Assembly: GCF_004102725.1 (NCBI RefSeq)
Contig: NZ_LHQS01000003.1
Coordinates: 183,889 to 247,888 of the forward strand
DNA: 64,000 nucleotides
Origin: Methanoculleus taiwanensis
GTDB taxonomy: Archaea; Halobacteriota; Methanomicrobia; Methanomicrobiales; Methanoculleaceae
Direction: 5' to 3'
Shown: positions 1 to 64,000 of the stretch, in pieces
Position numbering within the stretch: position 1 is the first letter of the stretch
How the letters are laid out: every line of letters starts with the position of its first letter
Made by a program: the position numbers and the translations under genes
The notes under the pieces: generated by a model
Database searches by the model: none
What the model saw: only the letters and a program-made list of their open reading frames with translations
Told to the model about the DNA's origin: nothing

Positions 1-81
1 AACGTGACCGACAACCAGACCATGGGCAACGTGACCGACAACCAGACCATGGGCAACGTGACCGACAACCAGACCATGGGC
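1..81 (+). repeat. 27-bp perfect tandem repeat, three copies
   Basis: Three identical 27-bp units run 1-27, 28-54 and 55-81 within the coding frame, and a fourth unit begins and then diverges at 82-87. The array probably continues left of the window. Each unit encodes NVTDNQTMG, with two N-glycosylation sequons (NVT and NQT). The perfect nucleotide identity points to recent slippage. Confidence 0.9.
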
Positions 82-597
82 AACGTATCGACGATGCAAC
101 TCCAGCTCTACGAGGGATGGAACTTCATCTCGATCCCGACCGAACTCACAGAAGGGAACGATACGATAGAAGCCGTCTTCCAGGATGTCGATATGGCGGG
201 ACGGGAAGTGTACAGGTTTACCCAGGCTTCAGGCTGGGAAACGCTCGCAAATGACACCGTCCTTGAGGTGCTGGATGCCTACTGGGTCTATTCGAGCGAA
301 ACGACGAACGTCACCTTAAACGTCAGCACCGATCCGGTGAATGTTCCTGCGAGCAAGGATCTCGCCGAAGGCTGGAGCGGTATCGGACTTGCCGATACAC
401 AGCCCCGATCGGCGAACGAAACCCTGCAGTCGGTCGAGGACAACTGGGTCTACCTGCTCGGATACAATGCCGAGACTCAGCAGTACGAACAGGTGATCAT
501 CAACGGTGCGCAGGGTGAGAACCAGACGATGGTTCCGATGAAAGGCTACTGGCTCTTCATGCGGGATCCGGGCAGCCTCGGCGCCCTCACCGTATAA
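1..597 (+). CDS. Cell-surface protein, C-terminal part (5' end outside window)
   Basis: The reading frame is open to the left edge, so only the last ~198 residues are seen. It opens with three copies of a nine-residue repeat (NVTDNQTMG). Two related modules follow, each with a G-W-N/S start and an aromatic YWVY or YWLF end, as in secreted or S-layer-associated proteins of Methanoculleus relatives. N-x-S/T sequons are dense, in the repeats and beyond, so N-glycosylation is likely (inference). No C-terminal membrane anchor is visible before the stop. The exact family is not identified. Confidence 0.7.
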   Translation, partial: NVTDNQTMGNVTDNQTMGNVTDNQTMGNVSTMQLQLYEGWNFISIPTELTEGNDTIEAVFQDVDMAGREVYRFTQASGWETLANDTVLEVLDAYWVYSSETTNVTLNVSTDPVNVPASKDLAEGWSGIGLADTQPRSANETLQSVEDNWVYLLGYNAETQQYEQVIINGAQGENQTMVPMKGYWLFMRDPGSLGALTV

Positions 598-606
598 CCC
601 CACACA

Positions 607-612
607 TTTTTT
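607..612 (+). terminator. Oligo-T tract after surface protein
   Basis: A run of six T lies 10 bp after the stop codon of the surface protein. Archaeal RNA polymerase terminates at such tracts. It is a weak signal on its own. Confidence 0.3.
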
Positions 613-623
613 CGGTGCGAACC

Positions 624-884
624 ATGGACGGGAGTCTCCGCGCTACCGGCATGCATCTGCTCCTCGCAACCCTCATCATCGCGGGCGTTGCAGTTCCACC
701 GGCATCGGGCCAGCGGATTGTCTCCGACGACGGTGCGGCATCCTTATCGATCCCGCCCGGCGGGATGGTGAAAGGCGATGGCACCACGGCAGGTAGCGCG
801 ACACGGCTCGATGCGCTCAGCAGACCGGAGGTGCTCGCGACTGCAGCTCTTGCTCTCCTCTTCTGGGTGAGGCGGAGACGATAG
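624..884 (+). CDS. Small secreted or membrane-anchored protein
   Basis: About 86 residues. A hydrophobic N-terminal segment ending near A-S-G looks like a signal peptide (residues ~8-28). The middle is Gly/Ser/Pro-rich, and the end is a short hydrophobic helix followed by four arginines, a tripartite tail like archaeal C-terminal surface anchors. An in-frame GTG lies at 615, but ATG 624 gives a more normal signal peptide. It follows the surface protein by 26 bp and may be co-expressed. No family is recognised and no function is assigned. Confidence 0.5.
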   Translation: MDGSLRATGMHLLLATLIIAGVAVPPASGQRIVSDDGAASLSIPPGGMVKGDGTTAGSATRLDALSRPEVLATAALALLFWVRRRR

Positions 885-918
885 ACTGTGACTGCCGGCC
901 GTCACGAACAAAAAAGGG

Positions 919-3165
919 TTACCCGGTCGGCTGTTCCTCGTGCGCCGCCCCTGCCGGGGCACTCTTCGAGAACCGCCCCATCAGGGAGAGGACGGCAGGC
1001 ATCACGAGGATCGCGCCTATCAGCGAGAATCCGACGGTAATGACCGTCACCACGCCGAAGTTCTTGATGATATTGAACGTCGAGAGCAACAGGGCTGAGA
1101 ACCCGAAGACCGTTGTCATGCCCGAGACGGTGATGGCAGTTCCGATCTTCTGCACGGCCTGCCGGATGGCCTCGACCTTTTCCCTTCCACGCGCACGTTC
1201 CTCCTGGTAGCGCTCCATGATCAGGATCGTATACTCCGAGGCCACACCGATCGTCATCGACCCGAGTGTTGCCGTCATCGGCGAGTAGTCGATCCCGAGG
1301 ATGAACATAATCGCGCCGTTCCAGCCGACGATGAATATAATGGGGATGATCGGGGAGATGGCCGTAAACTTCCGGTAGACAAAGATCAGGAAGAGCAGGA
1401 TCAGCCCGAACCCGAGGAGGGTCATCGTGGTCTTGCTCTCCGAGATATCGTTCATAAGGTTCGTAAACATCTCGAGCATCCCTGTCGGGGTTGCGGTGAT
1501 GCCCGGCGGCGGACTCATCCAGGCGATATCGTCAGTCATCCGCTCTACGAGCGAGAGGGCGACATCGTTCTCCATCTCCACGAGCCCGAACTCGATTATC
1601 GCCTCGGTATTGCCGCTGATATACTGATCACGCGTCGCTTCCGGTATACGCTCAAGCACCTCGGCCGCTTCGCGATCCGTTGCGGGCATGGTGCCGTTGT
1701 TGTACTGCAGAACATAGGTGACAATGCTCGTGGCGGACGTTATCTTGTCATTGTGCGCCAGTTCATAGTCCTGGAACTCCTTCATCCAGGTCAGGCCGTC
1801 AAGCTCCGTCACCCCGTAACCGCGGACGAAGATCGGCATGCTCTCGGTCGACCCCATCACCCGCGAGACTTTATGCAGATCGACCACCGCCGGCATATCG
1901 GAGGGGACGAAGGTCTCCTCGTCGGAGTTGATGGGAATCCGGCTGTCAAGCTGGACGCCAGCGACGGCAACGATACCGAGGATAACGATGAGAGGTATCG
2001 GATTCTTCGCGATCTTTCCGGCGACGTTCCCGAGGAAGCGGTCGTAGACCTCCATGGTCGCACCGCCGGCGACCCCTCCCGTGGCTTTCGGCCGGTACTT
2101 GATCAGGGTACCGAAGGTCGGGACGATGATAAGCGCCGCGAGGTAACAGCTGATAACCCCGATGACACAGATCAGCCCGAAGTCACGCACCATCGGCACC
2201 GGCGAGATCCACATGGCGATGAAGCCGAGCGAGGTTGCCACCATCGCGTAGAAGATCGCAGGCCCTGAGTTTGCCACGGTGGTGACGACCGCCTGCGGTA
2301 TCGTCGAGGACTGCATCTCTTCGTCGAACCGGGACTGGAATTGGATGGCGTAGTCGATCCCGATACCGATCAGCACCGGAAACGCACCGATGACCACCAT
2401 ACTGATCGGGATACCCACAAGTCCCATGATGCCGAACGTCATGATAAGGCCGGCAGCGACGACGAAGACCGGCAGGAACCGGTAGCGGACGTGGCCGAAG
2501 AGAAGGGCAACGGCGAGCACCATCAGCAGCATGGCCGCTCCGATGAGGACGCCCATACTGGTGCCCATCTCTTCGCTCATCTGCTTGCTGAACGCGGCAT
2601 CACCGGATACGGTCACCTTTACGCCTGGCGGCATATCGGAGAGGCGGATCCGCGACTCCATATCGTTGAGCACTTCCGTCTTGACCTCCATCGTGAGGCC
2701 GGGTTCAAGCGTGACGATACCGACCGTCATCAGATTCGACGGGGCGAACCGGTTGAGTTGTTCTGCGGGCACGCGCTCCTTGGCGGCGATGATGTCCGCT
2801 TCCGAGGTGGGGAGGACGCCTCCGTTGACCTGCTTGACGAGATCGACGATGCTCGATGTTCCGGTGACGTGCCGTGCGCCGGCGATCTCCGCCTGGAGGC
2901 GGTCGAGGTATGCCAGCGTCTCCGGGTCGAGGATATTATCGGACTCGACGAGCAGCATCACCGCGTCGGATTTGAACGTATCCGTATACGTATCGAGCAG
3001 AGCACCCCGCGTGGTGTCCTTATCGATGTAGGTATCGCTGCCCGTCTGCATCGTAGTCTGGCCCATGCCGTATATCGCGATGACAAAGACGAGCATGAAG
3101 ACTGCCGCTACGGCCAGAGGCCTGCGATTGATCAGATCGGCGATCAGATGAAATAGTGACTTCAC
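919..3165 (-). CDS. MMPL/RND-superfamily transporter (HAE3-like)
   Basis: About 748 residues in the classic RND layout: one N-terminal helix (~15-35), a large extracytoplasmic loop, a block of five or six helices (~195-375), then a second copy of the same arrangement ending with helices from ~580 to 735. The sequence is of the hydrophobe/amphiphile efflux-3 (MMPL) type found in methanogens, where cargo is usually unknown (lipids or hopanoid-like molecules in bacterial relatives). GTG 3165 is chosen because a GGAGG box lies six bases upstream. A longer GTG start at 3198 is possible. Monocistronic. Confidence 0.85.
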   Translation of the reverse strand: MKSLFHLIADLINRRPLAVAAVFMLVFVIAIYGMGQTTMQTGSDTYIDKDTTRGALLDTYTDTFKSDAVMLLVESDNILDPETLAYLDRLQAEIAGARHVTGTSSIVDLVKQVNGGVLPTSEADIIAAKERVPAEQLNRFAPSNLMTVGIVTLEPGLTMEVKTEVLNDMESRIRLSDMPPGVKVTVSGDAAFSKQMSEEMGTSMGVLIGAAMLLMVLAVALLFGHVRYRFLPVFVVAAGLIMTFGIMGLVGIPISMVVIGAFPVLIGIGIDYAIQFQSRFDEEMQSSTIPQAVVTTVANSGPAIFYAMVATSLGFIAMWISPVPMVRDFGLICVIGVISCYLAALIIVPTFGTLIKYRPKATGGVAGGATMEVYDRFLGNVAGKIAKNPIPLIVILGIVAVAGVQLDSRIPINSDEETFVPSDMPAVVDLHKVSRVMGSTESMPIFVRGYGVTELDGLTWMKEFQDYELAHNDKITSATSIVTYVLQYNNGTMPATDREAAEVLERIPEATRDQYISGNTEAIIEFGLVEMENDVALSLVERMTDDIAWMSPPPGITATPTGMLEMFTNLMNDISESKTTMTLLGFGLILLFLIFVYRKFTAISPIIPIIFIVGWNGAIMFILGIDYSPMTATLGSMTIGVASEYTILIMERYQEERARGREKVEAIRQAVQKIGTAITVSGMTTVFGFSALLLSTFNIIKNFGVVTVITVGFSLIGAILVMPAVLSLMGRFSKSAPAGAAHEEQPTG

Positions 3166-3360
3166 GCACTTCCTCCGCTTGGCAGTAGGGTTGACCACGA
3201 GGACTCATAAAGGGTTTGTTGCGAACGAGACAACAGATCGGAGTATGGCAGCAACGCATGTTTCCGCCTCCTGCTTCTGCGAGTGCGGTTCTGCCTGAAC
3301 TGCGGTCCGGGAGCGGCCGGAAACCGGGCTGTGAGATGGGAGAAAAGGAGGAACCGGGGA

Positions 3361-3984
3361 TTATCCCAGGCTCCCGAGACGCTGATAGTCAATCGCGTTG
3401 GCGAACGCCTCAAGGTCGCCTGCCGTCCCGTCCTCGACAGAGACGATCACAATGAACCGGTCATTCACCCCGACCCATCTGCCGTAAGAGGCCGGCTTTG
3501 AGTAGACTTCCCAGGAGGGATAACCGCCGGTCGTGCCCTGCCGGTAGTAGCCTTCGGTCGTCTCGATGGACGTGAGCGTATCCCATACCGCCCACTGCCC
3601 GACCTCCTGATAGGCAGAGTCCTGGATCGAGACCGTCGCCGTCACGTCACCTTTGGTGTAGTCGCGTGCGGCCCAGCTCCACGCCGCGTCGGCAGCGTTC
3701 ATGCTCCCGCCGACCGGTTCGTCCGCCGTCCAGCCGGCAGGTGCGGCAGGCAGGAGCGCGATGAGGCTTTCGTAGTCGACTGCAGTAGCAGTACCTGCAG
3801 CGGAGGCTGAAGAGCCCGCCTCTGCCGTCGGCACCACGGCTTCACCGACCGGTGTTACGGTCGGATTCGTCGTCGTTACCGGCTCTTCCGTCGGGCTCGA
3901 GGTGCAGCCCGCGGTAAGACAGAGGCCAATCCCGAGCAGAATAGCAAGTTTCGGGAGAATCAGGTTCATATGAGACGATTTCAT
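3361..3984 (-). CDS. Secreted lipoprotein of unknown function
   Basis: About 207 residues. A hydrophobic signal segment ends in a lipobox (L-T-A-G-C), so the Cys is probably lipid-modified and the protein membrane-attached outside the cell. A Thr/Pro/Val-rich linker follows, then a ~140-residue Trp-rich globular domain containing PAGWTADEP and a closing IDYQRLGSLG. This kind of domain recurs in methanogen lipoproteins without known role. ATG 3984 is favoured; an upstream in-frame start at 3993 adds three residues. It lies between the transporter and the prenyltransferase on the same strand but with separate gaps. Confidence 0.7.
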   Translation of the reverse strand: MKSSHMNLILPKLAILLGIGLCLTAGCTSSPTEEPVTTTNPTVTPVGEAVVPTAEAGSSASAAGTATAVDYESLIALLPAAPAGWTADEPVGGSMNAADAAWSWAARDYTKGDVTATVSIQDSAYQEVGQWAVWDTLTSIETTEGYYRQGTTGGYPSWEVYSKPASYGRWVGVNDRFIVIVSVEDGTAGDLEAFANAIDYQRLGSLG

Positions 3985-4072
3985 ACGTATCACGTCCTTT
4001 ATACGGGGTATGCAGGCTAAAGGAATACTTATGAGTTTCTATTTGACATTCAACCGTCGGGGAACATCGGTA

Positions 4073-5014
4073 TTACGGAACCACGGCAGCGGTGATGATC
4101 GCGACGATATAGATGAGCAGGGAGGCGTGAAAGAGCGGGAGCGCCCGCATCGCCGCACCGGCAGTCTTCCCGCTCAGGATACGATAGTTCGCCAGAATGA
4201 GGAGGGTAAATCCGAGGGCGAATCCGCCGGCGGCTATAGGCCCGAGAGCCCAGGCGAAGATGACGGCGAGGAGCCCGTGGGCTACCGTGAAGAGGAGCAC
4301 CCACCGCGCCGCGCCGCTCATCCCGTAGAGCACCGGGATCGTCGCCATTCCCTTTGCCCTGTCGTTCGTGATATCCGCCAGATCGTTGACGGCAAGGTGT
4401 GCGAGCGTCCAGGGATAGAAGAAGAGAAAGTAGAGCAGGGCAGTGGTATCCGGACTGCCCGCCACGAGGTAGCCGGCGACCGGGAAGAGTGCGAAGTCCG
4501 TTCTCCCGAGCACCTGGGCGATGGGAACCGTCTGGTCTCGCTTCTTCACCTGGTAGAACGACTCGGCGGCGTAGGAGTACGCCATGATTCCGGCGACGTA
4601 CAGGGAGTGCGGGTAGGGAAGGAAAGCAATCAGGACAGCGGCGGCGGCCGCGAGCAGCAGAAAGAGGCGGAGCGCCGCTTCGGAGGTTATCTTCCCCGAC
4701 GGCAGCGGCCGCTCGTGAAACGGCCGCCAGTAGCGCGTAAGGGTTCCGTCGACATCCCGTCTGTCGAGGTTCCGGTCGATGTAGTCGTTGAGGACAAGCC
4801 CGGCCTCAAAGCCGAAGAGGCCGATAAACGCCGCCAGAATCAGCGTCCGAAAGGAGAAGCCACCATAGGTGTCTAATGCGAGCAGGAGGCCTGAACAGAA
4901 GAGCAGAGGCCAGATAACGATGAAATGGGCTCGCGTCAGATCGCCGAGCGCCCGAAGTGTCTGTATCGTACCGTCGCCCGTCGAATCGCTTCCTGCAGGT
5001 GAAGGAGGTCTCAC
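4073..5014 (-). CDS. UbiA-family prenyltransferase
   Basis: About 313 residues with eight or nine predicted membrane helices. The first Asp-rich prenyl-diphosphate/Mg2+ motif is NDYIDRNLDRRDVD (~residue 98), and the second is the NDLADITNDRAKG region (~residue 210). These are the two catalytic signatures of UbiA enzymes, which transfer a polyprenyl group to an acceptor in the membrane. Archaeal members make digeranylgeranylglyceryl phosphate, menaquinone or heme A precursors. The acceptor cannot be told from sequence, and the usual archaeal DGGGP synthase is shorter. The start is GTG. Confidence 0.8.
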   Translation of the reverse strand: MRPPSPAGSDSTGDGTIQTLRALGDLTRAHFIVIWPLLFCSGLLLALDTYGGFSFRTLILAAFIGLFGFEAGLVLNDYIDRNLDRRDVDGTLTRYWRPFHERPLPSGKITSEAALRLFLLLAAAAAVLIAFLPYPHSLYVAGIMAYSYAAESFYQVKKRDQTVPIAQVLGRTDFALFPVAGYLVAGSPDTTALLYFLFFYPWTLAHLAVNDLADITNDRAKGMATIPVLYGMSGAARWVLLFTVAHGLLAVIFAWALGPIAAGGFALGFTLLILANYRILSGKTAGAAMRALPLFHASLLIYIVAIITAAVVP

Positions 5015-5066
5015 AGTCTTCTTTCAGTGATAGACCGCCTGGCAGAAATACCTTCCACCGGAGCGA

Positions 5067-5963
5067 TCACTTCCCGAGAATCCGGCGTTTCTGAGCGAGG
5101 AACTCCTCTTCACTGATGCTGCCTGCCTGTTTCAGGCTCGAGAACCGTTCGAGGAGATCCGCAATCTCTTCAGGCGTTCTCACGGCCGGTCTCTCCTCGC
5201 ACCCCGATCGCCTCTTCTGAACCTCCTCCATAAATGCAGAGGTGAAGACGCCCGCAGGCAGAGCGAACATTCCGATGCCGATGAGGGCTATCACGCCCCC
5301 GAGCAGTTTCCCGAGCGGTGTAATCGGGTACACGTCGCCGTAGCCCACGGTCGTCAGCGTGGCCACCGCCCACCACATTGCAGCCGGAATACTCGAAAAG
5401 GCTTCGGGCTGCGCCTCATACTCGGCGTAGTACATCAGACTCGAAGCGAAGACCAGCAGAATGAGGAGGCTGCAGAAGATAATGGCGATGACCTCCTTCT
5501 CCCTGTTGATCGCCCGCACGAGCATGTCGCTTGCATACGAGTACCTCCCCATCTTGAGAATACCAAAGACACGCATCAGCCGGATCGCCCGGATGAACCG
5601 GAGGTCGAGCGGAATGATCATCGGGATGAGGAACGGCAGTATCGCGAGGAGATCCACGAGAGCGAGCGGGGTTGCCGCATACCGGAGTCTGCCCACGACT
5701 GCACCCCGGAACGCCGGGTTCGCCGTGCACGTCCAGAGGCGAAGGACATATTCTATCACGAAGACAGTGACGGAGAAGAGGTCGAAGGCGATAAAGAATG
5801 ATGCATACTGCAGAGCAATGCCGTCGACCGACTCGAGAACCACCACGAAGACGTTGGCGACGATAAGCGCCATGATGAAGATATCGAAAAATCTGCCGGC
5901 GCCGTCGCTTACGGGATGCGGCTCGAGGGATTCGTAGATCGTCGACTTCAGCTGGCGGTACAT
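5067..5963 (-). CDS. Six-helix voltage-gated K+ channel with SHOCT-like tail
   Basis: About 298 residues. Helices S1-S4 occupy ~20-160; S4 carries spaced arginines (LRFIRAIRLMRVFGI). S5, the pore loop and S6 follow. The selectivity filter TTVGYGD identifies a potassium channel of the Kv type. After S6 the protein ends in a short helical hairpin (E-E-I-A-D-L-L-E-R-F to the C-terminus, ~265-298) that matches SHOCT-like modules, thought to aid oligomer formation. It acts in the cytoplasmic membrane. It stands alone, 53 bp upstream of the prenyltransferase on the same strand. Confidence 0.88.
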   Translation of the reverse strand: MYRQLKSTIYESLEPHPVSDGAGRFFDIFIMALIVANVFVVVLESVDGIALQYASFFIAFDLFSVTVFVIEYVLRLWTCTANPAFRGAVVGRLRYAATPLALVDLLAILPFLIPMIIPLDLRFIRAIRLMRVFGILKMGRYSYASDMLVRAINREKEVIAIIFCSLLILLVFASSLMYYAEYEAQPEAFSSIPAAMWWAVATLTTVGYGDVYPITPLGKLLGGVIALIGIGMFALPAGVFTSAFMEEVQKRRSGCEERPAVRTPEEIADLLERFSSLKQAGSISEEEFLAQKRRILGK

Positions 5964-6043
5964 CTGCTTGTCATTATGAGTTGGTCATATTCGGATAATA
6001 AGTGCTGGTGTGAGGCAGGCGGCGATGAACCCCGCCCTCTCCG

Positions 6044-6583
6044 CTACGGTGCGGGCCAGGGTTCCCGGTGGTACAGGAGATCCATCTCTGCCGCGAGGCG
6101 CTCCCAGATGAGGTGGTTGAAGAAGCGGGTCTCATCTCCGGGAGGGATCCGCTCACGGGCGGCGATGCCGAGAAGGGTGATCCGGAAGTGCAGGTAAAAA
6201 CGATAGTCGCCTTCGATCTCCCGGTACTTTGCTGCAATGGCATCCGCCCCCGGCCAGCCATGATTCCCGGGCCTCATCGAGTAGGTGAACCTCTTTCCGA
6301 CGACCCGTATCTCCCGAAGGTCGGCCTCAGCCGCCTTTGTTACATCCCCGAGCGAGAAGGAGTTCGTGTAATCCCCGGTATGGTTGTGGGTGAGGATGTT
6401 CCCTGCCATCAGCAGAAACTCCTCTTCGGTGAACCCGACACCGAAGATATAACTCTGGGTGATCCCGCCTTTCAGGAGAGTATGGTAGTCCTTAAAGATA
6501 CACGCGACTTCATGGTTCCGGGACCGGATACGGTTTTCGCACTCGAAGATATCGCTGCAGGACGGCATCCAGGTTGACAGCAC
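6044..6583 (-). CDS. JAB/MPN (RadC-like) metalloprotease-fold protein
   Basis: About 179 residues. Positions ~62-80 read ILTHNHTGDYTNSFSLGD, resembling the JAMM zinc motif HxH-x7-S-x2-D, but with eight residues between the second His (68) and Ser77. Asp80 and an upstream Glu (25, in NHEVACIF) complete a plausible zinc site. RadC and JAB peptidase families share this layout. The segment EIRVVGKRFTYSMRP follows, as in phage- or toxin-associated JAB-like domains. A ~75-residue helical C-terminus is unassigned. GTG 6583 and ATG 6568 are both possible starts. Function is not known; a fold-level call only. Confidence 0.5.
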   Translation of the reverse strand: MLSTWMPSCSDIFECENRIRSRNHEVACIFKDYHTLLKGGITQSYIFGVGFTEEEFLLMAGNILTHNHTGDYTNSFSLGDVTKAAEADLREIRVVGKRFTYSMRPGNHGWPGADAIAAKYREIEGDYRFYLHFRITLLGIAARERIPPGDETRFFNHLIWERLAAEMDLLYHREPWPAP

Positions 6584-6815
6584 GGTGCCGGTATCTCATA
6601 AAGTACTCTCCCGACAGACCGGCACGCCGCATGACACTGCCTCATGCATCCAACAACAGCGAGGAGAAAGCCCTCCCGCAGACCGGATCCGCTTACCGGA
6701 ATACTCTTAGCGAGCAGGCGGGGTGCAGTATCAGCCGGCAGTCCACGGAATGGAGTGACTTGAGCATGTAGAGATGTGATCGCCACGAGACCCGGGCGAT
6801 GGAAAAGCAGTGCCC

Positions 6816-7097
6816 TTACAGGTGACTGCTCGGGGACCTCTGTGACGCCCTGCTAAAAAAAGAATGGCCGGATCGGCCGGAGGTAACGTGTATAGAGGTT
6901 ATGGGGCAGGTAAAAAGTCTCGTTACGGGTAGCTCGATCTGCAGACAGTAGTCCCGTTCCGGCTCATAATACGGGCAGGCAGAGTACCTGCACCGTCCGG
7001 GCAGTTCTTCCATTGCTGCCTTTCCGCCGTTCTCTTCACCTGAATGAAGATCTTCTGGCATCGTTTTCACAGAACCTCCCTGCATGTCGATAATCAT
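6816..7097 (-). CDS. Small Cys-containing protein, uncertain
   Basis: About 93 residues. The middle has four spaced cysteines (CRYSACPYYEPERDYC and later LFTC), which could bind a metal. The C-terminal 25 residues are low-complexity and Ser/Arg-rich and look less like protein, so the reading frame may be damaged near its end. No family is recognised. It may be a real small protein or a degenerate one. Confidence 0.35.
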   Translation of the reverse strand: MIIDMQGGSVKTMPEDLHSGEENGGKAAMEELPGRCRYSACPYYEPERDYCLQIELPVTRLFTCPITSIHVTSGRSGHSFFSRASQRSPSSHL

Positions 7098-7306
7098 AAT
7101 GCGGTTGGTGGTGGGAACCGCATCAGTCTGCTATCCGTACCGACGATGAATAGTTAGTCCGTTCGGATAATATTCACCGTACAGATGAATTGTAGTGCAT
7201 AACGGGATATAACTGTATCGTTTGTGTCCAATCCCAAAAAGAACAGATAAAACACCATGAAAAAGATCCCGGAGGAAGGTCGGATCCATTCTGGAGCCCG
7301 AAGCGG

Positions 7307-8131
7307 TCACTCGAGGCAGAATTTCTTTGCTCCTGCCTTATAATGCTGAAAGAGCTGCTCTCCCCACAAGAGCGCCCGTGGATCGCTGCTGACAAGGTCG
7401 GAGTCAAGGTCATATATCTCAGTACCCCGTTTATAGAGGCCAAGAGAGAGATAAGAATCGGTGGCGGTCATTCCGAGCTGAAAGGGTTCGGGAGATACGT
7501 ACAGTGCGAACGTATCGATACCGACCAGATCGCCTTTCATATCCGCATAGGGCGGGCTCAGCAGTTTCTCGGCAAGGGACTCGGGGACGACCAGTTCGAT
7601 AGGCGTGCCCCTTAAAGCGAGGTTTCGGAGCACCTCGGCAAGATTGGGAGTCGTTATCGATGATACTGCGTGTATCCATTCCGCCCGGTTGAGGATCTGC
7701 AGAAACTGCGTGTGTACATTGAGGATATTCTCCGCGACGGCACGGATGACCGTCGCGTCGTAGAGGTCTCCGAGACTCTTCCGGAACGGTTCGGGGATAG
7801 AGGCAATGTCATGGGTGACCCAGAAATCCCCGTGCTTATGGATACCGGCCATTAACCGGACGAGGTGCCCGATCTCATCCACCACAATCTCCCCGAGCGG
7901 CGTCAACGCGCATCTGCCGGGTTTCGACTCGACATAGTGAAGTGACTCAAGCTGCCGGATCCGGGGAATGAGGGTCTGAGAAGAACTGCCGGTGATCGTT
8001 CGCAGATCGGCAAGGGTCTGCTCCCCGCTGTAGAGGGCGATCAAGATCTGCGTAAGGATTCCCGATCGGAAGATGGCCTGAATATCATCACAGAACTCCC
8101 CGTAGATCTCAATTAAGCCAGGATCTTCCAT
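7307..8131 (-). CDS. FilR1/DUF1724-type HTH transcriptional regulator
   Basis: About 274 residues. The N-terminal winged helix (~15-90, with LADLRTITGSSSQTLIPRIRQLE as the recognition region) is followed by the middle domain typical of methanogen DUF1724/FilR1 regulators (~110-260, LDYDATVIRA-like and the GTPIELVVPE segment). FilR1 in Methanothrix acts in filament formation and quorum-type control; most Methanomicrobiales carry many paralogues of unknown targets. It stands alone between long intergenic stretches. The ligand of the middle domain is not known. Confidence 0.8.
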   Translation of the reverse strand: MEDPGLIEIYGEFCDDIQAIFRSGILTQILIALYSGEQTLADLRTITGSSSQTLIPRIRQLESLHYVESKPGRCALTPLGEIVVDEIGHLVRLMAGIHKHGDFWVTHDIASIPEPFRKSLGDLYDATVIRAVAENILNVHTQFLQILNRAEWIHAVSSITTPNLAEVLRNLALRGTPIELVVPESLAEKLLSPPYADMKGDLVGIDTFALYVSPEPFQLGMTATDSYLSLGLYKRGTEIYDLDSDLVSSDPRALLWGEQLFQHYKAGAKKFCLE

Positions 8132-8386
8132 ATTCCATATAGACGTTCATTTTCACTGCTTAAGCCTTTTATCATCCTTGCTCGCAGATGCCTCCGGATG
8201 CTGTAGGCCACCTTCTATCGACCTCATATGCCGGGCAAGAGGTTGAAACCGCCCCGATGCCATTTTATCTCAGGTTTGACAGGTACATCCCAAAGCATCA
8301 CCGGATGCGGACCGCTCCGGAACACCCGGTGACTCTGGAGACGTAGCATCAGGTGAAATAAATAAAAATCCGCCCAACCAGTCTCC

Positions 8387-9097
8387 ATGCACCCGAACGT
8401 CATCGTTCACACCACCATCAGCCTCGATACCGCGTTTACCGGTTTTGCCATCGACCTTGAGAGGCATTACGCCGTGCTGATGTCGTTTGAGCCGGATGCG
8501 GTTCTCACGGGGTCGGCTTCGGCAGCAGCGAGCATCGATGCCGCTCCGTGGAGGTTCCCTCCGGAGGAGGCGTCCGACCGCCAGAGATCCACCCTCCGTC
8601 CCGGTGACAGGCGTCCGGTCGGCGTCTTCGTCGACAGCGGGGGGGTGCTGAAAGATCGGCTGCATTTCTTCAGGCGACTTGAGCATATCAGGGATGTCAT
8701 CGTCCTCGTCGCCGACGAGACGCCGCAGGAGTACCTGGACTATCTTGCGGAGCGGGAGTACCCGTTTATCCGCTGTGGCCGAAACCGCGTCGACCTCCGG
8801 AGCGCCGTCCGGAGGCTTGCGGACGAGCACGCCCTCTCGTGCATCGTCTCGGACAGCGGCGGCGCACTCACCGGCGCTCTTCTCGAGGAAGGCATTGCCG
8901 GTGAGATCAGCCTGATCGTGTCACCGGGGAATCGCGGGAGACCGGCAGAGAAAGCTGTTTGAATCCGTCACGGACCGGTCGGTCTCGAACTGATACGCTC
9001 GACGCCGCTCGCCGGGGGTGCCGTCCACCTGCTCTACCGGGTGACCGGAACCCCCGCACCGGTAAAATCTATGAATACAAGTTTTTCCGAGGAGTGA
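8387..9097 (+). pseudogene. RibD C-terminal-like reductase, disrupted
   Basis: The first ~180 codons encode a RibD_C/dihydrofolate-reductase-like protein (VIVHTTISLD start; TGSAS; CGRNRVDLRSAVRRLA; SDSGGALTGALLEEG). The archaeal relative is the NADPH-dependent reductase of riboflavin synthesis, and this one may be a paralogue. TGA at 8960-8962 stops the frame. The best family match continues in another frame (IAGDRQRKLFESVTDR, about 8940-8978), then returns to the original frame (VGLELIRSTPLAGGAVHLLYRV) to TGA 9095-9097. This fits a +1 change near 8936-8940 and a -1 change near 8976-8979. It could be a true pseudogene or an assembly error. Confidence 0.7.
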
Positions 9098-9140
9098 TGC
9101 GATCGATAGGATTATGTCCGGCTTGTAACTATTACTCACT

Positions 9141-11786
9141 ATGGTTCCCGACGGGGCATGCTCGGCGGTCATCTCCCTTCTGTACGTCGACGACGAACCA
9201 GCCCTGCTCGATGTCGGGAAACTCTTTCTGGAGCGGTCAGGCGATATCGCCGTAACGACGACGGCGAACGCGCCCGAAGCGCTCCGGCTGCTCGACCGGG
9301 GCGGATTCGACGCCGTCGTCTCGGACTACCAGATGCCGGGGATGGACGGCATCGACCTCCTGCAGCACCTCCGGGGGCGGGGCGATGATATCCCGTTCAT
9401 CATCTTCACCGGCAGGGGCCGGGAAGAGGTGGCCGTCGAGGCGCTCAACAGCGGCGCCGACTTCTACGTCCAGAAGGGCGGCGATCCGAAGGCGCAGTTT
9501 ACCGTGCTCCTGCACAAGATCCGCCACGCCGTCGCCGGCAGGCGTGCCGAGCAGGAACTGCAGCGGAGGCACGATGCGCTGCTCCTCGCAAACGAGCAAC
9601 TCGCCGCCGCAGAAGAGGAGATGCGTCAGCAGGTCGAGGAGATCGGCGCTGCACAGCAGGCACTGCGGGAGTCGCGGAACCAGTACCGGGGAATATTCGA
9701 GAACACGGGTTCGGCGACGATCATCATTGAGCAAGACATGACCATCTCCCTCGCGAACAGTGCATTCGAGCGTCTCTCCGGGTTTTCACGGCAGGAGATT
9801 GAAGGGACGAAACGGTGGACCGACTTTACGCACCCGGACGACCTGGAGCGGATGAAGCGCTATCACAAGAGCCGGAGAGCCGGCCTTCCGGACGTGCCGA
9901 ACCGGTATGAATTCCGATTTTGCGACCGCTCCGGGGAGGTGAAGCATATTCATTTGACCGTCGGCATCATTCCGGAAGCGGATCAGTCGGTCGCCTCTCT
10001 CGTGGACATCACCGAACAGAAGCGTGCAGGTGAAGAGAGAAAGATCCTGACCCGGATCGTTGACGCCGCACCGTGCTCCATCACCGTGCACGATCTGGAG
10101 GGGCGATTCCTGTACGCCAACCAGCGCACATACGATCTGCACGGCTACACCAGAGAGGAGCTTTTCGCTATCAATCTGCACGACCTCGACGTACCGGCAT
10201 CCGCCGACCTGATCGAGCCCCGGATGCAGCAGTTACAGGAGATGGGCGAAGCAGTCTTCGAAGTCGCACACCGGCGGAAAAACGGCACGACCTTTCCGCT
10301 CCTCGTGCACGCCCAGGTGGTCACCTGGGGCGAGACGCCCGCAGTCCTGAGCGTGGCCGAGGATATCACCGAACGAAAGCGGGCGGAACAGGATCTTGAG
10401 GAGAGCGAACGGCGTCTCTCGACCCTGTTTTCAAATCTTCTCGGGATGGCCTACCGCTGCAGAAACGACCGCGACTGGACGATGGAGTTTCTGAGCGACG
10501 GTGCGGTCGATCTAACCGGTTACACCCCGGATGAGATCGTCGGGAGCCGGAAGGTCGTCTACGGCGACCTGATCCACCCGGACGACCGCGAGCGGATCTG
10601 GCAGGAGGTGCAGGCGGCGCTGGCGGAGCAACGGCCTTTCCAGCTGGTCTTCCGCCTGATCACCCGGGACGGCGAGGAAAAATGGGTCTGGGAGCAGGGG
10701 CGCGGGATCCTCAACGCGGGCGGCGAGCTTGTCGCCCTCGAGGGCTATATTACCGACATCACCGAACGCATGCGCTTTGAGGAGAGGCTCAGAGAGCAGA
10801 CGGATGCCATGGAGACGGCTATCGATGGCATGGCCATCTTCGACGCCGATCGGAATCATATCTACATGAACCGGGCTTATATCGGGATATACGGGTATGA
10901 CAGTCCCGGAGAACTCATCGGGAGATCATGGCGGGTTCTGTATGATACCGAGGAACTCCTGCGGTTCGAGCGAGATATCCTGCCGGCGTTCGTTCACGCC
11001 GGGAACTACCGGGGCACCGCCAGGGGGAAGAAGAAAGACGGAAGCACGTTCCCCGCGGAGGTATCGCTCACTGCCCTCGAGAACGGGGGGCTGATCTGCG
11101 TCTTGCGGGATATCACCGAACGGAAACGGGCCGAAGAGGCACTGCAGCTCGCCAATCGGAAGCTTCACCTTCTCTCGGCGATCACCCGGCACGACATCCT
11201 CAACCAGGTGACCGCCCTTTCAGGATATCTCGCGTTTGCGCAGGAGCGGAGCACTGATCCTGAGCAACTCGACTACCTCCGGATGCTTGAGAAGATTGCA
11301 GAGACGATCCGGCAGCAGATCGAGTTCACCCGCGATTGCGAGCAGGTCGGTGCTGCGGAACCGGCGTGGCAGAGCGTCTCTGCGGTGATCGCACGGGCAT
11401 CCTCCGGAGAACTGCCGGTCAGATGCGACCTTTCCGGGCTTGCCGTCTATGCGGATCGTATGCTCGACAAAGTCTTCGCAAATCTGATGGACAATACGAT
11501 TCGCCACGGTGAGCGGGCGACCGGGGTACATGTGCACTGCCGCCCTGCGAGCGAAGGGGTCGTCATCGTCTGGGAGGACGACGGCATCGGGATACCTGTC
11601 AACCGGAAAGAGAAGATCTTCACACGCGGGGTCGGCAGGAACCGGGGCTACGGCCTGTTCCTGATACGCGAGATCCTTGCAATCACCGGGATGACCATCA
11701 GGGAGACGGGCGAGAGCGGCGAAGGTGCCCGGTTCGAGATAACCGTGCCGGAGGGCGCCTATCGGTTCGAGGGAATAACTGAGTAG
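9141..11786 (+). CDS. Hybrid sensor histidine kinase: receiver, four PAS, transmitter
   Basis: About 881 residues and no membrane helices, so cytoplasmic. An N-terminal receiver domain (12-125) has acidic D17-E19, phospho-acceptor Asp62 in SDYQMPGMDG and Lys112. A coiled coil (~135-178) leads to four PAS domains (~178-300, 300-420, 425-545, 550-665). The transmitter has the H-box ITRHDILNQ (~680), an N-box NLMDNTIRHGE, the G1 box DDGIGI and G2 GYGLFL. This layout is common in Methanomicrobiales, where an upstream kinase may phosphorylate the receiver. The sensed signal is unknown. It starts 43 bp after the broken reductase. Confidence 0.9.
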   Translation: MVPDGACSAVISLLYVDDEPALLDVGKLFLERSGDIAVTTTANAPEALRLLDRGGFDAVVSDYQMPGMDGIDLLQHLRGRGDDIPFIIFTGRGREEVAVEALNSGADFYVQKGGDPKAQFTVLLHKIRHAVAGRRAEQELQRRHDALLLANEQLAAAEEEMRQQVEEIGAAQQALRESRNQYRGIFENTGSATIIIEQDMTISLANSAFERLSGFSRQEIEGTKRWTDFTHPDDLERMKRYHKSRRAGLPDVPNRYEFRFCDRSGEVKHIHLTVGIIPEADQSVASLVDITEQKRAGEERKILTRIVDAAPCSITVHDLEGRFLYANQRTYDLHGYTREELFAINLHDLDVPASADLIEPRMQQLQEMGEAVFEVAHRRKNGTTFPLLVHAQVVTWGETPAVLSVAEDITERKRAEQDLEESERRLSTLFSNLLGMAYRCRNDRDWTMEFLSDGAVDLTGYTPDEIVGSRKVVYGDLIHPDDRERIWQEVQAALAEQRPFQLVFRLITRDGEEKWVWEQGRGILNAGGELVALEGYITDITERMRFEERLREQTDAMETAIDGMAIFDADRNHIYMNRAYIGIYGYDSPGELIGRSWRVLYDTEELLRFERDILPAFVHAGNYRGTARGKKKDGSTFPAEVSLTALENGGLICVLRDITERKRAEEALQLANRKLHLLSAITRHDILNQVTALSGYLAFAQERSTDPEQLDYLRMLEKIAETIRQQIEFTRDCEQVGAAEPAWQSVSAVIARASSGELPVRCDLSGLAVYADRMLDKVFANLMDNTIRHGERATGVHVHCRPASEGVVIVWEDDGIGIPVNRKEKIFTRGVGRNRGYGLFLIREILAITGMTIRETGESGEGARFEITVPEGAYRFEGITE

Positions 11787-12005
11787 GCTTCCCGATTCAT
11801 TCTACAGGTGTCTCCAGAGCGGATGCTCTTTTTTCCACCTGCCCGGTCGCGGCGGAGCTCCGGGTATGCTGTCTGCCGAAACCGGTATATAGTATGCTGA
11901 AGCAGATTAGTATGAAAAGTATGAATTGTGTTCAAATGAGGATAAGTATGTATAAGGATCACCACAGTGGCTTACCAGAGCCTGCAGAGGGAGAGGGGGC
12001 GACAG

Positions 12006-12593
12006 ATGGCCGCACCTGCATGTAACACCACAGAAAAGGTCTTTCGGATGCCCGACGCCCATTTCAGGCTGATGTCGCTTGCGTTCCGCATCAGGGACAG
12101 CATCATACCCCCGGAACGGATGCTTGCGACGTTCGGGGTCAGGAAGGGCATGACCGTCGTGGACTACGGCTGCGGACCGGGGAGCTACATCAAAACGGTC
12201 TCCGACCTCGTCGGCCCGGACGGCACCGTCTACGCCGTGGACATCCACGAACTCGCCATCGAATCAATCTCGCAGCGTATCAAGCAGAAAGGGCTTGCAA
12301 ACGTCATTCCTACCCTGGCAAAGGGATACGATTCCGGCCTGCCTAACAGCGCCGCCGATCTCGTCTGCGCCTTGGATATGTTCTTTATGATCCCGGATAC
12401 CGATGCATTCCTCGCAGAGATCCGGCGGATCACAAAGCCGGACGGCGTCCTGATCATCGATGACGGACACCAGTCACGGGAAAAGACACGGAGCGCTATC
12501 CAGACGTCGGGGTCATGGACGATCGAGGAGGAGACCCGTGGATACCTGCGGTGCCGGCCGGTGCAGCCCGCGATCATACAGGAGGCGACCTAG
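12006..12593 (+). CDS. Class I SAM-dependent methyltransferase
   Basis: About 195 residues. Motif I VVDYGCGPGSY (SAM glycine loop), motif II acidic D in VYAVDIH, and the ADLVCALDMFFM post-motif are all present. The overall form matches small UbiE-like methyltransferases of methanogens. ATG 12006 has a strong purine-rich ribosome site (GAGAGGGGG) just upstream; an in-frame GTG lies at 11967. The gene is followed 3 bp later by the AbrB-like regulator, so the two are probably co-translated. Substrate unknown. Confidence 0.8.
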   Translation: MAAPACNTTEKVFRMPDAHFRLMSLAFRIRDSIIPPERMLATFGVRKGMTVVDYGCGPGSYIKTVSDLVGPDGTVYAVDIHELAIESISQRIKQKGLANVIPTLAKGYDSGLPNSAADLVCALDMFFMIPDTDAFLAEIRRITKPDGVLIIDDGHQSREKTRSAIQTSGSWTIEEETRGYLRCRPVQPAIIQEAT

Positions 12594-12596
12594 AAG

Positions 12597-12857
12597 ATGT
12601 TCCACAACCACCACTGCAACCACGACAACGACGAGAAGAAGCACATCTTCGGGACGGTCAAGGTCGGTGAACGCGGCCAGATCGTCATCCCGAAAGAGGC
12701 ACGGGAGATCTTCGATATCAAACCCGGCGACACCCTGATGGTTCTCGGCAACGAGGCTCACGGGATCGCTCTCGTCAAGGCGGATAAGTTCCGCAGGATC
12801 GCTGAAAAGATGCTCCAGATCTTCGAAAAATCTCCGGAAGAACCTCCTGAAGAGTGA
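12597..12857 (+). CDS. AbrB/SpoVT swapped-hairpin DNA-binding protein
   Basis: About 86 residues. A His/Asn-rich N-terminus (many His, possibly metal-binding) precedes the swapped-hairpin domain VKVGERGQIVIPKEAREIFDIKPGDTLMV (~20-50), typical of AbrB and MazE regulators. A C-terminal helix ends in acidic/proline residues. The position, after a methyltransferase and before an ABC exporter, suggests local control of this cluster (inference). No toxin gene lies beside it, so an antitoxin role is not supported. Confidence 0.8.
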   Translation: MFHNHHCNHDNDEKKHIFGTVKVGERGQIVIPKEAREIFDIKPGDTLMVLGNEAHGIALVKADKFRRIAEKMLQIFEKSPEEPPEE

Positions 12858-12913
12858 ACCAGGGAACAAACTGCAACGAAATACCAGACAGGTACCACCA
12901 GAGAATAAGATGC

Positions 12914-13897
12914 ATGCCAGCGATAGACGTACATAACCTGACAAAGTCCTTCGACGGGCTCGTCGCCGTCGACGGCATCTCGTTTGCCATTGAGAGCGGC
13001 GAGATCTTCGGGCTGCTCGGCCCGAACGGAGCGGGAAAGACGACGACCATCTCCATGCTTTCGACGATGCAGAGACCCACCTCGGGCACGGCGACGGTCA
13101 ACGGCCACGATATCGTGACCGAAGAGGACAGTGTCCGAAAGTCCATCGGCATCGTCTTCCAGGATCAGAGCCTGGACGAAGAACTGACGGCATACGAGAA
13201 TATGGACTTCCACGGCCGCCTCTACCGGATCGGCGGTGAGACGCGCCGGCAGCGGATCGGCGAGCTCCTGACCCTCGTCGGGCTCGACGACCGGAAAGAC
13301 GACCTCGTCAAGACCTATTCGGGAGGCATGCGCCGCCGCCTTGAGATTGCCCGGGGGCTGCTCCACGAGCCGACGGTGCTCTTCCTCGACGAGCCCACCC
13401 TCGGCCTCGACCCGCAGACGCGAAACCACCTCTGGGAATACATCGAGCGGCTGAACAACGATAAGGGCATCACCATCATCCTCACCACGCACTACATGGA
13501 GGAGGCCGACCGGCTCTGCGACCGGGTGGCGTTCATCGACCGCGGGACGATCATCGCGCAGGGCACCCCGGCGAACCTGAAGGCCTCGATCGGCGGCGAC
13601 GTCATAACCATAGCCTCGCCCGACCCGGATGCAATCACCGGGCTCCCGAACGCACCGTGGGTCTCCGGGATCGAACAGCACGATGACTCGGTGATCATCC
13701 GCCTGCAGGATGCCGACCGGCAGATCCCCGGGATAGTGACCGCCATCCACCAGAAGGGGATCGGCATCACCTCGCTCTCGGTGAGGAAACCAACGCTCGA
13801 GGATGTCTTCCTGCACTATACGGGGAGGACGATCCGGGAGGAGGAGGCAAGCGGCAAAGAGGCGATGCGCATGTTCCACCGGGCCGGGAGGCGGTAG
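12914..13897 (+). CDS. ABC transporter ATP-binding protein (DrrA/daunorubicin-resistance type)
   Basis: About 327 residues. Walker A GPNGAGKTT, the Q-loop in VFQDQSLDEELTAYEN, the signature YSGGMRRR, Walker B VLFLDEPTLGLDP and the His switch TTHYMEE are all intact. A ~100-residue C-terminal domain of the DrrA type follows. ATG 12914 is chosen because conserved sequence begins with PAIDVHNLTKSFDG there, although the frame is open from a GTG at 12854. The permease gene begins two bases after the stop. Together they form an exporter, probably for a drug-like or lipid substrate (inference). Confidence 0.9.
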   Translation: MPAIDVHNLTKSFDGLVAVDGISFAIESGEIFGLLGPNGAGKTTTISMLSTMQRPTSGTATVNGHDIVTEEDSVRKSIGIVFQDQSLDEELTAYENMDFHGRLYRIGGETRRQRIGELLTLVGLDDRKDDLVKTYSGGMRRRLEIARGLLHEPTVLFLDEPTLGLDPQTRNHLWEYIERLNNDKGITIILTTHYMEEADRLCDRVAFIDRGTIIAQGTPANLKASIGGDVITIASPDPDAITGLPNAPWVSGIEQHDDSVIIRLQDADRQIPGIVTAIHQKGIGITSLSVRKPTLEDVFLHYTGRTIREEEASGKEAMRMFHRAGRR

Positions 13898-13899
13898 GC

Positions 13900-14649
13900 G
13901 TGGATATCGTCTACACCATCTGGCTGCGGAGCATCAAGCGCTACCTGCGGTCGAAGAGCAGGATCATCGGCAGTCTCGGGATGCCGCTCTTCTTCATGCT
14001 GGTGCTCGGGTTCGGGCTGAACTCGATCGTCCGGATACCGGGCATGGAAGGGGACTACATGAACTTCATCATCCCCGGCGTCGTGGCGATGAGCGTCCTC
14101 TTCACCTCGGTCTTCTCCGGGATCCAGATCATCTGGGACAAGCAGTTCGGGTTTCTGAAAGAGACGCTGGTCGCCCCGGTCTCGCGCCTCGAGATCATGC
14201 TCGGCCAGACGCTCGGCGGAGCGACGACGGCGGTCATCCAGGGGCTGATCATCATGGTGCTTGCACTCTTCATCGGGCTCGAACCCACCGGGATTGCAGG
14301 TTTCCTGATCGCCGTTCTGTTCATGGCTCTGATCGGCGTGCTCTTCACCGCGTTCGGCATCGCGATCGCGTCGAGGATGGAGGATATGCACGGCTTCCAG
14401 CTCATCATGAACTTCGTGATCTTCCCGATCTTCGGACTCTCGGGAGCGCTCTTTCCCATCGACAGCCTGCCGGGCTGGCTGCGGCCGCTGACGCTCGCCA
14501 ACCCCCTGACCTACGGCGTCGAGGGGATCCGCTACGGCCTTTCAGGGACAGCCCAGATCCATCCGCTCGTCAGTCTTGCCGTCCTCGCCGGGTGCGCCGT
14601 GCTCATGACCGTCGTCGGGGCGTACCTCTTCCGGAAGATCCGTATCTGA
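13900..14649 (+). CDS. ABC-2 type transporter permease
   Basis: About 249 residues with six predicted helices, in the ABC-2/DrrB arrangement. The signature region around FVIFPIFGLSGALFPID and the final helix are typical. The gene begins with GTG directly after the ATPase stop and is surely its partner. A MarR regulator follows 48 bp later in the same direction. Substrate unknown. Confidence 0.88.
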   Translation: MDIVYTIWLRSIKRYLRSKSRIIGSLGMPLFFMLVLGFGLNSIVRIPGMEGDYMNFIIPGVVAMSVLFTSVFSGIQIIWDKQFGFLKETLVAPVSRLEIMLGQTLGGATTAVIQGLIIMVLALFIGLEPTGIAGFLIAVLFMALIGVLFTAFGIAIASRMEDMHGFQLIMNFVIFPIFGLSGALFPIDSLPGWLRPLTLANPLTYGVEGIRYGLSGTAQIHPLVSLAVLAGCAVLMTVVGAYLFRKIRI

Positions 14650-14697
14650 AGGGCGGCAACCTTCAGATACCAGGACGGCGCACCGGATACCGTATAC

Positions 14698-15231
14698 ATG
14701 ATACACAATTCAGGTGAGGCGGGTTCGGAGGCGGCCGCGACCGAGATCGTGGATCTGATCGCCCGGCTCCTGAACAAAGCCGCGGCGATCGAGCGGGAGC
14801 CGATCGATATCGGGCACGGCGTCCTCTTACACGCCTCCGAAGTCCACCTTATCGATGCGGCCGGACGGCATCCGGACGAGAGCGTCTCGGAGATAGCGTC
14901 CCGGCTCGGCATCACGAAAGGCGCCGTTTCACAGACAGTGAAGAAACTCGAAGCAAAGGGCTACCTCGAACGGGGTGGCAGGGAGGGCGATAGAAAGACC
15001 GTCGTGCTGCACCTGACCGATCGGGGGCGGGAGGCGTTCGCGTGGCACCGGCTCTACCACGAGACCGTGAACAGGAGGATGGCCGAAGAGATCGCCGGAT
15101 TCGATCAGGACGCCGCCCGAAATCTGCGGCGTGTCCTCGAGGAGCTCGAAGGGATGCTCGAATCCTGCCCTGCAGTGAGAAAAGCCCTCACGGAGCAGTT
15201 TCTGGAAAGCAAACGCAAAACCCCGGAGTAA
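14698..15231 (+). CDS. MarR-family transcriptional regulator
   Basis: About 177 residues with a winged-helix core (~45-115): an SEIASRLGITKGAVSQTVKKLEAKGYL recognition helix and a GDRKTVVLHLTDRG wing. It belongs with the upstream ABC exporter by position and orientation, the usual arrangement of MarR regulators that control drug exporters and respond to small ligands. ATG 14698 is the start. The flanking DNA has a GTATAC palindrome at 14692-14697, right before the start, but this is too short to call an operator. Confidence 0.85.
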   Translation: MIHNSGEAGSEAAATEIVDLIARLLNKAAAIEREPIDIGHGVLLHASEVHLIDAAGRHPDESVSEIASRLGITKGAVSQTVKKLEAKGYLERGGREGDRKTVVLHLTDRGREAFAWHRLYHETVNRRMAEEIAGFDQDAARNLRRVLEELEGMLESCPAVRKALTEQFLESKRKTPE

Positions 15232-15323
15232 CAACTTTTTCCACCGCCACCCGCCCTCACAGGGCAGCGAATCTAAATAGTTTAGCAACTATACCATTTT
15301 TCGATACAGGAACCCACGATAGC

Positions 15324-15872
15324 ATGACTTCCGATGCACAGACAAACCATGACACCGCCGATGACGGGGTGTCCGCACTGCCGGAGTACTCGATGCGGCC
15401 GATCGAGGCCGGCGACCAAAAAGCGGTCATCGACCTCTTCAACTACTACGTCGAGAACACCTTCGCAGCATATCCCGAGCAGACAGTGCCGTATGAGTTC
15501 TTCGACTTCTTCCTCGCGATCGCGAAAGACTACCCTTCGGTTGCGGTAGAGGACGCCGACGGCAGGCTTCTCGGATTCGGGATGCTCCGGCCGCATAGTC
15601 CCATCCCCGCGTTCGCGCACACCGCCGAGATCACATACTTCATCGATCCGGCATTGACCGGGAAGGGGCTCGGGTCACGGATGCTCGGGCACCTGGCGCA
15701 GGATGGGGCAAAGAAGGGCATCACCTGTATCCTCGCCGGCATCTCGTCCCGCAACGCAGGGAGCATCCGCTTCCATGAAAAGAACGGGTTCACCGAATGC
15801 GGCAGGTTCAGAAACGTCGGCAGAAAGGGCGGCGTGGCCTTCGATGTCGTCTGGATGCAGAAGGAGATCTGA
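15324..15872 (+). CDS. GNAT-family N-acetyltransferase
   Basis: About 182 residues. A GNAT fold is recognised from the RPIEAGDQKAVIDLFNYYVENTFAAYPE start, the central beta strand ITYFIDPALTGKGLGSRML (acetyl-CoA loop region), and the FHEKNGFTECGRFRNVGRKGGVAFDVVWMQ C-terminus. The C-terminal pattern resembles phosphinothricin acetyltransferase-type members. The open frame runs far upstream to 15042, but codons before ATG 15324 overlap the MarR gene and the T-rich gap, so that ATG is used. Substrate unknown. Confidence 0.8.
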   Translation: MTSDAQTNHDTADDGVSALPEYSMRPIEAGDQKAVIDLFNYYVENTFAAYPEQTVPYEFFDFFLAIAKDYPSVAVEDADGRLLGFGMLRPHSPIPAFAHTAEITYFIDPALTGKGLGSRMLGHLAQDGAKKGITCILAGISSRNAGSIRFHEKNGFTECGRFRNVGRKGGVAFDVVWMQKEI

Positions 15873-15931
15873 AAAGCACCCCTCGCCACACCCCTCACCT
15901 ATTTATCCCTGCGGCGGGTAATCCTCTCCCG

Positions 15932-16126
15932 ATGACCATGGCTATGTACCAGTGCTCCATCTGCGGGCACATCTATGATCCGAAGAAGGGCGAGCCGTCC
16001 GAGACGATACCGGCAGGAACCGCTTTTGAGGACCTGCCCAACACCTGGCGCTGTCCGGTCTGCCTTGCGGAGAAGGACAAGTTCGTCACATACGAGATTC
16101 CGACATTCAGCAGGCTCTCGAAATAA
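15932..16126 (+). CDS. Rubredoxin
   Basis: About 64 residues, the normal size. The two knuckles YQCSICGHIYDP and WRCPVCLAEKDKF supply the four iron-binding cysteines. The hydrophobic core residues of rubredoxins are present. It is a small cytoplasmic one-electron carrier, in anaerobes often serving oxidative-stress reductases. ATG 15932 and in-frame ATGs at 15938 and 15944 are all possible; the third gives the shortest typical start. It stands alone. Confidence 0.9.
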   Translation: MTMAMYQCSICGHIYDPKKGEPSETIPAGTAFEDLPNTWRCPVCLAEKDKFVTYEIPTFSRLSK

Positions 16127-16151
16127 GGAACTGACACCCGGGCGAAGGCCG

Positions 16152-16589
16152 TTACAGGGAGATGACAAAACCCGTCTTGACCCCCCGCGAAAAGCCGGCG
16201 TTCTCGTAGAACCGGAGAGTGCCTTCATCCTTCGCCCCCGTCAGGAGCATCACCTTGTAGCAGTCCCGCTCCCGTGCAATACGGATCGCCTCGTGCAGCA
16301 CCTCTGTCCCGTAGCCCCTGCGCCGGTACCCGGGGTGCGTGATGACGTTCTCGATCAGTCCATATGGTCGGAATCCCCGCGTGAGGTTCTTAATGACGGC
16401 GAGGGTGCACGACGAGACCGGCATGCCGTCTTCTTCGTGAACGATGCAGAAGAGGTTTGGGTCGTCGCATATCTCACGCCAGAGCGACTCCAGGCGGGCG
16501 GCATCGGTGCAGACCGGATCTTCCGGGTGCAGAATCCGGTACAGCCGGAGCAGGCCGTCCAGTTCGTCGAAGCGGATAAGTCGGGCCAT
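16152..16589 (-). CDS. GNAT-family N-acetyltransferase
   Basis: About 145 residues. A full GNAT domain is seen: IRFDELDGLLRLYRIL, VSSCTLAVIKNLTRG, ITHPGYRRRGYGTEVLHEAI (acetyl-CoA loop Q/RxxGxG/A), and FYENAGFSRG near the C-terminus. Close relatives are very common in methanogens. The substrate is not known. It is convergent with the rubredoxin gene, with a 25-bp gap. Confidence 0.85.
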   Translation of the reverse strand: MARLIRFDELDGLLRLYRILHPEDPVCTDAARLESLWREICDDPNLFCIVHEEDGMPVSSCTLAVIKNLTRGFRPYGLIENVITHPGYRRRGYGTEVLHEAIRIARERDCYKVMLLTGAKDEGTLRFYENAGFSRGVKTGFVISL

Positions 16590-16670
16590 CAGGTATCAGT
16601 ATTCTTCCGGCGAGCGATAAAGAGCAAGGTTTTGATGTACTCTTCCCCCGGCACGGGGAAGAAGAGATGA

Positions 16671-16916
16671 TCAGGACCTTTGCACCGCCTGCTCCACCGC
16701 ATACCCGATCCCGACGGCGATGATCGGGATCATGAGGTAGCGAAGGCCGATCTCTGCCATATAGGTGCCGGCATCCATCCCGGAAAGCGGCAGGAGGACG
16801 GCGGCGTCGAGCACCCAGTTGATCAGGAGCCATGTGCCGCCGAGGAGCGCCCCTTCCCGCTCAACAATATCCAGGACCTGCCTGTCCTGAGGCCGCCGCC
16901 GGAGCAGGGATACCAC
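16671..16916 (-). pseudogene. C-terminal half of a four-helix membrane protein, 5' truncated
   Basis: The 81 visible residues carry two helices (GTWLLINWVLDAAVLLPLSGM and IGLRYLMIPIIAVGIGYAV). They match the second half of a ~140-residue four-helix archaeal membrane protein family recognised by the EGxLLG-x-x-W...D and IGLxYLxIPII pattern. The first two helices are absent. The 5' end meets a fragment of a plus-strand gene at 16908-16916. A GTG at 16914-16916 could serve as a start, so a short product cannot be excluded. Confidence 0.55.
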
Positions 16917-17156
16917 CTCGTCGATCTGAGCCGGCAGATTCCGCTGAAAGAGGGCGGCGAGTTCGTCATCGCGCTCGGGTTTGCAGCACAGGACTATGCG
17001 GCGGATATCGCAGAACCGCTCGTCTACGTCGCTTCCGACACATCACAGGCCAACGAGACCTACCGAACACCGTCAGGGCCGGCGGACGGGAGGTGCGGGT
17101 GGAAAGACTGCGCAGCCCTGCATAACGGAAGCATCTTTTACGTGCAGGGTTTCACG
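16908..17156 (+). pseudogene. C-terminal fragment of a surface lectin-like/peptidase protein
   Basis: The plus frame encodes ~83 residues with the pattern of the lectin-like C-terminal domain of archaeal secreted C1-type peptidases: YHLVDLSRQIPL, GGEFVIAL, IAEPLVYV, NETYRTPSG, GWKDCA, and SIFYVQGFT. No upstream coding sequence continues it; it begins abruptly at the truncated membrane-protein gene. The frame stays open to 17315, but the sequence past 17156 does not look conserved. It is a remnant, not an expressed gene (inference). Confidence 0.5.
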
Positions 17157-17498
17157 GCTGCGCCAAGGCAGCATGCACCACTTTTTGCCCCGATCACCGG
17201 TGCCGCCTTATCCTGGCAGAGAGCGTTGCGGGGTATCGGCCGGTCGCACCATTCACCAAAAACCCGGCATGTGTATACCTGCACTCCCGAGGAAGGCTTA
17301 TCATATCGCGGGTGAGAATGCGATCGCGCAGCGGTCCGGGAACCGTCCTCCGGTTCCTGCCCCGATATGCAGAACGGGGTCTGCAGGAGAGATTACCGCG
17401 AGAGCGGACATGACAGGTGCTGCGCTGCACGAAACCCCCGTATACCGACGGCATCCGGATATGCAGGGACGACTGCACGACTCTGGCGAGGGGCACGC

Positions 17499-18854
17499 AT
17501 GAAGAGAGAGTTCCGGCCATATAACCTTTATCTCACGCTCGGAAAGGTGGGAGTGTTCACATTCGCCCTGATGAGTATCTATCAGGCCATCAAGGATTAC
17601 CTCTATCCCGATATCAGCCTCGCGGACTCGCATATTCATACCATTATCTTCACCACCGTGCTGGCCACGACCGCCGCATACTTCGCCCTTCGCAAACAGC
17701 AGACCCTCCTCACAATGCTGGTAGCCGAAACAAACGAGCGGCAAGAGACGGAAGAAGCCCTGCGGAAGAGCGAGGAGAAGTTCCGCTCCATCGTAGAGAT
17801 GGCAAACGAGGGCATCCTGCAGGTTGACAAACGCCATGTGATCACCTACATCAATCAGAGAATGGCCGACATGCTCGGCTATTCGGCCCCGGAGATGCTC
17901 GGACAGCCGGTAACCAATCTTCTTTTTACGGAGGATCTCGAGAGCCACCGGAGCCGGATGACGCAGAGAGAGCAGGGTCTTGACGACAGATATGAATGCC
18001 GCCTCAGACACAGGGACGGCAGCGACCGGTGGGTCATGGTCTCTGCAACTGCTCAGAAGGACGGGGAGAGCAGGTTTGCCGGATCCTTTGCCATGTTCAC
18101 CGATATCACCGAGAGGAAGCAGACCGAGGAGGCGCTCCAGCGCCATACGGAAGACCTTGCCCGACTCCACCGGCAGCTCGGCTCGGCGAACCGCGAGGCG
18201 AACCTCTACCTCGATATCCTCACCCACGACATTCGCAACACCGAGAACGTCTCGAACCTCTATACCGACCTCTTGATCGAGACCCTTGATGGGGATGCAC
18301 GGACACACACGGAGAAACTGCAGCGAAGTATCCGGAAAAGCATTGAAATCCTGGGAAACGTATCCACGATCCGGCGGATTCATCAGCCATCGGGCGGGCA
18401 CAAGCGCATGGATCTGGATGAGGTTATCCGCGAAGAGATCGCGCAATTCCACAGGAGCATCATCCATTGTGATGCGACCCGGTGCCAGGTTCTGGCCGAC
18501 GACCTCCTCTCGGAAGTCTTTGCAAACCTGATCGGCAATGCCGTCAAGTTCGGCGGCCCCGACGTCGAAGTTGTTATCCGGACGGAAGAAAAAGACGGGT
18601 TCGTCCGGATCTCGGTCGAGGATACCGGCCCCGGGATCCCTGACGCGGATAAGCAGGCGGTCTTCCACCGGTACGAACAGCAGAAACGGGGCGTCGGTGA
18701 AGGACTCGGCCTCTACCTCGTGCAGGTGCTCATCGAGCGCTACGGCGGTACCATATGGGCGGAGGATCGGGTACCGGGTCATCCGGAGGCAGGGGCGGCG
18801 TTCCGGTTCACACTCCGGACGGTCGCCCACGGCAGCCCGGGAAAAGGCGTTTGA
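17499..18854 (+). CDS. Membrane-attached PAS sensor histidine kinase
   Basis: About 451 residues. Two N-terminal helices (~8-35 and ~45-65) enclose a short extracellular loop. One PAS domain (~90-210) leads to a transmitter with H-box LDILTHDIRNTENVSNLY, N-box NLIGNAVKFGG, G1 DTGPGIP and G2 GVGEGLGLYLVQ. ATG 17499 is chosen because a ribosome site (GAGGGG) and the first helix start there; the open frame to 17367 precedes it. The transmitter is a close paralogue of the one at 27880-28580. No response regulator gene is adjacent. Confidence 0.88.
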   Translation: MKREFRPYNLYLTLGKVGVFTFALMSIYQAIKDYLYPDISLADSHIHTIIFTTVLATTAAYFALRKQQTLLTMLVAETNERQETEEALRKSEEKFRSIVEMANEGILQVDKRHVITYINQRMADMLGYSAPEMLGQPVTNLLFTEDLESHRSRMTQREQGLDDRYECRLRHRDGSDRWVMVSATAQKDGESRFAGSFAMFTDITERKQTEEALQRHTEDLARLHRQLGSANREANLYLDILTHDIRNTENVSNLYTDLLIETLDGDARTHTEKLQRSIRKSIEILGNVSTIRRIHQPSGGHKRMDLDEVIREEIAQFHRSIIHCDATRCQVLADDLLSEVFANLIGNAVKFGGPDVEVVIRTEEKDGFVRISVEDTGPGIPDADKQAVFHRYEQQKRGVGEGLGLYLVQVLIERYGGTIWAEDRVPGHPEAGAAFRFTLRTVAHGSPGKGV

Positions 18855-19314
18855 ACAGACTGTATTCGGTCGGTTTTCAGGCATTCATCCCGGTGGCAGG
18901 CGTCCTCTCTTTTACATCAGCACCATGCCCGGTATGCTCTTCCTGCACAGGATGACACGTTCGTCATCGTGGCCGGCTTTGCGGCGGTCGATCATCCTCG
19001 ATCTGTCGAACGATTCGGTGCGGCACTCTTCCGGATCCCATGGTGCCGGGCATCTTTATCACCGTGCAGGCGATGGACAATCCGCCGGCCTCTCCGTTGA
19101 ACCCACCCTCATCGGCGCCATCTCTGCCATGTTCCAGGAGCCCCTGATCACCCGGTTTCCAGCAAAGCCACCATTTACTCTACCTCGTCATTCATCCCCG
19201 CTGCTGTCACCGAATCGCTTTCGCGGTTGACATATATACCTGCCCGATCAAAGAGGGGATTGTGATAAGCCCCTGCGACAGAACCGGAGCAGGCCGCCCG
19301 GAGGCGGGTCTATC
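18855..19314 (+). other. 460-bp stretch with no intact gene
   Basis: Short open frames in several phases give disconnected peptides with no recognisable domain. The base use is like that of coding DNA, so this may be a decayed gene, but I cannot name it. A possible TATA-like ACATATATAC lies at 19229-19238, upstream of the ClC-type gene. Confidence 0.4.
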
Positions 19315-20439
19315 GTGAGGAGATCAGACGACTCCACCGGCCGCGAATCTCTCCGCTTCATCCTCATCGCCGCCCTGATTGCTCTCGCAGCTGCCGGAGG
19401 AATGGTGGTCTTTCTCGAGGTGCAGAGTGCCGCGGAGGCTCTGATATGGCCGGAATCTCCTCCCATCCCTTTTTTTGCCCTGCTCCTCACAACCGCCGGC
19501 GGCCTCCTCGTGGGGCTCTGCCTGCACCACTTCGGCGATCACGTGCTGCTGCTCCAGCAGAGCCTCGCAGCATTCCGGAAGACCGGCCGTTTCGAGCCCC
19601 GGCACCTCCCCGCCGGACTGCTTGCCATTTATCTCTCACTGATCTTCGGGGCGAGTCTCGGGCCTGAGGTGGCGGCCATCGATATGGGCGGGAGCACGGG
19701 CACCCTGGCTGGCGATCGGCTGCAGAGCCGGGTGCGGACGCTCTCGATCGCCGGTATCATCGGTGCCCTGGCCGGGTTTGCTATCTACCTCCAGATCACC
19801 AAGACCGCAGGCGGCGCCCTGTATCCGCTTCCCCCGATGGGGGAGTTTCTCCCGCTCTACCTGCTCTACGCCGCGGTTCTCGGCCTCGCCGGTGCTGCGG
19901 CGGGCGTCCTCTTCGTCGCCGCCTACCACTTCTTCAGCCGCCTGCTCTCGCCTCTCGCCGGGCGGCACCTGATCCTGGGGGTGGCCGGGGGCGTGGGACT
20001 CGGCATCGCCGGGACAATCTTCCCACTCGTCCTCTTTTCCGGCCAGAACGAGTTTAAGACTGTCCTCGAGACGGGAGCGGCCGCCGGTGCCGTCGTGCTG
20101 CTGCTGCTCGCCGCGGCGAAGATCTTCGCCAGCACCTGGTGCATGGCAACGCTCTTCAAGGGCGGGCCGATCTTTCCCCTGATCTTTGCGGGGGGCACGC
20201 TCGGACTCGCCGTAAACGCCCTCTTTCCAGCCGTTCCGCTCGCTGTCGCCGTCCCCGCCGTCATGGCAGGGATGATCGTCTGCGTGCTGAAGATGCCGGC
20301 CGCGGTGATCCCTATCGTGGCGGTGATCTTCCTGCAGTGGGAGATCCTGATCGTCGTCGCCATCGCCGCCCTGGCCGGGTACTACGCCACCCGGAGCGTC
20401 ATGATGTTTCCTCCCGAGGGCGAAGGAGCGGGAAAATAA
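19315..20439 (+). CDS. ClC-type chloride channel or transporter
   Basis: About 374 residues with ten or more hydrophobic helices. Two family signatures are visible: GASLGPEVAAIDMGG (~residue 117, the GxxxGPE-type anion site) and ATLFKGGPIFPLIFAGG (~residue 280, like the GGxFxPxLxxG site). It is shorter than bacterial ClC proteins (~430-470) because N-terminal helices are compact. It moves chloride or other anions across the cytoplasmic membrane. The gating glutamate in the GPE motif is present. The start is GTG 19315. Confidence 0.8.
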   Translation: MRRSDDSTGRESLRFILIAALIALAAAGGMVVFLEVQSAAEALIWPESPPIPFFALLLTTAGGLLVGLCLHHFGDHVLLLQQSLAAFRKTGRFEPRHLPAGLLAIYLSLIFGASLGPEVAAIDMGGSTGTLAGDRLQSRVRTLSIAGIIGALAGFAIYLQITKTAGGALYPLPPMGEFLPLYLLYAAVLGLAGAAAGVLFVAAYHFFSRLLSPLAGRHLILGVAGGVGLGIAGTIFPLVLFSGQNEFKTVLETGAAAGAVVLLLLAAAKIFASTWCMATLFKGGPIFPLIFAGGTLGLAVNALFPAVPLAVAVPAVMAGMIVCVLKMPAAVIPIVAVIFLQWEILIVVAIAALAGYYATRSVMMFPPEGEGAGK

Positions 20440-20590
20440 GCAGGATAAGGAATGTCGAAAAACGGCATCCGGTCAAGCGTGCTGAGAGAGCGTTCCGGAG
20501 AAAGAGGGCACGGCGTAGATCGAACGCTCACGAAACGGTTCCCGGCACCCTGATCAAAAAAGACGGTGGGGGTTCTGCCCCGCCCCGATC

Positions 20591-20790
20591 ATGCAACAAC
20601 GGGCGTATCCCGAACATCACCCGGAACCTTCATGTGAAAGATCTTGAGATATAGGCAGGTCTCCTTCTCGAAAATGTATTTTTCCACTTGATTGAGAATG
20701 TTCTCGAATACGGAAGCAACGAGAAGACGGTAAAGTGGATCACGCCGGGGCTCCGGGTGAGCCGGATCTCCGGAGATAAAACATATCGGC
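20591..20790 (+). pseudogene. Histidine-kinase ATPase-domain remnant
   Basis: The plus frame reads NLHVKDLEI, then a TAG, then LLENVFFHLIENVLEYGSNEKTVKW. This matches the stretch leading into the N-box of archaeal histidine kinases (DLEIYADPLLEKVFxNLIDNALRYG). The TAG falls where Tyr is normal. H-box and G-boxes are absent. It is a decayed transmitter fragment in a locus already rich in kinases. In the rest of 20440-20808 I see nothing else. Confidence 0.5.
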
Positions 20791-20811
20791 TTTCATGAGA
20801 ATACCGGGGTG

Positions 20812-21816
20812 ATGAGGCTGGACTACCTCAGGGAACTGGAGCACTGCAACTTGTGCGAGTGGCGGTGCGGTGTCAACCGACTGGACGGGGAGCGGGGGGT
20901 CTGCGGGATCGGCATCCCCGAGGTCGCCGCCGCGATGCTCCATCCGGCACCGCCGGCGAGCTACACGATCTTCCTTGCCGGCTGCAACTTCCGGTGCCTC
21001 AATTGCCAGAACTGGGAGATCGCGCACTATCCCGACACCCATGAGACCGTCAGGGGGTTCGTGGATCCTGGGAGCATGGCAGAAGAAGCCCTGGCCGCCA
21101 TCCGGTCGCTGAGGGGGAGGCTGATCGGTGCCGACCGGATATTCTTCAGCGGGGGATCACCCGACCCCTCGCTTCCTTTCGTGGAAGAGGTGGTGAGGGA
21201 GGCAAGGAGGCGGGACAGCGGGGTGAAGGTCAACTACGATACCAACGGCTTTGCGACCGAAGCATCCCTCGCACGGGTGCTCGCGATTTCCACCTCGATA
21301 ACCTACGATATCAAGGCATACCACGACGACGTCCACCGGGCGTTGACCGGCGCTCCCGTCGCTCCGGTACTGAGAAATGCTGCTGAAATCGCACGGAATG
21401 CCCCGGAAAAACTCTGGGAGTTCCGGTTCCTCGTCATCCCGGGTATAACGGTGAACGAAGTTGCACCGGTAGCAGCGTTCATTGCGGATATCGACGATGA
21501 GCTCCCCTTCAACCTCCTTGCATTCCGCCCGAACTTCGTCCTCGAGCGCCACCCTCCCGCCATCCAGTACCTGATGGAGGAGGCGGTGCGGGAGGCACGG
21601 TCGACCGGTCTCGTGGACGTCAGGGTGCACGGGTACCCGGCGGTTGCCGGTGAGCGCCCAAAAGAGCGTGCATCGCCCGTGAGGGAAAGGGGAGGCGAAC
21701 TTGCCCGGAGCATTGCAAAACGTGCCGGATGCCCCGCCGATTTCCGCGACTGCGGAAGCTGCGGGTTGCGGCAGAGCTGCCCGATCAAGCGGTACCGGGC
21801 GCGGAGATCGGTGTAA
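20812..21816 (+). CDS. Radical SAM protein (pyruvate-formate-lyase-activase-like)
   Basis: About 334 residues. The radical SAM cluster motif AGCNFRCLNCQNW (CxxxCxxC, ~62-69) is preceded by a Cys-rich leader (CNLCEWRCGVNR; GVCGIG) and followed by a PflA/AmmeMemo-like barrel (IFFSGGSPDPSL, NYDTNGF, YDIKAYHDD, RFLVIPGITVNEV). A C-terminal cluster (GCPADFRDCGSCGLRQSCP) may bind a second Fe-S centre. It is a cytoplasmic enzyme; the target is unknown. ATG 20812 is preferred over GTG 20809. Confidence 0.85.
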   Translation: MRLDYLRELEHCNLCEWRCGVNRLDGERGVCGIGIPEVAAAMLHPAPPASYTIFLAGCNFRCLNCQNWEIAHYPDTHETVRGFVDPGSMAEEALAAIRSLRGRLIGADRIFFSGGSPDPSLPFVEEVVREARRRDSGVKVNYDTNGFATEASLARVLAISTSITYDIKAYHDDVHRALTGAPVAPVLRNAAEIARNAPEKLWEFRFLVIPGITVNEVAPVAAFIADIDDELPFNLLAFRPNFVLERHPPAIQYLMEEAVREARSTGLVDVRVHGYPAVAGERPKERASPVRERGGELARSIAKRAGCPADFRDCGSCGLRQSCPIKRYRARRSV

Positions 21817-21890
21817 GCGGGCGTATTGCAGGCGGATGCACAGAGAAGCAAGTGTATTACCATATGGCCTATCATAGGAATGATAATACT

Positions 21891-21906
21891 GACTGAATGG
21901 TCAGTC
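21891..21906. promoter_or_regulatory. Candidate TetR-type operator
   Basis: Perfect 6-bp arms (GACTGA and TCAGTC) are separated by 4 bp, and shifted overlapping arms (ACTGAC and GTCAGT, 21888-21905) also pair perfectly. Such palindromes are usual TetR-family sites. It lies ~180 bp before the aldo/keto reductase whose downstream gene is a (broken) TetR. Binding is not shown. Confidence 0.5.
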
Positions 21907-22082
21907 GATGCGCGGATGCGGCCGGGTATACCGGCCAGACCGGTGCGGGCTCACCCGATCATCGGCCAGGCGGAGGCATTCCCAGCCAAAGGGGAAGTAT
22001 CCATCTCCCTTCTGCAGCGTTCGACGACCATCACCGTATTTCATCACGCAATCAGCTCCACCACTCAACCGTCAACGATGTG

Positions 22083-23291
22083 ATGCCCGTGCAGTATAGA
22101 ACAGTGCCCAAGAACGGCGATGAGCTCTCCGCCCTCGGCTTCGGCGCCATGCGCCTTCCGACGCGTTTCGGCCGGGTAGACGAAGCCCGTGCGATCCGGC
22201 AGATCCGGAGCGCCATCGACAGCGGCGTCAACTACCTCGACACCGCCTACCCCTACCACAACGGCGAGAGCGAGAAGATCCTTGGAAAGACACTCCGGGA
22301 CGGCTACCGGGAACGGGTTAAGATCGCCGACAAGCTCCCCCACTGGGCGGTCAAAGCCCGGGAGGATATGGACCGGATCCTCGACCTCCAGCTCCGGCGG
22401 CTCGAGACGGACTGCATCGACTACTACCTGCTCCAGTCGCTCGACGCGAAGTCTTGGCAGAAACTCATCAAACTGGATGTCTTCGCGTTTCTGGAGGCGG
22501 CGCGGGACGCAGGAAAGATCGGGAACATCGGCTTTTCCTTCCACGGCGACCGCAAAACCTTCCGGGAGATCGTCGACGCCTACGACTGGACGTTCTGCCA
22601 GATCCAGTACAACTTCCTCGATGAGGAGAACCAGGCGGGGAGGGAGGGGCTCGAGTACGCCGCCGCAAAGAACATCGCCGTTATGATCATGGAGCCCCTG
22701 CGGGGCGGGATGCTCGCCGCAGGCCTCCCGAAAGACGTGCAGGCGATCTACGACGCCTCCGGGATCGCCCGGTCCCCGGCGGAGTGGGCGCTCCGGTGGA
22801 TCTGGGATCACCCGGAGGTGACGGTCGTCCTCTCGGGCATGAACGACGAAGCACATATCGCGGAGAACATCCGGACCTGCGAAGATGCCCTGCCCGGGTC
22901 CCTGAGCGATGCCGAGCACGCCGTGGTCGATGCGGCGGCGGCATCCTACAAGAGCAGGATACGGGTTCCCTGCACGGGATGCGCCTACTGCATGCCCTGC
23001 CCGTTCGGCGTCAACATCCCGCAGTGCTTCCACTTCTACAACCAGTATTACATGGCCGGCAACCGGATGCTGACCAGAGGGTTCTACATCGCCCAAGTAA
23101 TCGGTTTCGACGATCACCCTGCAAACGCCGCCTTCTGCAGGAACTGCGGCAGGTGCGTCGCGGCGTGCCCCCAGGGGATTGCGATCCCTGAAGAACTGCA
23201 GAAGGTCTCACGTGACCTCGACGGCTGGCAGACAAAGCTCATGAAACCGCTTGTAAAGATGATGATGACGCGGCAACAAAAGGAGGAGTGA
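22083..23291 (+). CDS. Aldo/keto reductase with C-terminal 4Fe-4S domain
   Basis: About 402 residues. The barrel has the AKR catalytic set: ALGFGAMRLP, the Asp/Tyr motif LDTAYPYHNGES, Lys in VKIADKLP and a downstream His-region. The C-terminus holds two cysteine clusters (CTGCAYCMPCPFGVNIP and CRNCGRCVAACPQG), typical of the iron-sulfur AKRs abundant in methanogens. The role may be redox or detoxification. ATG 22083 starts the conserved part; the frame is open upstream to 21897 over the operator. Its stop codon TGA overlaps the ATG of the TetR pseudogene (ATGA-type coupling). Confidence 0.88.
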   Translation: MPVQYRTVPKNGDELSALGFGAMRLPTRFGRVDEARAIRQIRSAIDSGVNYLDTAYPYHNGESEKILGKTLRDGYRERVKIADKLPHWAVKAREDMDRILDLQLRRLETDCIDYYLLQSLDAKSWQKLIKLDVFAFLEAARDAGKIGNIGFSFHGDRKTFREIVDAYDWTFCQIQYNFLDEENQAGREGLEYAAAKNIAVMIMEPLRGGMLAAGLPKDVQAIYDASGIARSPAEWALRWIWDHPEVTVVLSGMNDEAHIAENIRTCEDALPGSLSDAEHAVVDAAAASYKSRIRVPCTGCAYCMPCPFGVNIPQCFHFYNQYYMAGNRMLTRGFYIAQVIGFDDHPANAAFCRNCGRCVAACPQGIAIPEELQKVSRDLDGWQTKLMKPLVKMMMTRQQKEE

Positions 23292-23829
23292 TGCGAGAGT
23301 CTGCCCCACAAGGAGACGACCCGGGACAAACTCCTCCGCGCAGCGCTGTACCTCTTCACCACGCAGGGGTTTCACGCCACCCCGACGGCGCAGATCAGCC
23401 GTGAGGCGGGGGTTTCCACCAGGATCCTGTTTCGCCACTTCAGGGACAAGGAAACCCTGGTAAACGAGATCTACCTCTCCATCAAAAAGGAGATGGCGGT
23501 GACGATCCGGCCCTTCCTGCCAGGGAGCGGATCACAAACGCCCTTCGGACATTTATCATGTGGGGGCTCGCCCACCCGGAGGAACGGGCGTTTCTAAACC
23601 TCTTCTACCACTCCCCGAACATCTGCGAAGAGGTGAAGGAGCAGGCCTATGCAGACTTCGTGTGGATGGGGGAGCTGTATGCCGGGGCGGCGAAGGCGGG
23701 CATCGTCGTCGACCTCCCCCTCCCCCTCGTCTCCGCTATCGTGCTGCGGGTCACAGGTGCCCGGGGATGACGACGGACGAGAGCATCGACGCAGGGCTCC
23801 GGGTGCTGTGGGAGGGCATCGGGGCGTAG
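23291..23829 (+). pseudogene. TetR-family regulator, frameshifted
   Basis: TetR sequence is spread over several frames. ATG 23291 is followed by two codons, then the frame must slip to give ESLPHKETTRDKLLRAALYLF and the HTH FHATPTAQISREAGVSTRILFRHFRDKETL. A second slip near 23520 is needed for RERITNALRTFIMWGLAHPEERAF and YADFVWMGELY. A third near 23760-23766 gives TTDESIDAGLRVLWEGIGA before the stop 23827-23829. So two, probably three, frameshifts. It is translationally coupled to the reductase, whose regulator it was (inference). Assembly error is possible. Confidence 0.7.
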
Positions 23830-24120
23830 GCGTCTTTCCGAGTATCAACAATATTTTTTGGACACCGGCGGAACCGCGACGGCCCGATTAAGGATCGCCT
23901 CCCCGGCCCGGGGATCGTATGGCGGAGGCTCAGGTCCGTCTGACGTCCGGGGTCGTCTTTCGGGTGCAGGAGTTCGCAGAGCGTGTACCCGTCCGGTGAG
24001 ACATTGACGCCGCAGGTGGTTGGCACCGTGCGCGTGCCGGATGGTGCCTTCAGCTGAGCGGCGTCGCATGGAATAAAATTGGAGAAAAATCCCGGTCTTC
24101 GCCGGGACGACCGGTGACGA

Positions 24121-24720
24121 CTATTTTTGCGAAAAGAACGAGATATTGGGCACGAGAATACCCGTCCGGTCCCGATAGGTCCGGTACTCGTCACCGAACT
24201 CCTCGAGCATCATCGCCTCCTCCCGGGGGATGCGGACGACACAGAACAGCGCCCATACAGCGATGCCGTAGATGCCGACAAGCCAGTTTGCGGTGAGAAA
24301 GAGCTGGCCTGCCATCATGAGGGTGAAGGCGGTGTACGTCGGGTGGCGGACAAAGCGGTAGGGGCCGGAGGTGACGAGCCGGTGGTTCTCCTTGAGCTCC
24401 ACGCCCATGGACCAGTCTCCCCCGAGTTCGCGGAGTATCAGCAGCATGAGGACGAGAGCAGCGAGATAGACGGCGCCCCCTGCGATGCGGAGCGCGTCGG
24501 GCATCGGGACGGAGAAGGGCGCCAGGATCGGTGTGAGCGAGTAGAGGAGCGGGAGGGCGGCCATCCCGATGGTCGTAAGCAGGAGAAGCATACGGTCCAC
24601 TGTGCTGCCCATATTCACCACCGTCTCCCGGGTATAAGATTTGTATACATAGGGTGCCCTGACAAACAAAAAGAGAATCAGGAGCCCGAGAAAAACGGAC
24701 TGATAAATGGATTCTTCCAT
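24121..24720 (-). CDS. Isoprenylcysteine methyltransferase-like membrane protein
   Basis: About 199 residues with four or five helices. The conserved core of ICMT/PEMT proteins is clear: VTSGPYRFVRHPTYTAFTLMMAGQL, then an RIPREEAMMLEEFGDEYRTYRDRTG tail with the conserved E-E...F-G-x-E-Y. These bind SAM and methylate small substrates or isoprenyl groups at the membrane. ATG 24720 is chosen because the upstream frame (to 25119) is low-complexity. The real substrate is unknown. Confidence 0.8.
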   Translation of the reverse strand: MEESIYQSVFLGLLILFLFVRAPYVYKSYTRETVVNMGSTVDRMLLLLTTIGMAALPLLYSLTPILAPFSVPMPDALRIAGGAVYLAALVLMLLILRELGGDWSMGVELKENHRLVTSGPYRFVRHPTYTAFTLMMAGQLFLTANWLVGIYGIAVWALFCVVRIPREEAMMLEEFGDEYRTYRDRTGILVPNISFFSQK

Positions 24721-24855
24721 GTGGAGAGAGGTTCCTCGATGACCGGCATAAAGGTTCCCGGGATACGGGAGGGAGGCGATTGGATGAGCAGGAGTGGGGC
24801 GGGGTTTGGTCGAGGGGCTCGGCAGCCGGATCCGCCCCATGATCGTGCCGGAAGG

Positions 24856-24924
24856 GAACCGGGGATGACCAAGGACGAGATAGTCGACGAGGGGCTCGGC
24901 GTGCTGCAGCACGGGACCGGGGCG
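24856..24924 (+). pseudogene. Second TetR C-terminal tail remnant
   Basis: The plus strand encodes MTKDEIVDEGLGVLQHGTGA, closely matching the tail of the TetR pseudogene at 23766-23826 (MTTDESIDAGLRVLWEGIGA), at DNA level too. No HTH or core precedes it. It is the end of a lost regulator gene. Nothing else is recognised in 24721-25202. Confidence 0.4.
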
Positions 24925-25202
24925 AAGATGCAGAATGAATCCTTCGGTGAGAGAAAAACGCAAACGGCGATGCTCCATACCGGACGTTCGGTTCCGCAAC
25001 CCAGGAATGCGGGGCGTGGTTCTCCCCCGGCGGTCAGACCATTTTTGACAGCCGGGCATTTTTGGCAGGCTCGCGCTGCTTTTCCGGGCACCGGCGGGGG
25101 CTGTATGGCCGACAGGCATTCAGAGAGGTCGAGTCAGGTTCTCATGTAGCCGGCTCATGAGCATCCGGTGACCGGTACAAACCCTTATATTTCCATGAAC
25201 AG

Positions 25203-25343
25203 ATGTCCCACCGTTACTTGATCGGCTGTGATTTCGAAACGTGGGAGAGGACTCTCCATTTCTTTCAGCCAGCCGTTGGAATGCGGTATGAAGACGGGCA
25301 CACCCGGGTTCTGATCGAACGCCGTGGAGAGGAAGGCACATGA
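25203..25343 (+). CDS. Possible small ORF upstream of sensor kinase
   Basis: An ATG-started frame of 46 codons ends in TGA overlapping the next gene's ATG (ATGA). The peptide (MSHRYLIGCDFETWERTLHFF start, RVLIERRGEEGT end) has balanced composition and GC-rich third positions, so it may be real and co-translated with the kinase. No family is recognised. Confidence 0.3.
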   Translation: MSHRYLIGCDFETWERTLHFFQPAVGMRYEDGHTRVLIERRGEEGT

Positions 25344-28300
25344 GCACGCAATCCCCATCCGATGCAATTCTGATCATCGACGACGACCCTGCCAGATCGG
25401 GAACGCTCGCCGGGTACCTGACAGGTCATGGTTTTAAAGTGCTGGTGGCCGGTAACGACGAGGCAGGGATCCGGATAGCCAGGGACGCTCATCCCGCCCT
25501 CATCTTGCTGGACGTGTCGATGCCGGACATGGACGGTTTTGAGACGTGCCGCCGGTTGAAAGCAGACGAAACCACGCGGGACATCCCGGTGATCTGTATA
25601 ATCCCCCGGACCGCGACGGAGGAGGAGAAAAAGACGGGATTTCACGCAGGGGCGGCGGACTATGTCACGAGGCCTTTTCAGCACGAGGAGGTTCTGGCAC
25701 GCGTTACCACCCATCTGCGCCTGCGGAGTATGATACGCGAGCTTCGGGAGGCGGACGCCCGTCTGCGTGTACTGATCGACAAACTGCCTATCGAGTTCTG
25801 GGCCCTGGACAGCAGCCTGCGCTATACTATGCAGAATGCGGTCAGCCGTGCGCACTTCGGCGACGTAGTTGGCAGGCGGATCGAAGACCTGGGACTGCCA
25901 CCGAAGGTTGCGGCCCTGTGGCTTGAGCAGGACGAGAGGGTGCTGCGGGGCGAAGTCCTCCGCGGGGAATACGAACGGACGCTGGCAGGCGAAAAAAGGG
26001 CGTACGAAAATCTAGTGGCTCCGGTCAGTGTTGATGGAACCGTCGTCGGCATTGTCGGTGTGGCACTGGACGTGACCGACTGTAAGCGGGCGGAGGAGGC
26101 GAGGGAGAGCGCTCTTGCAGAACTCCGGGAGCTGGAAACGATCATCAACCGGAGTCCGGCCGTTGTGTTTCTGTGGCGTGCGGTAGAGGGGTGGCCGGTC
26201 GAGTACGTATCCGGCAACGTCACCCAGTTCGGCTATACGCCGGCCGACTTCATGTCGGGCCGCATTCTCTACGCCCGGATCATCCACCCCGACGACCACG
26301 AACGGGTGGCAGCGGAGGTTTCCCGCTACAGCCGCGAAGGACGCGACAAGTTCGTTCAGGAGTACCGCATCATCACGGCATCCGGCGAAGTTCTCTGGCT
26401 TGACGATCGGACCTGGATCCGCCGTGATCCGGACGGAACCATCACCCACTACCAGGGGATCGTGATCGACATCACAGAGCGCAGGCGGGCGGAGGAGGCA
26501 CTGCAAAAAGCCCGAGACGAGCTGGAACACCGGGTAGCAGAGCGTACCGCCGAGCTGGCCCGGGCCAACCGTATGCTCAACATCCTCAGCGCGTGCAACC
26601 AGGCCGTCGTACGGGCCACGGAAGAGCCCGCACTTCTGCGGGAGATCTGCCGTATCATCGTCGATGTGGGCGACTACCCCCTGGTATGGATCGGTTTTGC
26701 CGAAGAGGACGCCGCCCGGACGGTGTGCCCGGTAGCCCAGTCGGGTTTTGAGGACGGATATCTGGATACCGCCGAGATTACCTGGGCCGACACCGAGCGA
26801 GGCCGTGGGCCGACCAGCACGGCGATTCGTTCAGGCAGGCCCAGCATTGCCAGGGACGTCAGGACCGATCCCAACTTCGCTCCCTGGCGGGAAGAAGCGA
26901 TCCGGCGCGGCTATGCGTCGTCCATCGCGCTGCCCCTGCAGGGCGAAGGCCGGGTCTTCGGCGCGCTGAACATCTATGCCGCAGCACCGGATGCCTTCCA
27001 CGCCGAAGAAGTACGCCTGCTTGAGGAACTGACCGGCGATCTGGCGTTCGGCATCACGTCTCTGCGGGAACGAACCGAGCGCAGGCGGGCGGAAAAAGCG
27101 CTCCGGGAGAGCGAAGTGCGCTACCGGTCCCTCGTCGAGCTCATGCCGGATGCCGTCATCGTGCATCAGGACGGCACCATCGTCTACGTGAATCCTGCCG
27201 GCGTCCGGATTGGAGGCGGAAAGAGTCCCGAAGACTTCGTGGGCAAACCGGTTTACCTGTTCGTTCACCCCGATTACCGTGATCACGTCGCCGGGCAGAT
27301 CCGCCAGATGCACCAGGAAGGCAGAGGTACCCCGCCATTCGAAGAGAGGCTCCTGACCGTCGACGGGCGGCCAATCGACGTTGAAATCACCGCAGCCCCC
27401 ATACACTACCAGGGCCTGCCTTCGACGCTGGTTGTTTTCCGCGACATTACCGAGCGCAAGCAGGCGGAGGATGAGTTAAGAAAAACTCATCGCCGCCTTG
27501 AGAGTACTTTGAAATTTATCGAGACGGTCTTTTCAGCCGTTCCCATCCCCTTTTTTTATAAAGATAGGGACGGCCGCTATATCAGAGTAAACGATGCATT
27601 TGCCGACGTCATGGGTTTCACCCCCGATTATTATAAGGGAAAGACCGTGATGGAACTCTGGCCCGGTGAATTGGCGGAAATGTACCACAAAAAAGACCTG
27701 GAGCTGATGGAGAATCCCGAAAAACAGATCTATGAGTTCCATGTACGGGATAAGAACGGAGTGATCCGTCCGGTCATTTATGGTAAAAATGTCTTTTATG
27801 ATGAAAACGGACAGATTGCAGGGATTGTAGGAGCTTTTCAGGACATCACCGAGCGCAAGCAGGCCGAGGATGCGCTCCATCGCCACGCCAGAGACCTCGC
27901 CCGGCTTCACCAGAAGCTGCAGATCGCAAACAGGGAGGCGAACCTCTACCTCGACATCCTCACCCACGACATCGGCAATACCGAGAACGTCTCGAACCTC
28001 TACGCCGACCTGCTCATCGGCTCTCTGGAGGGAGAAGCGGTCGGGTATGTGAAGAAACTTCAGCGCAGCATACAGAAGAGCATTGAGATCCTGCGCACCG
28101 TCTCCACCATCCGCCGGATCCACCGGGAATCCCCGGAGCTCAAGCCGATGGATCTCGATGCGGTCATCCGGAAGGTTACCGAGGACTTCCCGGGTAGCAC
28201 CATCCACTACGAAGGGGCGCACCAACCAATCATGGCCGATGATCTCCTCTCTGTTGTCTTCACCAACCTTATCGGCAACGCCGTGAAGTTCGGCGGCCCC

Positions 28301-28603
28301 GGTGTCGAGATCGCAGTCCGCGTCGACGAACGGGATGGCGAGGTGCTGGTCTCGGTCGAGGATACCGGTCAGGGCGTCCCGGACGACGAGAAGTATGCGA
28401 TCTTCCACCGTTACGAGCAGCAGAAACGGGGCGTCGGCGAAGGGCTCGGCCTGTATCTCGTGCAGATCCTCATCGAACGTTACGACGGGAAGGTCTGGGT
28501 CGACGACCGGGTGCCGGGCCACCCGGAGGAGGGGGCGGCGTTCCGGCTCACGCTGCGGAGTGCCCCGGACCGGCCGTCACGACCGGGAGAAGGCGGGACC
28601 TGA
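25340..28603 (+). CDS. Hybrid sensor histidine kinase: receiver, PAS, GAF, transmitter
   Basis: About 1087 residues and no membrane helices. Order: receiver (9-125; IIDDDP, LLDVSMPDMDG, VTRPF), PAS (~140-255), PAS (~262-385), coiled region, GAF (~410-575, with SACNQAVVRATEEPALLREICRII), PAS (~590-710), PAS (~720-845), then a transmitter with H-box LDILTHDIGNTENVSNLY, N-box NLIGNAVKFGG, G1 DTGQGVP and G2 GVGEGLGLYLVQ. It is a large cytoplasmic multi-input kinase. The transmitter is closely similar to the kinase at 17499-18854, also at the DNA level. Confidence 0.9.
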   Translation: MSTQSPSDAILIIDDDPARSGTLAGYLTGHGFKVLVAGNDEAGIRIARDAHPALILLDVSMPDMDGFETCRRLKADETTRDIPVICIIPRTATEEEKKTGFHAGAADYVTRPFQHEEVLARVTTHLRLRSMIRELREADARLRVLIDKLPIEFWALDSSLRYTMQNAVSRAHFGDVVGRRIEDLGLPPKVAALWLEQDERVLRGEVLRGEYERTLAGEKRAYENLVAPVSVDGTVVGIVGVALDVTDCKRAEEARESALAELRELETIINRSPAVVFLWRAVEGWPVEYVSGNVTQFGYTPADFMSGRILYARIIHPDDHERVAAEVSRYSREGRDKFVQEYRIITASGEVLWLDDRTWIRRDPDGTITHYQGIVIDITERRRAEEALQKARDELEHRVAERTAELARANRMLNILSACNQAVVRATEEPALLREICRIIVDVGDYPLVWIGFAEEDAARTVCPVAQSGFEDGYLDTAEITWADTERGRGPTSTAIRSGRPSIARDVRTDPNFAPWREEAIRRGYASSIALPLQGEGRVFGALNIYAAAPDAFHAEEVRLLEELTGDLAFGITSLRERTERRRAEKALRESEVRYRSLVELMPDAVIVHQDGTIVYVNPAGVRIGGGKSPEDFVGKPVYLFVHPDYRDHVAGQIRQMHQEGRGTPPFEERLLTVDGRPIDVEITAAPIHYQGLPSTLVVFRDITERKQAEDELRKTHRRLESTLKFIETVFSAVPIPFFYKDRDGRYIRVNDAFADVMGFTPDYYKGKTVMELWPGELAEMYHKKDLELMENPEKQIYEFHVRDKNGVIRPVIYGKNVFYDENGQIAGIVGAFQDITERKQAEDALHRHARDLARLHQKLQIANREANLYLDILTHDIGNTENVSNLYADLLIGSLEGEAVGYVKKLQRSIQKSIEILRTVSTIRRIHRESPELKPMDLDAVIRKVTEDFPGSTIHYEGAHQPIMADDLLSVVFTNLIGNAVKFGGPGVEIAVRVDERDGEVLVSVEDTGQGVPDDEKYAIFHRYEQQKRGVGEGLGLYLVQILIERYDGKVWVDDRVPGHPEEGAAFRLTLRSAPDRPSRPGEGGT

Positions 28604-29044
28604 CGGGGGCGAACCCGGCACGGCGGATCGCTCCATGCTCTCCTGCACCCATCGCCTTCCCGGACCTGCGACGAGCGGCACGATGAAGAGTGCCGCGATG
28701 CCAGCAACCCCGCACCACCACTCAGGAACCGCCGGGTACGCGATGATCCGCAGGCCGATGTAGAAGAGAAAGATGACGAAGGATACCGCCGATACGGCCA
28801 CGTACTGCAGCGACCGCTCGTGCGGGGTCACGATTGTAGCAGGGTTGCAGCACGTTATGCCACAATTCTCGAGATTTTTGGCGCCCGGTTTTCCTGTCGA
28901 CCATCGGGGTGACTCTATCGAGAGTTCACGTACAGCATCCGGGAGATCATAAGCACATTCGGCAGGAGAGGCACTCACAGACCCCGTGCTGTGTGCCCCC
29001 TCATTCTGCTGTTGTGCATAAAAGATACGGACTTTCCTGTCCAT
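28577..29044 (-). CDS. Putative two-helix membrane protein
   Basis: About 155 residues. Two hydrophobic segments near the C-terminus (VAVSAVSFVIFLFYIGLRII and WWCGVAGIAALFIVPLVAG) end in a basic tail. The N-terminal ~85 residues contain scattered Cys and no motif. ATG 29044 is used; another lies at 29062. The 3' end overlaps the kinase gene on the other strand by 27 bp. It may be real; no homology is recognised. Confidence 0.4.
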   Translation of the reverse strand: MDRKVRIFYAQQQNEGAHSTGSVSASPAECAYDLPDAVRELSIESPRWSTGKPGAKNLENCGITCCNPATIVTPHERSLQYVAVSAVSFVIFLFYIGLRIIAYPAVPEWWCGVAGIAALFIVPLVAGPGRRWVQESMERSAVPGSPPSGPAFSRS

Positions 29045-29275
29045 CGGTGAATGTATGCCCATTTTTTCACAAATGATAAATACCTTACAGGGAACAGAGT
29101 TCTCTATTGGAAGTGTTCATTAGCCGTTACATGTCCGGGGCCTTACCGTTATCGCAGATCGCCATTCTTCGGGGTGCGCACTCCCGGAGGTGAAGGGCTG
29201 CAGACGGTTGCAGCGGCAGATACGCCCCGAATGCAGGATACAAACAGAGTATCACAAACGTATGGAGTGCTGTAT

Positions 29276-29761
29276 ATGCAGTTCAATCAAAACAATGCTG
29301 GCAGGATCCTTTCCGCCCTGCTCATTCTCCTGACCGCCGCAATTCTCATATCAGGCTGTACTGACATCCTTTTTGAGCCATCAGAGAGCGGAAGCGGTTC
29401 CCTGGCGGGAGCGTATTCCGACTACGGGTACATCCAGATCTGGACGTGCCCTTCAGGGGCGTCCGTCTATGTCAACGGAGAGTACCTGGGGGAGACAACC
29501 GACGTGGATGACCTGTTCGTTCAGGTCGGTTCCGGATCGCATAAACTGGAGATATATAAACAGGGATACGAGCCATACCTCGAATACCTGTATATCAGTC
29601 CCGGCGAGACCGTGGCCAGGGATATCTTCCTTGAGAACAACTATTACAACCCGTATCCCGATTCCGACCCGGTATGGACACCTGCCCCGACATGGACATG
29701 GGAGCCTGACCCGACTTATTCGGGCCCAGTGTACGTGGCACCCACCCGTCCCATATATTAA
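29276..29761 (+). CDS. PEGA-domain lipoprotein
   Basis: About 161 residues. A signal segment ends in the lipobox ILISGC (Cys ~28). A PEGA-type beta domain follows (~50-115: GYIQIWTCPSGASVYVNGEYLGET, VQVGSGSHKLEIYKQGYEPYLEYL, SPGETVARDIFL). The end is Pro/Tyr/Trp-rich with spaced Asp-Pro. It is anchored outside the cell membrane and may be part of a surface layer. ATG 29276 is used; the open frame runs back to 29051. Confidence 0.8.
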   Translation: MQFNQNNAGRILSALLILLTAAILISGCTDILFEPSESGSGSLAGAYSDYGYIQIWTCPSGASVYVNGEYLGETTDVDDLFVQVGSGSHKLEIYKQGYEPYLEYLYISPGETVARDIFLENNYYNPYPDSDPVWTPAPTWTWEPDPTYSGPVYVAPTRPIY

Positions 29762-30331
29762 CCTCTTTTCAGGTGATGCACAGGCGGCCTGGACAAACCA
29801 ATTTTCTCTCCTCCGGAGAGCGCCGGGCAGGCTCGGTCGCCCAGGGCGGAGAGGCCGAAGCGAGCGATACCGGATCTCCTCGTTGGATGCTTCACCGTCA
29901 TCGAGCTCGAAGAGTGCCGCTTGCGCTGCCTCGACGCTCCTCGGCAACTCGATGGCTGCGGGCGACCGCGAAATCGGGGAGCCGCGACCGGGTAACCGCA
30001 GGATGCGGTCGCCAAGAACCTTGAGATCTTCGGGGAGGGGGCAGACAACCCTCCCGGGCACCATTCTCATACTAACACCTTACAGCCCGCCCTCCGGTTT
30101 CGGCATCTTGGGGAGCGTGCAGTGAAGGTACCAGAAGAGAAGCCCGATACCAATACAAGCGTATCGGACGGTGCTCGAGGGGTTTATTGTGGGGAGGCCT
30201 GCGCAGCGGTCGGCCCGGGCTTGAGATCGGCATACATCGATCCGGTCGCGAGCGAGAAGAGAAGTGCTGCCGGGGTCGCCCATGCTTGAGCGGTGGAGGT
30301 GTGGGTTCTCTGCGGGGATGGTGCCGAGACC
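29762..30331. other. 570-bp stretch with no secure gene
   Basis: A minus-strand frame from ~30070 (MVPGRVVCPLPEDLKVLG, later SVEAAQAALFELDDGEASNEE) could be a decayed gene, but it runs into the lipoprotein gene and ends in low-complexity sequence. No RNA or mobile element is recognised here. Confidence 0.3.
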
Positions 30332-30751
30332 TTATCCTAACCGCCGTCGGGCAAGGTCGAAAGCCTGGCAGGCCAGCCGGGTGCAGAACGCCGCTTCCTC
30401 TTCGCAGACAAGCGATCCGCTGTACTGAACGTTGTGTCTGGCGATCCGCAGTTTGTCGAAAGCGTTCAGCAGATCTGCAACTTCAGGGTCGTCACCTGCC
30501 GCATACCGCACTGCAGTAACCAGACAGGCGTGGCTCCGTTCGACGTAGCCTGCGGCATACAGAAACGCCCGGACGCTATGGAACGCGCTGTTGTACGCAG
30601 CGAGGTGAGCCATCTCGTACTCTTCGATCACCACGTTCTTCTCCGCAGCCCGCAGGAACCGTGCCGCGGATTCGAGTGACCCGGGGACACGCTCCTGTGC
30701 CCCGGGAGCGGAGCGGATGAGACCCCTGTCGAGGCACTCCTTCCACCTCAT
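30332..30751 (-). CDS. HEPN-domain protein, putative toxin of MNT/HEPN pair
   Basis: About 139 residues, helical. The HEPN signature is in the C-terminal half (KLRIARHNVQYSG, ~113-125), an Arg-x-x-x-His type motif with a Tyr, plus AYNSAFHSVRAFLYAAGYVERSHACL (~55-80). HEPN proteins cut RNA or are controlled by partner nucleotidyltransferases. Its ATG overlaps the MNT stop by four bases (ATGA), so the two are co-translated. A classical type VII pair (MNT antitoxin, HEPN toxin) is the best reading. Confidence 0.8.
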   Translation of the reverse strand: MRWKECLDRGLIRSAPGAQERVPGSLESAARFLRAAEKNVVIEEYEMAHLAAYNSAFHSVRAFLYAAGYVERSHACLVTAVRYAAGDDPEVADLLNAFDKLRIARHNVQYSGSLVCEEEAAFCTRLACQAFDLARRRLG

Positions 30752-31293
30752 AACAGAACTCCCCGGACGAGCACGTGATTCTTCAGAACGCTGGCAACGA
30801 ACGGGTCGCCCTCCGCTTTCATCTGCTCCCACCGGTAGTAGGGGACTGCCGTCACCTGCACCTCGCGGCCGGTCTCCTGTTCCAGTGCCGATACCCGGCT
30901 CAGGTCGACCTGACTTCCGTCGCCGATGACCAGGATATCGATGTCGCTCTGCTCATCGAAGGTTCCTGCCGAAGTGCTTCCGTAGATCGCGACCGCGATG
31001 CTCCCGGGCGCGATCTCTTCGATTCCGGCCTCCGCGAGGAGAAGAACCATGCAGGCCCTTTTCAGTTCCCGGGCGACGAAGGAGTCGTTGTCAAGGGAGA
31101 GGAGTTTTGCTGTGCCGAGGCGGGTGACGGTGAGCAGTCCGTCCCGCTCGAAGGTATCGGCATACGACGTAACGCTCCCGGGGCTGACGCCTATCTCCCT
31201 GGCGAGCCGGTTGATGTGGATCTCGCCTGTGGGGTGAGTGAGGAACCAGGCGAGGATCCGAAACCCGACGAACTTCTGGAACTCCTTGATCAT
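30748..31293 (-). CDS. HTH plus MNT nucleotidyltransferase, putative antitoxin
   Basis: About 181 residues. A winged helix occupies ~1-75 (INRLAREIGVSPGSVTSYADTFERDGLL). The nucleotidyltransferase domain follows (~85-180), with the catalytic pattern GSTSAGTFDEQSDIDILVIG (GSxxxG ... SDIDIL). MNT enzymes add AMP to their HEPN toxin and silence it. The HTH suggests autoregulation at the palindrome just upstream. The genes are MNT then HEPN, overlapping. Confidence 0.85.
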   Translation of the reverse strand: MIKEFQKFVGFRILAWFLTHPTGEIHINRLAREIGVSPGSVTSYADTFERDGLLTVTRLGTAKLLSLDNDSFVARELKRACMVLLLAEAGIEEIAPGSIAVAIYGSTSAGTFDEQSDIDILVIGDGSQVDLSRVSALEQETGREVQVTAVPYYRWEQMKAEGDPFVASVLKNHVLVRGVLL

Positions 31294-31302
31294 ACAATAT
31301 AA

Positions 31303-31316
31303 TGAATGATCGTTCA
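31303..31316. promoter_or_regulatory. Candidate operator between TATA and MNT start
   Basis: The near-perfect palindrome TGAATGATCGTTCA (arms TGAA/TTCA, core with one mismatch) sits 10-23 bp upstream of the MNT ATG. A T/A-rich TTTAATA at ~31321-31327 (minus strand) is the likely TATA box, ~30 bp from the ATG, so a bound HTH protein would block transcription. The likely ligand is the MNT protein's own HTH (inference). Confidence 0.5.
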
Positions 31317-31548
31317 GTGTATTAAACAGTTGCGGGGGTGGGGCGCCGGAGATGCGACGGATTCAGCTGGGCTTGCGGGCGTCCGAAAAATCGGTGTTCC
31401 GGGACCGGGTAGCTGCAGAGGTTGAGTATGCCTGAGCGGTCTGATGTCTCTATCGTTGGAATAACTGCCATCCTATCATACGGCACACTTCACTTGCACC
31501 GAGAATTTGCTACATCATCTTTCCTGCCTAGCATCATTTTAGCATAGT

Positions 31549-32478
31549 TTAATGGATCTTTCTGGCAACAAATGAATGGTATTTTACGGTTCGCTTTAAA
31601 CTGAAATTGGATGCCAACTGGTGCCCTCTGTATATATCGGGAGCGATTTCTTTGGGTGCTCCAGTTGATGGACTCTTTATTACTTCCCCTTCAGGACTCG
31701 CTCTGATGTACCTGCAAATCCTGTTGAAACTCCCTCGTACGTCAATTATCTCAGATGGATTTGATAGCAGAGGAATATCAAACAAAGGTACATCAATCCC
31801 AATCAAAATCGAGCCCTCCTTAATTTTATCAAAAAATTGGCACATGAAATTAACGTACTGATCCACACTTTGGAAGGAATACATCAAATCTGTTGCGCAG
31901 TTTTGCATGACATGCACATCCGAATTTTGTAATAACTTCACTGCACTAGCGCTGCCAAAAATACTTCCAAGGTTTGAGGTCAGTGTATTGCCAGAAATAA
32001 AATATCCTTTCCAATAGTCCGGAACCATATGCTCATATGCGTACGCTCTGAAGTCTTCCCAATTATTATTGTCGACATAATGCGATCTAACCGACTTTAC
32101 TGAAGGATACTTTTTACCAATAAACTTTAACAGCCCTAGTAACTCAGGTTCTGCTCCACCGCCATAGATAGATACATCTAAATTCGTTCTTCCCTTCCAA
32201 CCTAGTTTATCTCCAACGGAATTCTGATTTTCCAACAAAAGTGGAGGGCGTATCGCAGTTAAGAGGACATCCTCAATAGGGTCTATATAGAGAGGATAGT
32301 ATGCCATTAGGTATGCTGCCTGAAAGATAGGGTCACTATAAGCATAAGAAATAAAATCACTTGCAAAGAAGGTTCTCTGCACATATGCGATTTGGGAGCT
32401 CAAATCAGCAGTTAGTTGAGTATTGTATTCGAGGCCCAAGTAATTGATGACATGTCCATACGGATCATGCTGCTCCAT
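31549..32478 (-). CDS. Unknown Rossmann-like protein, island gene A
   Basis: About 309 residues. It shares a clear core with the protein at 33995-35233: AAYLMAYYPLYI (versus TAYMLCYFPSYI), VSIYGGGAEPELLGLL (~103-117; versus VSLYGCGPAPDFLGLL), W-x-D/K-F/W-R, VHVMQNCATDL (~189-198; versus LHIFQNCATEL), and IKEGSILIGID. The glycine loop plus following strands look like a SAM-binding Rossmann fold, but this is inference. The base use is AT-rich, unlike neighbours. It has its own TATA box, ~27 bp upstream of the ATG. It lacks the N-terminal domain of its paralogue. Confidence 0.7.
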   Translation of the reverse strand: MEQHDPYGHVINYLGLEYNTQLTADLSSQIAYVQRTFFASDFISYAYSDPIFQAAYLMAYYPLYIDPIEDVLLTAIRPPLLLENQNSVGDKLGWKGRTNLDVSIYGGGAEPELLGLLKFIGKKYPSVKSVRSHYVDNNNWEDFRAYAYEHMVPDYWKGYFISGNTLTSNLGSIFGSASAVKLLQNSDVHVMQNCATDLMYSFQSVDQYVNFMCQFFDKIKEGSILIGIDVPLFDIPLLSNPSEIIDVRGSFNRICRYIRASPEGEVIKSPSTGAPKEIAPDIYRGHQLASNFSLKRTVKYHSFVARKIH

Positions 32479-32501
32479 GTAATCAAATACTAAGTACTAC
32501 A

Positions 32502-32509
32502 CTATAAAC
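32502..32509 (-). promoter_or_regulatory. TATA-like box of island gene A
   Basis: On the minus strand TTTATAGT lies centred ~27 bp upstream of the ATG of gene A, the spacing that gives leaderless archaeal transcripts. No ribosome site precedes the ATG. Confidence 0.4.
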
Positions 32510-32619
32510 AGTAAGGTTTCCTCTTTCCATTTCAAAGATCTGCCTATGAGTGACGACTTATTGTGAATCTATTGGATTAGGATGATTTTTCAGAGGTGGA
32601 TTACCCCCAAAACTTCACA

Positions 32620-32800
32620 TGTGATGACCCATGCCGGGTCGAGCAAGACGTGGCAATGAGGTCCTTAGTACTCAAACCAAAAAGTCAATCTGATTAAGGT
32701 CCGTAAGAGGTTGGAAGCCGTATAATGGCGGCTCACTCCTAATGGTGTTCCAGATTGAGCCAAGACACCTAAATTAAAGCGATTCCATTTGGAACACCCA
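32620..32800. ncRNA. Candidate structured RNA in island gap
   Basis: The 412-bp gap between gene A and the DUF1848 gene has no ORF. It holds several inverted repeats: GACCC/GGGTC (32626-32640), AGCCG/CGGCT (32716-32733), and a perfect 9-bp pair GGTGTTCCA (32744-32752) with TGGAACACC (32790-32798). This stretch is visibly richer in G+C than its AT-rich surroundings. It may be a non-coding RNA or a decayed element; the strand is unknown and no family is recognised. Confidence 0.35.
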
Positions 32801-32890
32801 ATCGATTGTTATAATGCGCCTGACCGTATTTCTTGTTGTAGGCGGCCCCTAGGAATCCGTGGCTACTCTCTTGGAAAAATGGGCAAGTTA

Positions 32891-33961
32891 TTAAGAGTCC
32901 TTATTGAAACGGTTCAATGTGGGATTTTTTCTCGCTTTGGCAACAATTTTTTCAATCCATCTTTCATCGGCGTTTATTGTTGGAGATGATGGGTTTTCTT
33001 TATGCTTCGTAAAGTTATTCTCTACAGTCTTTTGTGAGTGATTTGCATAGCAGTACATACATTTATGCATACAGGTATTATACTGACCAATATCCTTACT
33101 TGCAATGCAACCACAATATTTTCGCTGTCCTGTATCCTTAACATTACTCGTCTTTAAGAACTCAATTAGCTTTAGATCATCTGGAAAGAGCCTCTTCATT
33201 AGACATCCATCAACACATTTGTTGTGCTCGATGCCCATGGCCCGCAGGTCGATAGATTCACAACATGTAGATACCGAAAGATTCCATTGCTGATTAAACA
33301 CCATGATTCTATTAGCAATATCACAGATTTCATCACGGGTTAATTCACGATAATCAGAGAAACCCTCTCTATCTAAGTTGCCCTTTACCTTTTTGTAACA
33401 GTTAATATCAGCGAAACTGATGACTAACTTTTGAGTATATGGAGCAACTTCATCCCCTATACGCTTAATCTTTCCAGCTAGCTGATCTATAGTTAAGCTT
33501 GGTGAGAGTAATAAAGGATCAAATCTCCAAATGACTTTGTCTTTTCCAATTTTATCAGATAGTTCCTTGAATGTTTCAATCCTCTTCGCTAATGGTGGGA
33601 CATTTGGTTCTAGTTTCTCTTCTTCGTAATCATTGAGCGTGAATTGGAAATAGTAATTAATTCCCATTCTGCTTATTTCACCTAAATATTTCATCAGTGG
33701 CCGGGGATTTTTTGTCCAAAAGACTATCATTCGAGTTTTTTGGAACGAAATAACTTGAGGCTCCTGATTAAATGGATTTATCCAGACAGTGTAGCCTTCT
33801 AATAGTCTCCGCATAAACCATTCTGGATAGAATGCTGGAATATCCGTTGATCTACTAGCAGAGATAACTTGTGGTGCTATCGCATCAATTTCAACCTCTT
33901 TTTCGAGTAAATTGTCGAAGTTCAACCGCAACTTAATAGTATCCCAACTTTTAAATGCCAT
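32891..33961 (-). CDS. DUF1848 protein, island gene
   Basis: About 356 residues. N-terminal VISASRSTDIPAFYPEWFMRRL (~32-52) is the DUF1848 hallmark, followed by a barrel-like middle (IVFWTKNPRPLM; KVIWRFDPLLLSPS). Cysteines cluster late: CC (233-234), C249 and C253, C283 and C285, and a CxxxCxxC triplet CMHKCMYC (C297, C301, C304). The triplet is like a radical SAM site, though near the C-terminus. DUF1848 is of unknown function; an Fe-S enzyme role is inferred. It follows the gene at 33995-35233 by 33 bp, so they form an operon. Confidence 0.85.
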   Translation of the reverse strand: MAFKSWDTIKLRLNFDNLLEKEVEIDAIAPQVISASRSTDIPAFYPEWFMRRLLEGYTVWINPFNQEPQVISFQKTRMIVFWTKNPRPLMKYLGEISRMGINYYFQFTLNDYEEEKLEPNVPPLAKRIETFKELSDKIGKDKVIWRFDPLLLSPSLTIDQLAGKIKRIGDEVAPYTQKLVISFADINCYKKVKGNLDREGFSDYRELTRDEICDIANRIMVFNQQWNLSVSTCCESIDLRAMGIEHNKCVDGCLMKRLFPDDLKLIEFLKTSNVKDTGQRKYCGCIASKDIGQYNTCMHKCMYCYANHSQKTVENNFTKHKENPSSPTINADERWIEKIVAKARKNPTLNRFNKDS

Positions 33962-33994
33962 TGTATCGTAGACCTTTCAGCATTATTGTCCATA

Positions 33995-35233
33995 TTAACA
34001 CTTTTTAGCAATACAGTAACTGAAACCGACCCTTTTTCGGGGTTCTTTTCGGGCTTCTCTGTACCACCCGTCTATTACGCTGTTAACTTCAGGATGCCTA
34101 ATAACTTCTGGACTATACTCGTCTGCATTATACTTGACATCGAGAAGAACTATGTCATTCATTTCTAAGAGTTTCTTCTTTAATTTGAGGAGAATCTTAA
34201 AAGAGTCACCTTTCCCAATAAAATCATTAATGAGAATAATGCTACCAGGTTTCATTACTTCAATAAAGTTTAGAAAGATTGCTAAAACACTATCGACCCT
34301 TCTAGTTGCTTGAAATAGTTCCGTTGCACAATTTTGGAAGATATGAAGATTTGAATCCATTACGGGATTGAAAGACTTTAAATACTCAACCCTATCGCAC
34401 TCAAGTAAATTAAAAGAACAGTGGTGAGGGTTAATACTGATTCCATCACAGTAATTTTGCGCTAGTTCTCCAATGCAAAAATCCCTCCACTTTTCCCATC
34501 CACCTCTCTCGAAAAAATAAGGATCGATAGTGGACACTTCCCCTCGGAAATGTCTGTTTATGTATGCGAGAAGTCCAAGAAAATCTGGAGCTGGACCACA
34601 ACCGTAAAGGCTAACCATTAAGTGCCCTTCGAACACATCACGAAGTTGCTCAAGGTCAACGAAACTCAATGTTTGAAAGACGTTTTCTATATACGACGGG
34701 AAATAGCACAGCATATAGGCTGTTTGTATATCTAGATCATCATAATTAATATTAGAGAGATTTCCTTCGCGGTAACCTGAGATTAACTTAATCGCTGCCT
34801 TCCGATATACTTCAAGCTGGCTCCGAATATCTATACTACTCCCACTGATCGACAGATATCGGCATAGAGCTGAGTAGTAATCATGACGAGGCATATTGTT
34901 CGTGGAATCGCGCTCTTCAATAATTTGACTTATGGGTTTTTGTGCTGAATTATCAATGACAGCTTTAACGAGGCGTATCGGAGTAGAGTAGCTTGTTACC
35001 TCCTCACCGCAATAAACGTCCAAATATAGAGCTCCACCATTGGACGACAAATACATCGTTCCAATCTCCTCTCGCCTATTATTAAATATAGACTCCTCAA
35101 GCGAAGAGCCAGCTATAACCGCCCGTACACTATCAAGTGGAATGACTATCACTAAATTCTCAACATTGAGAATATCAATTTGGAGTTCAGTGGGACGTTT
35201 GTGGATCCAGCCGATATTACTGACGAACTTCAT
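33995..35233 (-). CDS. Unknown Rossmann-like protein with N-terminal domain, island gene B
   Basis: About 412 residues. The C-terminal ~245 residues (from ~165) are homologous to gene A: TAYMLCYFPSYI, SLYGCGPAPDFLGLLAYI (~208-225), GGWEKWRDF, HIFQNCATEL (~297-306), MKPGSIILIND, and a KRVGFSYCIAKK tail. The N-terminal ~130 residues are a separate mixed domain not seen in A. No known family is recognised; a SAM-type methyltransferase is a guess. First gene of the operon with DUF1848; a TATA box ~28 bp upstream of its ATG suggests leaderless translation. Confidence 0.75.
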   Translation of the reverse strand: MKFVSNIGWIHKRPTELQIDILNVENLVIVIPLDSVRAVIAGSSLEESIFNNRREEIGTMYLSSNGGALYLDVYCGEEVTSYSTPIRLVKAVIDNSAQKPISQIIEERDSTNNMPRHDYYSALCRYLSISGSSIDIRSQLEVYRKAAIKLISGYREGNLSNINYDDLDIQTAYMLCYFPSYIENVFQTLSFVDLEQLRDVFEGHLMVSLYGCGPAPDFLGLLAYINRHFRGEVSTIDPYFFERGGWEKWRDFCIGELAQNYCDGISINPHHCSFNLLECDRVEYLKSFNPVMDSNLHIFQNCATELFQATRRVDSVLAIFLNFIEVMKPGSIILINDFIGKGDSFKILLKLKKKLLEMNDIVLLDVKYNADEYSPEVIRHPEVNSVIDGWYREARKEPRKRVGFSYCIAKKC

Positions 35234-35256
35234 TTAACATTGGAATCACACTACAG

Positions 35257-35264
35257 CATATATA
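35257..35264 (-). promoter_or_regulatory. TATA box of island operon
   Basis: On the minus strand TATATATG lies 25-32 bp before the ATG at 35233, with a purine/C-rich BRE-like flank (CGACAGG) just upstream. The spacing predicts a transcript starting at or close to the ATG. Confidence 0.5.
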
Positions 35265-35470
35265 CCTGTCGAAAAATAATTACCCTAGAATATCCTTTAT
35301 CAGCGATTGAAAAATTTGCAGTCGCTTCGCGGCGGGCTCAGACCCATTATCTGGAGTACCTAAGTATCAGTCCAACTAAAAAGCACAGATTATCCAAACA
35401 TAAGACGATTACTAACAGCCACTAATTTCGAACCTTACATGACAAAAGATATGCCACAAAAACCGAAAAT

Positions 35471-35554
35471 GCGAGAGGCCGGATTCGAACCGGCGAACCC
35501 CTACGAGAATAGGCCCTGAACCTATCGCCTTTGACCTGGCTCGGCAACCCTCGC
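35471..35554 (-). tRNA. tRNA-Leu (CAG anticodon)
   Basis: 84 nt on the minus strand fold as a tRNA with acceptor GCGAGGG/CTCTCGC, a D stem GCC/GGC, an anticodon stem ATAGG/CCTAT with loop TTCAGGG (anticodon CAG), a long variable arm, as in Leu tRNAs, and T stem GCCGG/CCGGC with TTCGAAT. CCA is not encoded. No intron is seen. The AT-rich island lies on its 3' side. Confidence 0.92.
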
Positions 35555-35599
35555 GCTCAATAGAGTTGTATCTTCAACAAAATAAAGGTGATTGTTCCT

Positions 35600-37285
35600 T
35601 CAGGAGGAACCGCTGGTACTATTGGAGTCTAAGAACCGCTTCATCTCCATCTCGCGCAGCTCGCTCCGGCGGATCTTGCCGGAGATGGTCTTCGGGAGCG
35701 ACTCCACGAACTCGATCGAGCGGGGATACTTGTAGGGCGCCGTTGTCTTCTTCACGTGGCTCTGGATCTCCTTGATCAACGACTCGGACGGCCGGTAGCC
35801 CGGCTTTAACACGACGAACGCCTTGACGATCAGCCCGCGGATGACGTCGGGCGACCCGACGACCGCCGTCTCCTGCACGGCGGGATGCTCCATGAGCGCG
35901 CTCTCGACCTCGAATGGCCCTATCCGGTAGCCCGACGACTTGATCACGTCGTCGTCGCGGCCGATGAACCAGAAGTAGCCGTCGTCGTCCATGTAGGCCT
36001 TATCGCCCGTGTAGTAGTAACCGTTCTGGAAGACCTTCCGGTTCTCCTCGTCGTTGTGCAGGTACTCACGGAAGAGCCCGACGGGGCGCGGGTCGAGCTT
36101 GATCGCGATTCTGCCCTCTTTGTGCTTCCCGACGTCGTTGCCGTCCTCGTCGTGGAGCTCGATCTGCCACCCGGGCGAGGGGCGGCCCATCGACCCGAAC
36201 TTCGGTTTCATCCCGGGGAAGGTGCCGATGCAGAGCACCGTTTCGGTCTGGCCGTAGCCCTCGTAGATAGTATTCCCGGTGCCCTCCTCCCACGCCCGGA
36301 TGATCTCGGGGTTTAGGGGCTCGCCGGCGCTCACGCTGTGCCGGAGCTCCGAGAGATCGAACTTGTCGAGGTCGGCGAGGATCAGCATCCGGTAGATCGT
36401 CGGCGGGCAGCAGAACGTGGTGATCCCGTAGTTCTCGAGCAGCGGAAGGATCTCCGTGGCGTTGAACCTTCCGCGGATATCGTAGACGAAGACGCAGGCA
36501 CCGATGATCCACTGGCCGTAGAACTTGCCCCACGCGCTCTTCGCCCAGCCCGTATCCGAGAGGGTGAAGTGGAGGTCGTTCGCTTTCAGGTCATGCCAGA
36601 TCCCGGCGGTGACGATATGGCCGAGCGGGTAGCTGTGGGTATGGACGACCATCTTCGCCTCGCCGGTCGTGCCGGAGGTGAAGAAGATGACGAGCGGGTC
36701 GGTCGCCTTCGTCCGGTGCATGCCGGGGAGATTGACGAGCCGGTGGGAGACCGGAGCGGGGTAGTCGAGCTCGACGGGGTAGCTGACCCAGCCCTCGCGC
36801 TCGCTGTCGATCACGAGGCGCACGGTGAGCGAGGGGCACTCTTCCCGGATCGCCTCGATCTTATCGGCGTGCTCCTCGGAGGTGATGATCATCTTGATGT
36901 CGGCGGCCTGTATCCGGTACTTCAGGTCCTTCGGCGTCAGCATCGTCGGAGCAGGACAGTACACCGCCCCGATCTTGATCAGCGCGATCGTGAAGATCCA
37001 CCACTCCGGGACGCGGGGGAGCATGATCATGACGCGGTCGCCCTTCTTGATCCCCTGCTTGATGCAGATGTTGACGGCCTGGTTCGAGCGGCGCATCAGG
37101 TCGTAGAAGGTGAACTTCTCCTCGTTGCCGTCCTGGTCGGTCCAGATCATCGCGAGCTTATTCCGGTCTTTCTTCGCCCACGCATCGACCACATCGAACC
37201 CGAAGTTGTAGTACTCGGGGACGTCGATCGAAAAATTCGCGTACCACTCGTCGTAACTCGCGGCACCCTGCTCATTCTCGCCCAT
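35600..37285 (-). CDS. Acyl-CoA synthetase, AMP-forming (medium-chain type)
   Basis: About 561 residues. The AMP-binding signature FFTSGTTGEAKMVVHTH (~195), GEPLNPEIIRAWEE, YGQTETV, TGDKAYMDDDGYFWFIGRDDDVIKSSGYRIGPFEVE and the C-terminal catalytic Lys in PKTISGKIRRSELR are all intact. It activates a carboxylic acid with ATP and CoA. Relatives in methanogens are annotated as medium-chain or acetate-like; the exact acid is not known. ATG 37285 is chosen: the upstream open frame to 37378 is unrelated. Divergent from TBP. Confidence 0.92.
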   Translation of the reverse strand: MGENEQGAASYDEWYANFSIDVPEYYNFGFDVVDAWAKKDRNKLAMIWTDQDGNEEKFTFYDLMRRSNQAVNICIKQGIKKGDRVMIMLPRVPEWWIFTIALIKIGAVYCPAPTMLTPKDLKYRIQAADIKMIITSEEHADKIEAIREECPSLTVRLVIDSEREGWVSYPVELDYPAPVSHRLVNLPGMHRTKATDPLVIFFTSGTTGEAKMVVHTHSYPLGHIVTAGIWHDLKANDLHFTLSDTGWAKSAWGKFYGQWIIGACVFVYDIRGRFNATEILPLLENYGITTFCCPPTIYRMLILADLDKFDLSELRHSVSAGEPLNPEIIRAWEEGTGNTIYEGYGQTETVLCIGTFPGMKPKFGSMGRPSPGWQIELHDEDGNDVGKHKEGRIAIKLDPRPVGLFREYLHNDEENRKVFQNGYYYTGDKAYMDDDGYFWFIGRDDDVIKSSGYRIGPFEVESALMEHPAVQETAVVGSPDVIRGLIVKAFVVLKPGYRPSESLIKEIQSHVKKTTAPYKYPRSIEFVESLPKTISGKIRRSELREMEMKRFLDSNSTSGSS

Positions 37286-37412
37286 AAAACGATCAATACC
37301 GTTTGGCCCGCAGGTTTTTAAGCGTATAGCCAGCTGCCGCACCGATACGATAAGCAGGTACCCATAAAGATATTCCATTAGTATTATGGTTTAAAAAACG
37401 ATACTCATATCG

Positions 37413-37967
37413 ATGGATGAAAAGGGATACGAGTCACTGAAAATCGAGAACATCGTAGCCTCCGGTGTTATTGCTGGCTCAATAGACCTCGCGACCGTTT
37501 CCGAAAAAATAAAAAACTGCGAGCTGAACACCAAGAGGTTCCCGGGCGCCGTCTACCGGATCGAGAATCCCAAGATAGCATCCCTGATCTTCTCATCCGG
37601 CAAAGTCGTGCTCACCGGTATTCGGAACAAGGAAGACCTGCACACGGGACTCAATATCATCATCGAATCTCTGAAGGAGGCCGGCGTCGACGCCTTCGAC
37701 GAGCCGCAGGTCGCGATCACGAATATCGTCTGCTCGTACGATATGGGGAAGTACATCAACCTCAATAAAGTCGTCATCACCTTAAACCTCGAGAATATCG
37801 AGTATGAACCCGAACAGTTCCCGGGACTCGTATACCGCATCGAAAACCCGAAGATCGTGGCCCTCCTCTTCAGCTCCGGCAAGATCATCCTGACCGGCGG
37901 AAAGAATATGGACGATATCAAGCAGGGACTCGACTTCCTCGAGCAGCGCCTCGAGAGTATCCTCTAA
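37413..37967 (+). CDS. tbp: TATA-box-binding protein
   Basis: About 184 residues built of two direct repeats, each with the F-P-G-x-V-Y-R-I-E-N-P-K signature (~45-57 and ~138-150) and the L-F-S-S-G-K strand. These make the saddle that bends promoter DNA. It is the general transcription factor with TFB, binding TATA boxes for RNA polymerase. The adjacent intergenic A/T-rich block carries its own promoter. It is divergent from the acyl-CoA synthetase and convergent with the Lhr-type helicase. Confidence 0.95.
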   Translation: MDEKGYESLKIENIVASGVIAGSIDLATVSEKIKNCELNTKRFPGAVYRIENPKIASLIFSSGKVVLTGIRNKEDLHTGLNIIIESLKEAGVDAFDEPQVAITNIVCSYDMGKYINLNKVVITLNLENIEYEPEQFPGLVYRIENPKIVALLFSSGKIILTGGKNMDDIKQGLDFLEQRLESIL

Positions 37968-37985
37968 TCCCTTCGATACTTTTCT

Positions 37986-40715
37986 TCACCAGTAACGGTG
38001 TGTTTTGACATAGTTCCGCTCGGCCTTCAGGATCTCCCGGTAAAAGGAGTCTCCTTCGGCGAGCGTCGCGAGGATGCGCGAGGCGACCTCCGGCCCGACG
38101 CCTTTCGCCGCGAGAGCCACGACCGCCTTCTTCCCGCTCGAGAGCACGATATTCGCGTTCCGGAGCAGTCGCACCTCGAGAGCTCGCTCTTCCTCGGTCT
38201 TCTTCTGCTTCTTTGCGGCGGCGATCATCGGCTCGTCCCAGGGCTTTAAGGCCGCTACCAGCCGGGCGTTGCAGAGCGGGCACTGCGGTCTATCCGGCAC
38301 CCGCTCGACCGTCGTTTTGCTCTTCCACTTCCGGCAGTTCATGCAGAAGAGGATGACGTCCTCTTTCTCGAGGCGGCGCATCAGGGTGCCGATCACCGCC
38401 TGGTCGACCGAGAGGGGAGCGATCATATCGCGTGAAGACGAGAGCCCCTCGCTCCCGAGGGGGCTGAGTGCCCCGATTGTAACCGCGATCCTGCCGTCGT
38501 GAATCGCGGCAAGGATAGCCGCCGCCGCGTCAACGTCCATGTAGTCGCTGAAGAGCTCCCGGTAGGCCTCCGCTGCGACGACCGTATCGTCGAAGAGGTC
38601 GATGAGCCGGTGGATGCTGATCCGCTCGTAGTCGGCATCGGCGTCGATGGCGCCGAACTTCTTCGCGACCTGCACGAGCTTCCATTTAAAGAGCGCCGTC
38701 CGCTTCAGCGCGAGCTTCAGGACGCCGCCGACGTGTGCCGGATCGAGCCCGGCAAGCATCTCCTGCACCTCAAGCGCACGGACGCCCGACGGGAGTCGGA
38801 GCAGGATCCGGTAGGCGCCGACCTCGATCCCGACGCTCGTCCCGTACCGGGCCGAGATCAGGACGGAAAGAGCGCGGGCAAGAGCCTCGTTCGCTTTGTG
38901 CCCGCCGCAGATGTTGCAGACCACGCCCTCCGTCGTATTCTCGAGGGTGACGAGGGTATCGGACGGCACCGGGAAGTGCCCGCCGTCCACCCGGGCGAGG
39001 AAACCGGCGGCGTACCGGACGGCATGCGGATCGGCGGCGTACCGGAGGAACTCCCGGGTTCTCCGGAGAGCCCCGACTTCGTCTGCCACGGGGTAGGGAA
39101 CCGGGATCTGCTCGCCTTCCCAGGACGGAACCTCGCCTTTCGCCTTCGTCGCCGGCTCGACCGAGATCTTGCCGCTCTCCATATCGAGCACCCGCCAGAG
39201 CTGGCCTTTCGTGATGAAGACGGCGCCGGTATGCACCCACCCGATCACGAACGACTCATCAAGCGTCCCGACTGTCCGGCGGGAGACGATATCGAAGATC
39301 TCGACCTTCCGCTCGTCATGGATCATCGAGAGGTTCTCGGTGAGGTAGCGGCGTGCCCGCGCCGTCCTGATAATCCGGGTGCCGTCCCGCCGTATCAGCC
39401 GGTGTTCGGCCATCTGGGTGCAGACCGATTCTAAGAGCTCGCTGCAGTTCTCAAAGCAGCCCGACCCGGCGAGGATCTGCTCCACCCGGGCAAGCTCGAT
39501 CTCGCCGTACTCGACCGCGATCGCCGCCACCTGATTCGCCATGACGTCGGCGGCGTTCACCGGCGGGCGGATATCCTCGCACTCGTTCGCCCGGGCGCGG
39601 CGGGCGATGACCAGCGACTCGAGCAGGTCGTCAAACCCCGTCGCGAGGACGGTGCCGTGCGAGATCGTATCGAGACGGTGCCCCGCCCGGCCGACCCGCT
39701 GGACGAGTCGTGAAACCTGCCGCGGCGAGCCGAACTGGAGGACATGCTCGATATGCCCGATATCGATCCCGAGCTCCATCGACGAGGTGCTGATGAGCGT
39801 GCGGATGGCGCCGCGGCGGAACCGGTCCTCGGCATCGACCCGGACGTCCTTCGAGAGCGAACCGTGGTGCACCTCGACGTCGCCCCGGGTGAAGAGGTGG
39901 TGGCCGAGCGCCTCGGCGGTCACCCGTGTGTTGACGAAGACCAGGGTCGAACCGAGCCGGTCGAGGCACTTTCCTACCGACCGCGCCTGCGCCGAGAAGT
40001 CGTCGCCGATGAACCGGACGGAGATATCGAGGTGCGAGGCGACCGGCACCTCGACGAGCGAGAACGGCCGGGCGCCGACGAGGAACCGGCCGATCGCGGC
40101 GGGGTTCCCGACGGTCGCGGAGAGGCCGATCCGCTGGAACTCACCGGCGTGGGCGGCGATGCGTTCGAGCGCCACCGAGAGCTGGGCTCCGCGCTTGCTG
40201 TCCGCAAGTTCGTGGACTTCGTCGACAATGACGTAGCGGACGTTTTTGAGGTGCTTTTTGAGCCGCGAGCCCATGAAGAGCGCCTGGAGGGTCTCCGGCG
40301 TCGTGATCAGGAGATCGGGCGGCGAGAGCGCCTGCTTCCGCCGTTCGTTCTGCGGCGTGTCCCCGTGCCGCACGCCGACCGAGAGCCCGAGCTCTCTGCA
40401 CCACCACTCCATCCTTGATAAGATATCGCGATTGAGGGAGCGGAGCGGCGTTACGTAGATCGCCTTGAACCCCTCGCCGACGGTCGAGAGCAGTCGGCTG
40501 AAGACCGGCAGCATCGCGCTCTCGGTCTTCCCGGTTCCGGTCGGGGCTATCAGGACGAGGTTATGATTGTCGAGGAGGAGCGGGATCGCCTGCTCCTGCG
40601 CCTCGGAGAGGCTGGAAAAGCCGCGCCGCTCGACGACTTCCCGGATCTTCTCATCGAGCAGGTCAAGCGCCGTCGTCGGGACTGAGCGAGGCCGGGGTTC
40701 CGAGATAGGTTCCAT
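37986..40715 (-). CDS. Lhr-type superfamily 2 DNA helicase
   Basis: About 909 residues. Motif I APTGTGKTESA, motif II DEVHEL, motif III SATVGN, and motif VI QRVGRAGHR are visible, with the Lhr-type C-terminal part (winged helix, Lhr-WH and a ~120-residue Zn-like region with CMNCRKWK...CPLCNARL). Lhr proteins unwind DNA:RNA or DNA hybrids in repair. The last ~53 bp of the metallophosphoesterase gene overlap its 5' end, so they are co-transcribed, as in many archaea. Confidence 0.9.
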   Translation of the reverse strand: MEPISEPRPRSVPTTALDLLDEKIREVVERRGFSSLSEAQEQAIPLLLDNHNLVLIAPTGTGKTESAMLPVFSRLLSTVGEGFKAIYVTPLRSLNRDILSRMEWWCRELGLSVGVRHGDTPQNERRKQALSPPDLLITTPETLQALFMGSRLKKHLKNVRYVIVDEVHELADSKRGAQLSVALERIAAHAGEFQRIGLSATVGNPAAIGRFLVGARPFSLVEVPVASHLDISVRFIGDDFSAQARSVGKCLDRLGSTLVFVNTRVTAEALGHHLFTRGDVEVHHGSLSKDVRVDAEDRFRRGAIRTLISTSSMELGIDIGHIEHVLQFGSPRQVSRLVQRVGRAGHRLDTISHGTVLATGFDDLLESLVIARRARANECEDIRPPVNAADVMANQVAAIAVEYGEIELARVEQILAGSGCFENCSELLESVCTQMAEHRLIRRDGTRIIRTARARRYLTENLSMIHDERKVEIFDIVSRRTVGTLDESFVIGWVHTGAVFITKGQLWRVLDMESGKISVEPATKAKGEVPSWEGEQIPVPYPVADEVGALRRTREFLRYAADPHAVRYAAGFLARVDGGHFPVPSDTLVTLENTTEGVVCNICGGHKANEALARALSVLISARYGTSVGIEVGAYRILLRLPSGVRALEVQEMLAGLDPAHVGGVLKLALKRTALFKWKLVQVAKKFGAIDADADYERISIHRLIDLFDDTVVAAEAYRELFSDYMDVDAAAAILAAIHDGRIAVTIGALSPLGSEGLSSSRDMIAPLSVDQAVIGTLMRRLEKEDVILFCMNCRKWKSKTTVERVPDRPQCPLCNARLVAALKPWDEPMIAAAKKQKKTEEERALEVRLLRNANIVLSSGKKAVVALAAKGVGPEVASRILATLAEGDSFYREILKAERNYVKTHRYW

Positions 40716-41424
40716 CTGCCAGGTATACCTCTGCGGTTGTTTCGTTCATGCACCGGGAAAGCGGCCCGAGGCCGCTTCCCCTGATTCTGAGAATATCGAT
40801 CCCGCCCGAGAACTCGTTGAACGCGGGGACGAAGAGCAGCCGTGTTGCATCCCGCTCCGGGCACCACTCCTTTCCGAGCAGGCACTCCTCATCGAGCCCG
40901 GCATAGCAAAACGCAGGCCGTGCACGGGCACAGCACCCGACCTCGTCCCGGAGCGAGACGACCGGGTGGAGGTGCCCGAGGACGATCAGGCGGCCGAAAA
41001 GGTCGGCGGCCGGCCGTGTATGCCCGTGGAGGTAGCCGACGCCGTCGATGACCGCTCCGTCCGCAGGGAGGAGTTCTCCCGGCTCGAGGAACCGGTCGAT
41101 CCCGCCGTCGTGGTTCCCCGGCACGACCTGGAGAGGCACGACCTTCCGGAAGCGGTCGAGCAGACCCGGAAGTTCGGCGAACTCCTGCCTGCTCGTAACG
41201 GGCACGTTGTGCTTGACGTCCCCGAGGAGGAGGAGAAGGTCGGGATCGGTCTCGCGGATGCAGGAGAGCACCCGCTCGACCCTCCTGCTGCTCCGGCTCG
41301 AGACGTGCACCCCGTGGCGTGCGAGGCCTGACTCGATCCCGATGTGGAGATCGGCGACCACGAGGACGCGGCGGGTATCCTCGACGAGGAGGGCGGGGCC
41401 TGATTCTATGAAGTGGAGGTGCAT
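40663..41424 (-). CDS. Metallophosphoesterase, archaeal Lhr-associated type
   Basis: About 253 residues. Two-metal-ion signatures are intact: VVADLHIGIESG (DxH), LLLGDVKHNV (GDxK/N), VPGNHDGGID (GNHD) and LHGHTRP with VLGHLHP (GHxH). The size and metal motifs match small archaeal phosphodiesterases found beside Lhr and DNA ligase genes. It likely cleaves nucleic-acid phosphodiesters in repair (inference). It is upstream of and overlaps the helicase. Confidence 0.85.
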   Translation of the reverse strand: MHLHFIESGPALLVEDTRRVLVVADLHIGIESGLARHGVHVSSRSSRRVERVLSCIRETDPDLLLLLGDVKHNVPVTSRQEFAELPGLLDRFRKVVPLQVVPGNHDGGIDRFLEPGELLPADGAVIDGVGYLHGHTRPAADLFGRLIVLGHLHPVVSLRDEVGCCARARPAFCYAGLDEECLLGKEWCPERDATRLLFVPAFNEFSGGIDILRIRGSGLGPLSRCMNETTAEVYLADGTYLGTPASLSPDDGA

Positions 41425-41433
41425 AATTCTGGA

Positions 41434-42207
41434 CTAGATTCGGCGTATCATCCCGGGAGACGGCGAGTAGCACTCCCCCTCGGCGAGGAGGGCATCGATC
41501 GCCTCACCTGCCGCGGATGCCGAGAGGCCTGCCATCACGGCCCGTGCGATCGCGTCGCTCCGGGATAGCCCCCGGGGCCCACTCCCCGCCTCGAGGATCT
41601 CCGTGACAACCTCGGCAGCGGTGCGGGGCGCGACTTCGCCGACCGTGATATCGGGTCTGACGCTCGCGAGCGCCGCCCTGACCATCGCCGCCTGTTCGGC
41701 GACGAGCGTCGTGCCGCTGCCGTAGAGCCGCAGCGCCGTCTCCAGCCGGTCGTCCCGGTCGGTGCCCCTGATAACCGCCTGCATCATCTCAAGACGCTCG
41801 AGCGTCCGTTCGGCCGTCCGCAGGACCCAGAGATCCCGGACCGTGCGGTCGACGACCGTGAGCGTTTCAGGGGTGACGAGCGCCCGTGTCCGCGACCCGC
41901 TGCCCATGAGGGATGCCTGTCCCGTCACGGCGACGAAGGCAGGCGGATCAATGTACCCGAGCGTGGCGGCGACGTCCGGACTCTGCCGGCCGGTTGTCAG
42001 GGAGAACGCCCCGGTGGGATCGGCTAAGCGGGCATGCATGACGTCGCCGGAGCCTTTTCGTTCGGTCAGCGCACCGACGATGAATATCCGGCGGCACCAC
42101 GCTCCTCCCGGTGTCACGAGATAGCAGGGGCTCCCCGGCTCGTCGCCGTCCACCGTATAGCGCGATGCGTTGAAATCCCGGGCAAAAACCCGTACTGCCG
42201 ACTCCAT
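41434..42207 (-). CDS. RPA-associated OB-fold protein (COG3390 type)
   Basis: About 257 residues. An OB-fold N-terminus ([33 protein letters not shown], ~40-75; [16 protein letters not shown]) matches archaeal proteins that accompany the single-stranded DNA-binding RPA. The C-terminal ~100 residues are helical, ending in a small winged-helix-like region. The RPA gene itself is not adjacent. It lies 10 bp before the metallophosphoesterase in the same strand, so it is probably part of that repair operon. Confidence 0.8.
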
Positions 42208-42384
42208 CAGGCTGCTCCCATGCCGCCGGGGTGCGGGGCTCGTACTTCCACGCGCACCCCCGGCATTTCCACAGATACCTCTTTCATATATATCTGCCCG
42301 CGGACCTCTAAAAGGGATCTTCCCACGGATACTTTCCCGCTCCGGCGATGCCTTTACGATGCCCGGGACCTAACGCTAGAGCAA

Positions 42385-43353
42385 ATGGAAGGGAACCACA
42401 CGATCTGGATTGAGAAGTACAGGCCGCGGAAACTCGACGACATCGTGGGGCAGAAAGAGATCGTAGTCCGCCTTCAATCGTATGTGAAGAGCGGCAGCCT
42501 TCCGCACCTTCTCTTCACCGGGAGCGCAGGTGTCGGGAAGACCACGGCGGCGGTGGCTCTCGCACGTGAGTTCTTCGGCGAGGCCTGGCATATGAACTTC
42601 CGGGAGATGAACGCTTCGGACGAGCGCGGGATCGACGTCGTCCGGAACCAGATAAAGCAGTTCGCCCGCACCTCCCCGCTCGCCGGCGCCACGTTCAAGA
42701 TCCTCTTCCTCGACGAGGCGGACGCACTGACGACCGACGCGCAGGCGGCCCTGCGGCGGACGATGGAGACGTATGCGCACACCTGCCGGTTCATCCTCTC
42801 CTGCAACTACTCCTCGAAGATCATCGACCCGATCCAGAGCCGGTGCGCCATCTACCGGTTCAGGCCGCTCGACCGCGACGCGGTCGTCGAGGAGGTGCAG
42901 CGGATCGCGGCGGCAGAAGGGCTCACCGTCACCGAGGGCGGGCTTGACGCCGTCGTCTACGTCGCGCAGGGAGATATGCGAAAGGCGATCAACGCACTCC
43001 AGGGGGCGGCTATCGTCTCTCCCACAATCGATGAAAGCATGATCTACGCGATCACCTCGACGGCACGCCCCGAAGAGATCAACGAACTCCTCGACCTCGC
43101 CGTCGCGGGAGACTTCGACGGGGCGGAGCGGTCGCTTGAGGATCTCGTCCGCGGCCGCGGCATCGCACCGAACGAGCTCATCAACCAGTGTTACCGCACG
43201 CTGATCAAGCGCGATATGAACAGAACGCTCAAAGTCGAGATGATCGACGCTCTTGGAGAGACCGATTTCCGCCTGAGCGAAGGGGCAAGCAGCGAGATCC
43301 AGCTGGAGGCGATGGTCGCCCGGTTTGTCCTCTCCGCACAGAAGTATACATGA
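42385..43353 (+). CDS. rfcS: Replication factor C small subunit
   Basis: About 322 residues. RFC boxes: [15 protein letters not shown], Walker [27 protein letters not shown], Walker [10 protein letters not shown], sensor I and the SRC motif ([10 protein letters not shown]). It loads the PCNA clamp on DNA with the large subunit. ATG 42385 is chosen from the conserved start; the longer open frame to 42034 is upstream noise. It is followed 10 bp later by mcm. Confidence 0.95.
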
Positions 43354-43363
43354 GGAAGGATAC

Positions 43364-45466
43364 GTGCCCGAAGAACTGGAAGTAGAAGTCACCGACGTCG
43401 TCAGCGAGTGGACGAAGTTTTTGAAGAAGCAGTACAAGCGGGAGCTTGCGGAACTCGCCCGCGAGTACCCGCACAAGCGGTCGCTCTATATCGATTACCG
43501 CAAGATCCTGAATAACAAGCTCGCGTTCGAGCTTCTCCGGGTTCCCGGCAAGGTCATCTCGGATATCAAGGACGCCATCATCCAGAACCGGCTCATCAAG
43601 CTGAAAGACGGGCGGGAACCGTCGGAGATTAACATCCGGTTCAACAATCTCCCCCAGAAGGTGAACGCCCGCGATATCCGGGCAGACCAGATCAACACCT
43701 TCGTCAGTATCGAGGGGATCCTCCGGAAGACCACCGAGGTCCGGCCGCGGCTCGTGGATGCGGTCTTCCGGTGCAAAGCCTGTGGGAAGAACACCGACCC
43801 GCTCCCGCAGAACTACTCCAGGTTCGAAGAGCCGGAGTTCTGCCCGCACTGCGAGCGCAAGACCAGGATGGATCTCGTCCTGAACCGGTGCCGGTTCGTG
43901 GACGCCCAGAAACTCCGTATCCAGGAGTCGCCGGAGGGGCTTCGCGGCGGCGAGCAGCCGCAGACGCTCGATATCGACGCCACCGACGATCTGACCGGGA
44001 TGGTCGCCCCCGGCGACCGCGTCGTGGTCAACGGTATCCTCCGCTCGATCCAGCGGATCAACTACGGGCAGAAGAGCACGCTCTTTGACATCTACGTCGA
44101 GTGCAACTCGATCGAGGTGGCGGAGAAAGAGTTCGAGGAGGTCGAGATCTCCGAAGAGGACGAAGAGTCGATCCGGTCGCTCGCCCGCGACGGTTCGATC
44201 TACAAGAAGATCGCCCGCTCGATCGCCCCGACGATCTACGGAACCGACGATGTGAAGGAGGCGATCGCGCTCCAGCTCTTCGGCGGGATCGCAAAGGAGA
44301 TGCCGGACGGCTCCCGTCTCCGCGGCGATATCCACCTGCTGCTCGTGGGCGACCCGGGTATCGCGAAGTCCCAGATCCTGCGTTACGTGGTCAAGCTCTC
44401 GCCCCGCGGGATCTACACGAGCGGCAAGTCCTCGACGTCCGCCGGTCTCACGGCAACCGCCGTAAAGGACGAGTTCGGCGACGGCCGCTGGACGCTCGAG
44501 GCAGGAGCACTCGTCCTCGCCGATATGGGTGTCGCAGCCGTCGACGAGATGGACAAGATGGCGAAGGAGGACCGGAGCGCTCTGCACGAGGCGATGGAGC
44601 AGCAATCTATCAGCGTGGCGAAAGCCGGGATCACGGCGACGCTGAAGTCGCGGTGCGCCCTTCTCGGTGCGGCGAACCCGAAACTCGGCAGGTTCGACCA
44701 GTTCGTCCCGATCGCCGAGCAGATCAATATGCCGCCCTCGCTCCTCTCCCGGTTCGACCTCATCTTCGTGATGGCCGATCAGCCCGAAGCCCAGCGGGAC
44801 GGGGCGATCGCGAACCATATCGTCAAGACGCACGCGGTCGGCGAGCTCATCAAGCAGCACGCCTACAATCCGATCCCCGACGTCGACGAGGCGTACATTC
44901 AGCGGGCGCTCGCGCCGGTCATCCCCGATATCGACCCGGTGCTCCTCCGGAAGTATATCGCCTTCTCAAAGCGGACGTGCTTTCCCATTCTCTCGGAAGG
45001 CGCGAAGGATGCGCTTATCCAGTACTATATGAAACTCCGAAACCTTGCGAGCGGGAACAAGCCGGTCCCGGTCACCGCCCGGCAGCTCGAGGCGCTCGTC
45101 CGTCTCGCCGAGGCGAGCGCCAGGATGCGCCTTTCGAACACCGTCGATACCACCGACACCGACCGGGTGCTGCGGATCGTGGATACGTGCCTCCGGCAGG
45201 TGGCCTACGACGCCGAGAGCGGGAGCTTCGATATCGACAAGCTCGTCACGGGCGTCTCGAAGTCGCAGCGCGACATAATCCGGACGGTCAAGGAGGTCAT
45301 CAGAAGCGCCGCCGGCGACGGCGGCATGGCCCGCACCGAAGATGTCTTCGATACCCTCGTCAAGCAGGGTTTCGCCCGCGAGAAGATCGAGGCCGCAATC
45401 GAACAGCTCCGCCGCGGCGGCGAGGTACTCGAGCCCCGGCACGGGTTCGTGAAGGTTATCGGGTAG
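43364..45466 (+). CDS. mcm: Minichromosome maintenance helicase MCM
   Basis: About 700 residues. The N-terminal domain carries a zinc-binding set (CKACGKN ... CPHCERK), the AAA core has Walker A GDPGIAKSQ, Walker B VDEMDKM, arginine finger region SRFDLIF, and the C-terminal winged helix is present. It is the replicative helicase. GTG 43364 follows a good ribosome site (GAGGAAGGA) and gives the conserved PEELEVEV start; 43325 is an upstream in-frame alternative overlapping rfcS. Confidence 0.95.
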   Translation: MPEELEVEVTDVVSEWTKFLKKQYKRELAELAREYPHKRSLYIDYRKILNNKLAFELLRVPGKVISDIKDAIIQNRLIKLKDGREPSEINIRFNNLPQKVNARDIRADQINTFVSIEGILRKTTEVRPRLVDAVFRCKACGKNTDPLPQNYSRFEEPEFCPHCERKTRMDLVLNRCRFVDAQKLRIQESPEGLRGGEQPQTLDIDATDDLTGMVAPGDRVVVNGILRSIQRINYGQKSTLFDIYVECNSIEVAEKEFEEVEISEEDEESIRSLARDGSIYKKIARSIAPTIYGTDDVKEAIALQLFGGIAKEMPDGSRLRGDIHLLLVGDPGIAKSQILRYVVKLSPRGIYTSGKSSTSAGLTATAVKDEFGDGRWTLEAGALVLADMGVAAVDEMDKMAKEDRSALHEAMEQQSISVAKAGITATLKSRCALLGAANPKLGRFDQFVPIAEQINMPPSLLSRFDLIFVMADQPEAQRDGAIANHIVKTHAVGELIKQHAYNPIPDVDEAYIQRALAPVIPDIDPVLLRKYIAFSKRTCFPILSEGAKDALIQYYMKLRNLASGNKPVPVTARQLEALVRLAEASARMRLSNTVDTTDTDRVLRIVDTCLRQVAYDAESGSFDIDKLVTGVSKSQRDIIRTVKEVIRSAAGDGGMARTEDVFDTLVKQGFAREKIEAAIEQLRRGGEVLEPRHGFVKVIG

Positions 45467-45635
45467 GCAGGGCCGACAGGACACCATTTTTTGGCTCTCA
45501 ATTTCCATCACTGAGCTGCCAGAAGAGCACGTCATCGCCTTTCAACCGGACGGACGAATACAAAAATCCGTTCCGGAAAAATCCCCCAGACCCCATCCCC
45601 AATACTATTTACTTGAAAGGTGCGTACCTGTATCC

Positions 45636-45989
45636 ATGATTACCGACCGCGAAAAGGCGGCCTTCGAAGCCGGAATCAAGCTCGGGGCGCTCTACCACCA
45701 GTTCGTCGGAACGCCGATAGCACGGGAGACCGCCGGGGCAGTCGAGACCGCCATCGAGCAGGCCGTCGGGCTGCAGCCGTTCGTGCAGGAGATTACCGTC
45801 CGGCTGAACCGCGAGATGATGGTCTCGAACCGGTTCGGCTACTCCGAGCTCGCCGGGAAGATGTTCGACGTCGCGATCCGGACGGAGGTCGGCGCCGCGT
45901 CCTGCAGGGCGACCCTCCGGCTCGAAGACGACTACCCCATGATGGCGATCACCGAGATCCATGAAGCCCCCGGCAATACCGATCACTGA
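45636..45989 (+). CDS. mptD: Dihydroneopterin aldolase, archaeal MptD family
   Basis: About 117 residues, matching the DUF381/MptD family: LGALYHQFVGTPIARETAGAVETAIE at the N-terminus and EITVRLNREMM in the centre. MptD cleaves dihydroneopterin to 6-hydroxymethyl-dihydropterin in tetrahydromethanopterin synthesis. The last ~29 bp overlap the following TatD-like gene, so they are co-translated. Archaeal promoter-like A/T-rich DNA lies before it. Confidence 0.85.
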   Translation: MITDREKAAFEAGIKLGALYHQFVGTPIARETAGAVETAIEQAVGLQPFVQEITVRLNREMMVSNRFGYSELAGKMFDVAIRTEVGAASCRATLRLEDDYPMMAITEIHEAPGNTDH

Positions 45990-46791
45990 CGATCATATCC
46001 ACATCGACCCCGTCAACGGCCGGGGGCTCGAGGCGGCGAAAGACTTCAAGCGCTCCGGCGGCACCCATATCTTCCTCGTCACGAAGCCCTCCTGGTCGCA
46101 CGGCGTCGAGCCGTCTTCGGGCGAGGATTACCGGGAGGTCTATGAGGCGACGCTCCGGACGGCGGAGCTCGTGCGGGAGATCGGTCTCGTTGTCTTCCCG
46201 GTGCTCGGCGTCCACCCGGCGGAGCTCACCCGCATGGCCGACCGGCTCGGGGTAACCGGCGCGGCCGATGTGATGCAGGCAGGGCTCGATACCGCGGCGG
46301 AGTACGTCCGCGAAGGCCGTGCCGTCGCCCTCAAGAGCGGGAGGCCGCACTACGAGGTTTCGGCCGAGGTCTGGGAGGCGTCGAACGGCGTCCTTGCCCA
46401 TGCCCTCGCCCTCAGCGCGGAACTCGACTGCGCCGTGCAGCTCCACGCCGAGAGCGGTCCCTGCGCCGACGTCGTGGAGATGGCAAAACGTGCCGGAATC
46501 CCGCTCACCCGGGTCGTCAAGCACTTCGCCACCCCCGACACGCCGCTCATGCCGTCGTTCATCGCGAAGCATGAGGCTATCCCGACCCTCGCACGGGAAG
46601 GGCGGGCGTTCACGATGGAGAGCGACTACATGGACGAACTCAGCCGCCCGGGCGCCGTCATCGGCCCGAAGTCGGTGCCCCGGTTCACCCTCCGCTACTT
46701 GCAGGAAGGGTTGATCACGGAAGAGGACGCCTGGCGGATACACCGCGACACCCCGGGCAGGACGTACGGCGTCGCGATCGAGCTGCCGTGA
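45961..46791 (+). CDS. TatD-related metal-dependent hydrolase
   Basis: About 276 residues. The metal-binding HIHID motif near the N-terminus (~10-14, HIHIDPVNGRG), a HPAELT region, HAESG and the VVKHFATP region fit the TatD/amidohydrolase barrel. It may be a DNase or an amidohydrolase acting on a pterin- or coenzyme-related compound; substrate not known. Its start overlaps mptD by 29 bp. A conserved archaeal protein. Confidence 0.75.
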   Translation: MKPPAIPITDDHIHIDPVNGRGLEAAKDFKRSGGTHIFLVTKPSWSHGVEPSSGEDYREVYEATLRTAELVREIGLVVFPVLGVHPAELTRMADRLGVTGAADVMQAGLDTAAEYVREGRAVALKSGRPHYEVSAEVWEASNGVLAHALALSAELDCAVQLHAESGPCADVVEMAKRAGIPLTRVVKHFATPDTPLMPSFIAKHEAIPTLAREGRAFTMESDYMDELSRPGAVIGPKSVPRFTLRYLQEGLITEEDAWRIHRDTPGRTYGVAIELP

Positions 46792-46837
46792 TCGGGGCGG
46801 CTCACCTTTTTCACCAATCCCGCCAAACGGATCTGCG

Positions 46838-47131
46838 ATGTATTTAAAAGTGCACCACATTTCGGGTTCCGGAGACGTGGTGGCAGTCTGCGACCGTGAG
46901 TTGCTCGACACAACCCTCTGCCACGGCGACGTGGAGGTCTGCGTCACCAGAGGGTTTTACGGGTCAGAGACCGCCACCGAAGAGGAAGTCAGGCGTGCTC
47001 TCAAGGGCGCGGCGAACGTCAATCTCATGGGGAAGCGCGTTGTTGCTATCGCCATCGACATGGGCCTGATCACCCGCGAAAACTGCATTATGATCGGGGA
47101 TATTCCCCATGCCCAACTATTCAGGATCTAA
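46838..47131 (+). CDS. DUF424 protein
   Basis: About 97 residues, matching archaeal DUF424 (COG2412), with VAVCDRELLDTTL, VEVCVTRGFYG, ANVNLMGKRVV and an IGDIPHAQLF end. The family is of unknown function but often lies beside translation and ribosome genes. Its end is 4 bp before the NMD3 gene; both are surely one operon. Confidence 0.8.
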   Translation: MYLKVHHISGSGDVVAVCDRELLDTTLCHGDVEVCVTRGFYGSETATEEEVRRALKGAANVNLMGKRVVAIAIDMGLITRENCIMIGDIPHAQLFRI

Positions 47132-47135
47132 CGAT

Positions 47136-48179
47136 ATGGATATCCAGAAAGCATTCTGTCCGCGCTGCGGAGAACCGGCCGAAGAGGGGCTCTGCCCCCG
47201 GTGCCGGGTGGCCGATACCGAGTGGCTCGTCTGCGAGCCACGGATAACGACAATATACTGTCCGACCTGCGACTCCCAGAAACGCGGCAAGACCTGGTCG
47301 GACCTGCAGATGGAACGCTCCGAGCTGATCGGCGATCTCGCCGTCTCGGCGGTTCACCTCCACGAGGACGTCAGGAACGTCTCGATCACCATCCGGTCGG
47401 AAGAGCCGACCCCGAACCGGACGAACGTCAGCGTCGGGATCGACGCGACACTCTACGGGCTCCCGGTGAGCGGCGCCTGCCAGGTTGAGATCGTCTGGCA
47501 GCGCGAGCAGTGCGACCGGTGCAGCAGGATCAGCGGCGGATACTACGAAGGGATCATCCAGGTCAGGGCAACCGACCGGAAGATCAACGCCTACGAGCGG
47601 GAGGTCGCCGCCAGCATCGCACAACAGGCCGAAGACTCGCTGCAGGAAGGCGGCGAGCGGCTTTCGTTCGTCACCAGCATCGACGAGACCCGGGACGGCG
47701 TCGATATCGTCGTCGGGTCGCAGCGGATCGGGCAGTATATATCCCAGATGATCACGGGAGCGCTCGGCGGGAGGTTTACCACGCACCCGAAACTGGTCGG
47801 CGAGAAGGACGGCAGGACGCTGTACCGGGTCACCTACTCGATCAGGCTCCCGTTCTACCAGAAGGGAGATGTCGTCGTCGCCGGGAAGCGCTACTACGAG
47901 ATACGGAGCGTCGATACCCAGCATCTCAGCGTCTTCGACCTCGCCACCGGGATTCCGAAGACGCTCCGCGAGGCGGATATCACCCGCCGGATAGGGAACA
48001 TCCGCGACGCCGAGTCGGCGATCGTCGCCTTCACACAGGGGAACACGATCGGGCTCCTCGACCCGAAGACCTACCAGACGCGGGAGGTGAACGCCGTTCC
48101 CTGGCTCGATATCGCCGAAGGCGCTCCCATCCGGGTCGTGCGGGACGAGGAACTGGAGCAGCTCGTCATCGTCGGATAG
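47136..48179 (+). CDS. NMD3 family protein
   Basis: About 347 residues. N-terminal Cys pairs (CPRCGEPAEEGLCPRC and CPTC) form zinc sites, and the following NMD3 core (VQRLRGPLRRGQ-like beta domains) is recognised by the EVIWQREQCDRCSRISGGYYEGIIQVR stretch (~113-140). In eukaryotes NMD3 exports the large ribosomal subunit; archaeal members are ribosome-associated factors. ATG 47136 is used; 47109 is an upstream in-frame alternative. It is followed 2 bp later by the Taw2-like gene. Confidence 0.88.
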   Translation: MDIQKAFCPRCGEPAEEGLCPRCRVADTEWLVCEPRITTIYCPTCDSQKRGKTWSDLQMERSELIGDLAVSAVHLHEDVRNVSITIRSEEPTPNRTNVSVGIDATLYGLPVSGACQVEIVWQREQCDRCSRISGGYYEGIIQVRATDRKINAYEREVAASIAQQAEDSLQEGGERLSFVTSIDETRDGVDIVVGSQRIGQYISQMITGALGGRFTTHPKLVGEKDGRTLYRVTYSIRLPFYQKGDVVVAGKRYYEIRSVDTQHLSVFDLATGIPKTLREADITRRIGNIRDAESAIVAFTQGNTIGLLDPKTYQTREVNAVPWLDIAEGAPIRVVRDEELEQLVIVG

Positions 48180-48181
48180 GC

Positions 48182-49051
48182 ATGAACGCACGGAAAGTTC
48201 CGCTCGAAGAACTGCCGGCCCTTGAGGGCGCCGCATGGGTCGACCGGACGCGAAGGCCGTACGTGGAGGGCGGTGTCGCCTGGGTGCCGGTGAAGAACGG
48301 GTATCCGGCCGATGCACTCCTTCCCGAGCGGGTGCGGTATGCCGGCAGGGGCTACCACCTGATCGGCGATATCGCCGTCCTCCACGGGCTGCCGGCGACC
48401 GGCGACGAGGTCGCCGCGATCGTTCGTCACTGCCACCCTCGCGGCGTCGTCAGGATAGCCGCATACCGGGGGGAGAAGAGGGTTCCGGAGGTCGAGGTGC
48501 TCTACGGCACCACCGGCGAGACGGTGCACCGCGAGCAGGGCTACATCTTCCGGCTCGATCCGGCGAAGGTGATGTTTGCACAGGGAAACCGGATCGAGAA
48601 GGCCAGGATGGCGGCGGTGACGGAGCCCGGCGAGCGGGTCGCGGACATGTTCGCCGGGATCGGCTACTTCACCATCCCGGTCGCGGCGAGCGGCGGTTTC
48701 GTCCATGCGATGGAGCTGAACCGGACAGCCTTTGAATACCTACAGAGCAATAGTATTGCAAACCACGTAGAGGAGCGGGTGCGTGCAGAATGCGGGGATT
48801 CCCGGACGCTGCTCTCCGGCTGCTACGACCGGGTTATCATGGGGCACTTTGACGCACCGGCGATGCTCGCGGCTCCCCTCGCCCACGTCCGGCCGGGGAG
48901 CGTGCTGCACGTCCACAGTATCGGTTCGGCCGAAGAGGCGATCCGGCAAAGTCTCGCAGAGGCGGGGCTCGCCGGAACGATCGCCGCTCGCCGGATCAAG
49001 AAGTACGCGCCCGGAGCGTGGCATATGGTGCAGGATGTGACGATCTCGTGA
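48182..49051 (+). CDS. Taw2/Trm5-like tRNA(Phe) wybutosine-pathway enzyme
   Basis: About 289 residues. The SAM-binding MFAGIGYFTIPVA loop, GYIFRLDPAKVMFAQGNRIEKAR, and the C-terminal YAPGAWHMVQDV are the marks of archaeal Trm5/TYW2 enzymes. The DRVIMGHFDAP box suits Taw2 (aminocarboxypropyl transfer to tRNA-Phe G37 derivative) more than Trm5, which has DxxVxNLP. Cytoplasmic. Its final TGA overlaps the GTG of coaBC. Confidence 0.82.
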   Translation: MNARKVPLEELPALEGAAWVDRTRRPYVEGGVAWVPVKNGYPADALLPERVRYAGRGYHLIGDIAVLHGLPATGDEVAAIVRHCHPRGVVRIAAYRGEKRVPEVEVLYGTTGETVHREQGYIFRLDPAKVMFAQGNRIEKARMAAVTEPGERVADMFAGIGYFTIPVAASGGFVHAMELNRTAFEYLQSNSIANHVEERVRAECGDSRTLLSGCYDRVIMGHFDAPAMLAAPLAHVRPGSVLHVHSIGSAEEAIRQSLAEAGLAGTIAARRIKKYAPGAWHMVQDVTIS

Positions 49052-50187
49052 CGATACCGCAGACCCTGAAAGGAAAGACGATCGTTCTCGCGGTGACGGG
49101 GAGCATCGCCGCCGTCGAGACGGTGAAACTCGTGCATGCCCTCCGGCGGCGGGGTGCGACGGTGCAGGCGGTGCTGAGCGAAGCGGCGGCCGGGATCATC
49201 TCTCCCGACGCCCTGACCTACGCCACCGGGAGGCCTGCGCTGACCCGGTGCGGCGGCCTCGTCGAGCACGTCGTCTACTGCGGAGAGGGCGGCGAGGCCG
49301 ATCTTCTCCTGATCGCGCCCTGTACGGCGAACACCATCGGGAAGATCGCCTGCGGTATCGACGATACCCCGGTCACGACCTTCGCCACCACAGCACTCGG
49401 TCGGGGGCTGCCGGTCGTCCTCGCACCGGCGATGCACGAGAGCATGTACCGCCATCCCGCAGTGACTGCGAACCTCGAGCGGCTCCGCACCTTTGGGATC
49501 GATCTCGTCGGCCCGAAGGTAGAGGAAGGGAAAGCGAAGATCGCCGATACCGAGGACATCGTTCTGCACGCCGAACGGGCGCTCTCCAATAGATCGCTCG
49601 CGGGGCGGAAGGTGCTGATAACGAGCGGCGCCTGCGCCGAACCGGTCGACGACGTCCGTATCCTCACCACCCGATCGACCGGCCGGATGGGCAGGGAACT
49701 TGCGCTCCAGGCGTTCCGGCTCGGGGCGGAGGTGACGGTCGTGCACAGCGGCGAGGTGCCCTGCGTCCGGAACGTCCGCATAACGAGCGCCGCCGATATG
49801 CGGGATGCGGTGATGCGCATTCTCAGCGAAGAGGGGGCGGATATCTACATCAGTGCGGCGGCGATCTCCGACTTCGCACCGGTGCGCCGTGAGGGGAAGA
49901 TCCCGAGCGGTACGCCGGAGACGATCCGGCTAAAGCCGCTCCCGAAACTCCTCGACGAAGTGCTGAAAACCGCACAGCCCGTCACGGTCGCGTTCAAGCT
50001 CGGCTGGAACGAGGAGGCGAAAGCCCGCTCGATGCTCGAGAGGGGAGTTCGGATGGTTGTCGTGAACACCCCGCCGGTGATGGGTGCTACGGAAGGTTCG
50101 TTCCTCCTCGTGACGGAGGAGGGGAGCGTTCCGGTCGTCGGGGATAAGAGCGAGGTTGCGGAGGCGATATGGACACGACTGCTGTAG
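49048..50187 (+). CDS. coaBC: Phosphopantothenoylcysteine synthetase/decarboxylase (CoaBC)
   Basis: About 379 residues. The CoaC half (1-180) has VTGSIAAVETVKL, APCTANTIGKIACG and PAMHESM, and the CoaB half (185-379) has SGACAEPVDDVRILTTRSTGRMG, with HSG, SAAISDFAP and the AFKLGW and VVNTPPV motifs. It joins phosphopantothenate with cysteine and decarboxylates it in CoA synthesis. The GTG start overlaps the preceding gene, and the end overlaps the pantoate kinase gene by 19 bp. Confidence 0.92.
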   Translation: MTIPQTLKGKTIVLAVTGSIAAVETVKLVHALRRRGATVQAVLSEAAAGIISPDALTYATGRPALTRCGGLVEHVVYCGEGGEADLLLIAPCTANTIGKIACGIDDTPVTTFATTALGRGLPVVLAPAMHESMYRHPAVTANLERLRTFGIDLVGPKVEEGKAKIADTEDIVLHAERALSNRSLAGRKVLITSGACAEPVDDVRILTTRSTGRMGRELALQAFRLGAEVTVVHSGEVPCVRNVRITSAADMRDAVMRILSEEGADIYISAAAISDFAPVRREGKIPSGTPETIRLKPLPKLLDEVLKTAQPVTVAFKLGWNEEAKARSMLERGVRMVVVNTPPVMGATEGSFLLVTEEGSVPVVGDKSEVAEAIWTRLL

Positions 50188-51026
50188 CCTTCTGCCCCGG
50201 CCACATCTCCGGCTATTTCAGGCGGGTTGAAGGCGATACCCCGGCGACCACGGGGAGTATCGGTGCTGGGATTGTCGTCGACGAGGGCGTGCGTGCCGAG
50301 GCTGCCCGTGCCGAAACGGCGAGCGTGACGGTCCGGCGAAGGAGCCGTGCCGGTGCCGTCATCGAGACGATGACCGGGTCGCCCCCGGTGGAGTACGTCC
50401 TCGAAAGGCTCGGGGTGACGGCGGCAATCACCACCGAGTGCAGGCTTCCTATCGGCGCCGGATTCGGGATGAGCGCCGCCGCCCTCCTCGCGGCGACGAC
50501 GGCGATCAACCGCCTTCACAATCTCGGGCTCTCCGCAGGCGAGGTTGCAGCGTTCGCACACGAGGCCGAGGTCGTCCACCGGACGGGTCTTGGGGACGTG
50601 GCCGCCTGCCGGGGCGGGGGGTTCGTCTGCCGGAAGGGGCCCGGTATCGACGCCGAGATCGTCCGGCACTACGAACCCGGTGCGGTGATCACCGCGGTGA
50701 CGCTCGGCCCCCTTTCCACAGCCTCGGTGCTCTCGTCGCCCGGCCGGATGGAAGCAATACGGGCGGCCTATCCGGAAGGGTGTCCGGAGACGCTCGAGGA
50801 ACTTTTCAGTTTTTCACGAGGGTTTGCCGAGAAGAGCGGGCTTATCTCCCCGGAAGTCCGCTCTGTTCTCGCCGCCTGCGACGAGGCAGGGGTTCTCGCG
50901 AGCATGACGATGCTCGGGAACGGCGTCTTCGCCTACGGCGAGGGAGCGGAGGAGACCCTCGCCGCGTTCGGGGAGGTCTTCGTTCTTCGAACCGCCGACC
51001 GCGGCGTCCACATACCGGAGGAATGA
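50169..51026 (+). CDS. Pantoate kinase (GHMP family)
   Basis: About 285 residues. The GHMP motif LPIGAGFGMSAAALLA (~97-112), the N-terminal FCPGHISGYF, and the GLGDVAACRGGGFVC motif (~138) match archaeal pantoate kinase, which phosphorylates pantoate with ATP. Position in a coaBC-PoK-ligase operon confirms the reading. Archaeal CoA synthesis makes 4-phosphopantothenate this way rather than via pantothenate kinase. It overlaps its neighbours on both sides. Confidence 0.9.
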   Translation: MDTTAVAFCPGHISGYFRRVEGDTPATTGSIGAGIVVDEGVRAEAARAETASVTVRRRSRAGAVIETMTGSPPVEYVLERLGVTAAITTECRLPIGAGFGMSAAALLAATTAINRLHNLGLSAGEVAAFAHEAEVVHRTGLGDVAACRGGGFVCRKGPGIDAEIVRHYEPGAVITAVTLGPLSTASVLSSPGRMEAIRAAYPEGCPETLEELFSFSRGFAEKSGLISPEVRSVLAACDEAGVLASMTMLGNGVFAYGEGAEETLAAFGEVFVLRTADRGVHIPEE

Positions 51027-51760
51027 AGATGATACCGAAAGACCATCCCCGCTACCGTTCCCTGATGGTCAGGGAGCGTCTTAGCCAGTGCGCCAAAGAA
51101 GGCATCGTCGCCCTCGAGGGTTTGGCCGCCCACGGACGGGGGGAGGCGTTTGACTATCTCCTCGGAGAGCGGACGACGCCGAGTGCACTCCAGGCAGCCC
51201 GCACCGCCGCCGCCCTGCTTCTCACCGCCGACCGGGCGGTTATATCCGTAAACGGCAACACCGCCGCGCTCGCCACCGCCGAAGTCGGGGCTCTTGCGCG
51301 GGCATCGGGAGCGGCCGTCGAGGTGAACCTCTTTCACAGGACGGAGGAACGGATCCGGCGGATTACCGCACTCCTCGAGGAGCACGGGGTCGACGTTCTC
51401 ACCGGCACCCCCGAGCGGCTCATCCCGCTCTCGCACGACCGGGCCTGGTGCCTGCCTGAAGGCATCGGGAGCGCCGACGTGGTGCTCGTGCCGCTCGAAG
51501 ACGGCGATCGCTGTGCCGCGCTCCGGGCGATGGGCAAACAGGTGATCACGATCGACTTAAACCCGCTCTCCCGGACGGCGCGGACGGCGACGCTCACGAT
51601 CGTCGACGAGCTGACCCGCGCGCTCCCGAATATCACCGCCGCCTGCAGCGAACTCGATTCAGGAACGGCCGCGAGGCTGGCCGGGTCGCTGGATAATGCA
51701 TATCTGCTCCGGGCGGCAATAGAAGAGATACAGGAAAGACTCGACCATGCTCTGGATTGA
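51023..51760 (+). CDS. 4-phosphopantoate--beta-alanine ligase
   Basis: About 245 residues, matching COG1701 phosphopantothenate synthetase: PKDHPRYRSLMVRERL, VSVNGNTAALA, VEVNLFHRTEERIRRI, VLVPLEDGDRCAALR, and VITIDLNPLSRTAR. It joins 4-phosphopantoate and beta-alanine with ATP. Its ATG overlaps the pantoate kinase stop (ATGA), and its end overlaps the RfcS-like gene by 14 bp. Confidence 0.92.
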   Translation: MKMIPKDHPRYRSLMVRERLSQCAKEGIVALEGLAAHGRGEAFDYLLGERTTPSALQAARTAAALLLTADRAVISVNGNTAALATAEVGALARASGAAVEVNLFHRTEERIRRITALLEEHGVDVLTGTPERLIPLSHDRAWCLPEGIGSADVVLVPLEDGDRCAALRAMGKQVITIDLNPLSRTARTATLTIVDELTRALPNITAACSELDSGTAARLAGSLDNAYLLRAAIEEIQERLDHALD

Positions 51761-52763
51761 GAAATACCGGCCGAAGAACTGCTCCGAGATCGTCGGCCAG
51801 GAACAGGTGATACGCCACCTCGCTTCGTTCGCCGACTCGGGAAACGTCCCGCACCTCCTCTTCACCGGGCCGCACGGCACCGGCAAGAGTGCGAGCCTCG
51901 AGTGCTTTGCCCGCCGGCTCTACGGCGATTCCTGGGAGGAGAACACGAGCATCTTCAATGCCGTCGAACTCTTCTCGCGGGGGAAGAGTTACCTTGAGTC
52001 GGAGGAGCGTTTTGCCCATCTCTTCCGGAAAGACCAGAGCCTGATCACGAACGTCAAGCAGATCATCAAGTGGTATGCGGCTCTCCGCCCGCTCGACGCC
52101 GAGTTCAAACTGATGGTCTTTGAGGATGCGCAGGAACTGACCTTCGAGGCGCAGCAGGCGCTTCGGCGGATCATGGAGCGCTACAGCGCCACCTGCCGGT
52201 TTATTTTCCTCACCACCAACCAGTCGGCGATCATCCCGGCGATCACCTCGCGATGCCTGCCGCTCTTCTTCCTCCCGATCGAGACGGAGACGATCCGATC
52301 CTGCATGGAGACGATCCTCGCCCGGGAAGAGGCTACAGGAAGGATTGCGCCCGACGACCTCGACCTGATCGCACATGCGGCAGGCGGGGATCTCCGAAAG
52401 GCGCTCCTGTACCTGCAGGTCGCGGCCGAGTCAGGAGGGGAGTTCGACCTCGTCGCGATCTCGGGGTCCGAGACCGGGGCGGTGACGGCCTCAGCATTCG
52501 AGGCGCTCCGGAACGGAAACTACGAGGCCGCCCGGAAGATCGTCGAGTCGCTGATGATCGACTACGGGCTCACCGGACGGGAGGTCATCCGCGGGCTCGC
52601 CCGGGTCGCAAAGCGGGAGTATAATCACCCCCGCATCGCCATCGAACTTGCCCGGGCGGACTACGCGCTCGGCCGTGCCGCAAACGAGTTCGTACAGATG
52701 GACGCACTGATCGCAGATATTGTAAGGGAGGCATTCCGTGAAGAAAGTTCAGCAGCACTATGA
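51747..52763 (+). CDS. RFC small-subunit-like AAA protein, degenerate Walker B
   Basis: About 338 residues. RFC features are clear: LWIEKYRPKNCSEIVGQEQ, Walker A GPHGTGKS (41-48), sensor TTNQSAIIPAITSRC. The Walker B is altered: position 124-130 is VFEDAQE where rfcS has FLDEADA, and the NASDERG box is replaced by a FNAVELFSRGKSYLESEE stretch. It probably still binds ATP but may hydrolyse it poorly. It could be the second RFC small subunit (known in some methanogens). It starts inside the ligase gene and overlaps the methyltransferase by 26 bp. Confidence 0.85.
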   Translation: MLWIEKYRPKNCSEIVGQEQVIRHLASFADSGNVPHLLFTGPHGTGKSASLECFARRLYGDSWEENTSIFNAVELFSRGKSYLESEERFAHLFRKDQSLITNVKQIIKWYAALRPLDAEFKLMVFEDAQELTFEAQQALRRIMERYSATCRFIFLTTNQSAIIPAITSRCLPLFFLPIETETIRSCMETILAREEATGRIAPDDLDLIAHAAGGDLRKALLYLQVAAESGGEFDLVAISGSETGAVTASAFEALRNGNYEAARKIVESLMIDYGLTGREVIRGLARVAKREYNHPRIAIELARADYALGRAANEFVQMDALIADIVREAFREESSAAL

Positions 52764-53454
52764 CGACGTCGCCGACATCTATGACGACCGGTACGATCGC
52801 GATCAGGGAAGATACTACCATGCGCACATCCGCAGCCAGATAGCGTGCCACCTCCCGAACGAAGGAGTCCTGCTCGACCTCGGGTGCGGGACGGGCCTCT
52901 TCGTCCAGGAGTACGTCAGGGCCGGAGGACGGGCGGTCGGGCTCGATATCAGCCCGAAGATGGTCGAGAAGGCACAGCGGCGGTGCAGGGAGAGCGGTTT
53001 TGTCGTCGGGACGGCCGATGTCCTTCCGTTCCGCGACAACACCTTCGATGCGCTTGCAAGCCTGCTCGCCTTCAGTTACGTTCCCGACCCCGAGGGCATG
53101 CTCAAAGAGGCGTACCGCGTCCTCAAACCCGGCGGCTCGATCGCCATCTGCACGCTCGGCCACAATATCTTTACGAGCGCCGTCCCGTTCATCTACCAGG
53201 TCGGCGAGAAGGTCGGGTTAAAGAAGGTCGGCGTCGGGGATTTCGGGGAGCACTACTATAGCGAAAAAGAGATTCAGGAACTGCTCGCCGGAGCGGGGTT
53301 CGTCGACGTGGATACGAACCGGTGTTCGTTCGCCCACCTCGCCCTGCGCGGCCCGGTCTTCCGCCTTGCCCGGAGCGTGGAGCCGTTCGTCGAGGAGCAT
53401 ATCCCCTACCTCGCCTACAACGTCTGCGGGTCGGGGAGAAAACCGGAACGTTAG
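52738..53454 (+). CDS. Class I SAM-dependent methyltransferase (UbiE-like)
   Basis: About 238 residues. Motif I VLLDLGCGTGLFVQEYVR, motif II VGLDISPKMVEKAQRR, post-I VGTADVLPFRDNTFDALAS, and motif III LKPGGSIAICTLG are all clear. It has a GTG start overlapping the RfcS-like gene. The acceptor is unknown; a quinone- or small-molecule methylase is possible. Convergent with the AIR-synthase-like gene, with a 4-bp overlap. Confidence 0.85.
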   Translation: MKKVQQHYDDVADIYDDRYDRDQGRYYHAHIRSQIACHLPNEGVLLDLGCGTGLFVQEYVRAGGRAVGLDISPKMVEKAQRRCRESGFVVGTADVLPFRDNTFDALASLLAFSYVPDPEGMLKEAYRVLKPGGSIAICTLGHNIFTSAVPFIYQVGEKVGLKKVGVGDFGEHYYSEKEIQELLAGAGFVDVDTNRCSFAHLALRGPVFRLARSVEPFVEEHIPYLAYNVCGSGRKPER

Positions 53455-54788
53455 GAGCCGTACTCGGCTCGGAGCCGCTCCAGAATACGCTGTTTCTTTT
53501 CGGACGCCGCCGCTGCCGCGCGTTCGACGCCCGCCTTCATCTCCTCGAAATCGCGCTTGTCCTCGTCGACGACTTTCTTCACCGGGGTGTACGCAGACTC
53601 CCGGAAACGCGGCGTGAAGTCTGTGATCTCGCCGCCGACGGAGAGGACGGACTCCGGAGCGCCTTCTTCCACGTAGCCGACCTCTTTCATCCGGACACCG
53701 GCGGACTCCACGATCCTGATGATCTCCGCCGCCGCTTCACGGGGTGCGACGACGAGGAGGGCGTCGAGCGAGACGCCGAGGTAGTCGATCTCAAGGGCGT
53801 CGAGCATCTCGAGCACACGCGGCTCGACGAGGGTGCGGAGGTCGTCCTCGACGACGACGATCCGGCAGCCCGCGGTCTCGGCCATCTCGTAGGCGTCGCC
53901 GCGGAGCCCGCCGTTCGTGACGTCGGTCATGGCGTGGATGGCGGGGAGAATATCGCTCGCGATTAAAGCCTCGGCGGCTTTGAGGAAGTGGAGGTTGATC
54001 GTCTGCTCGACGACCTCCGGGAACCCTGAGTAGATCGCGGCGGTGGCGATGGTGCCCCCGCCCGCACCCTCGGTCATGAGGAGGACGTCGCCCGGCCGGA
54101 TCGCTTTCCGGGCGGTGAGGTGGTCGGTTACCCCGACGGCACCGACGCAGCCGGTCATCCGGTTCCCGAGCACCATATCGCCGCCTATCCGGAGCGTCGA
54201 GCCGGTGACGAGGGGGACGCCCATCGCTTCCCCGACGGCGCTGACACCTGCGGTGTAGTCGAAGATCTTCGCGACGTCACCGTCGTCGGCGACGTGGATA
54301 TCGGAGAGGAGCGCTATCGGGCGGGCTCCCATGACGTAGACGTCCCGGAGCGTCGCCCGGGTGACGTGAAACCCGGCGAGGAAGGGGAAGTCGGAGAGGC
54401 GGGAGTGCATCCCGTCGACGGTGGTGATGATGTAGGTGCCCCCCGCACTGACGGCGCCGGCGTCGTCCATCTCGTCGACGCCGACCGCCGCCGAGGTGCT
54501 GCCGATGATCCGTGCGAGCTGCCGGTGCGCGAAGAAGTCGCCGGAGCCGCGGGATCCGACGCCGAACTCTCCCATCGAGGATCCGGAGGGCTGGAACTCA
54601 AAGAGATCGCCCGTCAGCCCGGAGGAGTTCTTCACCTCGGTCAGGACGGCGCGTGCGAAGGCTTCCGCATACGCCGCAGGGACGCGGCCCTGCTTCACCT
54701 CCAGGATCTCGTCCCGCAGCAGTTTCACAATCTCATCGTCAGGGATACCGGCGGCAGCATGCCGGCGGCCAAATTCTTCGACGTCCAT
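53451..54788 (-). CDS. AIR-synthase-like protein (HypE/COG1973 type)
   Basis: About 445 residues. The first ~310 residues follow the AIR synthase/HypE/ThiL fold: GSRGSGDFFAHRQLARIIG, GGTYIITTVDGMH, GDVLLMTEGAGGGTIATAAIY, and AMTDVTNGGLRGDAYEMAE. A ~100-residue C-terminal region with a coiled end is added. Known relatives make HypE, AIR synthase or a selenophosphate synthase; this archaeal paralogue has no assigned reaction. ATG 54788 is used. Strand opposite to thiD, 92 bp away. Confidence 0.75.
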   Translation of the reverse strand: MDVEEFGRRHAAAGIPDDEIVKLLRDEILEVKQGRVPAAYAEAFARAVLTEVKNSSGLTGDLFEFQPSGSSMGEFGVGSRGSGDFFAHRQLARIIGSTSAAVGVDEMDDAGAVSAGGTYIITTVDGMHSRLSDFPFLAGFHVTRATLRDVYVMGARPIALLSDIHVADDGDVAKIFDYTAGVSAVGEAMGVPLVTGSTLRIGGDMVLGNRMTGCVGAVGVTDHLTARKAIRPGDVLLMTEGAGGGTIATAAIYSGFPEVVEQTINLHFLKAAEALIASDILPAIHAMTDVTNGGLRGDAYEMAETAGCRIVVVEDDLRTLVEPRVLEMLDALEIDYLGVSLDALLVVAPREAAAEIIRIVESAGVRMKEVGYVEEGAPESVLSVGGEITDFTPRFRESAYTPVKKVVDEDKRDFEEMKAGVERAAAAASEKKQRILERLRAEYGS

Positions 54789-54880
54789 CCCTAGAGTGGT
54801 CGGTGCGGAATACCATAAATGAGGCGGCTTATGCCCTTCGGGGTACGGGTAAAGGTTCTTGCTGTGGAGCGCCAACGAGA

Positions 54881-55696
54881 ATGAGGATGACTGAATCGCG
54901 GATGATTGCAGCCTGCAGTATCGCCGGGTCGGACTCGGGCGGTGGAGCGGGTATCCAGGCCGACCTCAAGACCTTCACGGCGATCGGGGTCTGGGGGCTG
55001 ACGGTGGTCACGGCCGTCACCGCCCAGAATACCCGCGAGGTGCGAGGGAGCTGGATGCTGCCCGCGGAGGCGGTGGCCGCCCAGATCGCAGCCGTCTGCG
55101 ACGATTTCTCGATAGGTGCGTTCAAGACGGGGATGCTCGGGACGCGGGAGATCGTGCGGACGGTGGCGGAGCGTCTCCCCGAAGGGATCCCGCTCGTCGT
55201 CGACCCGGTGATGATATCGACCTCCGGCCACCGTCTGCTCGATGAAGCGGCGGTTCTGGATCTCGCCCGGTTCCTCATTCCCCGCGCCGACGTCGTCACC
55301 CCGAATATCCCGGAGGCGGAGGCGCTGACCGGGATGGCGATACTCTCGCTCGATGATATGGCCGAAGCGGGGCGGCGGATTATCGACCTCGGCGCTGCGG
55401 CCGTGGTGGTGAAGGGCGGGCACGGTGCCGGCGACGGCGTGACCGATATGCTGGTCGACGCCGCCGGGACGGTGCGGCTTTCCGGGCGGCGGTATCCCTA
55501 TGCAGTGCACGGTTCCGGGTGCTGCTTTGCGGCGGCGCTGGCGGCCTACCTTGCCCGCGGGATGCCGTTGCGGGAGGCCTTCGCTTCTGCGCGGTCGTTC
55601 GTGGACGGGGCGATCGCGGCGGCGGCGGGAGAAAGCGGGAGCCTCCGGATCGTTAACCCCGGAGGCACTTCTTTTGCCGGGGAGCATGGCCGGTAG
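54881..55696 (+). CDS. thiD: Hydroxymethylpyrimidine/phosphomethylpyrimidine kinase (ThiD)
   Basis: About 271 residues. SIAGSDSGGGAGIQADLKTFTAIG, VVDPVMISTSGHRLL, and VKGGHGAGDGVTDML are family signatures. The anion hole reads HGSGCCFAAALAA, where GTGC is usual. It phosphorylates the HMP precursor of thiamine. ATG 54881 is the start; it follows the oppositely oriented AIR-synthase-like gene. A C-terminal ThiN domain, found in some archaea, is absent here. Confidence 0.85.
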   Translation: MRMTESRMIAACSIAGSDSGGGAGIQADLKTFTAIGVWGLTVVTAVTAQNTREVRGSWMLPAEAVAAQIAAVCDDFSIGAFKTGMLGTREIVRTVAERLPEGIPLVVDPVMISTSGHRLLDEAAVLDLARFLIPRADVVTPNIPEAEALTGMAILSLDDMAEAGRRIIDLGAAAVVVKGGHGAGDGVTDMLVDAAGTVRLSGRRYPYAVHGSGCCFAAALAAYLARGMPLREAFASARSFVDGAIAAAAGESGSLRIVNPGGTSFAGEHGR

Positions 55697-55888
55697 CGAC
55701 TCTGCGACCGCCCGAGCGGTGAAAATACGGCCGTTCTGCGTGCCGCCGGTGCGGCGCGGAGCCATATACCCATGCCCCCGCGTCACCCCAAATGTCAGAC
55801 ATATTGGCTGAAAAACGCAGAAAAGTTCAATTCTGACGAAATAGAAAAGAGAAATCTATTTAAGTAATTTCCTGCAACTACTTGGTAA

Positions 55889-56329
55889 ATGGATGAGATT
55901 GACGGTGCGATAATACGGGAGCTGCAGCTTGACGGACGGATGTCCATGGCGGAGCTCGGCGGCAAGCTCGGCATCGCGCCCTCAACGGTTTTCAAGCGGA
56001 TCGAGAAGCTCAAGAATTCGGGGACTATCGAGCGGTTCACCATCGTCATCAACCAGAAGTGCTTCGAGCATACCCTGGTCGCGTTTCTGAACGTCCGCGT
56101 CACCCCTGAGGAGAAGACGGACGTCGAGACGTTCATGGTGAACCTCCCAAGCGTTCTTGAGCTCTACGAGGTGCTCGAGCCCGGCGACTTCTTCGTCAAG
56201 GTGCGGGTGCAGAGCATCACCGAACTGAAGCGGGAGGTGCTTATTCCCCTCTCGGGACTGCCCGGCGTGAAGGATATCCAGACGATCATATCGGTCCGGA
56301 AAGTGAAGGAACAACTGCAGAACGGTTAG
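55889..56329 (+). CDS. Lrp/AsnC-family transcriptional regulator
   Basis: About 146 residues. A winged HTH (~5-55: MDEIDGAIIRELQLDGRMSMAELGGKLGIAPSTVFKRIEKL) precedes a RAM/AsnC sensor domain (~60-140: TLVAFLNVRV; DFFVKVRVQSITELKREV). It binds an amino acid or similar ligand and regulates genes as dimers or octamers. It precedes two small unknown genes in the same direction. The 192-bp gap upstream is A/T-rich and holds its promoter. Confidence 0.85.
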   Translation: MDEIDGAIIRELQLDGRMSMAELGGKLGIAPSTVFKRIEKLKNSGTIERFTIVINQKCFEHTLVAFLNVRVTPEEKTDVETFMVNLPSVLELYEVLEPGDFFVKVRVQSITELKREVLIPLSGLPGVKDIQTIISVRKVKEQLQNG

Positions 56330-56344
56330 GAGGCGGATACTGAT

Positions 56345-56623
56345 ATGGAGATCCAACAGATTCAACAGATGCTCGCGCTCGTCTCGCTCCTGATGGGCGG
56401 GCTTTTGATCGGCATCATCTACAACGCGTACCGGATCGTCAAGCAGCAGACGCTGCTCTACTTCATCTACGGACTCTTCACGCTGATCGTGGGGATAGCG
56501 TTTGCGGATATCGTGAGCATCCTGACGCCGGATGCGTTCGTCATTCTCTGGTCGACGGTCTTCTCCCGCCTGGTGGTGATCATCGGCCTCGGCGTGATGA
56601 CCTACGGCGTCCTGCGAGGCTGA
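56345..56623 (+). CDS. Small three-helix membrane protein
   Basis: About 92 residues with three predicted helices (~8-28, ~35-55, ~65-90). No motif. Located 15 bp after the Lrp regulator and 1 bp before the next gene, so probably one transcript. Unknown function. Confidence 0.65.
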   Translation: MEIQQIQQMLALVSLLMGGLLIGIIYNAYRIVKQQTLLYFIYGLFTLIVGIAFADIVSILTPDAFVILWSTVFSRLVVIIGLGVMTYGVLRG

Positions 56624-56624
56624 T

Positions 56625-57071
56625 ATGCGACCTGGAATCTCGTTTGCGAAGGACTGGCAGCTCATCAAGCTCGCCCGATCCATACGGCGGCATACGGTCT
56701 CAGGGCCGATCTTAAAGCGGCTCCTCGACCGGGCGTCGGAAGACCTCGGGCGGGATATCCGCACCCTCGCATACGAGCTCGGCACCGAGGACGGCAGCGC
56801 TCTCCGGGGTCACGCACACGACCGGATGGAGCCCGCAACCCTGATGGAGGGGATCCTCCTGATGTGGGGCGTCTCGTCCGACCTCGAGGAGACCGAGGAA
56901 GCCACCCGGCTCGTGGTGGACACGGCGAATACCGCAGCGCTCGCCGCCGCCTTTGCCGACGAGCGGATAGCGATCCCGTACCTGACCGGCTACGTCGCCG
57001 CCATCGCCCCGGACGCAATCTTCACCGAGAGCGCGGGCATACTCGTCATCAATTTTCCCGCTGCCGAATAG
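56625..57071 (+). CDS. Unknown soluble protein next to Lrp regulator
   Basis: About 148 residues, mainly helical (KLARSIRRHTVSGPILKRLLDRASEDLG; EATRLVVDTANTAALAAAF). It begins one base after the membrane protein stop and likely forms an operon with it and the Lrp gene. No family is recognised, and nothing suggests an enzyme. Confidence 0.6.
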   Translation: MRPGISFAKDWQLIKLARSIRRHTVSGPILKRLLDRASEDLGRDIRTLAYELGTEDGSALRGHAHDRMEPATLMEGILLMWGVSSDLEETEEATRLVVDTANTAALAAAFADERIAIPYLTGYVAAIAPDAIFTESAGILVINFPAAE

Positions 57072-57321
57072 CGCGCGCGCCTGTACAAACACCGCAGGAT
57101 GCCCGGAATGCCGCCCCCGGCAGGGCCTGCGGTGCCGCATTCCGGGAGGCGCGAAACATCATTTCTAGAACGATTTCATCCCCCGGAAAACAGACCATTT
57201 CCTGAGAACTCCCTTCTCCTGTCGCCAATATTTTCGGCACATTTTAATAGATCTGCAGGATATTTCACCGGAGTTCGAAAATTGGTATAAAATAATTCCG
57301 TCGGAGACGACAACACAAAAC

Positions 57322-57338
57322 ATATATATATTTTAAAA
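57322..57338 (+). promoter_or_regulatory. TATA box before pilin gene
   Basis: An A/T-only block (ATATATATATTTTAAAA, with the TATATATA core) lies ~65-78 bp before the pilin start. A TSS at ~57355 would leave a 45-nt leader with a GGTGA ribosome site at 57389-57393. Nothing else is seen in 57072-57399. Confidence 0.5.
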
Positions 57339-57399
57339 GTATTCGTTATTGTCGAGTGACCGCCCGATACCGGGCGAAAGACACATTAGGTGATAAACC

Positions 57400-57834
57400 A
57401 TGAACTTCAGAGAGAATGAAGATGCAGTCTCACCGGTCATCGGTGTGATCTTAATGGTCGCCATCACGGTGATCCTCGCTGCGGTTATCGCAGCGTTCGT
57501 GTTCGGAATGGCGGGAAGCGTGGATACCCAGAAGAATGTCGCTATCGGGGTTAAGCAGGTCGCTACAAACAACCTGCAGGTAACAGTTCAGGGCGGTCAG
57601 GACCTGCCGGAACTCCAGTATCTGAAAGTGACTATTGATGGCGGTACCGCGATCTACACTATCGACGGTCAGAGCACTTTAGAGGCCACAACTGCTGTTA
57701 AAGTAGTCACGTCATCATTAAGTGTTGGAGAAGTATTTACAGCAGCTGGGCTTTCTGACAGCAATGATCACGTTGTTGTAGTCGGTCACTTCAACGACGG
57801 TAAAGAACAGTTACTCATTGATACCAACATTTAA
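57400..57834 (+). CDS. Type IV pilin, archaeal
   Basis: About 144 residues. A class III signal peptide with VSPVIGVILMVAITVILAAVIAAFVFG (~10-40) fits archaeal PilA-type pilins with a conserved hydrophobic assembly domain. The rest is a beta-rich head, ending in VVVVGHFNDGKEQLLIDTNI, which is very similar to the end of the second pilin gene (VIVVGTFHDGTVQILLDRQI). It makes surface fibres. A strong TATA box and ribosome site precede it. Confidence 0.9.
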   Translation: MNFRENEDAVSPVIGVILMVAITVILAAVIAAFVFGMAGSVDTQKNVAIGVKQVATNNLQVTVQGGQDLPELQYLKVTIDGGTAIYTIDGQSTLEATTAVKVVTSSLSVGEVFTAAGLSDSNDHVVVVGHFNDGKEQLLIDTNI

Positions 57835-57840
57835 AACCTC

Positions 57841-57847
57841 TTTTTTT
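57841..57847 (+). terminator. Oligo-T after pilin gene
   Basis: A T7 run follows 6 bp after the pilin stop and lies directly before the next start codon (57850). It could end most pilin transcripts while letting some read into the next gene. Confidence 0.35.
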
Positions 57848-57849
57848 CC

Positions 57850-59574
57850 ATGGATACGCCAAGTAGAGAAAGCACCAAGGTTCTCCTACTTGCATTAATT
57901 CTCTCATTGTCTGTCGGCTATCCAGCACTATATCTGACCGATGAATGGATTTCCGCAAACCAACTGAACCACATCGTACACGGGAAAGATCTCCTGCATG
58001 ATTACGAGCCATATGGCGCATTGAACTATCAGGAGAGCCATGACAACCTTCTCTGTTACACCCTTGCACTCCCAGTGATGTCCTATCCGGTATACATGCT
58101 CTTTAATCTCTGGGGCGACTCATTCAGGACATTCATCATCGCTTTGTGGATGATATTGCTCTTGCTCCTGCTCTTCTTGCTCGGGCACCGGTATATTAGG
58201 GATCTCAATTACCAAGATCGCTTTCTGGCTTACGGCGGAGTCCTCGCCTTAAGCGCGGCCATATTCTTCAACATCTGCTTCTACGAGCCGTTTTCCTTTA
58301 GCCGTGGCATCCAGGCATATGACATAGGCGTCTACCCGGAGGTCGCGGCAATCGTCTTTGCCAACCACATTGCCTTTGCAGTCTGCTGCCTCGTGACCTA
58401 CCTCATCTTCCGGGAGGTCTTCGCTTCGGAGTGGTGGGGCATCTTCGGTCTCGCAACCCTGGTCGCAGGCTCGTCATACCTCTTCTGGTCGGGAAATGCC
58501 AAAGACCACATGCTGACCATTCTCTTCTTCACGATCGTCGTCTACTTCTTCATCCTCTTTCTCAAGCAGGGATCATACCTCCACCTCATCTCGTCCTTCA
58601 TCGCCGTCGGATGGGTCGCCTGGGTGCGCCCGGAGCTCGGGCTGACACTCGCCATCGGCCTCGTGCTTCTGGCACTGTTCTTTGCCTATCGACGCGGTTT
58701 CCGTGCAGCGCTCACGACGCTCGTGTGCTCCGTTGCGATTCTTTTCGGGGCATTGACGCTGCTGCTGAACAACTACGGACTGACGGGACACCCTCTCACC
58801 CTCCCATGGATGACGGTCGAGGTGGATCAGGGATTATCAGCAATGGTTAACACGCACTATACGGTTCAGAAGATCGAGATCGCGGCGAACCTGTATCACA
58901 TCTTCGTCAACCCGGTTTTTGAGAACGCTTCCGGCATCTTTCAGATCTCACCCCTCTCGTTCTTTGCCGTACTCCTCGCCGTGACGCTCGGGTATTTACT
59001 CATAACCCGCACGGCAGTTCATCTGGAACCTCTTGATCGGCGCTACATCATCACCTTCGCTGCTATCTCTGCAATCGTAATTTTCGCGTATCTCAGGTCA
59101 CTCCCCGGCCTCGGCATCAGCCCCGGAATAAATCCCGACATCAGATATCTCTCGCCGCTTTACCTCCCCCTGACGGGGCTCGGGCTGTATGCATTGAAAC
59201 TGATAGATTTTACCGAGCGGGATATTATTACGTCTTTAAAGACCCTCGGCGCCCTCGCCGTAACCGTCCTGCCGCTCGCCTATGTTATTCAACAATATCT
59301 CTGGCCTTCAAGCCTTGCGACGCAGCTGACATTTCTGATGTGGCTCTCATATTCCTTCCTCGCCGTTGCCGCCATAACGTACCTGCTCGCTCTCTCGAAG
59401 AGGCTAAAAACCGAATACGTAGCCTATGCACTTCCTATCCCACTGCTCTTCTCGCTCGTGTGGGAGAGCGTGGTCGATTTTCGCTTTGCAACGGTGGGTT
59501 GGGAAGGGTACCACTTCTGGATTCCACTGGTGCAGTATGTCTGGTATATGCAGTACCATATCTTCCCATTCTGA
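57850..59574 (+). CDS. Polytopic membrane protein, GT-C glycosyltransferase-like
   Basis: About 574 residues with about 13 hydrophobic helices. The N-terminal loop contains YLTDEWISANQ, the sort of acidic motif that follows the first helix in GT-C glycosyltransferases, and a large early loop. A C-terminal soluble domain is lacking. It may add sugars to surface proteins such as the flanking pilins, but this is inference. It lies between two pilin genes in one direction. Base use is slightly less GC-rich than in the core region. Confidence 0.55.
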   Translation: MDTPSRESTKVLLLALILSLSVGYPALYLTDEWISANQLNHIVHGKDLLHDYEPYGALNYQESHDNLLCYTLALPVMSYPVYMLFNLWGDSFRTFIIALWMILLLLLLFLLGHRYIRDLNYQDRFLAYGGVLALSAAIFFNICFYEPFSFSRGIQAYDIGVYPEVAAIVFANHIAFAVCCLVTYLIFREVFASEWWGIFGLATLVAGSSYLFWSGNAKDHMLTILFFTIVVYFFILFLKQGSYLHLISSFIAVGWVAWVRPELGLTLAIGLVLLALFFAYRRGFRAALTTLVCSVAILFGALTLLLNNYGLTGHPLTLPWMTVEVDQGLSAMVNTHYTVQKIEIAANLYHIFVNPVFENASGIFQISPLSFFAVLLAVTLGYLLITRTAVHLEPLDRRYIITFAAISAIVIFAYLRSLPGLGISPGINPDIRYLSPLYLPLTGLGLYALKLIDFTERDIITSLKTLGALAVTVLPLAYVIQQYLWPSSLATQLTFLMWLSYSFLAVAAITYLLALSKRLKTEYVAYALPIPLLFSLVWESVVDFRFATVGWEGYHFWIPLVQYVWYMQYHIFPF

Positions 59575-59660
59575 TCCGGGCATTTATTTCCTTCCTGCCG
59601 GAACAGTATTAAAAACTAAAACCAACGCCTGTATATTCAGGGGCACGAATAACACCTATC

Positions 59661-60053
59661 ATGCCACGGCCAAATGAGCGGGACAGCGCCATCTCCGAAG
59701 TGATCAGCGCCGTCCTCATGGTCGCCATCACCGTCATCATCGCGGCGATCATCGCCTCGCTCATCTTCGGCCTCGCGTGGATACCGGGGTTCGCCGCCAA
59801 TCCCGTCACCGCCGAGCGGGCGGGCTCCGCCATCACCTTCACGAACCACGGCGGCGGCGGTATCGAGGAACTCCAGGAGATCCGGTGCTGGATCAACGGG
59901 ACGACACCCGGAGTGGATCACTACGTCATCCTCGGCACCGCTCCCGGTTCCACCGCCGTCAACGCGAATGCGAGCGCGAGCGACGACTGGGTCATCGTCG
60001 TCGGCACGTTCCACGACGGAACAGTGCAGATCCTCCTCGATAGGCAGATCTGA
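59661..60053 (+). CDS. Type IV pilin, second copy
   Basis: About 130 residues. The N-terminal region AISEVISAVLMVAITVIIAAIIASLIFGLAW has the hydrophobic pilin helix, but Ala-Ile-Ser-Glu replaces the usual VSPVIG. The C-terminal head ends in VIVVGTFHDGTVQILLDRQI, matching the first pilin. It is a divergent paralogue. The gap after it, 60054-60450, has no gene. Confidence 0.8.
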   Translation: MPRPNERDSAISEVISAVLMVAITVIIAAIIASLIFGLAWIPGFAANPVTAERAGSAITFTNHGGGGIEELQEIRCWINGTTPGVDHYVILGTAPGSTAVNANASASDDWVIVVGTFHDGTVQILLDRQI

Positions 60054-60450
60054 CGCGCCGGTCTGCCGGAGACGCTTCGGCACCGAAAGCGGGGTTTGCG
60101 ACAGTTGCGACCATGTACACCTCTTTGCGACACGGCACGCGGACAGGTTCGCGAGCAGGCTCCGGAAGTACAGAATTAAAACACGCTCACCCGAAAGCGC
60201 CGGTGATCGGCACAAGATCGGGTGCACGGCCACTCCCCGGGCTATCACATCAGGAAGGACACCCTCCCGGCAGAGAGTTCCGGGACGGATGTGATCGCTC
60301 TGCAACAGGTATCCCCGCCGAAGAGAACGAAAGAACACCACAGGCCTCGTCTCGATCATCCGGATACCATAGGCACGTACGGCGCACCATCGCCAGGAAA
60401 GATTGATGGGATAGCCACCGGAATATCTCCATACAGGGGCTCTGGAAGGA
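60054..60450 (+). other. 397-bp gap without a secure gene
   Basis: Short overlapping frames only. No HicA-like sequence (GSHH motif) is found here to pair with the HicB gene that follows. Confidence 0.4.
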
Positions 60451-60678
60451 ATGAAATTCACCGTAGTTATCGAGAAAGACGAAGACGATTACTTCGTCGC
60501 GACGGTTCCGTCACTTCCGGGATGCCATACGCAGGCAAAAAGCCGCGATGAACTCTCGTCCCGGATCAGAGAGGCAATAGAGATCTACCTCGATGCGAAG
60601 GGCTGCACCGATCGCGAGGAGCTCATCGAAATGCAGATCATCGACGTTGAGACCTGCCGATCCGAAGAAAATAATTGA
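60451..60678 (+). CDS. Orphan HicB-family antitoxin-like protein
   Basis: About 75 residues. The N-terminal HicB fold KFTVVIEKDEDDYFVATVPSLPGCHTQAKSRDELSSRIREAIEIYLDA is intact, but the DNA-binding C-terminus is short. HicB normally masks a HicA RNase; no HicA gene is adjacent. It may be a solitary regulator or a relic. A GGAAGG ribosome site precedes it. Confidence 0.75.
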   Translation: MKFTVVIEKDEDDYFVATVPSLPGCHTQAKSRDELSSRIREAIEIYLDAKGCTDREELIEMQIIDVETCRSEENN

Positions 60679-60809
60679 ACGCCCCATGCTGCCGTGCCGC
60701 AGTGCGACCCGCCCACCCGCCACCAAATCATTTTTACCTCCCGCCGCCATGAACCCCACCGATACGAACCGGAGTATACGGTTCGGTCGCTTTTGGAGGT
60801 AATCGACTC

Positions 60810-61124
60810 ATGCCCGAATTTGCCAATCCCTTTGCAGGGAACAACCTTGACCGCAAACTCTCCCACGGCGAGATCCTGCGGGCGATCCGCTTCTCAATCG
60901 CCGCGGAGTACGAGGCCATCCAGCTCTACATGCAGATCGCCGACTCGACGGAGAACGAGCTCGTGAAGAAGGTGATGGTCGACGTGGCGAACGAAGAGAA
61001 GGAGCACGCCGGGGAGTTCCTGCGACTGCTGCGCGAGCTTGCGCCGGAGGAGATGGACTACTACGACCACGGCACCAAAGAAGTCGAAGAGATGATCGAA
61101 GAAGTGAAGAAAGGCGGGAAGTAA
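60810..61124 (+). CDS. Encapsulated-ferritin-like protein, copy 1
   Basis: About 104 residues. It matches the small EncFtn family: ILRAIRFSIAAEYEAIQLYMQIAD (~25-48), EKEHAGEFLRLLREL, with the Glu and His metal ligands (E in AAEYEA, E and H in NEEKEHAGEF). These oxidise and store iron, in many organisms inside encapsulin shells. The first ~18 residues (PEFANPFAGNNLDRKL) are nearly identical to those of the second copy. No encapsulin gene is seen in the window. Confidence 0.8.
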   Translation: MPEFANPFAGNNLDRKLSHGEILRAIRFSIAAEYEAIQLYMQIADSTENELVKKVMVDVANEEKEHAGEFLRLLRELAPEEMDYYDHGTKEVEEMIEEVKKGGK

Positions 61125-61135
61125 CCCACCGCCCG

Positions 61136-61141
61136 TTTTTT
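61136..61141 (+). terminator. Oligo-T after ferritin-like copy 1
   Basis: T6 follows 11 bp after the stop codon. Confidence 0.3.
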
Positions 61142-61390
61142 CAAGAGCGGCCGGAGGAAGCCCCCGGAAGCCGACACCGCACCGATCCCGGGATTCCTGC
61201 CGGTGCCGCGGCCGGTGCCTTCACGCTTCCCCCTCCGGCATGGCCGGGGATAGCAACGATACCGGTCATGCCGGAACCGGGCGGTTTCACAGCCTCGTAG
61301 ACAAATACCGACTCCCTTATATCTTCTTTCGGCGAACACCACTTCTGGTAGCCGGATATTCGGCTGCAGAGAGATCAGGAGGAGACAGAT

Positions 61391-61702
61391 ATGCCTGAAT
61401 TTGCAACACCGTTTGCCGGAAACAGCCTTGACCGTAAGCTGACGAAGGACGAACTCATCCGTGCCATCCGCTACAACATGGCGGCGGAGTTCGAGGCGAT
61501 CCAGCTCTACATGCAGCTCGCGGACGCCACCGACGACCCCCTCGCAAAAGAGGTCTTAAAGGACATCGCCGACGAGGAGAAGGTGCACGCCGGTGAGTTC
61601 TACCGCCTGCTCATGGAGCTCGACCCGAAAGAGGGCGAGTTCTACCAGAAAGGAATGAGCGAGGTCGAGGAAGAGATCGAGAAGCTGGCTTCCCGATCCT
61701 GA
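61391..61702 (+). CDS. Encapsulated-ferritin-like protein, copy 2
   Basis: About 103 residues, a paralogue of copy 1 (RAIRYNMAAEFEAIQLYMQLADATDD; DEEKVHAGEFYRLLMELDPKEGEF). The metal-ligand residues are kept. The N-terminal 18 residues are conserved, while the tail is different. The two genes each have their own gap and probably their own promoters. An upstream GGAGGAGA is a clear ribosome site. Confidence 0.8.
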   Translation: MPEFATPFAGNSLDRKLTKDELIRAIRYNMAAEFEAIQLYMQLADATDDPLAKEVLKDIADEEKVHAGEFYRLLMELDPKEGEFYQKGMSEVEEEIEKLASRS

Positions 61703-61707
61703 TCGTC

Positions 61708-61713
61708 TTTTTT
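61708..61713 (+). terminator. Oligo-T after ferritin-like copy 2
   Basis: A T6 run 5 bp after the stop codon. Confidence 0.3.
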
Positions 61714-61849
61714 CGCCGCGGATCGAAGAGTGTTCCCTCTCTAAATTCCGGAAAAAACCCGAAAAACCCGGAAAAGAATTATTGATCCGGAGTAATATAT
61801 TTACACTATAGATAAAATTAAATGACGGGGCGGATAACGCTGATCAGCA

Positions 61850-62446
61850 ATGATACCGATCCCGGTGCCCGACCCTGAGTTTTTCTCGCTCATCATTCTC
61901 CCGCTAGCCATCTTCTTCGCCCGTATCTGCGACGTCACCTTCGGGACGATGCGGATCATCTTCATCTCGCGGGGCATGAAACTCCTTGCGCCGATCCTCG
62001 GGTTCATCGAGGTCTTCATCTGGATCGTGGCTATCGGCCAGATCTTCCAGAACGTGGCAAACCCTATCAACTACTTCGCCTACGCCGCAGGATTCGCCGC
62101 CGGGAACTACGTCGGGATGGTCGTCGAAGAGCGGCTTGCCGTGGGTCTCACGCTCGTCCGGATCATCAGCCAGCGGGATGCGACGAACCTCATCGACTAC
62201 CTCCGGGGATCGGGCTACGGGGTCACGGTCATCGACGCACAGGGAAAACAGGGGCCTGGCAAGATCATCTTCACCGTCATCAAGCGCAAAAACCTTCCCT
62301 ACGTCCTCGACGCCATCCACCAGTACAACCCGAAGGCATTCTACGCCATCGAGGATGTCCGGCACGCGGCGGAAGGCACGTTCCCCATGATGCCGTCGCG
62401 CCCGGGGCCGTTCCACCTCGGGAGAGTCGCCCGGAAAGGGAAGTGA
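61850..62446 (+). CDS. UPF0316/DUF2179 membrane protein
   Basis: About 198 residues. Three N-terminal helices (~10-100), with [19 protein letters not shown] and the [19 protein letters not shown] region typical of DUF5698/UPF0316, then a DUF2179 domain (~115-175: [61 protein letters not shown]). Function unknown; a membrane sensor of nucleotides has been suggested for such proteins. Convergent with the sorbosone-dehydrogenase-like gene, 7 bp away. Confidence 0.85.
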
Positions 62447-62453
62447 GCACCCT

Positions 62454-63596
62454 TTACTCCTCACCGGTGTACGCGATCCGGTAGACGGCGTTCGCGGTAT
62501 CGTCCGAGACGGACAAAGCCCCGTCGGGCATCACCTGCACGTCGACCGGGCGCCCCCAGGCCTCCCTCCCCTGGAGCCAGCCCTCCGCGAAGACCTCGTA
62601 TCCGACGGGTTTCCGGTTCTCGTCGAGCCGGACGAGGGTTACCCGATAGCCTATCGGAACGACGCGGTTCCAGGAGCCGTGCTCCGCGATGAAGATCTGG
62701 TTTTGGTACTCCTCCGGGAACGTCTCGCCGGTGTAAAACCGCATCCCGAGCGCCGCGACATGGGGCCCGAGCTCCTGCACCGGCGGCGTAAACTCGCTGC
62801 ACGATCGTTCGCCGCCGAACTCGGGGTCGGCGATGGCGGTGCCGTGGCAGTACGGGAACCCGAAGTCCAGTCCTGCCGTCGGCGCCCGGTTGAGTTCGTC
62901 CGGCGGGCTGTCCTCGCCGAGCCAGTCGCGGCCGTTATCCGTAAACCACAAAACGCCCGTCTCCGGGTCCCAGGCGAACCCGACGGTGTTCCGGATCCCG
63001 CGTGCGAAGATCTCGAGGTCCGATCCGTCAGGGTTCATCCGCATAATCGTCGCGAACCGCTCGTCCTCCGGGTTGCAGGCGTTGCAGGGAGCGCCGACGG
63101 GGACGTAGAGTTTGCCGTCGGGGCCGAAGGCGATGAACTTCCAGCCGTGGATGGGCTCGTCCGGGAAGTCGTCGCTTACCACCACAGGCTCGGGCGGATC
63201 ATCGAGGCGGGCTTCGATGTCGTCGTAGCGGATGACGCGGCCGATCTCGGCGACGTAGAGCGAGCCGTTCAGGAACGCGACGCCGTTCGGGGAGTTCAAC
63301 CCATCCGCGACGACGAGCACCTCGTCGCCCACGCCGTTCCCGTCCCGGTCAGGGATGGCGTAGACGGCTCCCGGCGACCGGCTCCCGACAAAGAGCGTGC
63401 CGTCCGGGGAGAGCGTCATCGACCGGGCACCGGTGACGTTCCCGGCGTAGACCGAGATCGAAAAGCCCGGCGGGAGCGTGATCGTATCGAGCGGCAGGGC
63501 GGTCGCCGTCGCGGTCGGCGTCGAGGTGAGGACGAAGACCGCCAGCACGATGGAGATCGCAATCGTCAGCAGAATGACAAGACTCCTGTGCCGCAT
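62454..63596 (-). CDS. Secreted PQQ-type glucose/sorbosone dehydrogenase-like protein
   Basis: About 380 residues. One N-terminal hydrophobic segment (~8-28) suggests secretion or anchoring. A six-bladed beta-propeller follows: LPPGFSISVYAGNVTGARSM, GTLFVGSRSPGAVYAI, DEPIHGWKFIAFGPDGKLYVPVGAPCNAC, GIRNTVGFAWDPETGVLWFTDNGRDWLGEDSPPDELN, and HGTAIADPEF. A typical enzyme has Arg/His/Gln in these loops for PQQ binding. Archaea often lack PQQ, so the cofactor and reaction here are uncertain. ATG 63596. Confidence 0.8.
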   Translation of the reverse strand: MRHRSLVILLTIAISIVLAVFVLTSTPTATATALPLDTITLPPGFSISVYAGNVTGARSMTLSPDGTLFVGSRSPGAVYAIPDRDGNGVGDEVLVVADGLNSPNGVAFLNGSLYVAEIGRVIRYDDIEARLDDPPEPVVVSDDFPDEPIHGWKFIAFGPDGKLYVPVGAPCNACNPEDERFATIMRMNPDGSDLEIFARGIRNTVGFAWDPETGVLWFTDNGRDWLGEDSPPDELNRAPTAGLDFGFPYCHGTAIADPEFGGERSCSEFTPPVQELGPHVAALGMRFYTGETFPEEYQNQIFIAEHGSWNRVVPIGYRVTLVRLDENRKPVGYEVFAEGWLQGREAWGRPVDVQVMPDGALSVSDDTANAVYRIAYTGEE

Positions 63597-63741
63597 GGCT
63601 ATCGTCGCGGGTATCGGGATGAGGGGATATAAAATGAGCGGCGGGGATCGTGGGGGGTGACCGGCAGGCTATGTCGTTTGCGGCCGCCCGGATGAGCGCG
63701 GCTCTTTCGGATACGGTCTGCAAAAAAGTGGAGAGGATGAA

Positions 63742-64000
63742 TCAGGTGAGATACTGCATCTCTGACAGATCGACCGCCGGTACATATCGGACAACTTCTT
63801 CCGACTTGCCGTTCCAGGTGGCAGTGCACGAAAAGACGTACACCGGCACGATGTATTTCTGGGGCTCGGTTTTCGTCTCCATCCAGTACCCAAGCGAGAT
63901 ATTGGTTACCACAATTTTATCGTACTCCCACGGGAGTGGCTGTATCATGACGTTTCCGGAAGAAAGTCGCTGGTATGCCTGTTCCGGAGTCACGATCTTC
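63742..64000 (-). CDS. C-terminal part of an unknown protein (5' end outside window)
   Basis: The frame stays open to the right edge, so only the last ~86 residues are present (IVTPEQAYQRL, IVVTNISLGYWME, QKYIVPVYVFSCTATWNGKSEEVVRYVPAV). The pattern with a short alpha segment and a beta sheet resembles peptidase-propeptide-like repeats of secreted archaeal proteins, but I cannot name the family. Confidence 0.55.
   Translation of the reverse strand, partial: KIVTPEQAYQRLSSGNVMIQPLPWEYDKIVVTNISLGYWMETKTEPQKYIVPVYVFSCTATWNGKSEEVVRYVPAVDLSEMQYLT

Follow-up and report, generated by a model that had tools for sequence, protein, structure and literature searches.

A low-G+C island beside tRNA-Leu in Methanoculleus taiwanensis joins methyltransferase-like proteins with DUF1848 and may hold a mobile, often defence-linked base-modification cassette

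What do three AT-rich genes lodged beside tRNA-Leu(CAG) in the methanogen Methanoculleus taiwanensis encode, and how did they come to be there? The question was raised by a prediction made from the letters of a 64,000-nucleotide stretch of its genome (hereafter the window), and we followed it up computationally. The original prediction had put the three genes on the minus strand, with a HEPN/MNT pair on one side and the tRNA on the other, and their coordinates were confirmed (cf. Table 1). The composition check also bore out the claimed low G+C content and A/T third positions, since the island (31549-35233) contains 39.3% G+C as compared with 61.0% in the remainder of the window, while 260 windows of the same length taken elsewhere had a mean of 61.2% (sd 2.9) and a minimum of 53.7%, and the GC3 of the island genes was 0.35-0.39. 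Leaderless-type promoters, which had been proposed for all three genes, were retained for two of them: genes A and C are preceded by TATA-like boxes, the spacing of which would be fitting for leaderless archaeal transcripts, whereas the DUF1848 gene begins 33 nt past the end of gene A, has no TATA of its own, and is probably co-transcribed with A. The methyltransferase-like stretch in the gap before gene C is very weak (36% over 33 aa, E 0.007 in tblastn).

Table 1. Positions of the island genes, their motifs, and the flanking features within the window
Feature	Coordinates	Strand	Basis or remark
HEPN/MNT pair, one flank of the island	30332-31293		
Gene C, second class I methyltransferase-like protein, 309 aa	31549-32478	-	profile match 1e-76
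QNCATDL motif of C	31885-31905	-	sequence
Motif I of C, YGGG	32155-32166	-	sequence
Non-coding gap between DUF1848 and gene C	32479-32890	-	holds very weak methyltransferase-like stretch 32704-32799
TATA-like box of gene C, TTTATAG	32502-32508	-	27 nt upstream of ATG
DUF1848 protein, 356 aa	32891-33961	-	PF08902, PADLOC, AlphaFold
CxxxCxxC of DUF1848, CMHKCMYC, near C terminus	33050-33073	-	invariant in 30 aligned homologues
Gene A, class I SAM methyltransferase-like, 412 aa	33995-35233	-	ORF, AlphaFold, Foldseek
Motif following strand 4 of A, QNCATEL	34316-34336	-	alignment
Predicted SAM-binding motif I of A, YGCGPAPD	34583-34606	-	alignment columns; loop after first beta strand of model
TATA-like box of gene A, TATATAT	35258-35264	-	28 nt upstream of ATG
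tRNA-Leu(cag), other flank of the island	35470-35554	-	

The proteins encoded by genes A and C had been described as paralogues of unknown nature that share a core. Their homology was evident in BLASTP (25% over 236 aa, E 1.7e-20), and both carry YG[CG]G and QNCAT[ED]L. The part of this description that did not extend to the whole family concerns the QNC cysteine: distant members carry QNY, QNL or NFL at this place, so a family-wide role as catalytic nucleophile was rejected and, judging from the alignment, this residue is a clade feature rather than a universal one. An AlphaFold model of A, built on a 20-sequence alignment, was confident from about residue 111 onward (block pLDDT mostly 85-97) and showed in this core the strand and helix order of a class I methyltransferase, while the N-terminal ~110 aa were poorly modelled; other family members have TPR repeats or coiled coils at the N-terminal position or at the C terminus. 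When the model was compared with the PDB using Foldseek, methyltransferases were found throughout the top 50 matches (best E 1.3e-7, prob 1.00), a viral structure library agreed with this identity, and the family alignment contains a GxGPxPE motif, i.e. the glycine-rich motif I that goes with the class I fold. By their modelled fold, A and C are thus class I SAM methyltransferases, for which SAM binding and methyl transfer are the predicted activities, and structure prediction has given the formerly unknown paralogues a class. In sequence space they stand apart: no model in PADLOC, Pfam or NCBIfam recognised A or C above its cut-off, and sequence searches against solved structures returned nothing credible for either the methyltransferase or the DUF1848 family. 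Among Pfam families, Methyltransf_34 (PF11312), to which Bmt6 is presumably assigned, comes closest, and the relation is remote: distant cyanobacterial members reach at best 24.3 bits where the cut-off is 26, and gene C reaches 15 bits, which leaves the family outside PF11312. Gene C is 70% identical to a methyltransferase in another genome of the family (G012) that sits directly upstream of DUF1848; this close relative of C therefore has a DUF1848 partner of its own.

The third protein, which had been assigned to DUF1848 and likened to an Fe-S enzyme for its many cysteines, kept both descriptions. It matched PF08902 with E 4e-95 (319 bits, cut-off 30.5) and the PADLOC model RTasDUF1848 with E 3e-46, and seven of its cysteines are invariant, three within CxxxCxYCYA and four others (C233, C249, C283, and C285). 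The CxxxCxxC motif, which is of the type that holds the cluster in radical SAM enzymes, was found in 17/17 methyltransferase-linked DUF1848 proteins. While the motif is observed, the chemistry is read from it: DUF1848 is probably an Fe-S enzyme of a radical-SAM-like kind. Its AlphaFold model (pLDDT 92.4) gave weak TIM-barrel-like matches in Foldseek over ~160-180 columns, PFL-activase and Elp3 among them, these two being partial matches with prob 0.97-0.98 and E of only 0.03-0.05. Furthermore, the Cys motif showed a local profile match to a radical SAM family, and the PF04055 score was 14.7 bits against a cut-off of 29.5. Neither profile nor fold tests assigned the protein to the radical SAM superfamily; we consider its membership likely, and the model would agree with a radical SAM barrel that has been rearranged so that the cluster loop is C-terminal. 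A circularly permuted barrel was tried as the specific form of this arrangement and gained no support, as the permuted profile scored 48.8 and the unpermuted one 48.6; the permuted profile aligned over 154 columns in a plausible register (TKN/TKS, LEP...R), and the N part of DUF1848, which lacks the Cys motif, reached a score that 9/200 shuffles also reached, i.e. one that is not significant. An identity of the protein with radical SAM mobile pair protein A (TIGR04471) was rejected, since the source genome has no match to this model, and other TIGR04471 matches lie away from DUF1848 genes and far under cut-off.

Do these genes belong together? We gathered 43 non-redundant loci by methyltransferase sequence only, with their neighbours disregarded, which comprised 5 archaea, 4 Clostridium-type bacteria, and 34 cyanobacteria. 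An intact AlkB gene was a neighbour in 28 of them and DUF1848 in 16, with both present in 4 and neither in 3, so that a partner adjoins the methyltransferase in 40/43 loci. The exceptions were (i) a Clostridium contig split in a helicase gene (L149/L150), the apparent continuation of which has DUF1848 directly downstream, (ii) a pseudogene lying where a contig ends (L043), and (iii) a truncated TPR-fused copy (L141). Even very distant members (L142-L144, E 1e-10 to 1e-19) still adjoin AlkB, in reversed order. The methyltransferase and DUF1848 distances were correlated over 16 pairs (Mantel r 0.91; p 6e-4 with within-lineage shuffles) and in cyanobacteria alone (r 0.83, p 0.001), while no correlation was found among the 5 archaeal pairs (r -0.27), where the methyltransferases are near saturation. 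Archaeal divergence was 0.72-0.80 for the methyltransferase and 0.44-0.53 for DUF1848, the former changing much faster. The methyltransferase family is patchy, occurring in 3/394 genomes of Halobacteriota, 13/291 of cyanobacteria, and 4/399 of the Clostridium phylum. The cassette is mobile, and it is a module whose partner is swapped by lineage. The recurrence asked about in the original prediction held for the core of the island only: the trio of A, DUF1848 and C was not found elsewhere, whereas the methyltransferase/DUF1848 pair recurs, and homologues that are scattered and never co-occur were not what we found.

The AlkB partners retain HxD...H...RxNxTFR in 30/30 cases and score above the cut-off of PF13532, and the nearest PADLOC model of the cyanobacterial partner is CARF_2OG (oxygenase part, E 2e-52). 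All anaerobic carriers, archaeal and Clostridium-type, have DUF1848 (9/9) and none has PF13532 (0/9), while most cyanobacterial loci carry AlkB and four cyanobacteria carry AlkB together with DUF1848. This distribution is suggestive, and only suggestive, of a replacement of O2-dependent AlkB by O2-independent DUF1848 in anaerobes, since AlkB is scarce in anaerobes anyway; lineage, and not function, could be what divides the two partners.

The surroundings of the methyltransferase genes speak to the defence role that had been suggested, which stands for several copies and does not extend to all, as many of the cyanobacterial copies have housekeeping neighbours and lack a defence gene close by. 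One locus (L148) has the order WYL, WYL, methyltransferase, CARF, DUF1848, Csx1, Cas10, and RAMP within a type III CRISPR operon; divergent WYL pairs accompany two further copies (L146 and L147), and a divergent CARF gene lies upstream of another (L044). In Clostridium (L042/L149), the methyltransferase stands between a DRT2 reverse transcriptase and a DruE-like helicase, whereas a DndD/PbeC-type ATPase and a UvrD-like helicase are found at L006 and the same helicase type at L007. The copies on Synechocystis pSYSA and pSYLA adjoin type III-B adaptation genes; at L009 and L012 the methyltransferase lies beside Cas10-Cas1-Cas2. The modification role suggested as another option was strengthened by the methyltransferase fold of A and C and by the recurring pair with DUF1848. 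In related methanogens, stand-alone DUF1848 genes follow ArgS-TYW1-SepRS at five loci (L158-L161, L168), TYW1-SepRS in another (L155, by gene order and sequence starts), and KsgA within a Pus10-L21e-RpoF-DUF655-KsgA block in two (L163 and L164), representatives of these RNA-gene neighbours having been checked with curated models.

As to how the island arrived, the horizontal origin originally put forward holds, given its extreme composition and its absence from the congener and from 38/40 family genomes. The tRNA-Leu/acyl-CoA-synthetase flank was matched in 40/40 family genomes searched, while homologues of A and C occur in 2/40, the source genome and G012; DUF1848 is present in 62/150 genomes of the order and, within the family, among the genomes listed, in just these two. 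The G012 copies are AT-rich too (37 and 36% G+C within a 60% neighbourhood) and occupy a different genomic place. A normal conserved block in related Methanoculleus was not found, as the congener (G001) carries other DNA there: ~40 kb separates its tRNA-Leu from a HEPN/MNT homologue (88%), versus ~4 kb here, and the DNA next to its tRNA-Leu has, inside 360 bp, one complete tRNA copy, one degenerate copy, and a 5' half of 44 nt. The other DNA and the tRNA duplications mark the interval from tRNA-Leu to HEPN/MNT as an insertion hotspot. Three more specific ideas were dropped: insertion at the 3' end of the tRNA with duplication of an attachment site, since no second tRNA 3' end was found in the window or the source genome; membership of HEPN/MNT in a unit with the trio, since HEPN/MNT has native G+C and recurs without the island while the trio is absent elsewhere; and a phage origin of the methyltransferase, for which phage records and viral contigs gave no match.

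Taken together, we tentatively favor, at a little short of even chances, the reading that these genes are mobile, often defence-linked base-modification cassettes, with A and DUF1848 forming a whole one and C a lone methyltransferase, inserted beside tRNA-Leu. The methyltransferase would write a methyl mark on an RNA base, and its partner, AlkB or DUF1848, would then oxidise, extend or remove it. The outcome would be either a two-step modification that follows the logic of ALKBH8 (PMC4051686) or a switch that can be reversed. RNA (tRNA or rRNA) appears more likely than DNA as the substrate, mainly because stand-alone DUF1848 adjoins RNA genes. The second enzyme would be O2-dependent AlkB in most cyanobacteria and O2-independent DUF1848 in strict anaerobes such as this methanogen, and the cassette would often be drawn into defence contexts and their signals (CARF, WYL, and type III CRISPR). 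In this window, one DUF1848 may serve, or may once have served, two methyltransferases. We infer the substrate, the order of the reactions, the equivalence of AlkB and DUF1848, and any antiviral effect. A bolder claim, which taken as a whole appears distinctly doubtful, is that of a mobile cassette for immunity or stress in which a base mark on RNA is first written and afterwards oxidised or erased, with AlkB and DUF1848 as interchangeable second enzymes; DUF1848 would then be an anaerobic counterpart of AlkB and a new, possibly circularly permuted, kind of radical SAM enzyme.

The same observations may be read otherwise. By analogy with DarT/DarG, the methyltransferase could be a toxin whose methyl mark blocks RNA or DNA, and AlkB or DUF1848 the antidote that takes the mark off. 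AlkB family enzymes do clear methyl groups from the Watson-Crick face of DNA and RNA bases (PMC5304225), yeast Bmt6, presumably a remote relative, is an rRNA methyltransferase that makes m3U (PMC5199042), copies are borne on the defence plasmid pSYSA, and the methyltransferase diverges much faster than DUF1848; however, gene C has no DUF1848 partner of its own, many loci are chromosomal and look stable, and some cyanobacteria possess both erasers, and we regard this toxin-antitoxin-like arrangement as rather unlikely. A repair or tRNA-tuning cassette with no defence role, reversing base damage or building a wobble-base modification in the manner of ALKBH8, seems to us rather unlikely as well. 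WYL regulators can be responsive to damaged DNA, defence neighbours are missing from many of the chromosomal copies, stand-alone DUF1848 adjoins TYW1, SepRS, KsgA and Pus10, and AlkB with a methyltransferase resembles ALKBH8 (PMC4051686), yet the patchy, mobile distribution and the repeated defence settings are unlike a housekeeping tRNA function.

The small-molecule role that had also been considered would have the methyltransferase and the iron enzyme act on a metabolite or peptide. Natural-product clusters often contain 2OG oxygenases and radical SAM enzymes, and the closest PDB folds to A are small-molecule methyltransferases (NNMT and PSPP methyltransferase). We nevertheless hold this pathway improbable: the AlkB partners match a nucleic-acid family, with RxNxTFR in 30/30, the neighbours include helicases, CARF, Cas10 and RT, and no recurring precursor peptide, NRPS, PKS or transporter was found among them. 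Finally, that DUF1848 and the methyltransferase form no functional unit and merely travel together on mobile elements would explain why C stands without a partner in a trio seen only here, but the adjacency in 40/43 loci, across three lineages and in varied gene orders and strands, with correlated divergence, makes it very improbable.

The single parts of the base-modification cassette that we favor are already known, as the enzyme folds are familiar and DUF1848 is listed as a DRT accessory. In the literature searched, mostly outside subscription journals, we found no paper naming DUF1848 and none linking AlkB, radical SAM, methyltransferase and phage defence, which points to the cassette as undescribed. 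The DUF1848 family is widespread and has no assigned function; its near-constant pairing with a methyltransferase in the slot of AlkB, together with its TYW1, SepRS and KsgA neighbours when alone, leads to the hypothesis that it carries out a redox reaction on a modified base of RNA. If true, DUF1848 would be an O2-independent counterpart of AlkB, and the cassette a new mobile, defence-linked RNA-modification system common to archaea and bacteria.

Among known systems, DarTG offers a possible logic, namely base modification and its removal by a neighbouring gene, although its enzymes and chemistry are unrelated and the toxicity of the cassette is hypothetical. In DRT systems (PADLOC RTasDUF1848), proteins of the DUF1848 family likewise appear in a defence context, and one Clostridium methyltransferase copy adjoins a DRT2 reverse transcriptase; in the island, however, no reverse transcriptase was found among the genes, which sets it apart from DRT, and the partner of DUF1848 is a methyltransferase. 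Methyltransf_34 is the best Pfam match to the core and shares its motif I / D-x-x-x-W layout, but all cassette members fall under its curated cut-off. In the eukaryotic ALKBH8/Trm9 pathway, an AlkB dioxygenase and a class I methyltransferase likewise act on RNA, with the radical SAM enzyme Elp3 making the precursor, whereas the cassette genes are separate, mobile and patchy, the archaeal copies pair with DUF1848 and lack AlkB, and the cassette methyltransferase is remotely like Methyltransf_34 and not shown to be Trm9-like. CARF_2OG of type III CRISPR loci (PADLOC) contains the oxygenase part closest to the cyanobacterial AlkB partner, which in the cassette is unfused to CARF and paired with a methyltransferase.

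SepRS was found immediately 5' of stand-alone DUF1848 at six loci from multiple methanogen genera (L155, L158-L161 and L168), with TYW1 preceding the pair in each and ArgS also present in five. This adjacency to SepRS, together with the TYW1 and ArgS neighbourhood, hints at a tRNA-related role for DUF1848.

DUF1848 also comes next after KsgA in the conserved block Pus10-L21e-RpoF-DUF655-KsgA, and is encoded by about 36 viral contigs (L052-L088), in one of which (L052) it is directly followed by an SmpB-like gene. Within the window, the gap that separates gene C from DUF1848 holds a faint remnant resembling a methyltransferase (tblastn E 0.007), perhaps a chance match. In G001, the genome of the one congener, three tRNA-Leu pieces lie within 360 bp (a 44-nt 5' half, a full copy and a degenerate copy), and a large insertion begins at them; this site is an integration hotspot.

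Coordinates of the features discussed
Feature	Location	Remark
TATA-binding protein (TBP) gene	window 37413-37967	just past acyl-CoA synthetase gene
Methyltransferase-like stretch	window 32704-32799	
KsgA block with DUF1848	L163:1401-5762; L164:4860-9291	
tRNA-Leu pieces	L211:799-1159	G001
DUF1848 and pair B gene	L170:4813-6784	overlapping

In L170 the DUF1848 gene overlaps one for radical SAM mobile pair protein B (TIGR04470); DUF1848 was rejected as the listed pair A family.
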